A stretch of DNA of 39,909 bases, taken from positions 1-39,909 of IMG/VR virus record IMGVR_UViG_3300009488_000011; one strand, written 5' to 3'. Every line of letters begins with the position of its first letter. Position 1 is the stretch's first letter. The position numbers and the translations under genes are program-made. Of this stretch, positions 1-39,909 are shown piece after piece. The stretch comes from a virus. The notes below the pieces were generated by a model, which saw only the letters and a list, made by a program, of their open reading frames with translations, searched no databases and was not told the origin of the DNA.

Positions 1-123
1 ATCCTAATTACATTAGCTAGTCCCCGGTGGTGTTTCTCAATAATGCCCTCAGCTATCTTCCAAGCCTCGTGCCTGGTTTCTGCTTGAATGGCGAAAACTA
101 TTTCTGTCTCCCACTTTTTCAAG
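1..123. repeat. Direct terminal repeat, left copy
   Basis: This stretch is identical to 39787-39909. The leftward gene at 39720-39908 starts inside the repeat, and its ribosome-binding site (AAGGAG on the minus strand, 129-134) lies just beyond it. The two ends therefore join into one continuous circle. The first 41 codons of that gene are present here a second time as positions 122-1 on the minus strand. The exact overlap most simply means a circular or circularly permuted genome whose assembly wrapped past its own start, rather than a genuine short terminal repeat. Confidence 0.97.
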
Positions 124-167
124 TCTTACTCCTTCCGCTCCTACCCAACCATCAAGATATTAAATTG

Positions 168-326
168 TTAAGGTGCTGGTATATCGTTTCGAGCTTCGTT
201 GGCTACCTCAGTAAATATTGCTAGCTTTGCCAATTTCTGTAGTTTTGCCTTGCTCTTGTAGCGTCTGCGCAAGTAAAACTCATTGCGCCTTGCTACTTCA
301 TCGGTAAACTTAATTGTCAGTATCAT
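168..326 (-). CDS. Small basic hypothetical protein, 52 aa
   Basis: The protein is lysine- and arginine-rich in its middle (FYLRRRYKSKAKLQKLAKLA) and begins MILTIKFTDEV, which suggests a short strand followed by a basic helix. I chose the ATG at 326 because AGGAGG lies 10 bases upstream (342-337). A longer reading from 380 would run through a predicted RNA stem and has no such site. It is the next leftward gene before the junction-spanning gene. No family is recognised. Nucleic-acid binding would be a guess from charge alone. Confidence 0.6.
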   Translation of the reverse strand: MILTIKFTDEVARRNEFYLRRRYKSKAKLQKLAKLAIFTEVANEARNDIPAP

Positions 327-345
327 TCCTCTCTTACCTCCTGCC

Positions 346-443
346 TGGCTTGCTGGGGCTGGGGTCGGTAGGTACCCCAATCGGGCTTACTCTTGCTTTT
401 CAGCCGTCTGTACAGTCCCTTCTACTGCCACCCCAGCAAGCCA
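346..443 (-). ncRNA. Candidate structured RNA or 5' leader element B
   Basis: A 13-bp perfect inverted repeat (346-358 with 431-443) closes a 72-base interior in the only sizeable gap of this part of the leftward arm. Inside, 360-365 and 374-379 form a 6-bp hairpin (TGGGGT/ACCCCA), and a CTGTACAG palindrome lies near 410. Read on the minus strand, the 3' side of the closing stem ends 3 bases before the AGGAGG of the gene starting at 326. There is no T-tract, so a simple terminator is unlikely. The closing helix resembles that of the element at 15792-15900: both start GGYTTGCTG and end CAGCAARCC. Function unknown. Confidence 0.45.
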
Positions 444-469
444 AAGGGCAGTCTGTCAGTAGGTTAGGT

Positions 470-661
470 TCATCTGTACCTATAATATTTATCCCAGATT
501 TCCTCAGCCGTCTCATCATCCCAATCGTTCAATCTACGTTGGTTTTCGAAATCATCTTCTGAACCTTGCTCAATCCCTCGTGGTGCGCCTTCACATTCAA
601 GGGCATGCTCAGTATAGTGACAATCGTAATAGCTTTGACATCTACCACAGTATCCAGCCAT
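470..661 (-). CDS. Small cysteine-rich acidic protein, 63 aa
   Basis: The N-terminus MAGYCGRCQSYYDCHYTEHALEC holds a C-x2-C pair followed by further Cys and His residues, a plausible zinc-binding knuckle. The rest is acidic and tryptophan-containing (NDWDDETAEEIWDKYY). The start is supported by AAAGGAGG five bases upstream of the ATG. It belongs to the leftward arm of tiny genes. No family is recognised; a small zinc-ribbon adaptor is an inference from the cysteines. Confidence 0.75.
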   Translation of the reverse strand: MAGYCGRCQSYYDCHYTEHALECEGAPRGIEQGSEDDFENQRRLNDWDDETAEEIWDKYYRYR

Positions 662-680
662 GTTTGCCTCCTTTCTTCTG

Positions 681-701
681 TCAGAATGTGATTGCTTTCA
701 T
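681..701 (-). pseudogene. Six-codon mini-ORF with a full ribosome-binding site
   Basis: The reading frame MKAITF-stop follows an intact AGGAGGGTAGACA leader. That leader is the same, base for base through ATGAAA, as the leader of the gene starting at 887. It sits between the genes at 723-887 and 470-661. It is either the start of a gene that lost its body or a leader peptide that couples translation into the gene at 661. Confidence 0.45.
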
Positions 702-722
702 TGTCTACCCTCCTTTACTTGG

Positions 723-887
723 TTAGCTATGGTTGTTTTCCCAAACGCGGCTAAGATTTTTGACACCCTTAACCGATAGACGGGTACCAGTACCTCTTAG
801 CTTCACAATCCAATTGTATTTACTCACCTGTATTACTATGTGTCCCTCTCCCCGGAGATTCGCGACTATTACTTCCGATGGTTTCAT
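723..887 (-). CDS. Small beta-rich hypothetical protein, 54 aa
   Basis: The protein runs MKPSEVIVANLRGEGHIVIQ to NNHS and has alternating hydrophobic residues and glycines, typical of a small beta barrel (VIVANL, HIVIQV, WIVKL, TRLSVKGV). A strong AGGAGGG lies seven bases upstream of the ATG at 887. It fills what would otherwise be an unexplained 250-bp gap in the leftward arm. No family is recognised. Its basic surface (several Lys and Arg, few acids) would suit nucleic-acid binding, but that is inference. Confidence 0.7.
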   Translation of the reverse strand: MKPSEVIVANLRGEGHIVIQVSKYNWIVKLRGTGTRLSVKGVKNLSRVWENNHS

Positions 888-913
888 TGTCTACCCTCCT
901 TAATGTGATACGA

Positions 914-1177
914 TTAGCTGATTGGTTGCCAGAATCTTGATGCTGATTCTATGAAATTGTAGTTACCTATATTAACTTGGACTCTTTGGTAATAGTGGTC
1001 AATATTGGGAGCATATAGGATATTGTTAACAAACCCTTGCTTGCCATGATTTTTGCTTTCTGGGCACTCAAACTTTAATATCTGCCCTGGTCTGTAAATA
1101 GGCTCTCTTATATCAAACTCACTAGGTATGTCATAGGGACTCTGGTATACTTTGTGTTCACTAATCTTTTGTGTCAT
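914..1177 (-). CDS. Hypothetical protein, 87 aa, first gene of a leftward promoter
   Basis: The ATG at 1177 is preceded by AAAGGAGGG. The protein is mixed and soluble, rich in Tyr, Ile and Pro (YQSPYDIPSEFDIREPIYRPGQILKFECPESK), with a beta-rich C-terminal half. The phrase RPGQILKFECPESKNHGKQGFVNNI resembles a small beta-barrel (SH3-like) layout, but I do not recognise a family. It lies directly downstream of the promoter and repeat cluster at 1201-1239 and is probably co-transcribed with 723-887 and 470-661. Confidence 0.75.
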   Translation of the reverse strand: MTQKISEHKVYQSPYDIPSEFDIREPIYRPGQILKFECPESKNHGKQGFVNNILYAPNIDHYYQRVQVNIGNYNFIESASRFWQPIS

Positions 1178-1200
1178 TCCTCTACCCTCCTTTAACCTTA

Positions 1201-1239
1201 GTCTACTATCAGTCTACCATACGTCTACTAGCCTGTCAA
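1201..1239 (-). promoter_or_regulatory. Leftward promoter overlaid by three GTCTAC repeats
   Basis: On the minus strand TTGACA (1239-1234) is followed after exactly 17 bases by TAGACT (1216-1211), a good sigma-70 arrangement for the gene starting at 1177. GTCTAC occurs at 1201-1206, 1212-1217 and 1223-1228, which is exactly 11-bp spacing, one DNA turn, on the same face. The repeats cover the -10 box and spacer, so they look like operator half-sites. The regulator is unknown; one of the two phage HTH proteins is a candidate. Confidence 0.6.
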
Positions 1240-1292
1240 CCCCCGAAACACCCAAAACCCTAAGCATTTTTGCCTATCTTTTAGACCACTAA

Positions 1293-1859
1293 TCAACCCC
1301 TGTTTATTGCGTTAAGGATACCATTAAAAAGGATGGTATATTTCTTTCCCAGCTTCTTGCCGTACTTCTCAGTGAAGTAGTTAATTATTTCAGGGTCGTA
1401 TGGCCCGCACTGTAGTTCCTCTTCGTAGGCTGTGATTACACAACCCAGGCTATCCTCTATGGCAGCCCTGTCCTTTGAGAACTCAGCCTCGCTATAAGCA
1501 GGTGTATCGGCTTGGCGATAAGGTTTCTGCCGCTCATACTCTGATTGATACGCCATATAGTTTGAGATATGAATAACGCCGGTGTCGTCAATCCGTATCA
1601 TATTCTCATCAATTGCTTTAGCAATGAATCTATCAAGCAAAGAGCGCTTGATGTTGAGCTGGTTAGCAATGAAATCAAGGGGCAAAGGACGGCCATCATT
1701 ATCACATATCGCCCCATCTTTTTGAGCTTCTCCCGCTAAAGCGAGAAAATCTGCCCAAACTCCCCGCTCTTCTGCTTTCAGTTGCCAGCGTATAGTTCCG
1801 TGCAACCATCCAGTGACATATAGCTTTATCCATCTCTTCTTCCAACTACCTCTAGGCAT
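1293..1859 (-). CDS. Replisome-organiser-like winged-helix protein, 188 aa
   Basis: The N-terminal 110 residues (WIKLYVTGWLHGTIRWQLKAEERGVWADFLALAGEAQKDGAIC, then a second helical segment and DDTGVIHISNYMAYQSEYERQ) match the general pattern of phage replisome-organiser N-terminal domains, which bind the origin and recruit DnaD/DnaB-type proteins. The C-terminal part is helical (PEIINYFTEKYGKKLGKKYTILFNGILNAI). AAAAGGAGGG precedes the ATG. It is the first gene of the leftward arm, next to iteron-like repeats at 1881-1961, which fits an origin-binding or autoregulated role. An alternative is a winged-helix regulator. The family call is by resemblance only. Confidence 0.6.
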   Translation of the reverse strand: MPRGSWKKRWIKLYVTGWLHGTIRWQLKAEERGVWADFLALAGEAQKDGAICDNDGRPLPLDFIANQLNIKRSLLDRFIAKAIDENMIRIDDTGVIHISNYMAYQSEYERQKPYRQADTPAYSEAEFSKDRAAIEDSLGCVITAYEEELQCGPYDPEIINYFTEKYGKKLGKKYTILFNGILNAINRG

Positions 1860-1880
1860 AAAACCCTCCTTTTAGTTACT

Positions 1881-1924
1881 TAACCTGTGCCAACAGGTTA
1901 CCATTAATGTTACCAAGTTGTCAA
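1881..1924 (-). promoter_or_regulatory. Leftward promoter region with palindromic operator
   Basis: An 8-bp perfect inverted repeat, TAACCTGT (1881-1888) and ACAGGTTA (1893-1900), sits about 20 bp before the gene starting at 1859. A minus-strand TTGACA lies at 1924-1919, with a weak -10 candidate (TAACCT) overlapping the palindrome. Related GTTACC/GTAAC copies follow at 1909-1914, 1946-1951 and 1957-1961. The arrangement fits a repressor operator, or iterons of an origin bound by the adjacent replisome-organiser-like protein. Confidence 0.5.
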
Positions 1925-1967
1925 GTGTTTAGTGCAACTTCCCTTGTAACCTGCGTGTAACAAAGGG

Positions 1968-2035
1968 ATGTAGGGGAGGGGATAAGATAAGATAAGAGTA
2001 GAGAAGATAAGACCGGGGGTTGTTAAGGGGGGGGG
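1968..2035. repeat. Purine-only tract with GATAA repeats and G9 run
   Basis: The plus strand is almost pure purine. GATAA recurs at 1981, 1986 and 1991 and again near 2005, followed by a run of nine G at 2027-2035. Such strand-asymmetric DNA between the two arms could aid unwinding or form unusual structures. It is not coding in either direction. No specific function can be read from it. Confidence 0.5.
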
Positions 2036-2051
2036 AATAAACTCAAGCAAC

Positions 2052-2080
2052 TTGACACAGGGCCCCCGTTGTGTTATTTA
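2052..2080 (+). promoter_or_regulatory. Rightward late promoter candidate
   Basis: TTGACA at 2052-2057, a 17-base spacer and TATTTA at 2075-2080 lie immediately upstream of the terminase small-subunit gene. Transcription would begin close to the ATG at 2087, and no Shine-Dalgarno sequence is visible before that ATG. This may give a leaderless message. The -10 box matches the consensus at only three of six positions. Confidence 0.45.
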
Positions 2081-2086
2081 TTAACT

Positions 2087-2485
2087 ATGCTGACTCAACG
2101 TCAGGAAACTTTTAGAAACCTTGTCTTCCAAGGTATCATTCCTTTCAAAGCTTACGAACAAGCAGGCTTCAAAGTTACTACCAAGCACGCCGCTGAATCA
2201 AATGCTTCTCGTCTGCTGAAAAATGCTGAAATTCAAGCTTCCTTGGAAGAACTACGCAAGCCTGCAAAGAAAGCTCTTATTGCCACAAGAGACGAATTAG
2301 GAGAGATTTATACCATAGCTGTCAAAGGGTCAAAGACGAACATCAGGGATAAGGTATTAGCAGGCAGAGAAATCAGCCAATTATACGGGTATTATAACCA
2401 GCCACCGGGACAGAATGTCAATATCGTTTTTCTAATTGGCAAGGGATATGCAAATCAATTAAAAGAGGGTAAAGGTGGCCACTGA
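2087..2485 (+). CDS. terS: Terminase small subunit (TerS)
   Basis: This 132-residue protein should recognise viral DNA and deliver it to the large subunit for packaging. The N-terminal helix-turn-helix region (LTQRQETFRNLVFQGIIPFKAYEQAGFKVTTKHAAESNASRLLKNAEIQASLEEL) follows the usual pattern of the Terminase_2 family: a QEKF-type first helix, A-xx-AGF, then SxxLLKNxxI. The C-terminal part is helical. It precedes and overlaps the large subunit gene by 11 bases. I chose the ATG at 2087. A TTG at 2069 is also in frame, but it lies inside the promoter candidate, and neither start has a clear ribosome-binding site. Confidence 0.85.
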   Translation: MLTQRQETFRNLVFQGIIPFKAYEQAGFKVTTKHAAESNASRLLKNAEIQASLEELRKPAKKALIATRDELGEIYTIAVKGSKTNIRDKVLAGREISQLYGYYNQPPGQNVNIVFLIGKGYANQLKEGKGGH

Positions 2486-3725
2486 AGTTAAGGTAGTCTG
2501 GGAGCCTATCAACAAGCCACAAGATGGTTTTGTGGCTTCTCAGGCTCCCCGTTCTTTGTTTTCTGGGGCGTTTGGGGCTGGTAAGACGATAGCCTTATGC
2601 GCTAAGGCACTGAAGCTGTCTCTTGATTATCCCAGGAATTACGGTCTGATATGTCGTAAAGTCAGGGCAACTCTCGGTCAAACCACCCTCAAAACTTTCC
2701 TTGAAAAAGTATGTCCTCGAGAACTTATTGCTAGCTATAATAAGAGTGAGGGGTTGGTTACGCTTAATAATGGCTCTCAAATACTTTTTGGTGGGCTGGA
2801 TGACCCTCTAAAGCTCGGTTCATTGGAGTTGGGTTGGGCTGGTCTAGACGAGGCTATAGAGACTAATGAGGATGACTGGCGCATGATTGAAGGGAGATTG
2901 CGGTTGCCGGACGTTCCTCATCAGATATTTGCTGCTACTAACCCTGGTCCTCCGACTCATTACCTTTACCGAATGTTTTTCCAAGAGCAGAAAGGAGATG
3001 TTTACCAAGCCAGCAGTTATGATAATCCAGCACTACCAGAGGATTACAGGCAACGCCTCTCTGAGTTTGAGGGAGTTTACAAAGACCGATACGTATTAGG
3101 GTTATGGAAAGGGCTGGAGGGTTTAGTATATTCAGCATTTGATGAGAAGATATGTTTGATACCAAGGTTTGAGGTTGATAAAAAGTGGCCTGTTTATGTG
3201 GGCCATGACTTTGGTCGGGTAAATGCTGCTGCTTTATTTTATGCTGAAAGTCCTGGTACAGGGGACTTCTTTGCCTTCGCAGAATATTGGCCTTCTTCTG
3301 AGATGAGCTATTTTGACCATGTGCAGGCTTTTAAGATGATTACCGATGGGTGGAATGTGTTAAGGCGAGTAGGTGGCAATCATCAGGAGACAGGGGAAAG
3401 GCAAGCGTATACGGCTCAGGGTTGGCCGATAAGTGAACCGAAGCATAGTCTTGATAAGCCTCTCCAAATTAAAAAGGTTCAAGCGATGCACCGCTTGAAT
3501 AAGGTTTATATCTTTAACGACTTAACTAATTATGTCAGAGAGAAGTTCAGTTTTGTATTTAAGGGTGAGGTCATAGATAATGAGGCTAAATTTCACTTAA
3601 TGGCTTGTGAGAGGGCTATATTGAGTGACTTTGTGCCTGAGACCGTGAATACAGGAGTACCAGTAGCGGTAAGTAACGCAACTGGTAGGCCTTTAAGGAG
3701 TAGAACAAGGAGGATAAGATGGTAG
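2475..3725 (+). CDS. terL: Terminase large subunit (TerL)
   Basis: This 416-residue protein is the ATP-driven packaging motor and headful or site-specific nuclease. The Walker A motif GAFGAGKT lies at residues 31-38. The Walker B motif is WAGLDE, with D125 and catalytic E126. The coupling motif AATNPG is at about 153-158. The RNase H-like nuclease domain opens with VGHDFG (D245), the expected first metal ligand. The start is GTG at 2475 behind GAGGGTAAAG, overlapping terS. Length is normal for the family. The C-terminus ends in a basic tail (TGRPLRSRTRRIRW). Confidence 0.93.
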   Translation: MATEVKVVWEPINKPQDGFVASQAPRSLFSGAFGAGKTIALCAKALKLSLDYPRNYGLICRKVRATLGQTTLKTFLEKVCPRELIASYNKSEGLVTLNNGSQILFGGLDDPLKLGSLELGWAGLDEAIETNEDDWRMIEGRLRLPDVPHQIFAATNPGPPTHYLYRMFFQEQKGDVYQASSYDNPALPEDYRQRLSEFEGVYKDRYVLGLWKGLEGLVYSAFDEKICLIPRFEVDKKWPVYVGHDFGRVNAAALFYAESPGTGDFFAFAEYWPSSEMSYFDHVQAFKMITDGWNVLRRVGGNHQETGERQAYTAQGWPISEPKHSLDKPLQIKKVQAMHRLNKVYIFNDLTNYVREKFSFVFKGEVIDNEAKFHLMACERAILSDFVPETVNTGVPVAVSNATGRPLRSRTRRIRW

Positions 3726-3737
3726 AAAGGAGGTATG

Positions 3738-4007
3738 ATGTATACTGTAACATCTAATACTGATATATGTTTTGACTTCCAAGATGTGAAGGTAGAGTAC
3801 TTTTTCGTTGGAGTGGCACCTAAAAACTGGGTTACACGGATACTATTGGGGTTTCTGAGGTTCGAATTGAAGTGTATGTGGATTGAGGAGGGCGAGTCCA
3901 GTGACACTATCAGACTATCTGGTACTATTCAAGCGACTGGGGAAGGCCTCGACCTGCCCCAATTCACCGCCGAAGATGTAGACGTTAAGGAGGCAAAATA
4001 TGGTTGA
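3738..4007 (+). CDS. Hypothetical beta-rich protein, 89 aa
   Basis: The protein contains several predicted strands (DICFDFQDVKVEYFFVGV, TIRLSGTIQATGE) and a hydrophobic helix (WVTRILLGFLRFELKCMW). AGGAGG lies four bases before the ATG at 3738; a tandem ATG at 3735 is too close to that site to be preferred. The gene opens the block of small genes between terminase and portal and overlaps the next gene by 8 bases. No family is recognised. Confidence 0.7.
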   Translation: MYTVTSNTDICFDFQDVKVEYFFVGVAPKNWVTRILLGFLRFELKCMWIEEGESSDTIRLSGTIQATGEGLDLPQFTAEDVDVKEAKYG

Positions 4008-4227
4008 AAGAAAAAGTTGCGACCCCCCACTGAATGAGTTAATTGAATCAGGACGTGTTTTTGTTCCTTTAGTTGCGGAACACCTGAAAGTGGATGCTGA
4101 GGCAAGGATTATAGGATTGGAGGAGGAGTTAAAATACCTTTATGGGAAGGAAGATGAGATAAGAGAACGGATTAAAGAAAAATGTTTAGCCTTAATAGAA
4201 GCGCGGGATAGATTGTTACTTTATTGA
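4000..4227 (+). CDS. Small coiled-coil protein, 75 aa
   Basis: After a short N-terminal segment, residues of about 28-75 form one long charged helix with heptad-like hydrophobics (ARIIGLEEELKYLYGKEDEI and on to EARDRLLLY), so the protein probably oligomerises. AAGGAGG precedes the ATG. Its start overlaps the end of the upstream gene by 8 bases, implying translational coupling. No family is recognised. Confidence 0.75.
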   Translation: MVERKSCDPPLNELIESGRVFVPLVAEHLKVDAEARIIGLEEELKYLYGKEDEIRERIKEKCLALIEARDRLLLY

Positions 4228-4237
4228 AGGAGGCATG

Positions 4238-4636
4238 ATGGAAGCTTATTCAAAGGAATTCAAGTGTCCTGTCTGTGAACTAAAGGCGTGGTTAATCGTC
4301 ATATTGAAGATAGATGAGCCCTATCTTCCACCGCTTGAGGGATTCTTTGAGGGGATAGTTAAAGAGATGAAAGAAAGTGGGATGGTTAAAGGGGATTGGG
4401 CTTTCTCTCTTGATTCTAAGGAGGGACCAGTCGCAGACGACCGTCTTCTCGGTTCTCTGCCAATAGGGTCTGAGATACCCGGATATGGTTTCGTTACTGA
4501 TATATGTCCTGAGTGTGGTTGTATATATACTAGAATGCTTCGAAGAAGGGTGATGAAGAAGGGACTAGCTCCAGTAGAACTCTTTAACAGGGAGCAGAGA
4601 AGGCACGGCTTTCAAATGCCACCGTTACAGAATTAA
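4238..4636 (+). CDS. CpC-type zinc-ribbon protein, 132 aa
   Basis: Two cysteine knuckles are separated by about 80 residues: KCPVC near the start and CPECGC near residue 90. These could fold together into a zinc ribbon around an inserted middle segment. The C-terminus is basic (RMLRRRVMKKG, NREQRRHGFQ). AGGAGG precedes tandem ATG codons at 4235 and 4238, of which the second has better spacing. It lies in the small-gene block; role unknown. Confidence 0.75.
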   Translation: MEAYSKEFKCPVCELKAWLIVILKIDEPYLPPLEGFFEGIVKEMKESGMVKGDWAFSLDSKEGPVADDRLLGSLPIGSEIPGYGFVTDICPECGCIYTRMLRRRVMKKGLAPVELFNREQRRHGFQMPPLQN

Positions 4637-4644
4637 GGAGTATT

Positions 4645-4932
4645 ATGGCAACTAGAGAAGAGATAAGGGAAGGAATACTAAAAATTCAAAGATGCGAAGA
4701 TGGAGGTGATTGCCCTGAGGATTATGAGGGTGATGACCCTTGTCCTGAATGCAGAACCGAAAAACTAACAAACTACCTCCACTCACAGGGGGTAGTGATA
4801 AAGGTAGAGGGGAAGTTGCTTGATACTATCCCCGACCTTTGTGTGGTGAATCTTGTGGAAGGAAGGGGTTACCCTAGATGTATGGCTGGCTATGAAGCAG
4901 TAGAATCTTTAATAGAGGTGAAGGATGACTAA
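4645..4932 (+). CDS. MATREE-family small protein, 95 aa
   Basis: It starts MATREEIREGILKIQRCEDG and ends with AGYEAVESLIEVKDD; the middle contains SQGVVIKVEGKL. The adjacent gene at 4925 shares the overall plan (EEQSKQGLVLKVERELP then AGYEAVVPLIEGE), so the two are paralogues. Four cysteines in the N-terminal half (CEDGGDC, CPEC) could bind metal here but are absent from the paralogue. I recall similar sequences from environmental phage contigs, always without known function. AAGGAG lies upstream of the ATG. A seven-codon remnant of a third copy lies at 6006. Confidence 0.75.
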   Translation: MATREEIREGILKIQRCEDGGDCPEDYEGDDPCPECRTEKLTNYLHSQGVVIKVEGKLLDTIPDLCVVNLVEGRGYPRCMAGYEAVESLIEVKDD

Positions 4933-5236
4933 GCAAGAAGGGATAAGGGAAATGACTAAGAACTACCTAGTAGGATGTATTCACGGAGCTACTGCGAGTT
5001 ATGCTAGTTTAAGTGGATACGATAAGTCAACAGTGGACTTTGAGACAGATGAACTACTAGAAGAACAATCCAAGCAGGGGTTAGTTCTCAAGGTAGAGAG
5101 GGAGTTGCCTGTAATAACGTGGAACTCAGATGACCCCCTATATGACATAGCTTTTCAGAGGGGTATAGCAGAAGGTATGGGTAAATTACTCAAAGCTGGC
5201 TATGAAGCAGTAGTGCCACTGATAGAGGGGGAATGA
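4925..5236 (+). CDS. MATREE-family small protein, second paralogue, 103 aa
   Basis: This 103-residue protein overlaps the end of its paralogue by 8 bases and shares the central VLKVEREL segment and the C-terminal AGYEAVVPLIE signature. It lacks the cysteines of the first copy and instead has a longer middle section (YDKSTVDFETDELLEEQ). GAGGTGAAGG before the ATG serves as ribosome-binding site inside the upstream gene. The tandem arrangement shows local duplication followed by divergence. Function unknown. Confidence 0.72.
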   Translation: MTKQEGIREMTKNYLVGCIHGATASYASLSGYDKSTVDFETDELLEEQSKQGLVLKVERELPVITWNSDDPLYDIAFQRGIAEGMGKLLKAGYEAVVPLIEGE

Positions 5237-5238
5237 TA

Positions 5239-5352
5239 ATGAAATGTGCTTATTGTAAAGACCCGATTTATAAGAACCAAAGGCTAAAAGTGGAAGGAAA
5301 AACACTCCCCTTTCACAAAGGTTGTCTTAACATTGCACTTCGCAAGCAATAG
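5239..5352 (+). CDS. 37-residue zinc-knuckle protein
   Basis: The reading frame MKCAYCKDPIYKNQRLKVEG to RKQ carries C-x2-C near the start and H-x2-C later (FHKGC), the spacing of half a LIM-type or treble-clef zinc finger. The gene begins two bases after the previous stop, behind GAGGGGGAATGATA. It is followed by its own intergenic AGGAGGG for the next gene. Its size and four metal ligands make it a credible minimal zinc finger; the partner is unknown. Confidence 0.65.
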   Translation: MKCAYCKDPIYKNQRLKVEGKTLPFHKGCLNIALRKQ

Positions 5353-5369
5353 AATCTTAAGGAGGGATA

Positions 5370-5543
5370 ATGCCATTAAGTAAGTTTCTTAAGAAACTTT
5401 TGAGAGAACAAAGAGAGTATGAGGAGTGGGACATGGCATTACTTGAAGCGTGCTTAGATGAGGTTGGCTTCTGGAGAGGCTTGTGGTGTTATATTCTGTG
5501 TCATATCTATATAGAGTTGAAATCTATCAGGGGGGGTGGGTAA
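5370..5543 (+). CDS. 57-residue hypothetical protein with hydrophobic C-terminal helix
   Basis: An N-terminal amphipathic, charged helix (MPLSKFLKKLLREQREYEEW) is followed by WRGLWCYILCHIYIELK, which could be a short membrane-associated helix. A strong AAGGAGGGATA precedes the ATG. The final GGG codons double as the ribosome-binding site of the next gene. No family is recognised. Confidence 0.65.
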   Translation: MPLSKFLKKLLREQREYEEWDMALLEACLDEVGFWRGLWCYILCHIYIELKSIRGGG

Positions 5544-5545
5544 AG

Positions 5546-5791
5546 ATGCCAAAGAAGACAAATCTACCGAGTGAAACAAAGATGTATAGTATAAACCCTT
5601 CAAATGGTGAAGTTTTAGTTCACCATCTACCCTGGGCAGAAGACAGTCCCCAATTGCAGAAGTATATAAAGAGGGGATTCACTTATGAGAGGCCAGAAGG
5701 TATAACTCAGGTGACTGGTTTTTTCTGTGAATGTGGTAAGGAGTGTTCTTCAAAAGCAGGTCTCAAAGCGCATGAGAGGAGTCATAAATGA
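5546..5791 (+). CDS. Small protein with C-terminal C2H2-like zinc finger, 81 aa
   Basis: The last 22 residues hold CECGKEC followed by L-x2-H-x3-H (LKAHERSH), the layout of a classical C2H2 finger with a shortened first turn (C-x-C instead of C-x2-C; a further Cys follows). I chose the ATG at 5546, behind GGGTGGG and three bases after the previous stop, rather than a GTG at 5483 inside the upstream gene. Single C2H2 fingers are known in a few bacterial and phage DNA-binding proteins. DNA or RNA binding is inferred. Confidence 0.7.
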   Translation: MPKKTNLPSETKMYSINPSNGEVLVHHLPWAEDSPQLQKYIKRGFTYERPEGITQVTGFFCECGKECSSKAGLKAHERSHK

Positions 5792-5997
5792 ATACTGAGT
5801 TAATTGAAGCGTTAGACAATTTTCAAAAGGCAAGGCAAGAGCTTAATAAGTTTACTCTTCCGTTCACAATTGATGTGGATGGTGAGTATTACACCTTGAG
5901 TTGTCCGACTTGTGGAACTATCTTTGGGAGAGGTGATCGCACGGGGTTTATTCACTTCGATATCCCGATAATATGTTGCGATAAGATTCTACAGTAG
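5788..5997 (+). CDS. Small zinc-ribbon protein, 69 aa
   Basis: A charged N-terminal helix is followed by a compact ribbon: LSCPTCGTIFGR, then PIICCDK, giving C-x2-C and CC ligands. The start codon overlaps the previous stop (ATGA), so translation is probably coupled. The ribosome-binding site GAGAGGAG lies inside the upstream gene's zinc-finger codons. No family is recognised. Confidence 0.7.
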   Translation: MNTELIEALDNFQKARQELNKFTLPFTIDVDGEYYTLSCPTCGTIFGRGDRTGFIHFDIPIICCDKILQ

Positions 5998-6005
5998 GAG
6001 GTTTT

Positions 6006-6029
6006 ATGGCAACTAGAGAGGAGTCATAA
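6006..6029 (+). pseudogene. Seven-codon remnant of a MATREE-family gene
   Basis: Behind AGGAGGTTTT the frame reads MATREES and stops. The first six codons match the start of the gene at 4645 (one synonymous change). What remains of the body (GAGAGGAG) now serves as the ribosome-binding site of the gene at 6033. This looks like a decayed third copy of the family whose initiation region has been recycled. Confidence 0.6.
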
Positions 6030-6032
6030 ATA

Positions 6033-6458
6033 ATGGATACATCAGAGACTTATATCAAGATGAGGTTCGCAGCAATACCAGACTTGGGGCTAGGTGTACC
6101 GTGTGAGCTTGACAGCCCTTATATTGACAACCGAACCTTCATGGATAAGAAGGGGGACTGGTATGCAGTCCTTAAAGGAAGCAGTGGTATTTGTACTATC
6201 TGCCAACTTGAACGCCAAGACCAGTTTCAGGAGATGCTAACGGATACCTTTCCTGATGGCGTGTGGAAACCATTTGATGTGTTCAAGAACTTCTGGTACT
6301 GGTTTGCCCAGTGGGATAATTGGGGGGAAGAACCCGATCTTTACTTCGATGTTCCTGTGGCAGCAACCTCAATGGAACAACTCTGGTTAGCGTTTTTAAT
6401 GAAGGAAAAACACAATAAGATTTTGGATGGTGAAGTATGGCAGACACTTGGGAGATGA
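6033..6458 (+). CDS. Hypothetical protein, 141 aa, upstream of portal
   Basis: A mixed alpha/beta soluble protein, rich in Trp and Phe in its middle (FKNFWYWFAQWDNWGEEPDLYF), with a lone CTIC motif. It overlaps the portal gene by 22 bases, implying coupled translation. Position just before the portal suggests a head or packaging accessory, but no family is recognised. Confidence 0.72.
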   Translation: MDTSETYIKMRFAAIPDLGLGVPCELDSPYIDNRTFMDKKGDWYAVLKGSSGICTICQLERQDQFQEMLTDTFPDGVWKPFDVFKNFWYWFAQWDNWGEEPDLYFDVPVAATSMEQLWLAFLMKEKHNKILDGEVWQTLGR

Positions 6459-8116
6459 TAGACAGCCGTATGCGAGACCTTAAAGGTCTTACTGATAAGA
6501 TGGATAAAGTCAAAGACCGGCTCTATCTTTCGGCCTATTCCTTGTTGGACTTTGATGGTAAAACTCCGTTAAATGACGTAATAAATGTAACTGAGAATAA
6601 GTCAGCCACGTATGTAACAAGGATAGTAGCTGGCTTAATGGCTGCACAGTGGCAGGGTGTAGTTGCGGGTTCTGTTACGAAAAGGGAAGCTAAGAAGATA
6701 GAGCAGTTTATTGAGGATTCTCTGGAGCAGGGTGATGAGTATATGCTCAATAAATTCGGGTTAGCTGGTCTAAATGCCTGGCTGTGTAATCACGTATGTA
6801 CCAGGAGCTTGATCGGGGTGCAATGGATGTCGTACGTGAAGGAAGGTGAATATATAGTTGAGTGTCTTCCTGTAGATATGAGATGGACTCCCTTTGTCTT
6901 GAATAAATGGGTAGCCCCGATAACGTTCAGAAGTAAAGAGGACTTGCTACAAGAGCTTGAAGGGTACAAGGAAGCACCTGGTGTATACAAAGAGCCTGGT
7001 GAATTAAAGGACCTGGATAATGAGGTCAGGGATTTCTGGGATGGTGAGAAGAATGAGTTATGGATTGAGGGACAACTAGTTTTTGAACAACCCTCCCCAT
7101 ATAAAAAGCCACCCTTTGTAATTGTCTTCCCCCCTTCAGGTTTTATGTTTAGGGATAAGGGGTATCTTGAGCACGAATCGCCAAGTCTTCTATTTTTGAA
7201 TGAGGGGTTGTATGACGAGATAAGCAGGCAATTATCTATAGATGCTACTCTCGGCTTTGAGCCAGTCGTGCCGAGGTATGAATACGAGACAGAGCTTCCA
7301 AAAAGTGGGCCATCGGACGCCCCTCCGGAGAGAGGTGCGACACTAGCACGAAAGACAGGTGAACTGCATAAGTTAGTGCCCCGGCCTGATGTGAACACGG
7401 CTACACTGGCCTCTCGCGAAGAAATCTTAAGGCTGGTGGATGAGGCTGCTCCTATTGCGCCGAGGGCATATACTCAACCACCCTCTGCTATAGAGGTGAC
7501 TACGGAGGTTGAACTACTGAATCAACTTCAGAATCCACGTATTAAAGCCTTAGAAATGTTAAAGGAACAGTTAGCCCGCTTGATGATTGAACAATTTATG
7601 GAGGTAGAAGGGGAAGTCCTGGTTGGGAAGACGGGCAGGAAGAGACAGCATTCGATGGGGGAATTGAAAGACCCTGACAAATATACTATCTCTTATCGGT
7701 TAATGACAAAGAACAAGAGGTTGGAGATAGTAAACGAAGCACGCTTTCTGGCATTATATGGTAAGGCACCACTTGATTTTCTACTTCGGGATGTTTTGAT
7801 GGTAGAAGACCCTGATGGGTGGACGAGGGCACTCGAATTGGAAGAGGCTCGACAAGCTGACCCTGCACTAGCTTTATTTGAAATGGCACTCAGGTATGTA
7901 GAAGAGGCAGAAGATACGGAGGATAAAGAAGGTGCAGAACTGAAGAGGTTCGAATCAATGATGCTGGTTGATAGGGGTGTGGCTATAGTAAAACAGAGGA
8001 TGGAACCTGCGCCTTTACCACAAGAAGCCCAGACACCGACACCAGAAAAGCCGAAGGGGAACGCAGGGGGTCTTGTTTCTCTGGTAAGTAAAGGGCAACC
8101 TGAGGGGGTTATTTAA
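6437..8116 (+). CDS. Portal protein (head-tail connector), probable
   Basis: At 559 residues, placed after terminase and before scaffold and capsid, this is the best portal candidate. The portal ring is the channel through which TerL pumps DNA. Visible features fit: an N-terminal helical region (MIDSRMRDLKGLTDKMDKVKDRLYL), a mixed alpha/beta wing (ECLPVDMRWTPFVLNKWVAP), a long helical stem and crown (EILRLVDEAAPIAPRAYTQP; LKEQLARLMIEQFMEVEGE), and a disordered Pro-rich tail (PAPLPQEAQTPTPEKPKG). No catalytic motif is present. The product is inferred mainly from size, synteny and layout. GATGGTGAAGT before the ATG is a weak ribosome-binding site, compensated by overlap with the upstream gene. 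Confidence 0.75.
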   Translation: MADTWEMIDSRMRDLKGLTDKMDKVKDRLYLSAYSLLDFDGKTPLNDVINVTENKSATYVTRIVAGLMAAQWQGVVAGSVTKREAKKIEQFIEDSLEQGDEYMLNKFGLAGLNAWLCNHVCTRSLIGVQWMSYVKEGEYIVECLPVDMRWTPFVLNKWVAPITFRSKEDLLQELEGYKEAPGVYKEPGELKDLDNEVRDFWDGEKNELWIEGQLVFEQPSPYKKPPFVIVFPPSGFMFRDKGYLEHESPSLLFLNEGLYDEISRQLSIDATLGFEPVVPRYEYETELPKSGPSDAPPERGATLARKTGELHKLVPRPDVNTATLASREEILRLVDEAAPIAPRAYTQPPSAIEVTTEVELLNQLQNPRIKALEMLKEQLARLMIEQFMEVEGEVLVGKTGRKRQHSMGELKDPDKYTISYRLMTKNKRLEIVNEARFLALYGKAPLDFLLRDVLMVEDPDGWTRALELEEARQADPALALFEMALRYVEEAEDTEDKEGAELKRFESMMLVDRGVAIVKQRMEPAPLPQEAQTPTPEKPKGNAGGLVSLVSKGQPEGVI

Positions 8117-8334
8117 TGTATAGACCTGAAGGATGGGAGAACCCATATCAGTATGAGGCTTCAGGAGTCAGTGGAAGAGTTAAGGGAGTATTGAACTTAC
8201 AACATTTAGCTGTTGAAGCTGGTGCTGATGCTATGTTGGTGGCATTGAGAGAAGAGATGAAGGATTTTGGGACACACCACACAATAGGTATCTTTATTGA
8301 AGAAGTGATGGGAGAGGAGTTAGCATGGCGTTAA
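8116..8334 (+). CDS. Hypothetical protein, 72 aa
   Basis: The ATG shares its first base with the portal stop codon (TAATG), a termination-reinitiation arrangement. The protein ends in two helices (AVEAGADAMLVALREEMKDF; HTIGIFIEEVMGEELAWR). No motif or family is recognised. Placement between portal and giant virion protein suggests a virion or assembly accessory. Confidence 0.7.
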   Translation: MYRPEGWENPYQYEASGVSGRVKGVLNLQHLAVEAGADAMLVALREEMKDFGTHHTIGIFIEEVMGEELAWR

Positions 8335-8471
8335 AGTGGACACGTAAAGATTGTATCGAACACATAACTCAATTAAAGAGTCCTTTTGAGGATATGAAGG
8401 CCAAGGAGAATCTACCAGAGAGACTGAAAAATATCTCTAGGAATAGGCGAGAAGAAAATCCGAGGACATAG
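8325..8471 (+). CDS. 48-residue basic hypothetical protein
   Basis: The frame MALKWTRKDCIEHITQLKSP to ENPRT begins behind GGGAGAGGAG and overlaps the previous gene by 10 bases. It is helical and strongly basic toward the C-terminus (RLKNISRNRREENPRT). No family is recognised. Confidence 0.6.
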   Translation: MALKWTRKDCIEHITQLKSPFEDMKAKENLPERLKNISRNRREENPRT

Positions 8472-8479
8472 GAGAATAG

Positions 8480-8728
8480 ATGATGAGATTTGACAAATAT
8501 TGGCTACATGCGAAGCAGTGTCCTATCCCTAAAGGATACGGGTTTGCCTATTGTGAATATGACAGGGCAGTTGAAGTATATTATCCTCTCCCACTTAATT
8601 ATATCATAAGGTATGCGAGAAAGGTCTATTGGAAGTTTCTACGAGCCTTTCATTGGCTAGGGCTTATTGATGTTGCAGCAGGTGAAGTGTTTACATGGAA
8701 CGATTTCTACAGAATAAAGACTCACTAG
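8480..8728 (+). CDS. Hypothetical protein, 82 aa
   Basis: The protein is rich in Tyr, Trp and Phe (DKYWLHAKQCPIPKGYGFAY; RYARKVYWKFLRAFHWLGL), with a basic, possibly membrane-touching helix in the middle. AGGAGA precedes tandem ATG codons. It lies immediately upstream of the 2096-residue protein and is probably in the same operon. No family is recognised. Confidence 0.68.
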   Translation: MMRFDKYWLHAKQCPIPKGYGFAYCEYDRAVEVYYPLPLNYIIRYARKVYWKFLRAFHWLGLIDVAAGEVFTWNDFYRIKTH

Positions 8729-8736
8729 GAGTATAG

Positions 8737-11700
8737 ATGGTATTAAGTACTAAGAAACCAGGTTGGATGCTTGAAGAGGCTAAGAAAAGGCGAGAGGAAG
8801 AAAGCAAGTTAGGTAAGACAGTTCACACTTTTGATTATTGGTATCAGCAACTTGCGATAGAAATAAGGCCTAAACCTCCAGTAAAAGAGCCTGAAGAACC
8901 CATAGAGGAACCAATACTTCCAAGTCTTCGTGCTCGTGGATTCATTGAGAGAATAGGGCGAGAACCTTTACCTCCCATTGAGGAACCGAGAGAAGAACTC
9001 CCTGAAGTAGCGCCCACTGAAGAAATAACAGATGAAGACCTTGAGACTTTTGTTGACGAGATAGAGATTCAGGGCAGGACTCCTGAACTTGAGATGTTAC
9101 TGGTAGAGATGGGGGCTACTCCTGAAGATGTCGATGAGATATTTGGTGTGCCAGCGGAAGTGACAGATGAGGAATTTCTTTATCAAGAATACCTCCGTAC
9201 TGGTGGGAAACTAGATGTTAGTGCATGGAGAGTAGTTGGAAGTCCCATCCGTCCTGAAGATGAGAGGGAAGAAGTGGGGGTGAAACCACGAGCAACAAAA
9301 TACCTTGAAAATCAGTGGGGAGAATGGTTAGTAAAAGAAGTCTCTGAAGGCCTTAATAAATCATACATGCTTGTAACAAATGTTGACATAGAGGATTATA
9401 TTGTAGACCATCCTGATGTATGGGAGCGTGTTGAAGCATGGCAAAAGGAGTTTCCTGCATTAACTTTAATGGATGAGGTTGGTATTTTGGGGGGGAGCCT
9501 ATTGATGCTCCCCCAACAATGGGGTGCAGCAATTCTACAAGCAACTCAGGGCTTTGGGGGAGCAAGTGTTGTAGACCCTGATTGGGCTGACAGGTTTATA
9601 GAGGATGCCAATAGAGAGATGAATGAATTTGTCAGCGAGGTTTCTATAAAATATAAGGAGAGACCATCGCTACTGGGCATATCTCCTGCGGATATGGCAT
9701 CGGTCTCTCGTAATATTGCTTATTCCCTAACTTCAATGGGGGCAGGTCTTATTGTTGGCTTACCGACAGCCCTAATTCCGGTGCCTGGAGCAAGGGTTGC
9801 TGCTTGGACAGCAGGAACGGCTGCATCAGGAGCCGTTGCTTATCAAATGACTACTTATCAAATAACGCAAACATATTTGGAGTTAATGAATGAAGAAAAG
9901 ATAGCCAGAACAGGTACGGGATTAACTAGGGAAGAAGAGGAACAACTAAAAGATGATTTCTTTGACAAGGCAAGGAAGTATGGTCTGTGGGAAGCAGTCC
10001 CAGAGGCTCTTAGTAATCTTGCCTTTGCAAAGTTATTAACTGGCCCTTTAACTGGGATGGTTGGTAGGTCAATAGCTTCTCGGATTGTTGTTAAGGTAGG
10101 TGGAATCTATGGTGAGGAGTTGTTGACTGAGACAATAACGCAGAAGGGGCAGTCGGATATTGAGGTGGAGGCTGGATTGAGAGAGGGGAGAATAAGTTGG
10201 CAAGAGGCATTCAAAGAAGTAGCTCCTCAAACGTTCCTCTTAACAACGATAATGGGGGGTCTTGGGCAAGTAACTGTATCCTCGGTTAATAAGATAAAGG
10301 CATCCTTAAAAAGTGAAATAGGTGAAGAACATCCTTTATTTAAGGAAATAAATGAAAACATCACAGAGGATATTATTCCTACTTCTACAGAACCAGAGTT
10401 AGCATTGCCTGAAGAAGTTATCACTCCAACAGAAGTTCCAACTAGAGTTCCTCCAACAAAACCACCTTTAACTGAGGCTCTTATTAAAGAAGCTGATGAG
10501 ATAGTTACTAAAGCGGAAGCTATTCAACCTGAAAATCCTTCTGTAATTGAGTTCAGGAGGTTGGTTAATGAGGCACAAGGAGCAACTGGTGAGGTTCAAA
10601 GGCAGGCTCTTATCAAGATGGAAGCACTTGAGGATGAGATAAGAGCAATAGTTCCTGAAGAACTCCCCACAGTAGAACCTGAAGTAGTCCCAACTAAAGC
10701 AGTAACCCCTACAAATTGGCAAAGAGCTTTAACAGAAGCTGATGAGACTATGGTTTCATTAAAAACTGGGCAACTTCGTCCTGATTTAACAGTAGATACG
10801 CAAGAATATCAGGATTTTATTGACAGTGAAATAACTAGAATAGCCAGTAAATATGGTGTGCCTGAAGCAATCTTGCGGAAACAAACCTTGTGGGAACCGA
10901 GTCCTGCGGGAGTAGAAGAAAGGATACCACTTACTGAGGCTGAAATAGATGAACTAGTTGCTAGTGTTGCCAAACCCCCTGAAGTTGCAAGAGGTGAAGA
11001 GGGTTTCGTTAGGTTGCCTGGGGAACCAGAACCTGTTAGAACTTTACCAGTGGAAGAAGTATCTAAGTTAGAGACTAGAATACCCATAGACCTCATACGG
11101 AAAGATGAACCAGAAACGATTAGAAGACTAACTGAGGAAATTCAAAGGGAAGGCATAAAGGAACCGATTGTAATAAGAATCCGAGAAGATGGCTCTCAAA
11201 TAGTATGGGATGGAATACACAGACTTATAGTAGCACAAGATTTAGGAATTAAGGATATTCCTGTTAGATTCATTAGTGATGAGGGTTTAGGAGTTAAGCC
11301 TCCAACAGAACCCGAACCTCCGACTCTTCCTCCTGGATTAAAAAAACCAATTGAGTCACTATCTACAGCAGAATTAAAACAACGTATTGAAAAGGCTACT
11401 CCTTATAGGAAACTTTACCAAGCTGAATTAGATAGGAGAGCAAAGCCTGAAATTGTTGAAGCACCCCCAGTAGAAGAAGTTGTCTCTGATGATAAGGGGG
11501 TAATAACACCTCCACCTGATGAGGTTTTACCAAAGGCTGTTGAAGACAATACTCCTATGATACAGGATATTGGCGTAAAGGAAAGGGTTAGAGGAAGTCG
11601 CCACGTCTTTGACAAAATGGGTGTATATGAGATATGGGAAGGGATTACTGAAGCCGAGGTGCTAGTATCTGAGGCTAACACAGTCTTCAATAAAGAAGTA

Positions 11701-14700
11701 GATGCAATTACTAAGCGTGTTGGTAAGGATAAGGAACGCTGGGGTTTAATCTTTGATGACGCTAATGAAAAAGGTAGCGTAGTGGGACTTACTTTTGAAG
11801 AAAAGAGGGCTGTAAATTATATCAGAAACTGGGCAAATGAATGGGCAGAAAAAAAGAACTTGCCTCAAGAGAAGAGAATAGAGGATTATATCCCTCACCT
11901 TTTTGAGCAGGAAATGATTGACCAGATTAAAGAACGGGATGGTATATCGCCTGAAATTGCTGGCGTATTAAACGAGAGAGTATCAAAGAAAATCACAGAC
12001 CCATTTCTTAAGGAACGTCTAGGTGCTTTAGGCTTTATACGCGACCCCTTTAGAGCTATGAAGGCTTATAACGCTGTTTCTAATAGGGTTCTTTATTATG
12101 AGCCATTTCTACAAAAGATAGCAGCTATAGCCAATGATACTTCTATGCCCAAGAGGTCAAGGGAATATCTTAAAGATTACTCTCGAAGGATGACAGGTGA
12201 ACCATCTAAACTAGACCAGGATATAAACAAGTCTCTTGCTGAAGTTGGTGAGGCAATAAGGAAATTGCCGGGTGGCGAGGGATTGGCTAATCTTCTTACT
12301 AAAGGTAATCCCTCTGGCTTGGCTGCCTATAATCTTACGAGTGCTCTATATACTCTTTGGTTAGGTTTTAAGGCTACGTCTGCTATTAGAAATCTTAGTC
12401 AGCATGGGTTGATAATTGGTGAAGTCGGGCCAATTCACTTTGCCAATGGAATAAGACTAAGGATTACTAAAGAGGGGCGAGCAGCGTTAGAGAAGTCCCT
12501 TGTTCTAAGAGGACGCAAGATGGCGTTCACAGCAGGTCTTGATGCTTCTTTTGCTGATAATTGGGCAGGCAAGTTTAGGGAAACTGCGCTATGGATGTTT
12601 AGGTATGCTGACAAGCAAAATGTGTCTGATGCCTTTCTTTCTGGTTACTCTGAAGCCAAGTCTTTGCTTCCTGATGCTGACCCATCGGTGTGGATAAAGC
12701 GTGCTGATGAGGTCGCCGCTGATACCCAGTATTTATATACCAAGATGAACAGTATGGCCATCGCTCAAAATGCTCCTGGCAGGGTATTCTCTATGCTCAC
12801 TACGTGGACTGAAAACTGGATTGAGTTGACGGGTAAGTGGATAACACGTAGACCATCAAAGGTTTACTCTGAATATAATGAAGCTACAGGTGTAGATGTA
12901 TCTGGTGCAAATTGGTCTACTACATACAAAGCTGTTGCAATGTATCTTATTATAGCAGCCATCGGGTATATTCTCAAGGAAAAGACTAGATTGAAGGCTC
13001 TTGAATATACAGGTATTACATCACTCAAATATATGGCTGGGGTGGTTGGTGGGGAGTTCCCAGCATTAGAGGCACCTGGGGCTGTTGCTGACCTCATAGC
13101 AGGCGTATTAACTCAAGATGATAGGTTGATGAAGCAGGGTTGGAATCAGGTAAAGAATATCTTTACTCCTGGAGTAATAAGGCAGATTATGGGGGTAGCT
13201 TTGGGCGATAAGGACTGGTTGACATTATTCTTTTACCTTGAAGGCAAGAGTATAGAAATTAAGAGATTAAGGGATAAATGGAAGAAGGGATGGGAGGGCT
13301 ATGAGGATTTATCCGATGTGTTAATTAGGGGCAAGGAGTATCCTACTCTTACTAAGGGTCAAGCACAAAGCAAATGGAGAGAAGATAATCCCTTTTTAGA
13401 AGCACAGATGTTTGTTGTTGGCCAATTCACGACACTATCCTCAGAAGAAGCACGGCAAGGAGTATCCTACCTTATTGAGACAAATAAGTTAGACCCTGAA
13501 CTAATAGAGGGTTATGAGAAGGTCTTTGGGATAGATACCTCAACAGAACTAGCTCCATTTCAAAAGCGGATAGGCAACCTTGAGAAGCTGGTAATAGGGG
13601 AAGAAGCTGAATACTTTGATATGGGTCGCTTTGCTGGTGAAGTTCATAAGTGGGTAAACACTCAAGGTAGGTCTAAGGTTATGAGAGACGGACACCCCTT
13701 AGCGGTAGAACTGCTAAATGCTGAGGACTTATGGGAACCCTATTTTAACCAAGAGTCTGCTGACCAGAGGAAATTAGATAGGCAGAGAGACCCTGAATTA
13801 GAGGGCCAGTTATATTTCTGGGGCAAGGTTCAATCCTTTGAAAACCCAAAGAGTGCTGAGATTCTTTTGAGTTTGATGAAGAAATATAATATACCTCCAG
13901 AGGCTATCAATGCTTTTCAGCAAGACCCTCAGAAGTATGATGATTTGTTCACACAGAAGTTTGAGTTAGAAAAGAAGTCGTTTGAACTGGATACTCTGTA
14001 TGACAACTATGGCAATACTGAATCTGATGTTTATATTGAAGACCTGGAGGAGCGCAAGGAATCAAGAACTAAACTCAAAGAAGATAACCCTGAGTGGGTA
14101 GCTGACCTAAGACGCATTGAGGCCATTGATAATGAGGCTGATGAGGGAACTATTGAAAGTTGGGTAGAACGAGGTAAAACGGTAGATGAATTTGGGGCTG
14201 GTAGTTCCGAAGGTAAGGTCTGGTTGCTTGACAATCCTGAAGCGCATAAATGGGCTTTGGAGCAGAAACTACTTACCGATGATGGTTCAGATTGGAATGA
14301 GAATGTTTTGAGGATAAATGTCCAATGGGCAAAGGAAGATGATGAATACAATGCCCTCCCTGTAGAAGATAGGGAAGTTTACCTTGATAAACATGAGGGC
14401 TATCGCAAGGACAAGCGGAGGCGGGATGGTTACAGTAAGGGAATAACTGAAATAGAAGACTATGTAGCTTTTTATGAACTACCGACTAAGGGGTATTGGC
14501 AGGAGAGATTTTTAGTTGAACATCCTAAATTAGCTAAAGAGATGAACAGGGATATTCCAATTAAAGTTCTACCAGAAGAATATGATATATTGCGCGAAAA
14601 GGAAGATAAGACTCCAGAAGATAAACTCCGAATTACTGCCTATGAAAAGGAAGTTCCTGAAAATCAACTTGATACCTATGTCTCCTACTACTCAATAGAG

Positions 14701-15027
14701 AAACCCGAAGACTACCCAAAGAACACAACATACTGGGAAGATGATTGGTTTTTAGTGGAACATCCTGACTTCTATAAAGAGGTCTATATCGGAGTCCTTG
14801 GGAATCAGGAAAGGGACTTTACTAAAGTTCCAACACGTGAGGTTGGAGCCAAATATATACATTACAAGACACTAACAAGCCAGATGGAGAGAGACCAATA
14901 CCGTCTAGATAATCCTGACTTAGATGAGTGGGGTGTCTCAGTGGGGATATGGTCAGTTACTATGAGTGAGAAGAGACGGAGGTTAGGTTTAACACCTGGT
15001 GAAAGATTTAGGGAGTCTCTTAAATAA
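8737..15027 (+). CDS. Giant internal virion protein with ParB-like domain, 2096 aa
   Basis: This one gene takes up 16 percent of the genome. Regions in order: a Pro/Glu-rich N-terminus (about 45-110); a hydrophobic Gly/Ala-rich stretch (about 334-372); a second Pro/Glu-rich linker (about 545-680); a ParB/sulfiredoxin-like fold (about 781-846: RIPIDLI, GIKEPIVIRI, then box G826-I-H-R829); a large helical region holding EDYIPHLF (1049-1056) and AIRNLSQ (about 1217), which recalls large polyvalent-type phage proteins; a transmembrane-like helix (about 1399-1415); and a C-terminal zone with degenerate DNP/EHP repeats. With no tape measure, such a protein probably rides inside the capsid and is ejected with DNA, as internal core proteins of podoviruses are. 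AGGAG lies five bases before the ATG. Domain names are by resemblance. Confidence 0.75.
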   Translation: MVLSTKKPGWMLEEAKKRREEESKLGKTVHTFDYWYQQLAIEIRPKPPVKEPEEPIEEPILPSLRARGFIERIGREPLPPIEEPREELPEVAPTEEITDEDLETFVDEIEIQGRTPELEMLLVEMGATPEDVDEIFGVPAEVTDEEFLYQEYLRTGGKLDVSAWRVVGSPIRPEDEREEVGVKPRATKYLENQWGEWLVKEVSEGLNKSYMLVTNVDIEDYIVDHPDVWERVEAWQKEFPALTLMDEVGILGGSLLMLPQQWGAAILQATQGFGGASVVDPDWADRFIEDANREMNEFVSEVSIKYKERPSLLGISPADMASVSRNIAYSLTSMGAGLIVGLPTALIPVPGARVAAWTAGTAASGAVAYQMTTYQITQTYLELMNEEKIARTGTGLTREEEEQLKDDFFDKARKYGLWEAVPEALSNLAFAKLLTGPLTGMVGRSIASRIVVKVGGIYGEELLTETITQKGQSDIEVEAGLREGRISWQEAFKEVAPQTFLLTTIMGGLGQVTVSSVNKIKASLKSEIGEEHPLFKEINENITEDIIPTSTEPELALPEEVITPTEVPTRVPPTKPPLTEALIKEADEIVTKAEAIQPENPSVIEFRRLVNEAQGATGEVQRQALIKMEALEDEIRAIVPEELPTVEPEVVPTKAVTPTNWQRALTEADETMVSLKTGQLRPDLTVDTQEYQDFIDSEITRIASKYGVPEAILRKQTLWEPSPAGVEERIPLTEAEIDELVASVAKPPEVARGEEGFVRLPGEPEPVRTLPVEEVSKLETRIPIDLIRKDEPETIRRLTEEIQREGIKEPIVIRIREDGSQIVWDGIHRLIVAQDLGIKDIPVRFISDEGLGVKPPTEPEPPTLPPGLKKPIESLSTAELKQRIEKATPYRKLYQAELDRRAKPEIVEAPPVEEVVSDDKGVITPPPDEVLPKAVEDNTPMIQDIGVKERVRGSRHVFDKMGVYEIWEGITEAEVLVSEANTVFNKEVDAITKRVGKDKERWGLIFDDANEKGSVVGLTFEEKRAVNYIRNWANEWAEKKNLPQEKRIEDYIPHLFEQEMIDQIKERDGISPEIAGVLNERVSKKITDPFLKERLGALGFIRDPFRAMKAYNAVSNRVLYYEPFLQKIAAIANDTSMPKRSREYLKDYSRRMTGEPSKLDQDINKSLAEVGEAIRKLPGGEGLANLLTKGNPSGLAAYNLTSALYTLWLGFKATSAIRNLSQHGLIIGEVGPIHFANGIRLRITKEGRAALEKSLVLRGRKMAFTAGLDASFADNWAGKFRETALWMFRYADKQNVSDAFLSGYSEAKSLLPDADPSVWIKRADEVAADTQYLYTKMNSMAIAQNAPGRVFSMLTTWTENWIELTGKWITRRPSKVYSEYNEATGVDVSGANWSTTYKAVAMYLIIAAIGYILKEKTRLKALEYTGITSLKYMAGVVGGEFPALEAPGAVADLIAGVLTQDDRLMKQGWNQVKNIFTPGVIRQIMGVALGDKDWLTLFFYLEGKSIEIKRLRDKWKKGWEGYEDLSDVLIRGKEYPTLTKGQAQSKWREDNPFLEAQMFVVGQFTTLSSEEARQGVSYLIETNKLDPELIEGYEKVFGIDTSTELAPFQKRIGNLEKLVIGEEAEYFDMGRFAGEVHKWVNTQGRSKVMRDGHPLAVELLNAEDLWEPYFNQESADQRKLDRQRDPELEGQLYFWGKVQSFENPKSAEILLSLMKKYNIPPEAINAFQQDPQKYDDLFTQKFELEKKSFELDTLYDNYGNTESDVYIEDLEERKESRTKLKEDNPEWVADLRRIEAIDNEADEGTIESWVERGKTVDEFGAGSSEGKVWLLDNPEAHKWALEQKLLTDDGSDWNENVLRINVQWAKEDDEYNALPVEDREVYLDKHEGYRKDKRRRDGYSKGITEIEDYVAFYELPTKGYWQERFLVEHPKLAKEMNRDIPIKVLPEEYDILREKEDKTPEDKLRITAYEKEVPENQLDTYVSYYSIEKPEDYPKNTTYWEDDWFLVEHPDFYKEVYIGVLGNQERDFTKVPTREVGAKYIHYKTLTSQMERDQYRLDNPDLDEWGVSVGIWSVTMSEKRRRLGLTPGERFRESLK

Positions 15028-15038
15028 GGAGGTTAAAA

Positions 15039-15227
15039 ATGCCAGCAAAGTCAAAGGTACAACAGCAAGCTGCGGGTGCTGCACTGTCAGCAAAAAGGGG
15101 AGAAAGGAAAGTATCTTCTCTGAAGGGTGCAGCTAAAGGTATGTATATGTCTATGACAAAAGAAGAACTGGAGGAGTTTGCTGGAACTAAGACCAGAGGT
15201 TTGCCCCGAAAGGTAAAGAAGAGTTAA
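15039..15227 (+). CDS. DUF3008-family small basic protein, 62 aa
   Basis: The sequence MPAKSKVQQQAAGAALSAKR, KGAAKGMYMSMTKEELEEFA and GLPRKVKKS closely follows the DUF3008 pattern: MPAKSKAQQRAAGAALAAKRG, then LKGASxxMxxSMxxxELxxFAxTxxxGLPxK. The family is common in bacteria and phages and has no established function; its basic, helical character suggests nucleic-acid contact. AAGGAGG precedes the ATG. It lies between the giant virion protein and scaffold genes. Confidence 0.85.
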   Translation: MPAKSKVQQQAAGAALSAKRGERKVSSLKGAAKGMYMSMTKEELEEFAGTKTRGLPRKVKKS

Positions 15228-15231
15228 CACT

Positions 15232-15603
15232 ATGAGTGAGGTATATATTAAAAACGAAGGATTGTTTGTTACACTTTCTTGTAGTAATGTTGAGCCTAAT
15301 GAAATGGGCAGGAAACAATTCTATGAGGAACAATCTTTAGGTGTTAAAGCTTTGAAACCAGACCCTTATTATTTATCTTTAGTAGAAGGTAAAACTAACT
15401 TTGATTTCCTCTTCACTGAATATAAGAAAATGTATCTTTCTGGTGAGTGGTGGGGATTCTTACTTCTATGGAAGGATTGGGAAGGCAAGCGTTGGGTATT
15501 GCCCCATTTATGTAAATGGTATGTTAAAATCACAGAGAGAGAACTTCCTGAATGGTTGCACAAAGAGATAACTTATGAGGCACTACGGGAAGAACTCTTT
15601 TAG
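15232..15603 (+). CDS. Hypothetical protein, 123 aa
   Basis: An aromatic-rich alpha/beta protein (FLFTEYKKMYLSGEWWGFLL; RWVLPHLCKWYVKITERELP). The start is four bases after the previous stop, with AAGAAGAG upstream as a weak ribosome-binding site, so translation is probably coupled. No family is recognised. Confidence 0.7.
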   Translation: MSEVYIKNEGLFVTLSCSNVEPNEMGRKQFYEEQSLGVKALKPDPYYLSLVEGKTNFDFLFTEYKKMYLSGEWWGFLLLWKDWEGKRWVLPHLCKWYVKITERELPEWLHKEITYEALREELF

Positions 15604-15610
15604 GGGTAGC

Positions 15611-15781
15611 TTGACAACTAAAAACAATTGTGATAACGTAAAAATAGAACTAACCAGAACTCAACAGGTTTTCTTGGAATTTTGTAAAGAGTTTGGTTGG
15701 GGTAAATTAGAAGTTACGGTTGTAAGAGGTGAGCCGGTCGCCAGTAAAGAGCTTGAACGGACTCACCGACACGATGCTTAA
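15611..15781 (+). CDS. Hypothetical protein, 56 aa, TTG start
   Basis: The core TRTQQVFLEFCKEFGWGKLE, then VTVVRGEPVASKELERTHRH, predicts a helix followed by two strands. I chose the TTG at 15611, which follows AGGGG and comes after the upstream stop. An ATG at 15575 gives 12 more residues but lies inside the previous gene with a poor site. It is the last gene before the structured RNA at 15792. No family is recognised. Confidence 0.6.
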   Translation: MTTKNNCDNVKIELTRTQQVFLEFCKEFGWGKLEVTVVRGEPVASKELERTHRHDA

Positions 15782-15791
15782 CAATTGAATA

Positions 15792-15900
15792 GGTTTGCTG
15801 CGGTGTAGGTGCATATGTCTGGTGACTGAAGGTGAGAGTCCTTCTTGGAGCCAGTAATCGGCAGCCAGTGAGGGGTTGAAGCGTAATCAGCCAGCAAACC
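15792..15900 (+). ncRNA. Candidate structured RNA A
   Basis: A 9-bp perfect helix (GGTTTGCTG 15792-15800 with CAGCAAACC 15892-15900) closes a 91-base interior that encodes nothing. Within it, CTGG/CCAG (15819-15822, 15851-15854) encloses GAAGG/CCTTC (15828-15832, 15840-15844) around a TGAGAGT loop. The motif TAATC followed by CAGCCAG or AGCCAG occurs twice (about 15855 and 15885). An intrinsic terminator begins 20 bases later. The element sits between head genes and the scaffold-capsid pair, so it could be a cis-acting attenuator or a small RNA released by processing. I cannot assign it to a known family. Confidence 0.6.
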
Positions 15901-15919
15901 AGGCGAATCTAGGAAGATA

Positions 15920-15960
15920 GCCGAATTTGATTCCTTCGGGAATTGGGTTCGGCTTTTTTT
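15920..15960 (+). terminator. Intrinsic terminator before the scaffold-capsid genes
   Basis: GCCGAA (15920-15925) pairs with TTCGGC (15948-15953), with an inner ATTCC/GGAAT stem capped by a TTCG tetraloop and a run of seven T after it. It follows structured RNA A and precedes the scaffold ribosome-binding site (AAAAGGAGG). Located inside the late operon, it should cut read-through unless antiterminated or regulated. No separate promoter for the capsid genes is evident after it. Confidence 0.85.
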
Positions 15961-15976
15961 ATTAAAAGGAGGAACT

Positions 15977-16765
15977 ATGGAAACGGGCGTAAAAGAAACC
16001 CCTCCAGGCACTATGCCAGAAGCAGAAGGGCGTAAGGGAATATCCCCTGATGAAGGGCGTAAAGAGATATCCTCTCCTGAAGAAGGCAAAACCCCTGAGA
16101 AGGAAAAAACTGTATCCCCGGAATCCCCGGAAGAAGAACCCTTACTTTATAGCCAGAAACAGTCTGATGCTCTAATTCTTGCTGCCAAGTCTGAAGATGG
16201 CAGGAAGTCGGCTGAACGTGAAAGAGAACTTACGACCCTAAAAGAGCAGATTCTCTCGAGGGAAAACGAACTGGAGGACGTTCAGGCGGAAATAAAAACC
16301 CTTGAAGAACAGATTAATGACCTTACCAGTGGTGACCCGAAGAAGTTCGACCTCGTGAAGATGGGTAGGGATTTACGGGAAAGGGAACGTGGCCTGAAAT
16401 CTAAAATATCTAACTTTGAAAGCAAGGAAACATCGTTCCTTGAAAGAGAAAAGCGGGTGAACTCCTTTGAGTTGGACATCCTTATAGAAACCGTTGCGGA
16501 GAAATATGAGGATGGCGATTCTGGCAGGTTGAAAAAGGCAATCGGTGTTTTTGAGAATCCGACTGAGGAGCAGGTAGGCACTATCGCTGAGATATTGTTT
16601 AGTACCAAGGCAAAAGTGTCACCCAAGACCTATTCTGGTAAAACTGATGGGGGTGGTGGGTTAATTCATACGAGAGCTGACATAGCTAAGCGAGACTATT
16701 GGGACAAAAATAAGGAAGACATCCTGAAAGCTCAAGCTGAACCAGGTCAGCCTCGAATAAAGTAG
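15977..16765 (+). CDS. Scaffold protein, probable, 262 aa
   Basis: It immediately precedes the major capsid gene. The N-terminal 55 residues are disordered and Pro/Glu-rich with an imperfect repeat (EGRKGIS, EGRKEIS). Residues of about 76-165 form long coiled-coil helices (TLKEQILSRENELEDVQAEI; LREREKGL-like segments; FLEREKRVNSFELDIL). The C-terminus is basic and mixed (DYWDKNKEDILKAQAEPGQP). This layout fits phage assembly scaffolds, which shape the procapsid and then leave. AAAAGGAGG precedes the ATG. Identification is by layout and synteny. Confidence 0.8.
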   Translation: METGVKETPPGTMPEAEGRKGISPDEGRKEISSPEEGKTPEKEKTVSPESPEEEPLLYSQKQSDALILAAKSEDGRKSAERERELTTLKEQILSRENELEDVQAEIKTLEEQINDLTSGDPKKFDLVKMGRDLRERERGLKSKISNFESKETSFLEREKRVNSFELDILIETVAEKYEDGDSGRLKKAIGVFENPTEEQVGTIAEILFSTKAKVSPKTYSGKTDGGGGLIHTRADIAKRDYWDKNKEDILKAQAEPGQPRIK

Positions 16766-16776
16766 TGAGGTAATAT

Positions 16777-17637
16777 ATGACATTAAGTGGAAGAACCCCA
16801 ACTGGGGCTGATACCGCAGGTCATGTGCCTGAAATATGGAGTCAGCAAACTATAGATGAAGCTGAGAAGGAACTGGTTGCCTGGGATGCAACCGACCATA
16901 GCTGGCAGAAGGACTTGGTAAAGGGTGACACTGTGAACATCGGTCTTATCAACAATGTAGACGCTACCGAAGTGGTCGTAGGAACTAAGGCTGCCAGTCT
17001 GGATATAGCTACAGGCAGTAAACTCCAACTCATCATGGACCAGTGGTTTGAAGCCCCAATAGATGTGGATACCATGACAGTCAAGCAGTCTCAGACAAAC
17101 TGGGCTACTAAGGCTCGGGGAAAGGCAGCTGAGTCCATTAGACGGAAGGTTGATTCTACTGTTTGTGCCCTGTACTCCAGCCTTAATACTTCGATTGGTG
17201 TAAAGGGTGTTGACGGAGATGAGATAACTGATGACCTTTTGCTTGAGCTCAAGGAGATACTGCTTGAGGCAGATATTCCAATGGACAACGATTTGTTCTT
17301 GATTTTTGACCCATCCGGTCTAACTGACATGCTGAAATACGATAAGTTCGTTGCTGCACAGTATGTCGCTATTGGAGCCGTTAATAATGGGCAGATTGGG
17401 AAAACACCTATCTATGGTTGCAATGTTCGAGTAACCAATAACCTGACGGCAGCGACTACAGGTGCCTATGCAGCGATGGTACACAGGTCGGCCATTGCCA
17501 GTGCTCTTCAGATAGAGAGTCCCTGGACAAAAGATTTTGAAGAGCTACATCAGGTTAGATTCCAGCATGAGGCTCTTTGGGGTGTCCTGGAGGTCAGAGA
17601 CACCTTTGGCATCTGCTTCTTTACCAGGAAAGCGTAA
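16777..17637 (+). CDS. Major capsid protein, HK97-like
   Basis: This 286-residue protein follows the scaffold. It shows the usual order: N-arm (EIWSQQTIDEAEKELVAWDA), E-loop-like beta region (GDTVNIGLINNVDATEVVVG), a spine helix (ATKARGKAAESIRRKVDSTV), a second helix with DDLLLELKEILLEADIP then the typical LFLIFDPSGLTDMLK strand-helix, and a C-terminal A-domain (AYAAMVHRSAIASALQIESP; GVLEVRDTFGICFF). It resembles small capsid proteins of podoviruses and P22-type relatives. GTGAGG precedes the ATG. Expected to be the most abundant virion protein. Confidence 0.87.
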   Translation: MTLSGRTPTGADTAGHVPEIWSQQTIDEAEKELVAWDATDHSWQKDLVKGDTVNIGLINNVDATEVVVGTKAASLDIATGSKLQLIMDQWFEAPIDVDTMTVKQSQTNWATKARGKAAESIRRKVDSTVCALYSSLNTSIGVKGVDGDEITDDLLLELKEILLEADIPMDNDLFLIFDPSGLTDMLKYDKFVAAQYVAIGAVNNGQIGKTPIYGCNVRVTNNLTAATTGAYAAMVHRSAIASALQIESPWTKDFEELHQVRFQHEALWGVLEVRDTFGICFFTRKA

Positions 17638-17638
17638 T

Positions 17639-17890
17639 ATGCCAATTTACGAATATCTGTGCGAGTCGTGCGAGAGATGTAAAGAGGTCGGCCCAAGTGC
17701 AGAGTCACCTCCTACTTGTTGTGGTGTGATTATGAGACGCACTTATTCAACGGTGGGGATTAGGGATTCTAAAGCCATTACTGGCAAACGGCGTGAACTC
17801 TGGATAGACCGTATGGATGAGATACATAAACGGCAGGCAGATAACGGTGAGCGATTGAGATTCGTTCACCCTAGGGAAGTAATGACGTAG
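17639..17890 (+). CDS. FmdB-type zinc-ribbon protein, 83 aa
   Basis: The N-terminus MPIYEYLCESCERCKEV, followed by PTCCGVIMRRTYS, matches the FmdB-type putative regulatory ribbon (PxYEYxCxxC). The second knuckle is TCC rather than C-x2-C. The C-terminal half is a basic helix (RRELWIDRMDEIHKRQADNG). The start follows the capsid stop by one base; a GTG or ATG inside the capsid gene is less likely. Such ribbons recur next to phage structural genes with unknown role. A second member lies at 22823. Confidence 0.75.
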   Translation: MPIYEYLCESCERCKEVGPSAESPPTCCGVIMRRTYSTVGIRDSKAITGKRRELWIDRMDEIHKRQADNGERLRFVHPREVMT

Positions 17891-17940
17891 GTGATTAAAA
17901 CACTCTCCTTTAGCGTCAAAAAAGAATAGGAGGAAAAAAT

Positions 17941-18696
17941 ATGTTTGGACAACGAGCAAAAATAGGGCGTTATTTACAATTCATTGGTGATTCAAAGCAC
18001 GTACAAAATGTAAAAGGCCCTATGCACCGTGAGATGGTTCATTTCCAGGACCATTTCATTGGCGACACTCTCTCCGCGGACAACTGGCTGGCAACCGTCA
18101 CCAATGCCACTATCGCCGTGAACCACGCATATCCTGGGGGATGGGCTCTCATAACTACTTCCGCCGGGCAGGATAATGAGTCCTGTTTCCTGGCCACGCC
18201 TCTTGCGTGGGAAGATGACATGAAAGCCATCTGTGAAGCAAGGATACTTTCTACTGATGTTTCTGGCGTGGCTTTATACTTCGGATTCAGTGATGCGACA
18301 TTGGAAGGAACTCCTGATATGCCTATTGACTATGCTGATGGTACTTTGGCTGCTGCTGCAGACAACGCTGTAGGATTCATCTGTGATTTTGATGATTCGG
18401 TCAATGGTATCAATAGTATTGTCGCTGTAGGTGTGAACGGCACCACGCTTGAAACAGCCATAGACAGTGCGGTGGATTGGGAAGATGGTGCTATCCACAT
18501 ACTCAGGGTGGAACTTAACCCCGATGGTGATGCGGTATTCTTCCTGGATGGGAAAAGAATCGGCTTTATGCCTACTGCCCTTACTTCAGGGACGATGTTG
18601 TGCATTATCACAGGTGTGGCTAACAGGGATGCGGGTGCCGATACTGTCTATATAGACCGTGTAGATGGGTGGCAGGACGAATATATCGTTTTATAA
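17941..18696 (+). CDS. Beta-sandwich virion protein, 251 aa
   Basis: From residue 30 the sequence alternates hydrophobics and turns across many strands (DHFIGDTLSADNWLATVTNA; WALITTSAGQDNESCFLATP; FFLDGKRIGFMPTALTSGTM), the pattern of concanavalin-like jelly rolls. Phages use such domains as capsid decorations or adhesins. Placement just after the capsid favours head decoration. AGGAGG precedes the ATG. No specific family is named; base composition is slightly richer in GC than the left arm. Confidence 0.7.
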   Translation: MFGQRAKIGRYLQFIGDSKHVQNVKGPMHREMVHFQDHFIGDTLSADNWLATVTNATIAVNHAYPGGWALITTSAGQDNESCFLATPLAWEDDMKAICEARILSTDVSGVALYFGFSDATLEGTPDMPIDYADGTLAAAADNAVGFICDFDDSVNGINSIVAVGVNGTTLETAIDSAVDWEDGAIHILRVELNPDGDAVFFLDGKRIGFMPTALTSGTMLCIITGVANRDAGADTVYIDRVDGWQDEYIVL

Positions 18697-18710
18697 GGAG
18701 GAACAAGAAT

Positions 18711-19397
18711 ATGCCAGATTTCAAGGATAGAAACAATGTCATTGATGCTGGAGGGCTAACAGGAGAAAGAGATGTAATCACCACTCCTAACCTGTATAGG
18801 TGGTTGATGGAAGGGAAGATATTCGAGGCTGGTTACGGACTTGAAGACTCTGCGGTTGATGGAGAGGGTTCGGCTACCGTAGATGATACGACAGCCACCT
18901 TCAGCCTACAAGCCCCGGCATCCTCAAGTCTGTTGGTGATACCGTTACTTCTGAAACTGGGTATAGTCAGTGAGGGCGGTGCTGTTGCGTTCTTCCAGTT
19001 AATGTTCACCAAACCAGCAGGACTGTGCGCCACAGCCTTAACCCTATCGGGTACTGCCCTGACCAGTAAGCATTGCGTGTATAGAACCAACCCAGCACAG
19101 ACTGCACAGCAAGCTACTACACTATCTACGGTTACTGTGTCGTCCTTCGCCAGTGCTGCCGCTGACTTTGTGTCCTATCATCGGGGAGTTCTAGCGGATA
19201 ACACGCTGACTACCCTCTTACCTTCAATGGGTAGTGGCCCATCCAACACTCATGTATTCAACTTCTTGGAGGATGGAGCACCCCACATCATGACTAGCGG
19301 AGCAGCCATGCTTTTTTACGGTTACAATGCTGGCGGTGATACTTCCTTCATAGCCTACATGCAGTGGGCCGAAGTAACTGAAGACGATCTACACTAA
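18711..19397 (+). CDS. Putative decoration-type virion protein, copy 1, 228 aa
   Basis: It shares long, colinear similarity with the next gene: DFKDRNNV, DVITxPNLxRW-MEGK-FEAGYGLEDSA, FQLMFTKPAGLCATxL, TALTSKHC, GPSNxHxF, PHIMTSGAAML and the ending MQWAEVTEDDL. The middle is beta-rich and rich in Ala, Thr and Ser. Tandem virion paralogues of this kind often form shells of hetero-oligomers. The ATG at 18711 follows AAGGAGGAACAAGAAT. The function is not established; I recall similar proteins only from environmental contigs. Confidence 0.75.
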   Translation: MPDFKDRNNVIDAGGLTGERDVITTPNLYRWLMEGKIFEAGYGLEDSAVDGEGSATVDDTTATFSLQAPASSSLLVIPLLLKLGIVSEGGAVAFFQLMFTKPAGLCATALTLSGTALTSKHCVYRTNPAQTAQQATTLSTVTVSSFASAAADFVSYHRGVLADNTLTTLLPSMGSGPSNTHVFNFLEDGAPHIMTSGAAMLFYGYNAGGDTSFIAYMQWAEVTEDDLH

Positions 19398-19415
19398 TAA
19401 AAAAGGAGAAGATAA

Positions 19416-20090
19416 ATGAGTTTCAAAGACAGAAACAATGTACCTGAAGTTGCACGAGTAACCAAAGCTAGGGACGTAATCACGAGTCCCAATCTGTGGA
19501 GGTGGGTAATGGAGGGTAAGGTCTTTGAGGCAGGGTATGGCCTTGAGGACTCAGCCATTACTTGCGAGGGCGCGGTAGACGATGTGAATGTGGCTTACAG
19601 CTTGCAAGCTCCAGCAGGGACTGACCTGCTAATAATTCCAATCTTGCTGAAGATATGTATAACTGACGATGGTGGGCAGCTTACCACCTTCCAACTCATG
19701 TTCACCAAACCAGCAGGACTGTGCGCCACCACGTTAGTTCTTACCCCTGGTACGGCTCTAACTAGTAAGCATTGTCTGTATCAGACCAACCCTAAAAAGG
19801 CAGAACAGAAAGCTACTACGCTCTCTGCTCTTACATCTTCGGCGTTAGTCGCTGCGGACTATGTGTCATATCATCGAGGACATGTTATTACTAACGTACT
19901 AACAAGTGGTCTGGTAGCAATGGGTGAAGGCCCTTCCAACGTTCATACATTCAGATTCCTGAAGGAAGGGGCACCTCACATAATGACCAGCGGCGCAGCT
20001 ATGTTGGTGCATGTGAACAGTGCCGATACCGATAGTGCAACCACCTGTTACATGCAATGGGCCGAAGTAACTGAAGACGACCTGTATTAA
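19416..20090 (+). CDS. Putative decoration-type virion protein, copy 2, 224 aa
   Basis: This is the tandem paralogue of 18711-19397, with conserved start (FKDRNNV) and end (MQWAEVTEDDLY) and the FTKPAGLCAT core. Differences cluster in the surface-loop-like middle and near the C-terminus (VHVNSADTDSATTC versus FYGYNAGGDTSFIA). AAAAAGGAGA precedes the ATG. Retention of both copies with intact cores suggests both are used in the particle. Confidence 0.75.
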   Translation: MSFKDRNNVPEVARVTKARDVITSPNLWRWVMEGKVFEAGYGLEDSAITCEGAVDDVNVAYSLQAPAGTDLLIIPILLKICITDDGGQLTTFQLMFTKPAGLCATTLVLTPGTALTSKHCLYQTNPKKAEQKATTLSALTSSALVAADYVSYHRGHVITNVLTSGLVAMGEGPSNVHTFRFLKEGAPHIMTSGAAMLVHVNSADTDSATTCYMQWAEVTEDDLY

Positions 20091-20101
20091 GGGGGTGAAC
20101 T

Positions 20102-20449
20102 GTGGACAGAATTGTGCGCTGGTACATACCTGGTGAGCAGAGTGCCATCCAACGGGAGATAGGGGGAACTTTTGTCATGGACTTTAACTATGTTCCCCAA
20201 TGGGTTCATATAAGTCTCCGAAGGCCAGTTAAAGGTACTCGTCCGTTAAGGATTGATATAACTGATGATGGTGTGAGTATCTTCGATGACAAGCCGGCAC
20301 TAATAGATGGCCAGGCAGACGACACATGGTTTGCCATCCCCGCCGATACAATCGAGGCAGATTCCATACTCAAGCTCAATCGAGACCAGATAGCAAACAT
20401 CTATGCTGGTGAAGACCTGACGGTTGAGTTAGGACTACAAAGGTCTTAA
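20102..20449 (+). CDS. Hypothetical beta-rich protein, 115 aa, GTG start
   Basis: The sequence reads as a single small beta domain (TFVMDFNYVPQWVHISLRRP; DITDDGVSIFDDKPALIDGQ; YAGEDLTVELGLQRS). The start is GTG behind AGGGGGTGAAC. It follows the decoration-like pair and may be a fibre or decoration accessory. No family is recognised. The stop is followed directly by the structured RNA at 20454. Confidence 0.7.
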   Translation: MDRIVRWYIPGEQSAIQREIGGTFVMDFNYVPQWVHISLRRPVKGTRPLRIDITDDGVSIFDDKPALIDGQADDTWFAIPADTIEADSILKLNRDQIANIYAGEDLTVELGLQRS

Positions 20450-20453
20450 AAAA

Positions 20454-20583
20454 GGGGGGGGGAGTATTAAACTCTCCCCCCACAATAGAATAAGACGGGA
20501 ATACTCCTGAAAAAGATAGAATCCCTGCCTGAAACAAGATGGCTGTACCCGACACTCAATCTTCAAGGCAGGCTAAACCCGTC
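20454..20583 (+). ncRNA. Candidate leader RNA C with mutually exclusive helices
   Basis: The 154-base gap before the gene at 20604 is dense in pairing. GGGGGGAG (20457-20464) pairs with CTCCCCCC (20474-20481). GGAGTATT (20461-20468) alternatively pairs perfectly with AATACTCC (20500-20507), so the two helices exclude each other. GACGGG (20494-20499) pairs with CCCGTC (20578-20583), enclosing CCTGCCT/AGGCAGG (20524-20530, 20566-20572), extended by GAA/TTC across a bulge. The element ends 9 bases before the AAGGAGG of the next gene. This looks like a regulatory leader; any ligand or protein partner is unknown. Confidence 0.5.
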
Positions 20584-20603
20584 AGATAAGTAAGGAGGAA
20601 AAC

Positions 20604-21335
20604 ATGGGTGAGAAAAAGAGACCGATTTCTGGTACGAATGTCTATATTATCGGTGGGAAGTTCGGAAGTTCCATTTTAGGCAAGATTCGCCTCGTAACCA
20701 GGCGAGGCGTTGAGATTACCGAATCGCTAAACGACAGCCTTAAGGTAACTCTCCAGAACCAAATAGACAAAGTAGTTGGTAAATTCATCCTCTCTGATGA
20801 GGATGGCAACGCACTACCCCTCATTCAAACCCTACTTAGCGGAATCAAGATAAAGAACTCTGTCAAGGTAGCCACTAAGACTGTATCCTGCCCAGTCCGT
20901 CCAGTTGCAATCCAAGGTATTGCAACTGGGTCTGCTTACACAGCACTGGACTGTATGGGTATTCTCACAGAAGTCAAAGTACCCAAGTCTGGCGTTATTT
21001 TGAGTGCTACATTCTGGGACTTGGATGATGAAGGTCTACAAACTGACCTCCTAATATTTAAGGAAAGGATTACTCAGGTAGCTGACCACGACAAATACTC
21101 TCCAGCAGACTTTGATACACTTGATTTCGTTACTGAGATAGCGTTTTTTGCTTTTGATGACCATGATACTATGCAGTTGTCAGAGGTAAATAATATTGGG
21201 AAGGCGTACACAGCACCTCATGGCAAGTTCTGGGTACAGGCAATAGCAAGGGGTGCACAAGATATAGCAGCGGGGTCAGAACCAAGATTCCAACTACAGA
21301 TACTTTCTGATGACCCAGATTGGAAGGCGAGATAG
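20604..21335 (+). CDS. Virion structural protein, hypothetical, 243 aa
   Basis: The protein is beta-rich, with an N-terminal basic segment (MGEKKRPISGTNVYIIGGKF) and a C-terminal sandwich-like part (GVILSATFWDLDDEGLQTDL; DFVTEIAFFAFDDHDTMQLS; GKFWVQAIARGAQDI). Similar second halves are common in phage fibre-attachment or decoration proteins. Structured RNA C lies just upstream, so its translation may be regulated separately. AAGGAGG precedes the ATG. No family is recognised. Confidence 0.68.
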   Translation: MGEKKRPISGTNVYIIGGKFGSSILGKIRLVTRRGVEITESLNDSLKVTLQNQIDKVVGKFILSDEDGNALPLIQTLLSGIKIKNSVKVATKTVSCPVRPVAIQGIATGSAYTALDCMGILTEVKVPKSGVILSATFWDLDDEGLQTDLLIFKERITQVADHDKYSPADFDTLDFVTEIAFFAFDDHDTMQLSEVNNIGKAYTAPHGKFWVQAIARGAQDIAAGSEPRFQLQILSDDPDWKAR

Positions 21336-21784
21336 TGTTCATTACCCGTTGGATGTTGCGTGATAATCGTGCTGCTGTGATTACACAGAAGGCCATATTC
21401 ATGGCAGCTATCTTTGTCTTTGCTAAGTTTCTACCTGAACCAACACACGAGAATGTTCAGGAGGCAAACTCACATATCCTTCTTGAGAAGTGGGCAAAGT
21501 TCAAGCAGTTCTTCAACCTTTCTCCTGTAAGAAATGCACTATATGATGCAGCATGGAAAATACTCATAGACGAGTCGGAGCATGATGGAGTTCCCCGTTA
21601 CATATTGTATTGGTTAGTAGAGGAGCTAGTTGAGGAGACAATCTACGGACGCTGGGAACCACGACCCGCAGGACATCCTAGTGGGGCGTACTGGCTTGAG
21701 CCGAGAACTTCTTGTGGAGACCACGGACTTTACAGAGACAGGAACTTTCTAAGATACATCGAGATGGAGAAGGCAGATGGTTAG
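21335..21784 (+). CDS. Hypothetical helical protein, 149 aa, GTG start
   Basis: The GTG shares a base with the previous stop (TAGTG). A TTG at 21320 and an ATG at 21353 are alternative starts. The protein is helical and hydrophobic near the N-terminus (AAVITQKAIFMAAIFVFAKF), then mixed (ALYDAAWKILIDESEHDG; YILYWLVEELVEETIYGRWE) with a Pro/Gly-rich tail. I recall comparable sequences from environmental phages with no function assigned. Role within the tail or head module is inferred from position only. Confidence 0.62.
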   Translation: MFITRWMLRDNRAAVITQKAIFMAAIFVFAKFLPEPTHENVQEANSHILLEKWAKFKQFFNLSPVRNALYDAAWKILIDESEHDGVPRYILYWLVEELVEETIYGRWEPRPAGHPSGAYWLEPRTSCGDHGLYRDRNFLRYIEMEKADG

Positions 21785-22514
21785 TCTTAAAAAAGCACTA
21801 TCGAGCTACGATATTTGGAGTCGTAATATCTTCCCATTTAATATGGAAGGTTGTGTCCTTTATCTTCCGTTATGGCAAGAAGATATGCAGGGTAGCCCTA
21901 TCCTTTCCTATGACCAGTACCACCATTCATGCACTGTCACTGGTGCTTTGTGGAAATCTTATGGTAGGTTTTTTGATAAAATTGATGATAGAATAATCAT
22001 ACCACCAGTAGCTTCATTGAACAATCTCACTACAATGACAATACTGGCTTGGGTTAATGGTGCCTCTGCGGGTGAAACTAACAGGGGTATAATACTAACA
22101 AAAACAGCCAATGCCGCTAGAAGTACTGGATGGATACTCAGAACTGGAGCAAGTGGGATTCTTGATTTTTTTAGAACTGACGATGGTGCTCCATCAGAAG
22201 TTTTTAGGAGAGCCGATGACGGTACGCTATCTTACGGGGCGTTCCATTTTGTAGAGGCTACCTGGGATGGGGTTATTACGGATGCTACAGGGATACATAT
22301 ATATGTTGATTTAGTTGAAGCAGGATATCAAACAACCACTAATGGTGATGGTGTGGCTGATGATGACAGCACAAGTAGCGTAACTGTAGGAAATGAGTTC
22401 GATGGTGCTTCAACGTGGGATGACTTGATAGGCGAGGTTTGGCTTTTCAATAGAGTTCTCTCTACAGGAGAAAGAACCCACGTCAAAAATACTACAGCTT
22501 CGAGGTATCTGTGA
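21777..22514 (+). CDS. LamG/concanavalin-like adhesin protein, 245 aa
   Basis: The sequence follows the LamG-like jelly-roll plan: GCVLYLPLWQ at the start, TTMTILAWVN, ILRTGASGILDFF, AFHFVEATWDG, and the closing signature IGEVWLFNRVLSTGERTH, typical of Laminin_G_3-type domains (xIGxVxxxNRxLSxxE). Such domains in virions bind glycans on the host surface or decorate the particle. It overlaps the upstream gene by 8 bases. The domain is clear; the exact place in the virion is not. Confidence 0.8.
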   Translation: MVSLKKALSSYDIWSRNIFPFNMEGCVLYLPLWQEDMQGSPILSYDQYHHSCTVTGALWKSYGRFFDKIDDRIIIPPVASLNNLTTMTILAWVNGASAGETNRGIILTKTANAARSTGWILRTGASGILDFFRTDDGAPSEVFRRADDGTLSYGAFHFVEATWDGVITDATGIHIYVDLVEAGYQTTTNGDGVADDDSTSSVTVGNEFDGASTWDDLIGEVWLFNRVLSTGERTHVKNTTASRYL

Positions 22515-22726
22515 AATATAGAGTAAAAATTGATTTGGCCTTTGAAAACGAATCTGATGCTCGCTTACTCAAAACTTATGCTAAAAGAATCTCTGCTAAA
22601 GCCTCCAACATAAATGAGGGACAAAGTAATGAGGAGATAGGCTTTGTAGAACTAGAACTTTGTGGGCACGATGAAGGTAAAGAATGTAAGAGGTTAGAGA
22701 GAACTGAAGTCAGGAGGAGCAGATGA
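22511..22726 (+). CDS. Hypothetical protein, 71 aa, GTG start
   Basis: A ferredoxin-like order of strand, helix and strand is suggested: KYRVKIDLAFENESDARLLK, then AKASNINEGQSNEEIGFVEL, then a CGHDEGKEC tail with potential metal ligands. The GTG overlaps the preceding stop (GTGA). It is followed by an overlapping small membrane-protein gene. No family is recognised. Confidence 0.68.
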   Translation: MKYRVKIDLAFENESDARLLKTYAKRISAKASNINEGQSNEEIGFVELELCGHDEGKECKRLERTEVRRSR

Positions 22727-22842
22727 TTGAACCAGTTACTACAATAGGCTGGGTAGCATTCTATATGGTCATTGGTGTTATTACTTTGGCAACTTTTCTC
22801 TGGAAGCTAATGACAGGAGGTGATGGCAATTCCTATCTATGA
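22723..22842 (+). CDS. 39-residue single-pass membrane protein
   Basis: The frame MIEPVTTIGWVAFYMVIGVI to GDGNSYL contains one hydrophobic helix (about residues 8-30) flanked by a short acidic N-terminus and a Lys-containing end. It starts behind AGGAGGAGC and overlaps both neighbours, so it is embedded in the operon. It could be a small accessory holin or a virion membrane peptide; the sequence does not decide. Confidence 0.65.
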   Translation: MIEPVTTIGWVAFYMVIGVITLATFLWKLMTGGDGNSYL

Positions 22843-22984
22843 ATATTATTGCCCGCAATGCTTGAAGAAATTTGAGATTAGCAAGGCTAAGGAACAAAGA
22901 CATCGGGCCAGATGCCCTCGTTGCAACACCGAGTCTAAGATTGTACCATCACGATTCCAGTTCAGCTTTGTAGGGGGAGTATAA
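22823..22984 (+). CDS. FmdB-type zinc-ribbon protein, second copy, 53 aa
   Basis: It begins MAIPIYEYYCPQCLKKFEIS and carries the second knuckle CPRCNTES, a complete C-x2-C plus C-x2-C ribbon of the FmdB-like type. The start follows CAGGAGGTG inside the upstream membrane-protein gene. The stop overlaps the next start (TAATG). Compared with the copy at 17639 it lacks the C-terminal basic helix. The recurring placement beside structural genes hints at an assembly or folding role. Confidence 0.75.
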   Translation: MAIPIYEYYCPQCLKKFEISKAKEQRHRARCPRCNTESKIVPSRFQFSFVGGV

Positions 22985-24033
22985 TGTTAAGCTACGCGGA
23001 CATTCAGGACAGGGCCGAGCAGTTACTTCAAGATACGGGTAATGCTACCTACGATACTACGGAGTTGGGATACTGGATTGAGGATGAACTGAAAAGAATC
23101 TCCGGTCGAGTCCCGCATATAATAGAAGTGATCTTTCAGATAGAATCCAGGAGAGGAACGGATGCCACAGGAGCCTCGGATACATTAACAGACTCTGTGA
23201 AGAGTCAATTCATAGCTGGCGATGACACTAAGGAAAAAGTCGTTCACAATACTACTGACGATACGTGGGCGGTGGTTACAGCCAAGGATAGTTCCTCCGT
23301 ACTGTCTTTAAGCCGCGATATTATGGATGCCAATGAGAAGTACGAGATATACAACAAACGGTGTCGAAACAAGAGGCAAATCTATATAGGTGATGTGCCT
23401 TTCTATTTGTGGGTTGATTCGGTTGAGTACCGTGGTAAGGAGAGGAACTTTAAGGTTTATGGTGATGTTCTTGAACTTGATATGGAAGATTCCGCCATAC
23501 TTGATAGCGATTCTACCTTGAGTAAACTTAACCCAGTAGATGTTCTTGTGCGATTTGCTGTGCCTCATGTTTTATCACAGCTAACGGATTGGGAGGGAAC
23601 ACTATCTGCCACTGAATCCGAAGGTGACACCTCAATTGCTATAACCGGTATGGGTTCAACTGAGATTATAGAAATCGGCGAGGAGTTCCATCTTGAAGAT
23701 CATCGGTCACTGTATATAGTTACTGCCGAAGTGACAACATCAGGTAATACTGCTACCCTTACTATTTACCCTCCTTTAGAGGCTGACCTTGCTAGTAGTA
23801 AGGCGATAACATTCATAAAATCTACTCTCTCCCCACAGTTGGAAGAGATACTTTGCCAGAGGGTTGCTGCCCGGGCTGTCTTGAGCAATGACATAACATA
23901 TATCGATGAGATAAATGAAGGCGGTCCTGGTGCATGGGAAAGGTCACAGAGATGGGCACAAGATATGTTGAGGGAAACCGAATTAAGTTTAGAGAGGCTC
24001 GTCTCACCTAAACCTTCTGTACCGAGGGTATGA
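22984..24033 (+). CDS. Head-tail adaptor-like protein, tentative, 349 aa
   Basis: The N-terminus (MLSYADIQDRAEQLLQDTGN; TTELGYWIEDELKRISGRVP) and the C-terminus (QLEEILCQRVAARAVLSNDI; SQRWAQDMLRETELSLERLV) are helical and resemble the two ends of phage head-completion adaptors. A beta-rich insertion lies in the middle (about residues 195-260: SATESEGDTSIAITGMGSTE). Position downstream of the capsid and before hub and fibre genes supports an adaptor role. The start shares a base with the previous stop. The call is structural inference only. Confidence 0.55.
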   Translation: MLSYADIQDRAEQLLQDTGNATYDTTELGYWIEDELKRISGRVPHIIEVIFQIESRRGTDATGASDTLTDSVKSQFIAGDDTKEKVVHNTTDDTWAVVTAKDSSSVLSLSRDIMDANEKYEIYNKRCRNKRQIYIGDVPFYLWVDSVEYRGKERNFKVYGDVLELDMEDSAILDSDSTLSKLNPVDVLVRFAVPHVLSQLTDWEGTLSATESEGDTSIAITGMGSTEIIEIGEEFHLEDHRSLYIVTAEVTTSGNTATLTIYPPLEADLASSKAITFIKSTLSPQLEEILCQRVAARAVLSNDITYIDEINEGGPGAWERSQRWAQDMLRETELSLERLVSPKPSVPRV

Positions 24034-25361
24034 TGAGAGCGTTATCGGCAACTTTAGAAGCAAAACAAAAAGTAATGGGGCCAGCCTTAGTAAAACTGGT
24101 TCTTACTAAGGCAACACAGGCTACTAAGACGTATGGTTTAGATACAACCGACCGCATTCTATACATATCACATTCCGAATCAGAGTGGAGCCAAACTGCT
24201 CACGTTACAGTAAACGACCCCAATGCTACTCTTGCTGCCCTGTCATTGCAGGGTTATTTAGGAACCATCTCTTGGGGTTATAAGACTTCAGGAGGCGATG
24301 AATATTCTGCCTGTGCTCCCCTTGAGGTTATTGCGCAGACAACCGACTCAAGACAAGGGCAGATAGTAACCTCCTTTGGATTGGCTGGTATCTTTGACAT
24401 GATGGACGAAGAGAAGGCCTCCGAAGATTATTCCCCTGATGATACCAATACCGATACAATCAAGACTATTCTAACGGCCATAGCGGAAGCCACACTAACT
24501 TGTTTCAATACTGCCTTATCGCACACGATAACGTTTGACAGCGAAGATGACCTCATTGATTCGTACATGCCGGCTGATTACTTCCAAATCAGGGCTGGTG
24601 AGAGTAGACTTTCGGCTTTCAGGAGGGCTCTTAAGTTTACAAAATGCAAAGCTAAAGTAAGACATGACGGCGTGATCCATGTCTTTAACCCTACAATAAG
24701 TGGTTCGACTTATGATTCTGAATATAGGGATGCTCTTACATATCATAACTTCTTCGATAAGAGTGTCAGGAAACGGTTAGTAATCCCCAACAAGATAGTA
24801 GTAAGCTCACATCCTGACCATGCAGTTCAATATACCGGTAGTGCTGTAGATACTGATTCTTATGACGCTTTAGGCCGTTATATAACAGGGGAGCCAGTGT
24901 ACATACGGGCTACCAGTAATGCCCAATGTACGGCGATAGCCACAGCTATGCTTCAACATATCCAGATAGGTTCTGAGAAAGGTTATGGTCTTGCCCCAAT
25001 GAACTGCGGGCAAGAGGTAATGGACTATGTTTTGATAACCGATTCCAGGGTTGGTGATACCAGGGCTGGTAATATAGGATACTTAAACAGGTGGTATTCT
25101 TATTATCGCAGAGAACCTACCAGGTTTGGTTTAGAGTTCAGTTTTGGGAGCTTGGAACAAGCTGGGGGAGTAGGTGGACTCGCCTTATCAGGAACTGGTA
25201 CACCAACTTATGCCGACCTACGCGCCGTGGTGGACTATGTAGATAGGCAAATAAAAGCCTTAGAACGGCAAACAAGAGTAGAAATCAGAGAGGTTACTTT
25301 CCCAGAAGTAGTTGCCAAACTTCATGTGACTGAGGAACTAATTATACCAGTGGTGGACTAA
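24030..25361 (+). CDS. Baseplate/tail-hub-like structural protein, tentative, 443 aa
   Basis: The first domain, LYISHSESEWSQTAHVTVND, then AALSLQGYLGTISWGYKTSG, has the beta pattern of hub proteins related to gp27/gpD, which begin with a strand pair describing a local frame. A helical linker (DTIKTILTAIAEATLTCFNT) is followed by a second beta domain (KRLVIPNKIVVSSHPDHAVQ) and a C-terminal helix (LRAVVDYVDRQIKALERQTR). It overlaps the previous gene by 4 bases (ATGA). I recall close relatives in sediment metagenomes, none characterised. It would connect the tail to fibres. Confidence 0.5.
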   Translation: MMRALSATLEAKQKVMGPALVKLVLTKATQATKTYGLDTTDRILYISHSESEWSQTAHVTVNDPNATLAALSLQGYLGTISWGYKTSGGDEYSACAPLEVIAQTTDSRQGQIVTSFGLAGIFDMMDEEKASEDYSPDDTNTDTIKTILTAIAEATLTCFNTALSHTITFDSEDDLIDSYMPADYFQIRAGESRLSAFRRALKFTKCKAKVRHDGVIHVFNPTISGSTYDSEYRDALTYHNFFDKSVRKRLVIPNKIVVSSHPDHAVQYTGSAVDTDSYDALGRYITGEPVYIRATSNAQCTAIATAMLQHIQIGSEKGYGLAPMNCGQEVMDYVLITDSRVGDTRAGNIGYLNRWYSYYRREPTRFGLEFSFGSLEQAGGVGGLALSGTGTPTYADLRAVVDYVDRQIKALERQTRVEIREVTFPEVVAKLHVTEELIIPVVD

Positions 25362-25362
25362 A

Positions 25363-26247
25363 ATGCTTTTAGAAGAACAACTAACTTATAATGCTTTCTA
25401 CTCTAGCGCTGCTGCTGGAGTGAAGAGAGCTGGACAAAGGCTGACTGTAACTAATAGGAATATTGCTCGTCTCGGATTGTTCTTATCTAAGTTTGGCAGT
25501 CCTACAGCTAATATTACTTTTGAAATTCGCCTATGGAGTGATAAGTCTTTAATTACAAGTCAACTCTGGGGCAGCGCATCAGGTTTAAGCACGTCAGCCG
25601 TTTTCAGGGAAGTAACATTCGCCACACCATCAGGCGGTCTCAATGGTTCGTATTTCATTGGTATATCATGGCCGTATGCGGGTAGTGCTGGCATACAGAT
25701 TCACAGAAATTCTTCTAGTGTTAAGGCTTCCGAGTGGGCAGCATACTACACAGTAGGGGGTGGATGGGCGGGAGCTTCGGAATCAGGGCTTGATACAGCC
25801 TATATTTACACATACGAAGAGGCAACAGATGTTCCTATCGTACAAATCAGGGCGATGAGTGCTGTAGCCTCCACAACTGCAATTGGTAATGGCTATATAC
25901 TAAATTTGGGGAGCAGTGATGTAACTGCTCATGGAATAGCTTATGGAACTGTTGATGCTGCAGACAGACCGAATATTGTAGATGATAGTTCTACAGATGA
26001 GGGTACTGGGGCGGTTGGTAATTTCACATCAAATATAGCTAGCCTTACTAATCTCACAATATATTATGCACGGGCTTATGCCACAAATTCGCAAGGCACA
26101 AGTTATGGGAATAGGATTAGTTTTATTACTGGTGGGCCTTCGCTTGTTACTACGGGAACACCAGGGTCAATCGCTGTGAAAGCTACCATGATACAGCTTT
26201 TCGATGCTTCTGGAGTGAAGCGGTATGTAGAGGGGACTCCAGTGTGA
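25363..26247 (+). CDS. Tail fibre-type protein with FN3-like C-terminal domain, 294 aa
   Basis: The N-terminal 150 residues form a beta sandwich (RLGLFLSKFGSPTANITFEI; YFIGISWPYAGSAGIQIH). Residues of about 160-265 follow the FN3-like pattern seen in adhesins: VRAMSAVAS-type opening, GHGIAYGT-like middle (TAHGIAYGTVDAADRPNIVD) and YYARAYATNSQGTSYGNRIS. The C-terminal 30 residues (IAVKATMIQLFDASGVKRYV) probably join the next fibre protein. The start follows the previous stop by one base with a weak ribosome-binding site. Confidence 0.7.
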   Translation: MLLEEQLTYNAFYSSAAAGVKRAGQRLTVTNRNIARLGLFLSKFGSPTANITFEIRLWSDKSLITSQLWGSASGLSTSAVFREVTFATPSGGLNGSYFIGISWPYAGSAGIQIHRNSSSVKASEWAAYYTVGGGWAGASESGLDTAYIYTYEEATDVPIVQIRAMSAVASTTAIGNGYILNLGSSDVTAHGIAYGTVDAADRPNIVDDSSTDEGTGAVGNFTSNIASLTNLTIYYARAYATNSQGTSYGNRISFITGGPSLVTTGTPGSIAVKATMIQLFDASGVKRYVEGTPV

Positions 26248-26852
26248 AACGTCATTTTGATGAAGAAGTTACACCTATAGAACTTGCTGACCACTCAGCA
26301 AGGCATGAAGACGGCGGTGCTGATGAGATAAGCCTTGCTGGCCTAACTGTCGTTGCTGAGGATATAGACTTTACTCTTAACGAATACACAGTAAGCCTGA
26401 CCTTATCGGCAGACAATTACCTTGTTTTAATTGACGCTATCGGTGGTGATATTAATGCAAAATTACCTCCTGCTGCGTCTCACACAAATAGAGTCTATAC
26501 GATTAAGAAGGTTGACACTTCTAGCCATAAAGTGACAGTAAAAGCTAATGGGACTGAGACAATAGATGGCGAGAAAACAATTGAATTGGGGTTACAATAT
26601 CAATATGTCACAATAGTAAGTGATGGGGACGAATGGTTTATTATAGGAGGTAGAAATGTGAAGATGGAAAGTTTACTCGGTGATATAAAGACTCTCTTGG
26701 GTGAAATACAAACCCAAGACGAGAAATCCCTTTTCATATTAGCTAAGATACACAAACACACTGAGGACTCATCAACTAAAGAGGTTGATGATAATGAGGT
26801 TCAAAAGGAACTACAGGAGCTTGAAGTAATTACTAAACTAATAGAGGAATAA
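26244..26852 (+). CDS. Tail fibre/tip protein with HxxxHxxGG motif, 202 aa
   Basis: The segment HSARHEDGGADEISLAGL is a recurrent fibre motif seen in many phage tail proteins, usually at the junction between shaft and the next domain. It is followed by a beta domain (YLVLIDAIGGDINAKLPPAA; VTVKANGTETIDG) and a C-terminal coiled coil of about 60 residues (MESLLGDIKTLLGEIQTQDE; VQKELQELEVITKLIEE), likely trimerising. GTG start overlapping the previous stop (GTGA). Confidence 0.72.
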   Translation: MKRHFDEEVTPIELADHSARHEDGGADEISLAGLTVVAEDIDFTLNEYTVSLTLSADNYLVLIDAIGGDINAKLPPAASHTNRVYTIKKVDTSSHKVTVKANGTETIDGEKTIELGLQYQYVTIVSDGDEWFIIGGRNVKMESLLGDIKTLLGEIQTQDEKSLFILAKIHKHTEDSSTKEVDDNEVQKELQELEVITKLIEE

Positions 26853-27421
26853 TGGCGTATAAGATAGTATGGGAAGATAAGCGTAGCAAAGCAAGCCCTG
26901 TAATGCTAGGTAAGCATGGCAATCTAATTACAGATAGCCATATCTATGACGAGGGGCATCAGGGGCACATTTTTATTCTGACAGGTTCTATTGATGACCT
27001 TGACACTGCCGAATCCTATGATGTTCTAGTTAGAGTAGGTGCTAAGGAACTCCACATGCAGACGATAAAGGGAGCCGTTAGTGGAAAGGCTCACGGGTAT
27101 ATCTATGAGGGAACAACAGTAACAACAAATGGCAATGAGCTTTTCCCCTTTTGCACAAATAGGGTAAAAAAGAGTGTGAGTGATGCTAAATTTTATGGGG
27201 GCTCAACTGAAACAAGTGGGCAAGTTATCGCTGATAATGGAACACTAATCATAGAAACCCATTTTCCTGCTACTACGGCGAGGGGTATGTCTGTTTCAGA
27301 TGAGGTTGGTGTGGAGATAATCCTCAACCCAAATACTAACTATTTAATAAAGATAGACAACGAGGAGGCTACTGATATTCAAGTAACTAACCAAATGATT
27401 TGGGTAGAGGAGAGTAAATGA
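26852..27421 (+). CDS. Beta-rich tail/virion protein, 189 aa
   Basis: The sequence alternates strands throughout (HIFILTGSIDDLDTAESYDV; AHGYIYEGTTVTTNGNELFP; VEIILNPNTNYLIKIDNEEA) and ends in a short acidic tail. It has the composition of a capsid-like or fibre jelly-roll protein. It starts at a TAATG junction with the previous gene and precedes the lysis candidate. No family is recognised. Confidence 0.68.
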   Translation: MAYKIVWEDKRSKASPVMLGKHGNLITDSHIYDEGHQGHIFILTGSIDDLDTAESYDVLVRVGAKELHMQTIKGAVSGKAHGYIYEGTTVTTNGNELFPFCTNRVKKSVSDAKFYGGSTETSGQVIADNGTLIIETHFPATTARGMSVSDEVGVEIILNPNTNYLIKIDNEEATDIQVTNQMIWVEESK

Positions 27422-27442
27422 AACAAGATTTGGAGGCTGACC

Positions 27443-27619
27443 GTGCAGAGAAAAGGCAGGAACTGGAAATCCAAGTACGTAACTATCGAGATGTTCAAGC
27501 AGTTTGTAAACAATGATTTTACCCATGTGAAAAGGGATATTGCTCAAAGTAAATGGTTGATAAGAATTGTTTTAGGAGCAATAATTGTCTGGGCTCTGAT
27601 AGATAGATTATTCGACTGA
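27443..27619 (+). CDS. Holin candidate (XhlA-like), 58 aa
   Basis: The frame MQRKGRNWKSKYVTIEMFKQ, FVNNDFTHVKRDIAQSK, then WLIRIVLGAIIVWALIDRL has a cytosolic basic helix followed by one C-terminal membrane helix, the layout of XhlA/hemolysin-type phage holins, in which the phrase NDFxH precedes the membrane segment. GGAGG lies six bases before the GTG at 27443. It occupies the usual lysis-module place after the last tail gene. A holin would permeabilise the membrane at the end of infection. The call rests on layout, not on a search. Confidence 0.6.
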   Translation: MQRKGRNWKSKYVTIEMFKQFVNNDFTHVKRDIAQSKWLIRIVLGAIIVWALIDRLFD

Positions 27620-27653
27620 TGGAGGCTAAGATGAGCAGTAAGGAGAGCGACAA

Positions 27654-28058
27654 ATGGAGCTCCTTATTGATGGAAGAGCACTTAACACGCATCTCCTCAA
27701 GGATGTGGAGTCTCTAAAGCAATGGCTTCTACTTGCTGCTGAGGAAGCAGGGATGACTGTCTTTGGTGAACCTCAAGCCTACCAGACTTCTTATCCTCTA
27801 AAACCGCCTCTTAAAGATTCAGGACTTTCCGGTATTGTATTCTTAGGTGAAAGCAATATAACTGTCCATACCTATCCCGAATTTAGTTGGGTTAGTATAA
27901 ATTTCTATACCTGTAAGGATATTGAGCCACCCGGGAAGTTACTCAAGTTTATCGAGAAATCTATGGTGATGATTGATTACCAGGCTTTTTGTTTCCAGCG
28001 AGGAATTGACTTAGAAACTGGAGAACCACAGAAGACTAAACTACTGTGGGAAATATAA
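27654..28058 (+). CDS. speD: S-adenosylmethionine decarboxylase proenzyme, SpeD-like
   Basis: This 134-residue protein has every catalytic position of the class 1 bacterial AdoMetDC family. The self-cleavage site is GES67N, giving a pyruvoyl group on Ser67. Ser59, His72 (in HTYPE) and Cys87 (in FYTC) have exactly the spacing of Ser55, Ser63, His68 and Cys83 in the Thermotoga enzyme. Normally the enzyme decarboxylates AdoMet for spermidine synthesis; some relatives, including viral ones, act instead on arginine or ornithine. The usual His after the cleavage Ser is Asn here. AAGGAGAG precedes the ATG. It is the last gene of the late unit, beside the holin candidate, with no spermidine synthase gene in the genome. 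Confidence 0.85.
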   Translation: MELLIDGRALNTHLLKDVESLKQWLLLAAEEAGMTVFGEPQAYQTSYPLKPPLKDSGLSGIVFLGESNITVHTYPEFSWVSINFYTCKDIEPPGKLLKFIEKSMVMIDYQAFCFQRGIDLETGEPQKTKLLWEI

Positions 28059-28123
28059 CATAGCCTACCGTGAGAAGCCACCAGATAAGTAAGGAGCTAC
28101 TTTAATAGGTGGACTAACACAAT

Positions 28124-28146
28124 CCCTTAGAGATAAGGGTTTTTTT
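28124..28146 (+). terminator. Intrinsic terminator of the late unit
   Basis: CCCTTA (28124-28129), a GAGA loop and TAAGGG (28134-28139) form a 6-bp hairpin followed directly by seven T (28140-28146). It lies 65 bases after the SpeD-like gene and before a new promoter, marking the end of the rightward late transcript. Confidence 0.88.
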
Positions 28147-28174
28147 ATTTATAAAGAGTAGGCGAAAATACCTA

Positions 28175-28202
28175 TAGACAAGACGTGTAATAGGTGTATA
28201 AT
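28175..28202 (+). promoter_or_regulatory. Promoter of the second rightward unit
   Basis: TAGACA (28175-28180), a 16-base spacer and a perfect TATAAT (28197-28202) form a sigma-70-type promoter right after the late terminator. It should drive the HTH, recombination/replication and helicase genes from 28257 to 36262. Host-type consensus suggests early expression by the host polymerase. Confidence 0.75.
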
Positions 28203-28224
28203 AGACGTATGAGGAGTGAAGAAG

Positions 28225-28259
28225 TATCAGGCAATATATGCTGAAAGGAGAGGAGAATG
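28225..28259 (+). repeat. 35-bp leader repeat, first copy
   Basis: This stretch, from TATCAGGCAATATATG to the start codon of the next gene, recurs without mismatch at 34915-34949, again ending exactly at a start codon. It contains GAAAGGAGAGGAGA, an extended ribosome-binding site. Both copies introduce unrelated proteins, so the leader itself has been duplicated as a module. Confidence 0.9.
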
Positions 28260-28568
28260 GGGAAGAAGGTGAGATTCGAGGTGGGGGAAAGCGTACTGTA
28301 CCACAGACGCCCAACCAAGCATCAATGTCCTCACTGTGGGTACAAGCACAACTCCTCCAGACATGTGGCAGATATAATGGTTGCTGAAATACGAGGGGTG
28401 GCCTCCATCTTCGGAAATTTCCACTGCTGCAACTGTGCTGGTATTTATCCTGCCCCCAAGAGTTGGTATCAATTGAATGTGAAGGGAAACCTTGGCTATT
28501 ATATAGCTGTCCCCCACACTCTACTAGAGAAATTCGATACAACAGTGCTATATGGGGCAATGAAGTAG
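28257..28568 (+). CDS. Zinc-ribbon protein, first gene of the second unit, 103 aa
   Basis: CPHCGYKH near residue 24 and CCNCAG near residue 60 give a four-cysteine ribbon with an inserted strand region (VADIMVAEIRGVASIFGNFH). The N-terminus resembles a short SH3-like barrel (VRFEVGESVLYHRRP). It is translated from the duplicated 35-bp leader. Being the first gene behind the promoter at 28175, it may be made early. No family is recognised. Confidence 0.75.
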   Translation: MGKKVRFEVGESVLYHRRPTKHQCPHCGYKHNSSRHVADIMVAEIRGVASIFGNFHCCNCAGIYPAPKSWYQLNVKGNLGYYIAVPHTLLEKFDTTVLYGAMK

Positions 28569-28578
28569 AGAGTGATAT

Positions 28579-28752
28579 ATGGCTAAAGATAATTATATAA
28601 GAAAGCTAAGGAAAAAGCTCATGCTAGACCAAGAGGAATTTGCCAAACTTATGGATGTATGTAAAGACACAGTATCCAGATGGGAGCGTGGAGAGCAGAG
28701 GCCTAAAGCTGTTCACCTCAGAAGAATGGCTAGGCTAGGTAAAAGGAGGTAA
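28579..28752 (+). CDS. Cro/CI-type HTH regulator, 57 aa
   Basis: The frame reads MAKDNYIRKLRKKLMLDQEE, FAKLMDVCKDTVSRWERGEQ, RPKAVHLRRMARLGKRR, a minimal HTH_3 (Xre/Cro) domain: helix 1, Q-xx-FA-xx-M turn, and recognition helix CKDTVSRWE. It is a paralogue of the leftward gene at 39501-39671 (34 of 51 aligned residues identical, recognition helix the same but for R/K). The ribosome-binding site is weak (AGAGAGTGATAT). Its last codons supply the AAAGGAGG of the next gene. It should bind phage operators as a dimer, probably as a Cro- or repressor-type switch. Confidence 0.85.
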   Translation: MAKDNYIRKLRKKLMLDQEEFAKLMDVCKDTVSRWERGEQRPKAVHLRRMARLGKRR

Positions 28753-28756
28753 ACTG

Positions 28757-28939
28757 ATGCCGAATACAGAACACCTAACTCCTGAAGATGCTCAGAAGAT
28801 TATTGATGACTGGAAGGGTGAGCAAGACCACTGTAATCCAACTTCCCTTGCAATCGCTGAGAACTACATCATAGAGATTGTCCAATATGCCTTTGAAAGT
28901 GGGCATCTAAACGGACTGGCGGAGGCAAGGGGAAGATAA
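28757..28939 (+). CDS. Hypothetical helical protein, 60 aa
   Basis: A short acidic protein made of two helices (TPEDAQKIIDDWKGEQDHCN; IAENYIIEIVQYAFESGHLN) and ending GLAEARGR. AAAGGAGG sits in the end of the HTH gene, so the two are probably co-translated. The pattern of SGHLNG near the end resembles other small phage proteins of this genome (compare 35739, AMVHGIKHG). No family is recognised. Confidence 0.72.
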   Translation: MPNTEHLTPEDAQKIIDDWKGEQDHCNPTSLAIAENYIIEIVQYAFESGHLNGLAEARGR

Positions 28940-28976
28940 CACCAGCTATGCTTATTATATTAGATAGGAGGTTAAA

Positions 28977-29183
28977 ATGGATAAATTTTGGACATGCTGG
29001 GTAGAAGATACAACACCTGGAACACGCAAGCACTTCAGTCCAGAGGAAGCACATGATGAAGCCCGGAGACTGGGTAGAATTCGCCATAATATCGGCAAGA
29101 AAGTATATGTCATGGAATGTATTGAATACTGTGAAGTCCCAGAGTTGCCAGTAGCATGGCACATATTTGCTAAGGAGGGATAA
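28977..29183 (+). CDS. Hypothetical protein, 68 aa
   Basis: A small alpha/beta protein (FWTCWVEDTTPGTRKHFSPE; EAHDEARRLGRIRHNIGKKV; YVMECIEYCEVPE) whose strand-helix-strand order suggests a compact single domain with FSPEEAHDEA at the head of the helix, the arrangement typical of small proteins that display or bind a ligand. ATAGGAGG precedes the ATG. No family is recognised. Confidence 0.72.
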   Translation: MDKFWTCWVEDTTPGTRKHFSPEEAHDEARRLGRIRHNIGKKVYVMECIEYCEVPELPVAWHIFAKEG

Positions 29184-29187
29184 AAAA

Positions 29188-30303
29188 ATGCCAATTAAAG
29201 ATTTAAGTGAATCAGTCAGGCTTCCTCGTCTCGGTAAAATCCACTTAGGCGTGAGACATCCTGAAAAGGGATACCCTATGAAGACTGACCATTTCGTCTT
29301 GCCCAAAGACCACTCCGACTATGAGAAGATAGTAGCGTTATTTGGCGACAAGCCAAAGGAACTGCGAATCCTTATCCCTGTTGAGGATGCGGAAGAATGG
29401 GCTACTCAGTATTACAAAGCCTACAATCAAACCTATGGCCTTGTGTGTAAGGGTGATGGTGAAATAGCTCTACGGATGGCTGATTCCAAAACAGGCGAAC
29501 TGCCAAAAGCGAATGTCTCAAGCACAGTTGGCTTGAAGGAAATAGTCTGTGCTGGTAAGGACTGCGAAGATTACCAAGCTAAGAAATGCCACGAAGTAAT
29601 GAACCTAAAGTTTATTATACCCGAAGTGCCGGGGCTCGGTGTATGGCAAATAGATACTGGCTCGAAGAACTCTATCCTTAACATCAACTCCTGTGCCAAG
29701 ATTATTAAGAGAACTTTTGGGCGAATATCCTTGATTCCGTTGAAGCTAACCTTTGAGCCTATTCAGGTAAACAATCCTGAAGATGGTAAGAAGCAGACTG
29801 TCTATGTCCTCAACTTACGAACAGAGGTAACAATGGCACAACTAGCTGACCAAGCTAGGGAACAATCTAAGATGTTTATGATTGAAACTCCAGACTTGGA
29901 AGGTATTTATGATGCTCAGATTGAAAAAGACGTAGATGATTTGTGGGGAGACTTGGGACATCCTCAGACAGGTGAGATAATCGAGGAGGGCGTAGTCAAC
30001 GAAGAAGAGGCTATTGAACCAACAACAGAAGCCACAGAATCGAAAACTAGCCCTGATACCGCTCCAGAAGAGGTGACAGTAGCAGGGCAGATTGATAGAA
30101 CGTGGCTCATTGAGTCAATCAATTTACTACACCTTGATGCGCTGAAGTATATCAAGGACACCTATCACATTACTGCCGAAGGCAAGGAGGGTCTACTTGA
30201 GGTGGTGGCTAAACTTACCGCCGAGCAGAGAGTGGAATTTTCAAAGGTAATTAAAGACGGGCTTTCGCGGAGGAGATTAAGGTATGAGCAAGATAATCAG
30301 TGA
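29188..30303 (+). CDS. RDF/gp3-like zinc protein, tentative, 371 aa
   Basis: The opening PIKDLSESVRLPRLGKIHLG and TDHFVLPKDHSDYEKIVALF, then a cysteine cluster C121-x4-C126-x7-C134 followed by LKFIIPEVPGLGVWQIDTGS, resembles proteins annotated as recombination-directionality-factor-like (phiC31 gp3 type) or metal-binding hydrolases. The C-terminal third is acidic and low-complexity (EEAIEPTTEATESKTSPDTA), then a helical end. No integrase is encoded here, so a role in excision is doubtful; binding single-stranded DNA or a replication role is equally possible. AAGGAGGGATAA precedes the ATG at 29188. Confidence 0.5.
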   Translation: MPIKDLSESVRLPRLGKIHLGVRHPEKGYPMKTDHFVLPKDHSDYEKIVALFGDKPKELRILIPVEDAEEWATQYYKAYNQTYGLVCKGDGEIALRMADSKTGELPKANVSSTVGLKEIVCAGKDCEDYQAKKCHEVMNLKFIIPEVPGLGVWQIDTGSKNSILNINSCAKIIKRTFGRISLIPLKLTFEPIQVNNPEDGKKQTVYVLNLRTEVTMAQLADQAREQSKMFMIETPDLEGIYDAQIEKDVDDLWGDLGHPQTGEIIEEGVVNEEEAIEPTTEATESKTSPDTAPEEVTVAGQIDRTWLIESINLLHLDALKYIKDTYHITAEGKEGLLEVVAKLTAEQRVEFSKVIKDGLSRRRLRYEQDNQ

Positions 30304-30502
30304 TGAGGAACAATCCAAATTCATCGAGTTCCCTGTAGAGGGTTATACCACTGATAGGCCAAGACTCTGTGAAGCCCAAGCTAAAGACAGTGATAGGCAA
30401 TGGATTGAGGCTGGGGATGAACTTGTAAATAGTTTAAGATTCAGCCCATCATTGGTATCCGGTTTCTGGCAAGCCCTGAAGAATAAGATGGAGGAGAAAT
30501 GA
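30284..30502 (+). CDS. Hypothetical protein, 72 aa
   Basis: It overlaps the previous gene by 20 bases, behind CGGAGGAGATTAAGG. The sequence is mixed and soluble (MSKIISDEEQSKFIEFPVEG; DRQWIEAGDELVNSLRFSPS) with a C-terminal helix (SGFWQALKNKMEEK). Overlap with the RDF-like gene suggests they act together. No family is recognised. Confidence 0.72.
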   Translation: MSKIISDEEQSKFIEFPVEGYTTDRPRLCEAQAKDSDRQWIEAGDELVNSLRFSPSLVSGFWQALKNKMEEK

Positions 30503-30612
30503 ACAATGTTGTCCGTAGACTCTATATAGGTTTCATTGTGATGGCTGTTATTATGGCTATTACCCTTGGTCTATTAATCGCAGACTTAATAATGCAAATG
30601 AGGGGGTTATAA
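30499..30612 (+). CDS. 37-residue single-pass membrane protein
   Basis: The frame MNNVVRRLYIGFIVMAVIMA then ITLGLLIADLIMQMRGL has a basic start and one long hydrophobic helix. The ATG overlaps the previous stop (ATGA) behind GATGGAGGAGA. A small membrane peptide in the early unit could be a superinfection-exclusion or host-modulating peptide; it is too short to assign. Confidence 0.65.
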   Translation: MNNVVRRLYIGFIVMAVIMAITLGLLIADLIMQMRGL

Positions 30613-30698
30613 GGATAATTACTTTAGGTTTGAGGATATAGACTTGGGGGTGAAATAGAACATGACTTCCATAGGCGAACCAAAAGGAGGAAGCAAAA

Positions 30699-31127
30699 AT
30701 GGGAATGTTTGATGAGGTAAGTGTATATCAGTCATGCCCGAAATGCGAACAGTGGGTAAGGCTTAATTTGCAGACAAAAGACCTAGCTTGTCAGATGGAT
30801 AACTATACCCCCTTACCAAATGATTGGTTTACGAATCAGGAAGAGAGCATTGGTGGCCAAAAGAAGTTTCGTGAAAGAATGTTGGTCTTCCCTAAATTTC
30901 CAAAAGATAAAGAGCACACGGTCTGGAAGAGTCAGGCTGAGAGACGAGAGGCAGCAGCGACTCTGGAAGAACCTTATGCGAATCAACTGAAATTTGTGAA
31001 CTTCTACGGTTCTTGCCCAAATTGCAATTCGAGGTTAGATGGCAAAATCAAAGTTGAGGATGGGATGTTGATAGGACATCTTTTTGATGTGCTGGTTGTG
31101 ACCCTAGTTGAAGTTAAGTCTACATAA
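30699..31127 (+). CDS. Zinc-ribbon protein, MGMFDEV-type, 142 aa
   Basis: It begins MGMFDEVSVYQSCPKCEQWV, with LQTKDLACQMDNY following, a start I recall in many small phage proteins of unknown role. A second knuckle, SCPNCNSRLDG, lies near residue 105, completing a C-x2-C plus C-x2-C ribbon, and the C-terminus is beta-rich. A long basic insertion (KFRERMLVFPKFPKDKEHTV) separates the halves. AAAAGGAGG precedes the ATG after an 86-base gap in which I see nothing else. Confidence 0.75.
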   Translation: MGMFDEVSVYQSCPKCEQWVRLNLQTKDLACQMDNYTPLPNDWFTNQEESIGGQKKFRERMLVFPKFPKDKEHTVWKSQAERREAAATLEEPYANQLKFVNFYGSCPNCNSRLDGKIKVEDGMLIGHLFDVLVVTLVEVKST

Positions 31128-31165
31128 CAGTAGTAGTGCGAATCAAGAGTTAAGGAGGGAAGTAA

Positions 31166-31369
31166 ATGAGCGCCAAATGTTTTGGTTGTGGGAAATACGT
31201 CAAGTTGGGTGAAGGTAAGGTAACAAAAGCCACAAGACCTGATGGCTTTATCCAGCTTTTTTGTGAACCTTGCGTTACTGAGAGAGTGGAGTATAAGCAG
31301 AGAGAAAGAGGTATCCATGCTACTTTCTCAGATTATATTGGCCCTCGGAAGACGCTGGAAACTGTTTAA
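31166..31369 (+). CDS. Small zinc-finger protein, 67 aa
   Basis: It contains CFGCGKYVKLGEG near the start and FCEPC near residue 32, two C-x2-C knuckles about 27 residues apart: a plain zinc ribbon with a basic flank (RVEYKQRERG). AAGGAGGGA precedes the ATG. It lies directly before the DUF5131 gene. No family is recognised. Confidence 0.75.
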   Translation: MSAKCFGCGKYVKLGEGKVTKATRPDGFIQLFCEPCVTERVEYKQRERGIHATFSDYIGPRKTLETV

Positions 31370-31396
31370 CACTTCAATGACAACAAGGGGGAGGAA

Positions 31397-32200
31397 ATGA
31401 ACAGAACAAAAATAGAATGGGTTAAAAATCCTGATGGAACACAAGGCTACACCTGGAATCCGATAACTGGTTGTTTGAATGGCTGTGAATACTGTTACGC
31501 TAGGAAGCTGGCTAATACCAGACTGAAGGAAAGGTATCTACTTAATCCAAAGGTTGCTGATATTGATGGTCAGTTACGCGACTCACAAAGTCCATTATGG
31601 GATAGAGTTATAAAAGACCCCTTCTATCCCCGCTTCTGGGAAGATAGGCTAACACAGGTATCTCCTGACCAAAAACCGAGAGGGATATTTCCGTGTGATA
31701 TGAGCGATTTATTTGGAATAGGTATACCCGAATACTGGACTCAATCTGTATTGTGGCACATTGATAATTGCCCACAGCACCGCTTCTATTTACTCACCAA
31801 GCAACCTCAGAACCTACCGAAATGGAGTCCGTTTCCTCAGAATTGTTGGGTGGGTGTGAGTGTAACCAATAAAGAATATCTGGGGCGGGCTTGTTATATA
31901 GGATTAGCTGAGATAGAAGCTAGTGTGAAGTTCATATCATTTGAACCATTACAAGGCAAAATAGAGTTACGTAAGGATGACCTAATAGATTGCGGTATCA
32001 ATTGGGTAATCATCGGAGCACAGACAAAGCCATACCGACCGCCAGCAATTGCAGATGTTCAAGAGATAGTTGAAGCCTGTGATAAGGCTGGTGTGGCTGT
32101 GTTTCTGAAGGACAATCTCTTTCTACCTGATGGTGAAGAGCCATTTTTTAAGTGTGGTAATGATGGCGATTGGAGAATAAGGCAGGAGGTGCCAAGATGA
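31397..32200 (+). CDS. DUF5131 (phage Gp37/Gp68) radical-SAM-like protein
   Basis: The N-terminus IEWVKNPDGTQGYTWNPITG is followed by C26-x3-C30-x2-C33 (CLNGCEYCYA), the cluster-binding motif of radical-SAM enzymes, and by blocks typical of DUF5131: PFYPRFWEDRL, IFPCDMSDLFG, RFYLLTKQPQNL, NCWVGVSVTN, FISFEPLQGKIE, WVIIGAQTKPYRP and VFLKDNL. Family members are widespread in phages and their reaction is not established. Length (267 residues) is normal. AGGGGGAGG precedes the ATG. It is translationally coupled (ATGA) to the ASCH-like gene, suggesting one pathway. Confidence 0.88.
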   Translation: MNRTKIEWVKNPDGTQGYTWNPITGCLNGCEYCYARKLANTRLKERYLLNPKVADIDGQLRDSQSPLWDRVIKDPFYPRFWEDRLTQVSPDQKPRGIFPCDMSDLFGIGIPEYWTQSVLWHIDNCPQHRFYLLTKQPQNLPKWSPFPQNCWVGVSVTNKEYLGRACYIGLAEIEASVKFISFEPLQGKIELRKDDLIDCGINWVIIGAQTKPYRPPAIADVQEIVEACDKAGVAVFLKDNLFLPDGEEPFFKCGNDGDWRIRQEVPR

Positions 32201-32775
32201 AAGAGACAGGAATAATATGCTCAGGCAATCACCCGAAGCTGATACTTGATGACCTTAAGACCATGACCAGGCGGACTAGGGGGCTGGAAAAGATAAATGA
32301 ATGTCCTGATGATTGGAAATTGTGGTATGGGGAACAAGGAAAGAATGTTAGGAACGGCTGGTTAAGATTATGCAAGGCAGATATGCAACCAGTCGACATC
32401 AAATGTCCTTATGGTCAAGTAGGCGATAGGTTGTGGGTGATGGAGACTTGGAGTGTTACTAAGGAATGGAATGATATACCACCGTCTCTGCTCAATCAGT
32501 TTCTAGATATTCATTATAAAGACGGCTCTTTCACTCACGAAATCCATGCCTTCTTTGAACAAGGTAAGTGGAGACCTTCAATCCACATGCCTCGATGGGC
32601 TTCCCGAATAGAAAGGATAATAACTCTATTGCGAGTTGAACGCTTGCGAGCTATATCTGAAGCGGATGCCAAGGCAGAAGGTGGTTACTCCATAGAAGAA
32701 TTTATCGAACTATTCCTTCGCTTGAACCATTTACCAAAAGACGTAAATCCTTGGAATTGGGTAATAGGATGGTAA
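32197..32775 (+). CDS. ASCH-like phage protein, 192 aa
   Basis: The blocks LILDDLKTMTRRTRGL, GQVGDRLWVMETW, RPSIHMPRWASRIERII and RVERLRAISEADAKAEGGYS are those of the common phage ASCH-domain family (beta barrel related to PUA), thought to bind RNA or modified nucleotides. The ATG at 32197 overlaps the DUF5131 stop; upstream GGAGGTGCC supports it. The middle carries a 55-residue variable insert. A nucleotide- or RNA-modification role with its partner is inferred. Confidence 0.82.
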   Translation: MKETGIICSGNHPKLILDDLKTMTRRTRGLEKINECPDDWKLWYGEQGKNVRNGWLRLCKADMQPVDIKCPYGQVGDRLWVMETWSVTKEWNDIPPSLLNQFLDIHYKDGSFTHEIHAFFEQGKWRPSIHMPRWASRIERIITLLRVERLRAISEADAKAEGGYSIEEFIELFLRLNHLPKDVNPWNWVIGW

Positions 32776-32795
32776 TAAGTTTCAGGAGGCTTTAG

Positions 32796-33542
32796 GTGCC
32801 AGAGTTAAAGCAAAGGCGCACAAGGGGGACTACTAAAAGGCTAGAGGATACAGGTTATTACTGCCATCCTTGGGTCCAGAAGTTACCTAAAGATGGTATC
32901 CACCTCTATAAGTATCTTTTCAGCAATAGCCACTGTAATCAGGCTGGGCTATACAAGATAAGCCTCCAGACCATAAGTTTTGAAACCAAGATAGACATAG
33001 ACGAGCTACCACAACTATTAAAGTTAATGGAAAAGAATGTCAAGTGGTGGCCGGATATAGACCTCATGTGGGTTAAAGAGTTTTTCTATGAGCAATGCAA
33101 CTCTCCTACATTTCTGACCGCGGCAGTAAATTGTCTCTCTGAGATTAAGCAGAAAGACGTTGTGGATGAGTTCATGGAGTATAATCTTAGGGAACACGAC
33201 TTAGAACTATTTATAAACATTAACGATACACAGCCTAAGAGGGGCGAAGCCCCTCTTAAAGAGGTGGGCAAGACTGACGACCTCAAGCTAGCTGGAATGA
33301 TAAGCTATTATGAGCAGTGTACTGGTAGGACACTCACTCCTACTGATTTTGAAAAACTGAAAGACTTTGCTGCCAACTACCCTGAAGGGTGGTTTGAGAA
33401 GGCAGTTGACCAGGCTGTTAAGAATAACGCTCGGTCTCCCATGAGTTATATTGGCAGAATACTGGAGCACTGGAAGCAAGACGGAGTTACTCTCAACGAA
33501 ACCAAGCCTGCTCAAAGGACACAGAAGTATGACTTTAGCTGA
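32796..33542 (+). CDS. DnaD-like replication initiator/helicase loader, 248 aa
   Basis: The N-terminal part (HPWVQKLPKDGIHLYKYLFS; CNQAGLYKISLQTISFETKI) is a winged-helix-like DNA-binding region. The C-terminal part (MISYYEQCTGRTLTPTDFEK, then NYPEGWFEKAVDQAVKNNAR and SPMSYIGRILEHW) is the DnaD/DnaB_2 signature, with conserved YYE, TP-x2-FEKL and YI-x2-IL-x2-W. Such proteins load the replicative helicase onto the origin. The start is GTG behind AGGAGG. It overlaps the DnaB gene by 14 bases, so loader and helicase are co-translated. Confidence 0.88.
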   Translation: MPELKQRRTRGTTKRLEDTGYYCHPWVQKLPKDGIHLYKYLFSNSHCNQAGLYKISLQTISFETKIDIDELPQLLKLMEKNVKWWPDIDLMWVKEFFYEQCNSPTFLTAAVNCLSEIKQKDVVDEFMEYNLREHDLELFININDTQPKRGEAPLKEVGKTDDLKLAGMISYYEQCTGRTLTPTDFEKLKDFAANYPEGWFEKAVDQAVKNNARSPMSYIGRILEHWKQDGVTLNETKPAQRTQKYDFS

Positions 33543-34851
33543 AGCTAAATTACCACCACACAATCTGGATGCTGAGGAGGCTGTATTAGGGTCTATCCTG
33601 ATTGATGGAGACCTTATAAAGTCTATAGGCTTGATGTCTGACGACTTTTACCACGAAGATTACAATCAGATATTCGGCGCTATGCTACAATTAAAAGAGA
33701 AGGCTCTCGGAATAAACCAGATTACAGTGGCTCAGGAGCTTGATGAATCTGATAAGCTGGAGGCTGCTGGCGGTGCTGCTATATTATCTCACCTTATATC
33801 AATCACTCCTACCAGTATGGACTGCCATCACTACGCTGAGATAGTGAAGCGGTTATCTATATTAAGACGGATGATTGTAGTTTCGGAACGTATAGCAGCC
33901 ATAGGCTACGATTCGCAGGGGAACATTACAGAAGCTCTGGCTAAAGCTGATAAGTTGCTACTTGAGTTAAGACGCTCATCTGGGTCAAGCCACATTATAA
34001 CGCCTGAAGGTAGAAGTAGTATCCTGATGGACAGATATACCGACCTGTATACTAAGGATAAAGGCGTAGCTGTAAGCACGGGACTTATTGATTTAGATAC
34101 AAAGCTAGGCAGTGGACTATTCCCTGGAGACCTTATAATCGTGGGGGCTAGACCAGGCGTAGGCAAGACAAGCCTGCTAGAGTGTATATCCAACCATATA
34201 GGACGACAACATAATGTCCTCTTCTGTAGTGCTGAAATGAATGTTGAGGGTTTGAGTGACAGGGACGTGGCCGGTGTGATAGGCATACCAGTAGGACAGG
34301 TCAGGCAAGGTGGCTATGAAGAGGGAGTTTATCAGAATATAATTGATAAGGCGATCCCTTACATTTCAGAATTGAATATATATCACATGGACATTACTAG
34401 GACCTACCAACTTACCACAGCAAACGTATATCAGGCTGCATTTGAACTGCACGCAAGACATGGACTGGCTCTTGTGGTAGTTGATTACTTGGGGATACTC
34501 AACGATAGGTTTGGCAATAATAATAATGACCGCATAGGTTATATCACAAGAAACCTGAAGCAGATGGCTATGACACTTGACATTCCAGTGCTGTGTGCCC
34601 ACCAACTTAACCGCGCACTTGAAGTAAGGGACGAGAAGCGTCCTCAACTGCATGATTTGAGGGATTCGGGTAATGTAGAACAGGATGCAGATATAATTCT
34701 ATTTATCTACCGGGAAAGCTACTATAACCGGGGAAGCGATAGCAAGGTAACAGAAATACTGATAGCGAAACAGCGCCAGGGTCCATCCGGCAAGGGAATA
34801 AAAGTTTTGTGGGATGATGTTGCTCAGACCTACCGTAATATGGTTCTGTGA
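33529..34851 (+). CDS. dnaB: Replicative DNA helicase DnaB
   Basis: The N-terminal domain (PPHNLDAEEAVLGSILIDGD) is typical of DnaB. Walker A is GARPGVGKT (206-214), Walker B is LVVVDYLGIL (D319), and the C-terminal block LRDSGNVEQDADIILFIYRE carries the DnaB arginine-finger region. Length (440 residues) is normal, with no intein. The ATG at 33529 lies inside the DnaD-like gene, giving tight coupling; a longer frame upstream lacks a good start. With no phage polymerase, primase or ligase encoded, the rest of replication must use host enzymes. Confidence 0.95.
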   Translation: MTLAEAKLPPHNLDAEEAVLGSILIDGDLIKSIGLMSDDFYHEDYNQIFGAMLQLKEKALGINQITVAQELDESDKLEAAGGAAILSHLISITPTSMDCHHYAEIVKRLSILRRMIVVSERIAAIGYDSQGNITEALAKADKLLLELRRSSGSSHIITPEGRSSILMDRYTDLYTKDKGVAVSTGLIDLDTKLGSGLFPGDLIIVGARPGVGKTSLLECISNHIGRQHNVLFCSAEMNVEGLSDRDVAGVIGIPVGQVRQGGYEEGVYQNIIDKAIPYISELNIYHMDITRTYQLTTANVYQAAFELHARHGLALVVVDYLGILNDRFGNNNNDRIGYITRNLKQMAMTLDIPVLCAHQLNRALEVRDEKRPQLHDLRDSGNVEQDADIILFIYRESYYNRGSDSKVTEILIAKQRQGPSGKGIKVLWDDVAQTYRNMVL

Positions 34852-34914
34852 GATGATAAAGGGTGAGTCAGTCTGTGTTGACGGGGAGAATTACAGGAGA
34901 GTGAAGTGAAACCT

Positions 34915-34949
34915 TATCAGGCAATATATGCTGAAAGGAGAGGAGAATG
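34915..34949 (+). repeat. 35-bp leader repeat, second copy
   Basis: It is identical to 28225-28259 and, like it, ends at a start codon (34947). It stands in the 95-base gap after dnaB. The flanks are also loosely similar (GGAGAGTGAAG versus GGAGTGAAG upstream), hinting that a slightly longer segment was copied. Confidence 0.9.
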
Positions 34950-35138
34950 ATATTAGCCAGTGCTGTAGAACTTGCCAGATTTGCGGAGAAGAATAATTGG
35001 CTCTTGATAGAGAAAAGTGGTGAAGAAGACTTGAAGATAGAGAATGATTATTTGCGCTACCTAACACCACAGGGAAAAACAGTTGTTGTAAACTTCTGGA
35101 TAACTGGTGGTAGTATTAAGCAGATTTGCACGATGTAG
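34947..35138 (+). CDS. Hypothetical protein, 63 aa
   Basis: A small alpha/beta protein: an N-terminal helix (ILASAVELARFAEKNNWLLI), then strands (DYLRYLTPQGKTVVVNFWIT) and a Gly-containing end. It is translated from the duplicated 35-bp leader with GAGAGGAG as ribosome-binding site. Its role in the replication region is unknown and no family is recognised. Confidence 0.7.
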   Translation: MILASAVELARFAEKNNWLLIEKSGEEDLKIENDYLRYLTPQGKTVVVNFWITGGSIKQICTM

Positions 35139-35205
35139 AGGGGTTTAATCTAGCGCAATGCAGTAGCCAATCAGTTATGAAGTTAGACCTATAGGAGGGT
35201 AAATA

Positions 35206-35742
35206 ATGGAATTGTTGACACCAGAGGAAATAGATATATGCTATGAGAAATGGTTTAGAGAAACTGACAATTGCAATGTATCAAAGGAATTAGGCAATAC
35301 CTTTTCTCTAGCTATAGCCAAAGCCCAATTAGCCAAACAGCACAGTGTACACATAATTAAAGGACATGAACACACAGAGGAATTTACTCAGCCCAGGAGT
35401 AGACCTGACAGGGGGAAGATAGAACTGTATGAGTGCCAATTTTGTGGTGCGTGCTATGTTCCACCAAACTTAGAGGACAAGGATTTGAGGTGGCACGACT
35501 GGTATTACTACAAAAAGAATTGTCAGGCACTCAAGTTAATAGCTGACCAAATCATAGCCCTCTTTGATGTAGAAGAGATAGAGAAGGCTGAGAGGGAGAG
35601 GATAATAACTGAACTTTTTGCTTGCTTGCAGATAGAAGATGCTGAGATTTTTGATAGCGGCTATGGTGAAATGATTGTGAAATGCCTATTCTATTGCGCA
35701 GAAGACTCAGAGCTATGGCGGTCTCTGAAGGAAGGGAAATGA
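35206..35742 (+). CDS. Hypothetical protein with CxxC knuckle, 178 aa
   Basis: The protein opens with helices (TPEEIDICYEKWFRETDNCN), has YECQFCGACYVPP near the middle (two close cysteine pairs), and ends in long helices (EIEKAERERIITELFACLQI; MIVKCLFYCAEDSELWRSLK). ATAGGAGGG precedes the ATG. A zinc-bound central knuckle between helical halves is likely. No family is recognised. Confidence 0.7.
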   Translation: MELLTPEEIDICYEKWFRETDNCNVSKELGNTFSLAIAKAQLAKQHSVHIIKGHEHTEEFTQPRSRPDRGKIELYECQFCGACYVPPNLEDKDLRWHDWYYYKKNCQALKLIADQIIALFDVEEIEKAERERIITELFACLQIEDAEIFDSGYGEMIVKCLFYCAEDSELWRSLKEGK

Positions 35743-35864
35743 TGACTGAGGAAGAAGCAAAGGAATTAGCAGAAGCACACTGGAAATGGCTTGAGTCATT
35801 GCTTCATAAGATATTTGTGGATGCTATGGTTCACGGTATCAAGCATGGGCAGGAGACTAAATAA
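35739..35864 (+). CDS. Small helical protein, 41 aa
   Basis: The sequence MMTEEEAKELAEAHWKWLES, then LLHKIFVDAMVHGIKHGQETK, is one acidic-to-basic helical hairpin. GGAAGGGA precedes tandem ATG codons at 35739 and 35742. The first overlaps the upstream stop (ATGA) and the gene's stop overlaps the next start. The VDAMVHGIKHG ending recurs in many short phage proteins of this type. A start farther upstream at 35682 would lie inside the previous gene. Confidence 0.65.
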   Translation: MMTEEEAKELAEAHWKWLESLLHKIFVDAMVHGIKHGQETK

Positions 35865-36262
35865 TGAAAGTACGAATTGACAAGTTGGATGTCTTATTCT
35901 CACAGTATATTAAGTTAAAAGCTGGTGGGCTTTGTGAGTTTTGTGGTCAACCGCCTAAATCCCAGTATGGCTATCACTGTCATCACGGGGTAGCTGGAAG
36001 GCGCTACTTAAATACACGATGGCTAGAGGATAATTGCATAGCTGCTTGTAACGGCTGCCATAATTTCTTAGGTGACTTCCCTGGTATTAACGCTGACTTT
36101 TTCAAGAAAAGAATAGGAACCAAACGCTATGAGGAGCTAGAGATAATTGCTCGCACATATAGGAAGATGACACCAGAAAGAAAAGAGGAAATCAAGCTAG
36201 ACCTTAAAGAAAAGATTAAACAAAGCCTTCATAGCCTCTATAGTTCTTCTAGTTGGGTATAG
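35864..36262 (+). CDS. HNH/NinG-like protein, 132 aa
   Basis: Metal-binding cysteines CEFC (24-27), HCHH (38-41) and C62-x2-C65-H66 follow the layout of NinG/Rap-type and HNH-related phage proteins: a zinc-binding C-x2-C pair, the H-H-x3-GRR region, then CxxCH. Characteristic phrases are HHGVAGRRYLNTRW and DNCIAACNGCHNFLG. The C-terminus is a basic helix (YRKMTPERKEEIKLDLKEKI). Such proteins act as recombination or Holliday-junction nucleases. It is the last gene of the rightward unit and runs 25 bases into the convergent gene at 36238-36510. Confidence 0.8.
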   Translation: MKVRIDKLDVLFSQYIKLKAGGLCEFCGQPPKSQYGYHCHHGVAGRRYLNTRWLEDNCIAACNGCHNFLGDFPGINADFFKKRIGTKRYEELEIIARTYRKMTPERKEEIKLDLKEKIKQSLHSLYSSSSWV

Positions 36263-36510
36263 GGGAGTGCAGAGTAACCTTTACTAGTTGAGCAGACGTA
36301 AAAGCCAGGATAATCGCCAAGAATACGTAAGCATTTTCTACAATAACCAGGACCTAAGTCTTCAAGGGTGCCTTCTATCTCAACTATTTCTTCGTGCCCA
36401 TTGTAATCAGAACCGAACCAACACTGACAATAGGGACATTGCAATTCCATTGTCCCACCTCGCCACAGGTACTTCTTCCCTATTTCTATTTCAGGTATTA
36501 AATTCTGCAT
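36238..36510 (-). CDS. Zinc-ribbon protein, 90 aa, end of the leftward arm
   Basis: CPYCQCWFGS and CRKCLRILG are separated by about 30 residues (EIVEIEGTLEDLG), giving a complete C-x2-C plus C-x2-C ribbon. AGGAGAGG precedes the ATG, which shares a base with the preceding stop. It overlaps the end of the rightward HNH gene by 25 bases, tail to tail. I see no terminator between the two arms. Confidence 0.75.
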   Translation of the reverse strand: MQNLIPEIEIGKKYLWRGGTMELQCPYCQCWFGSDYNGHEEIVEIEGTLEDLGPGYCRKCLRILGDYPGFYVCSTSKGYSALPYTQLEEL

Positions 36511-36824
36511 TATCCCTCTCCTGCTAATATTCTGAGTTCTTGCCTATACCTCTCAAAACCTTGTTCTTTTGCCATACGGATATTCTCCACCACATCAACA
36601 TAGCCAACAAAGGGATTAGGCAGCTCAGTAGCCTGTCTTACTGCATCCTTTAGTTGCTCTTGGGCTATGTTTCTTCCATAAAGAATACACTTTGCTACTA
36701 ACTGTTTTTCTTCCAAAGAAAGTAATGCGGCTATGGCATCATCAGGCTCTGCAAGATATTCCTCTACCTGCTCTTTACTTGGAGCGCAAGCATCCTGTGC
36801 CTCTTCACTCAATGTTTTTATCAT
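36510..36824 (-). CDS. Acidic helical protein, 104 aa
   Basis: It reads MIKTLSEEAQDACAPSKEQV, then DDAIAALLSLEEKQLVAKCI, RNIAQEQLKDAVRQATELPN and MAKEQGFERYRQELRIL, almost wholly helical. GGGAGAGG supports the ATG at 36824; a longer reading to 36854 has no site. It is coupled to the next gene through TAATG. No family is recognised. Confidence 0.72.
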   Translation of the reverse strand: MIKTLSEEAQDACAPSKEQVEEYLAEPDDAIAALLSLEEKQLVAKCILYGRNIAQEQLKDAVRQATELPNPFVGYVDVVENIRMAKEQGFERYRQELRILAGEG

Positions 36825-36825
36825 T

Positions 36826-37047
36826 TTAACCTCTCCCTTTAATCTGGTCTGCAAGTTCCTGGCTAATCGGCTCCATTTCTTCAGGTAAGTATGCCGGCAC
36901 TCCGTGTTCCCATAGTAGCTGTTTTATATTCTTAGCTATCAAATTGAACTCGGTATAGTTACAACTGTGCCCTGTGTATAGTTTATCCTGGCTAAACATC
37001 TCTTCTTCAGCTTCTAAGTCTGTGCCACAATATTCACATAGGCTCAT
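36826..37047 (-). CDS. Zinc-knuckle protein, 73 aa
   Basis: The N-terminus MSLCEYCGTDLEAEEEMF holds one C-x2-C pair; GHSCNYTEF follows, which may supply a third and fourth ligand. The rest is helical and acidic (NLIAKNIKQLLWEHGVPAYL). GGGAAG precedes the ATG. No family is recognised. Confidence 0.7.
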   Translation of the reverse strand: MSLCEYCGTDLEAEEEMFSQDKLYTGHSCNYTEFNLIAKNIKQLLWEHGVPAYLPEEMEPISQELADQIKGRG

Positions 37048-37402
37048 CGTTTTCTTCCCTTTGTAGATTCCAATTATCTATATCTTTGAGTTCACATGTG
37101 GGCTCCTCTTTCATAAGATTTACCCACTGATTGTGCCCTTTTTTGGCTTCTTCACTCGACTCATACTGGCTAACTATAACCCACTTCCCTTCGACTGATT
37201 GCCTCAGTATTCCTGTTTCCCATACTCCAGTATCGCTAGGAATACATGTATCAATGGTTATATCGCCTATCTCATCTGTTAGAGCCTTATCTCTTCCTGA
37301 GACATCCTTCCCTAGAGCGTTATCTTTTATCATATCCACTACCGATAATGCTCCTATCAGGGGATTAACTGACGTTACTTTCTTCCCTATTGGTCTTTCC
37401 AT
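37034..37402 (-). CDS. Hypothetical protein, 122 aa
   Basis: Starting MERPIGKKVTSVNPLIGALS, it has an alpha/beta layout (VVDMIKDNALGKDVSGRDKA; GEITIDTC-like strand IGDITIDTCIPSDTGVWETG; KWVIVSQYESSEEAKKGHNQ) and a charged C-terminal tail. AAGGAGGGAACT precedes the ATG at 37402. It overlaps the next gene by 14 bases. The phrase WETGILRQSVEGKWVIVSQY suggests a product made against a fixed target, but no family is recognised. Confidence 0.72.
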   Translation of the reverse strand: MERPIGKKVTSVNPLIGALSVVDMIKDNALGKDVSGRDKALTDEIGDITIDTCIPSDTGVWETGILRQSVEGKWVIVSQYESSEEAKKGHNQWVNLMKEEPTCELKDIDNWNLQREENDEPM

Positions 37403-37412
37403 AGTTCCCTCC

Positions 37413-37532
37413 TTAATAAATTCTCTTATCCTTGAGCCATTCAGCAATAGCTCCCAGGCAAGCCCATACAATAAATATTAGAAGTAATATCAGGAAGCAG
37501 ATACATCCTGTCAGGTCTTTAAGGATGTTCAC
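37413..37532 (-). CDS. 39-residue single-pass membrane protein, GTG start
   Basis: The frame MNILKDLTGCICFLILLLIF then IVWACLGAIAEWLKDKRIY is one long membrane helix ending in a basic tail (positive-inside at the C-terminus). The GTG overlaps the stop of the gene at 37529 (GTGA), and its stop lies directly before the AAGGAGGG of the next gene, so it fills an otherwise empty gap. Role unknown; it may modulate the host membrane. Confidence 0.62.
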   Translation of the reverse strand: MNILKDLTGCICFLILLLIFIVWACLGAIAEWLKDKRIY

Positions 37533-37981
37533 TTAATATTACTCTTTGTTTTTTCTGTCAGCCTTAGTAACTTCTTAAAATCATAGAGTGTTGACCAACT
37601 ATCCTCTTTCACATCTTCAACCAGCCACTTCTGGTCTGTGCTATGGTCATATCTGCCAACAAGAGGCTCTCTATCATAATAGAAACAATAGTCACCAGAG
37701 TGGGCATAATCCCAACCATACCAATAGTATCCTTCCGGCCAAGCACCTTTACCCTCACTGCTGTATGTTAGTCCTCCGTGAGCACAAACAGGCAAATCGT
37801 CATAGTTATGGCCCGCAAGTGGATGAGCTATCGGGATGCCTATATAGGCACATAGACTGACAGGACCACGCATTATGATAAACCTAATGCCTTCATCAAA
37901 CTCATCGTATAGAATATTGCCACTCTCTTTTGCCATCAATTGCTCCCAGTCCATTTGGTCTTTCTTTACTTTATCGTTCAT
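37529..37981 (-). CDS. Conserved phage-type protein, 150 aa
   Basis: The middle (GIRFIIMRGPVSLCAYIGIP, AHPLAGHNYDDLPVCAHGGLTYS, YWYGWDYAHSGDY) matches a conserved pattern I recall in many phage accessory proteins: a GHP-like turn, then HGGLTYS and W-x-G-W-D-x2-H-x-GD, which looks like a metal or ligand site. No biochemical role is known to me. AGGGAGG precedes the ATG. Confidence 0.75.
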   Translation of the reverse strand: MNDKVKKDQMDWEQLMAKESGNILYDEFDEGIRFIIMRGPVSLCAYIGIPIAHPLAGHNYDDLPVCAHGGLTYSSEGKGAWPEGYYWYGWDYAHSGDYCFYYDREPLVGRYDHSTDQKWLVEDVKEDSWSTLYDFKKLLRLTEKTKSNIK

Positions 37982-38121
37982 ACTAACCTCCCTTCAATTA
38001 CTCCATGCTGTTGACTCTTAACAGGTTTAGCTCTCTTGTTAAAGTGCTTGAGACAGTAAGGCTTATGGTTTATCTGCCCGGATACGGCACTCGGCTTTTT
38101 ACCACAGTCTGAGCACTTCAT
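37978..38121 (-). CDS. 47-residue zinc-finger protein
   Basis: MKCSDCGKKPSAVSGQINHK then PYCLKHFNKRAKPVKSQQ carries C-x2-C near the start and C-x2-H later, a small treble-clef-like knuckle with a basic tail. GAGGGAGA precedes the ATG at 38121. It overlaps both neighbours by ATGA junctions. No family is recognised. Confidence 0.68.
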   Translation of the reverse strand: MKCSDCGKKPSAVSGQINHKPYCLKHFNKRAKPVKSQQHGVIEGRLV

Positions 38122-38300
38122 TTTTTGTATTCTCCCTCAGCGCGTTTTAAGGACTGCTTCGCCACACGCAATTCAGTTTCTAGTTCCATACAACGCCAGT
38201 TAAGTGTCGTTAGGCATTGCTGGGGGGTATGGCCTGGGTGCTCTGTAAGAAAAGGGTCATCAATATAGTGAGTTCCACAAAGGTGGCAAATCTTATCCAT
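38118..38300 (-). CDS. Zinc-finger protein, 60 aa
   Basis: It starts MDKICHLCGTHYIDDPFLTE and continues HPGHTPQQCLTTLNWRCMEL, with C-x2-C and a distal H-x-G-H-x4-C. A basic helical tail follows (LRVAKQSLKRAEGEYKK). GAGGAGAA supports the ATG. The arrangement suggests one zinc and a helical partner-binding end. Confidence 0.72.
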   Translation of the reverse strand: MDKICHLCGTHYIDDPFLTEHPGHTPQQCLTTLNWRCMELETELRVAKQSLKRAEGEYKK

Positions 38301-38503
38301 TATTTCTCCTCAAATTTAGCTAGTGCTTGTTCACGAAGTTTAGTAACATCTTTAAGAGCCTGATTGTAGCCATCATTAAAATGTCCTCGGTCGTTCATCC
38401 ACTTCTTAGGAATATCACCGCCAGTATACGCAGCATCAGCTAGGATTGACTTTGGTTCAGGTAACTGCTTCAAAGCCTCATACATATCTGATATGCTTTC
38501 CAT
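38300..38503 (-). CDS. Hypothetical protein, 67 aa
   Basis: The protein is helical with an N-terminal helix (SISDMYEALKQLPEPKSILA), a Gly/Asp-rich turn (YTGGDIPKKWMNDRGHFND) and a second helix (GYNQALKDVTKLREQALAKF). The ATG has only AAAGGGAT immediately before it; the strong site farther upstream belongs to the mini-ORF at 38520. No family is recognised. Confidence 0.68.
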   Translation of the reverse strand: MESISDMYEALKQLPEPKSILADAAYTGGDIPKKWMNDRGHFNDGYNQALKDVTKLREQALAKFEEK

Positions 38504-38520
38504 ATCCCTTTAGTATACAT
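38470..38520 (-). other. 16-codon mini-ORF overlapping the next start, with strong RBS
   Basis: AAGGAGGGTAACT precedes an ATG at 38520 whose frame, MYTKGIWKAYQICMRL, stops 34 bases inside the gene starting at 38503. The real gene itself has a poorly spaced site. The mini-ORF could bring ribosomes to the overlapping start by coupling, or be a decayed gene. It has no similarity I recognise. Confidence 0.4.
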
Positions 38521-38531
38521 AGTTACCCTCC

Positions 38532-39146
38532 TTACTTTAGTCCTCTTATAGCCTTGAAGAACGATGGTAAACTAAGCTTATCATCATTAAAGCCTAGTTT
38601 ATAGCAGTTCTTGCCATACTGTGTCACTAGTGGACAGTGATTACAGGTCGCCATGCCTTCCTTAGACTGAGAGTACTCACACAGAGGACAGTCACCCCAG
38701 TAGTCCTTATTTACCCACTTCTCATCAGCAGGCGTGCGAAGAAACTCTGTCTTACTCAGTCCTGACTCTTCAATCTCCCTCCAAAGCTCCTTACACTCTT
38801 TGATAGCTTGTCTCTTGTTCATGTTACCTCCTTCCTTAATCCAGGCCTCACCTCTTTGTTTGATGGCATCTAGTATCTGCTGTGCATTCTTTTTGTTTCT
38901 TTTCCGCCAGAAGAGGGGCTTAGGGTCAAGGTAATAATCGTTGTATTGAGCACAGATGTCAGGGTATAGAGGACAGAAGGATTCGCAAATCGTATTACCT
39001 TCTATTCCTATTGTAGGTTTGCGACCAAGTGTTCTTGCTGCATATTCACAAAACCCGCAGTTATCGCTTTCTCGCCCCTTTCCGTTTGCAAATGCCTCCC
39101 ACTTCTTAGTGCTCATTTCCACGGCGTCCTTCTTACTAAATGTCAT
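38532..39146 (-). CDS. Cysteine-rich protein with duplicated module, 204 aa
   Basis: Two similar halves follow one another: DAVEMSTKKWEA, then DNCGFCEYAARTLGR, FCPLYPDIC; and QAIKECKELWRE, then GDCPLCEYSQSKEG, HCPLVTQYGKNCY. Each gives a C-x2-CEY pair and a second CPL site. The second half begins at an internal ATG (38822) behind GAAGGAGGTAAC, a complete ribosome-binding site read here as EGGN. The gene may thus give both a long protein and a 96-residue C-terminal product, or it is a fusion of two copies. AAGGAGAG precedes the main ATG. Resembles cysteine-rich phage proteins of unknown role. Confidence 0.75.
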   Translation of the reverse strand: MTFSKKDAVEMSTKKWEAFANGKGRESDNCGFCEYAARTLGRKPTIGIEGNTICESFCPLYPDICAQYNDYYLDPKPLFWRKRNKKNAQQILDAIKQRGEAWIKEGGNMNKRQAIKECKELWREIEESGLSKTEFLRTPADEKWVNKDYWGDCPLCEYSQSKEGMATCNHCPLVTQYGKNCYKLGFNDDKLSLPSFFKAIRGLK

Positions 39147-39157
39147 GTTACTCTCCT

Positions 39158-39304
39158 TTAATTAGAATTAGCCTTTAGATAGTCCAGCCAGTACCACCAG
39201 GGGGCTTTGTATTCTGGTGAACTTAGTAACTGGTAAAGGTAAAAGAGTTTATTCCTTTTCTCTGCTGCTTCTTTCAAGAGGTCTAAGTATGTGGTCTCTT
39301 TCAT
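39158..39304 (-). CDS. 48-residue hypothetical protein
   Basis: The frame reads MKETTYLDLLKEAAEKRNKL, then FYLYQLLSSPEYKAPWWYWL and DYLKANSN: a charged helix followed by an aromatic-rich helix that could touch a membrane or a partner. The ribosome-binding site is weak (GAGAGG about 11 bases upstream, or AGCGGA). It fills the gap between 39146 and 39310. No family is recognised. Confidence 0.58.
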   Translation of the reverse strand: MKETTYLDLLKEAAEKRNKLFYLYQLLSSPEYKAPWWYWLDYLKANSN

Positions 39305-39309
39305 ATCCG

Positions 39310-39504
39310 CTAAGCCTCTCTGTTTATTCTGACAACTTCCTTGATGATCCCCCGCGCTTTCTTGTCGCCTGACTGGACCCTGACCTGTAGCTTGTTGTTT
39401 ACAAGCACCTCAATACCCAGGCTGTCAATCTCCGCTTGGGTATGGTCGTTCTTGTGCTGCTCTAACCATGAGCGACCGCATAACGGCTCATACATAGGCT
39501 TCAC
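39310..39504 (-). CDS. Hypothetical protein, 64 aa
   Basis: It contains an N-terminal helix (RSWLEQHKNDHTQAEIDSLG), then strands (IEVLVNNKLQVRVQSGDKKA) and a basic end (RGIIKEVVRINREA). The GTG at 39504 overlaps the HTH stop (GTGA); an ATG at 39495 behind AGAGGTGA is equally plausible and gives 61 residues. No family is recognised. Confidence 0.68.
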   Translation of the reverse strand: MKPMYEPLCGRSWLEQHKNDHTQAEIDSLGIEVLVNNKLQVRVQSGDKKARGIIKEVVRINREA

Positions 39505-39671
39505 CTCTTCTTCCTGAGTCTATCTAGCTTTCTGAGATGGACTGGCCGGGGCCTTCGCTGTCCATGTTCCCACTTGGATACCGTGTCTTTACAAACACCC
39601 ATTATCTTAGCAAACTCTGGCTGTGTTAGCATGCGCTTCTTCCTGAGTTTCTGTATCTCTTTTGGTGTCAT
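39501..39671 (-). CDS. Cro/CI-type HTH regulator, second paralogue, 56 aa
   Basis: The frame MTPKEIQKLRKKRMLTQPEF, AKIMGVCKDTVSKWEHGQRR, PRPVHLRKLDRLRKKR is a minimal HTH_3 domain with recognition helix CKDTVSKWE. It matches the rightward gene at 28579 at 34 of 51 aligned residues, including the DNA-contacting helix. AAAGGAGG precedes the ATG. It belongs to the leftward arm, whereas its paralogue belongs to the rightward second unit, a layout like a Cro/repressor pair without a classical CI. It probably regulates one or more of the palindromic or repeated sites at 1201-1239 and 1881-1900. Confidence 0.85.
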   Translation of the reverse strand: MTPKEIQKLRKKRMLTQPEFAKIMGVCKDTVSKWEHGQRRPRPVHLRKLDRLRKKR

Positions 39672-39719
39672 CTTACCTCCTTTAGTGTCCTGATGGCTGA
39701 GTAGGAGCTATGTTTTATT

Positions 39720-39908
39720 TTACCTTGCTTTAATTGGTTCGTTGACGGCTATTGTATCATCTGGGTCTGGTAGAGGGAGGAGACCTATCCTAATTACATT
39801 AGCTAGTCCCCGGTGGTGTTTCTCAATAATGCCCTCAGCTATCTTCCAAGCCTCGTGCCTGGTTTCTGCTTGAATGGCGAAAACTATTTCTGTCTCCCAC
39901 TTTTTCAA
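39720..39908 (-). CDS. Hypothetical protein across the circle junction, 62 aa
   Basis: It reads MKKWETEIVFAIQAETRHEA, then WKIAEGIIEKHHRGLANVIR: a strand and helix followed by a strand (NVIRIGLLPLPDPDD), a compact alpha/beta domain. The TTG start at 39908 equals position 122; its AAGGAG ribosome-binding site is present only in the left end (129-134), six bases away. The gene is therefore intact in the circular molecule and confirms closure. No family is recognised. Confidence 0.72.
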   Translation of the reverse strand: MKKWETEIVFAIQAETRHEAWKIAEGIIEKHHRGLANVIRIGLLPLPDPDDTIAVNEPIKAR

Positions 39909-39909
39909 G
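39787..39909. repeat. Direct terminal repeat, right copy
   Basis: All 123 bases match positions 1-123. Everything after 39786 is redundant with the left end. The repeat lies within coding sequence of a small gene, which is unusual for a functional phage terminal repeat and typical of assembly overlap in a circular contig. Confidence 0.97.

Follow-up and report, generated by a model that had tools for sequence, protein, structure and literature searches.

The locus at positions 27654..28058 (+ strand) of the virus record IMGVR_UViG_3300009488_000011 raises the question of what a small tailed phage encodes in a SpeD-type gene and which substrate its product would decarboxylate; the window analyzed here is that whole record, 39,909 nucleotides in length. 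Genes of this kind are already known, since Li et al., 2023 (PMC9992855) characterized several phage SpeD proteins as true AdoMet decarboxylases (AdoMetDCs), the homolog of the pelagiphage HTVC201P as an arginine decarboxylase, and homologs from freshwater phages as ornithine decarboxylases, and the same group reported that AdoMetDC activity is often missing from the SpeD homologs of bacteria and archaea (PMC10407285), introducing the names SpeDA and SpeDC for the arginine and ornithine decarboxylases, respectively. The present protein is a real and divergent addition to this set, and its sequence features point to arginine as the most likely substrate.

The first-pass annotation had placed a SpeD-like ORF exactly at these coordinates, and this is confirmed. 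The gene codes for a protein of 134 aa from an ATG start, with a ribosome-binding site (AAGGAG, 27640..27645, +) 8 nt upstream. The protein is recognized by the Pfam AdoMet_dc profile with 66.6 bits (gathering score 25; E 2.9e-18), its residues 3-117 covering positions 2-107 of the 107 in the profile, and by PHROG 3125, ‘S-adenosylmethionine decarboxylase’ (E 2.5e-14), and it aligns with the Thermotoga maritima AdoMetDC (1tlu) in a phmmer search (E 2.5e-9). Structure prediction, which had been proposed as a check, returned the AdoMetDC fold: an AlphaFold2 model built from an alignment of 63 homologs has a pLDDT of 92.9, T. maritima structures are its best Foldseek matches (1tlu, E 1.8e-7), and VIA-align superposes it on PDB 1tlu with Z 14.8 and an rmsd of 2.3 over 113 residues, the phage SAM lyase 6zm9 being a weak fold match (Z 5.6). 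Thus, 27654-28058 is a real gene for a class 1b protein of the SpeD superfamily, far beyond chance. The AdoMetDC equivalog model TIGR03330 gives the protein 55.4 bits, under its cut-off of 75.65; this model is poor at separating substrates, because agmatinase-linked SpeD homologs score 66-88 bits with it, some above the cut-off and some below.

All residues known to act in processing and catalysis are present, namely Ser59, Glu66, Ser67, His72, Cys87, and Arg116. In alignment with the T. maritima AdoMetDC, Ser59, Ser67, His72, and Cys87 correspond to Ser55, Ser63, His68, and Cys83, with spacings of 8, 5, and 20 in both proteins, in agreement with the earlier claim of a complete catalytic set with the spacing of the known proenzyme. 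Ser59 is in itself not diagnostic, Thr being common at this position among homologs. The alignments predict self-cleavage between Glu66 and Ser67, followed by Asn68 (27849..27857, +), and assign a processing role to His72 (27867..27869, +) and a catalytic one to Cys87 (27912..27914, +), both roles being those given in PMC10407285. The Asn in place of the common His after the cleavage serine, likewise pointed out before, is confirmed as rare: all other sequences of the comparison alignment have His here, a count that is biased because the patterns by which the set was largely retrieved demanded that His. A scan requiring both this Asn and HT[WYF]PE found no other protein, and a looser scan found Asn at this position in a further viral protein (L281) and in SpeDC-like viral proteins; we accordingly dropped Asn68 as a unique feature, and its occurrence in those proteins indicates that it is compatible with intact homologs. 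Three further features had escaped the first-pass annotation: Glu2 stands where His is near-invariant, Asn83 stands where the rest of the comparison alignment invariably has Asp, and residues 34-57 form a long loop. With Glu2, Asn68, and Asn83 combined, activity may be reduced, lost, or altered.

The record represents a complete 39.9-kb tailed-phage genome, as the same 123 bases stand at both of its ends (an exact terminal repeat). It encodes a terminase (2069-3725), a major head protein (16777-17637), tail genes (from 22984), a DnaD-like loader (32796-33542), and a DnaB helicase (33451-34851). The rightward late unit ends with the speD-type gene, which is directly followed by a terminator-like stem-loop (28124..28139, +; CCCTTAGAGATAAGGG TTTTTTT), beyond which a promoter-like site (28175-28202) precedes the next ORFs; the terminator search is statistically weak (2 found vs 1.5 in shuffles), but the T run after the stem is unbroken, and the position at the end of the late unit thereby stands as originally described. 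Such a position had been called odd for a metabolic gene, a judgment we do not share: transcription units often end with an accessory gene, and SpeD in phages is well documented. The upstream ORF of 58 aa (27443..27619, +), a former holin candidate, has a C-terminal hydrophobic segment and no family match in Pfam and PHROG searches, and single-sequence scans of IMG/VR recovered no close relatives of either the speD-type gene or its upstream neighbor. As stated before, no spermidine synthase accompanies the gene (PF01564 has no match in the complete genome), and the arginase/agmatinase family (PF00491) is likewise without a match there. A related phage (L171), with 58% identity in a tail protein, carries different small genes in the corresponding stretch, its whole 39.3-kb record being without SpeD; the speD-type gene is therefore accessory, having been gained or lost within this phage lineage. 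In a host search, the tail and capsid proteins each gave weak matches in Chloroflexota (7/400 genomes each), and the tail protein additionally one weak match in Bacillota.

Several other genes of this phage deserve mention in their own right. Just past the terminator, 28257-28752 holds a Cys-rich zinc-finger-like ORF and, after it, a small HTH ORF similar to the HTH domain of MqsA; a comparable HTH is present at 39501-39671. The product of 29167-30303 strongly matches a Gp3-like recombination directionality factor (166.9 bits); despite this match, the complete genome has no serine recombinase (PF00239). A DUF5131 radical-SAM-like protein (phrog_2045; 31397-32200) is encoded in a functionally unassigned pair with an overlapping gene for a phrog_874 protein (32170-32775). 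The 2096-aa protein encoded at 8737-15027 contains a weak ParB N-terminal-like segment (approximately residues 770-849) and a weak PLxRFG-domain match; in phage ZRG1, too, a ParB-like gene lies directly before speD.

Across phages, IMG/VR, and GTDB genomes, the nearest homologs of the phage protein reach about 34% identity over the domain and up to 40% over shorter stretches. These homologs fall into two large groups, one of AdoMetDC type with an HTW motif and Gly after the catalytic Cys, and the other with HTF and FSCK motifs and a longer loop; the best identity is equal, 34%, to the AdoMetDC-type and the agmatinase-linked (HTF) side. The HTF group occurs in Chloroflexota, Thermodesulfobacteriota, Woesearchaeota, a 735-kb phage, and phage MaAM05. 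Among 80 genome loci, an agmatinase-like gene lies within 4 kb in 30/36 loci of the HTF group and speE in none (0/36), as against 4/44 and 24/44, respectively, for the AdoMetDC type, fractions that describe this sample only since the loci were sampled as relatives of the phage protein. All six HTF neighbors checked with NCBIfam pass the agmatinase model TIGR01230 and none passes the arginase cut-off. By this gene context the HTF clade most likely comprises arginine decarboxylases, its link to the assayed SpeDA likewise being one of context. We considered and rejected ornithine decarboxylases as the identity of this clade, as the neighbors are agmatinases and true SpeDC-like proteins, with the Q/T/F/Y residues, were found elsewhere.

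The same survey brought up further arrangements. In the HTF-type loci L092-L170, many proteins matching the AdoMetDC model occur beside agmatinase and, in this sample, never beside speE; those HTF-type proteins that pass the AdoMetDC equivalog cut-off are probably misnamed arginine decarboxylases. Several Chloroflexota genomes hold two copies, one of each type in the cases read. In the 274-kb phage MaAM05 (L008, 1001-3375), an AdoMetDC-type speD, a speD of the agmatinase-linked type, speE, and speB are consecutive, apparently specifying the whole pathway from arginine to spermidine. Four viral contigs (L063, L067, L073, and L078) have two adjacent speD-type genes (e.g., L067:4545-4967 and 4971-5315), with a SpeDC-like gene (Q/T/F/Y) directly 5' of an AdoMetDC-like one, a possible module for putrescine plus decarboxylated AdoMet. 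Chloroflexota additionally encode proteins of about 540 aa with an HTF-type SpeD domain (L182-L184, L187, L188, and L190-L192; e.g., L182:1456-3060); in L182, the one scanned, AdoMet_dc is followed by DS, i.e., a deoxyhypusine-synthase/homospermidine-synthase-type domain. A deoxyhypusine-synthase-type domain is not known to use decarboxylated AdoMet, so that this fusion counts in favor of the arginine reading. No SpeD-DS fusion is described in the accessible portions of PMC9992855 or PMC10407285.

The sequence character that best tracks these groups is the length of the loop between the Met/Ala of a ‘GMT/GAT’ motif and the Gly located ten positions ahead of the cleavage serine, a marker derived in the present analysis rather than a published one. 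It measures 15-16 residues in all 130 AdoMetDC-type proteins, being 15 in each of the three verified AdoMetDCs (T. maritima, S-PM2, and phiYS40), 19 in the verified arginine decarboxylase of HTVC201P, 19-21 in SpeDC-like proteins, and 21-23 in the agmatinase-linked HTF clade; in the phage protein it spans Met34-Gly57 (27753..27824, +), i.e., 24 residues. The T. maritima loop stretch presumably holds an aromatic residue that packs on the adenine. Other characters agree with the loop: Lys88 follows the catalytic Cys, a position with Lys in 38/46 HTF proteins as compared to Gly in 128/130 and Lys in 0/130 of the AdoMetDC type, and the start MELLIDG resembles the MHLIIDG of the HTF clade. The Gln, Thr, Phe, and Tyr diagnostic of SpeDC are absent, with Val62, Glu66, Thr73, and Ser81 in the respective columns (as deduced from SpeDC-like sequences). 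Taken together, the loop, Lys88, the N-terminus, and the missing SpeDC residues favor an amino-acid decarboxylase, with arginine as the first candidate.

Phylogenetic analysis had also been proposed as a check: the trees put the phage protein outside the AdoMetDC clade, and they do not place it firmly in any clade. It falls outside AdoMetDC in 3/3 trees, and the AdoMetDC clade without it has support of 96/94 and 100/98 in the two careful trees, in which it sits on the branch between the AdoMetDC and HTF groups; the latter of these makes it the sister of the AdoMetDC clade and its nearest outsider (97/86). Its terminal branch is long, 1.4-2.7 across the three trees and 1.8 to 2.7 in the careful ones. 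A quick tree had joined it to the HTF clade (96), and as this union was lost in the careful trees, which had more rows, we claim no clade for it. AU tests rejected none of three placements (p=0.475 for union with the HTF clade, p=0.476 with the pelagiphage enzymes, and p=0.279 when nested among bacterial AdoMetDCs), assayed SpeDA being represented in the trees by HTVC201P alone.

On the basis of the long loop and of the genes beside the nearest long-loop clade (agmatinase in 30/36, speE in 0/36), we tentatively propose, at somewhat less than an even chance, that this accessory gene specifies a class 1b SpeD-fold proenzyme decarboxylating an amino acid late in infection, most likely L-arginine. 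The loop length and gene context of that clade thereby favor one of the options raised in the first-pass annotation, a neofunctionalized amino-acid decarboxylase. All steps after translation, i.e., self-processing, activity, substrate, timing, and benefit to the phage, are inferred: the proenzyme would be made late in infection and cleave itself between Glu66 and Ser67, with Ser67 becoming the pyruvoyl cofactor; the substrate would be bound through its amino group to the pyruvoyl and would release CO2, assisted by Cys87; with L-arginine the product would be agmatine, to be converted to putrescine by an agmatinase or deiminase of the host. Against arginine stand the long branch, the equal 34% identities, the AU test that rejects no placement, the lack of an agmatinase in the phage, and Glu2, Asn68, and Asn83 in place of near-invariant residues. 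An unlikely alternative is a bona fide AdoMetDC that would feed the host spermidine synthase and raise spermidine for phage replication: several assayed phage members of the family are AdoMetDCs (PMC9992855), Pro75, Glu76, and the TC motif resemble AdoMetDC, and one careful tree makes the protein sister to that clade, but both careful trees keep it outside, its loop of 24 residues exceeds the 15-16 of every AdoMetDC-type protein examined, and it falls below the TIGR03330 cut-off, though agmatinase-linked relatives fall on both sides of it.

The altered positions Glu2, Asn68, and Asn83, the long branch, and the lineage-specific occurrence, with absence from the related phage, would also suit a catalytically dead or repurposed SpeD fold, such as a gene in decay or a partner of the host SpeD without catalytic function; we regard this as unlikely too, in view of the intact ORF, ribosome-binding site, and known processing and catalytic residues, the confidently predicted fold, and the Asn after the serine in other intact viral homologs. 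A pyruvoyl ornithine decarboxylase would make putrescine directly and would therefore need no agmatinase. Phage SpeDC enzymes are proven (PMC9992855), and SpeDC-like viral proteins share with the phage protein the Asn after the serine and a ‘MxxFGEPQ’ stretch; the absence of all four residues given as diagnostic in PMC10407285 (0/4, at inferred columns) and an identity of only about 20% to the SpeDC-like group nevertheless make this quite improbable. The same low probability attaches to a separate SpeD subfamily, outside AdoMetDC and the known arginine and ornithine clades, in which the combination of Glu2, Asn68, Asn83, and the 24-residue loop would confer a substrate new to the fold. The idea that the enzyme depletes AdoMet to blunt restriction-modification or to time lysis comes from the first-pass annotation, and other phages do degrade AdoMet by unrelated enzymes; we consider it highly improbable, because a late gene would come too late against restriction and the radical-SAM-like protein of this phage would itself need AdoMet. 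Known anti-restriction AdoMet-degrading phage enzymes are early and belong to another family.

The locus enlarges the known set of phages with polyamine-type decarboxylases by one small, complete genome, and its unusual divergence makes it a test of how far substrate can be read from sequence. Were the arginine assignment correct, loop length would be a simple marker by which the AdoMet decarboxylases of this family could be told from its amino-acid decarboxylases. The agmatinase linkage (30/36 vs 4/44) offers a broader, checkable prediction beyond the phage protein, namely that many ‘AdoMet decarboxylase’ annotations in Chloroflexota and Thermodesulfobacteriota denote arginine decarboxylases.

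In comparison with known systems, the phage protein shares with the class 1b AdoMetDCs of T. maritima (TM0655; 1TLU/1VR7), S-PM2, and phiYS40 the fold, the proenzyme size, and the Ser/His/Cys/Arg set with its spacing, but differs in its low identity (approximately 25-28%), its loop (24 vs 15), its Glu2, Asn68, and Asn83, and its position outside their clade. With the agmatinase-linked HTF/FSCK homologs, whose gene context is like that of the SpeDA arginine decarboxylases of PMC10407285, it has in common the long loop, the Lys after Cys, the MxLLIDG start, and up to 34-40% identity over 88-121 residues; unlike them, it has Tyr74 for Phe, TC for SC, and Glu2, Asn68, and Asn83, and its phage lacks an agmatinase. 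The gene row of MaAM05 is the arrangement of Vampirovibrio, whose second SpeD is an arginine decarboxylase (PMC10407285). Long loops are also found in the SpeDC ornithine decarboxylases, some SpeDC-like members having Asn after the serine, but the phage protein has 0/4 of their diagnostic residues. Like the HTVC201P arginine decarboxylase (AXH71538; 24% identity over 78 residues), it is a phage-borne SpeD homolog with a long loop and no adjacent speE; HTVC201P, in contrast, has Thr before the serine, is without the HTxPE motif, and encodes its enzyme among nucleotide-metabolism genes, unlike the speD-type gene at 27654-28058.
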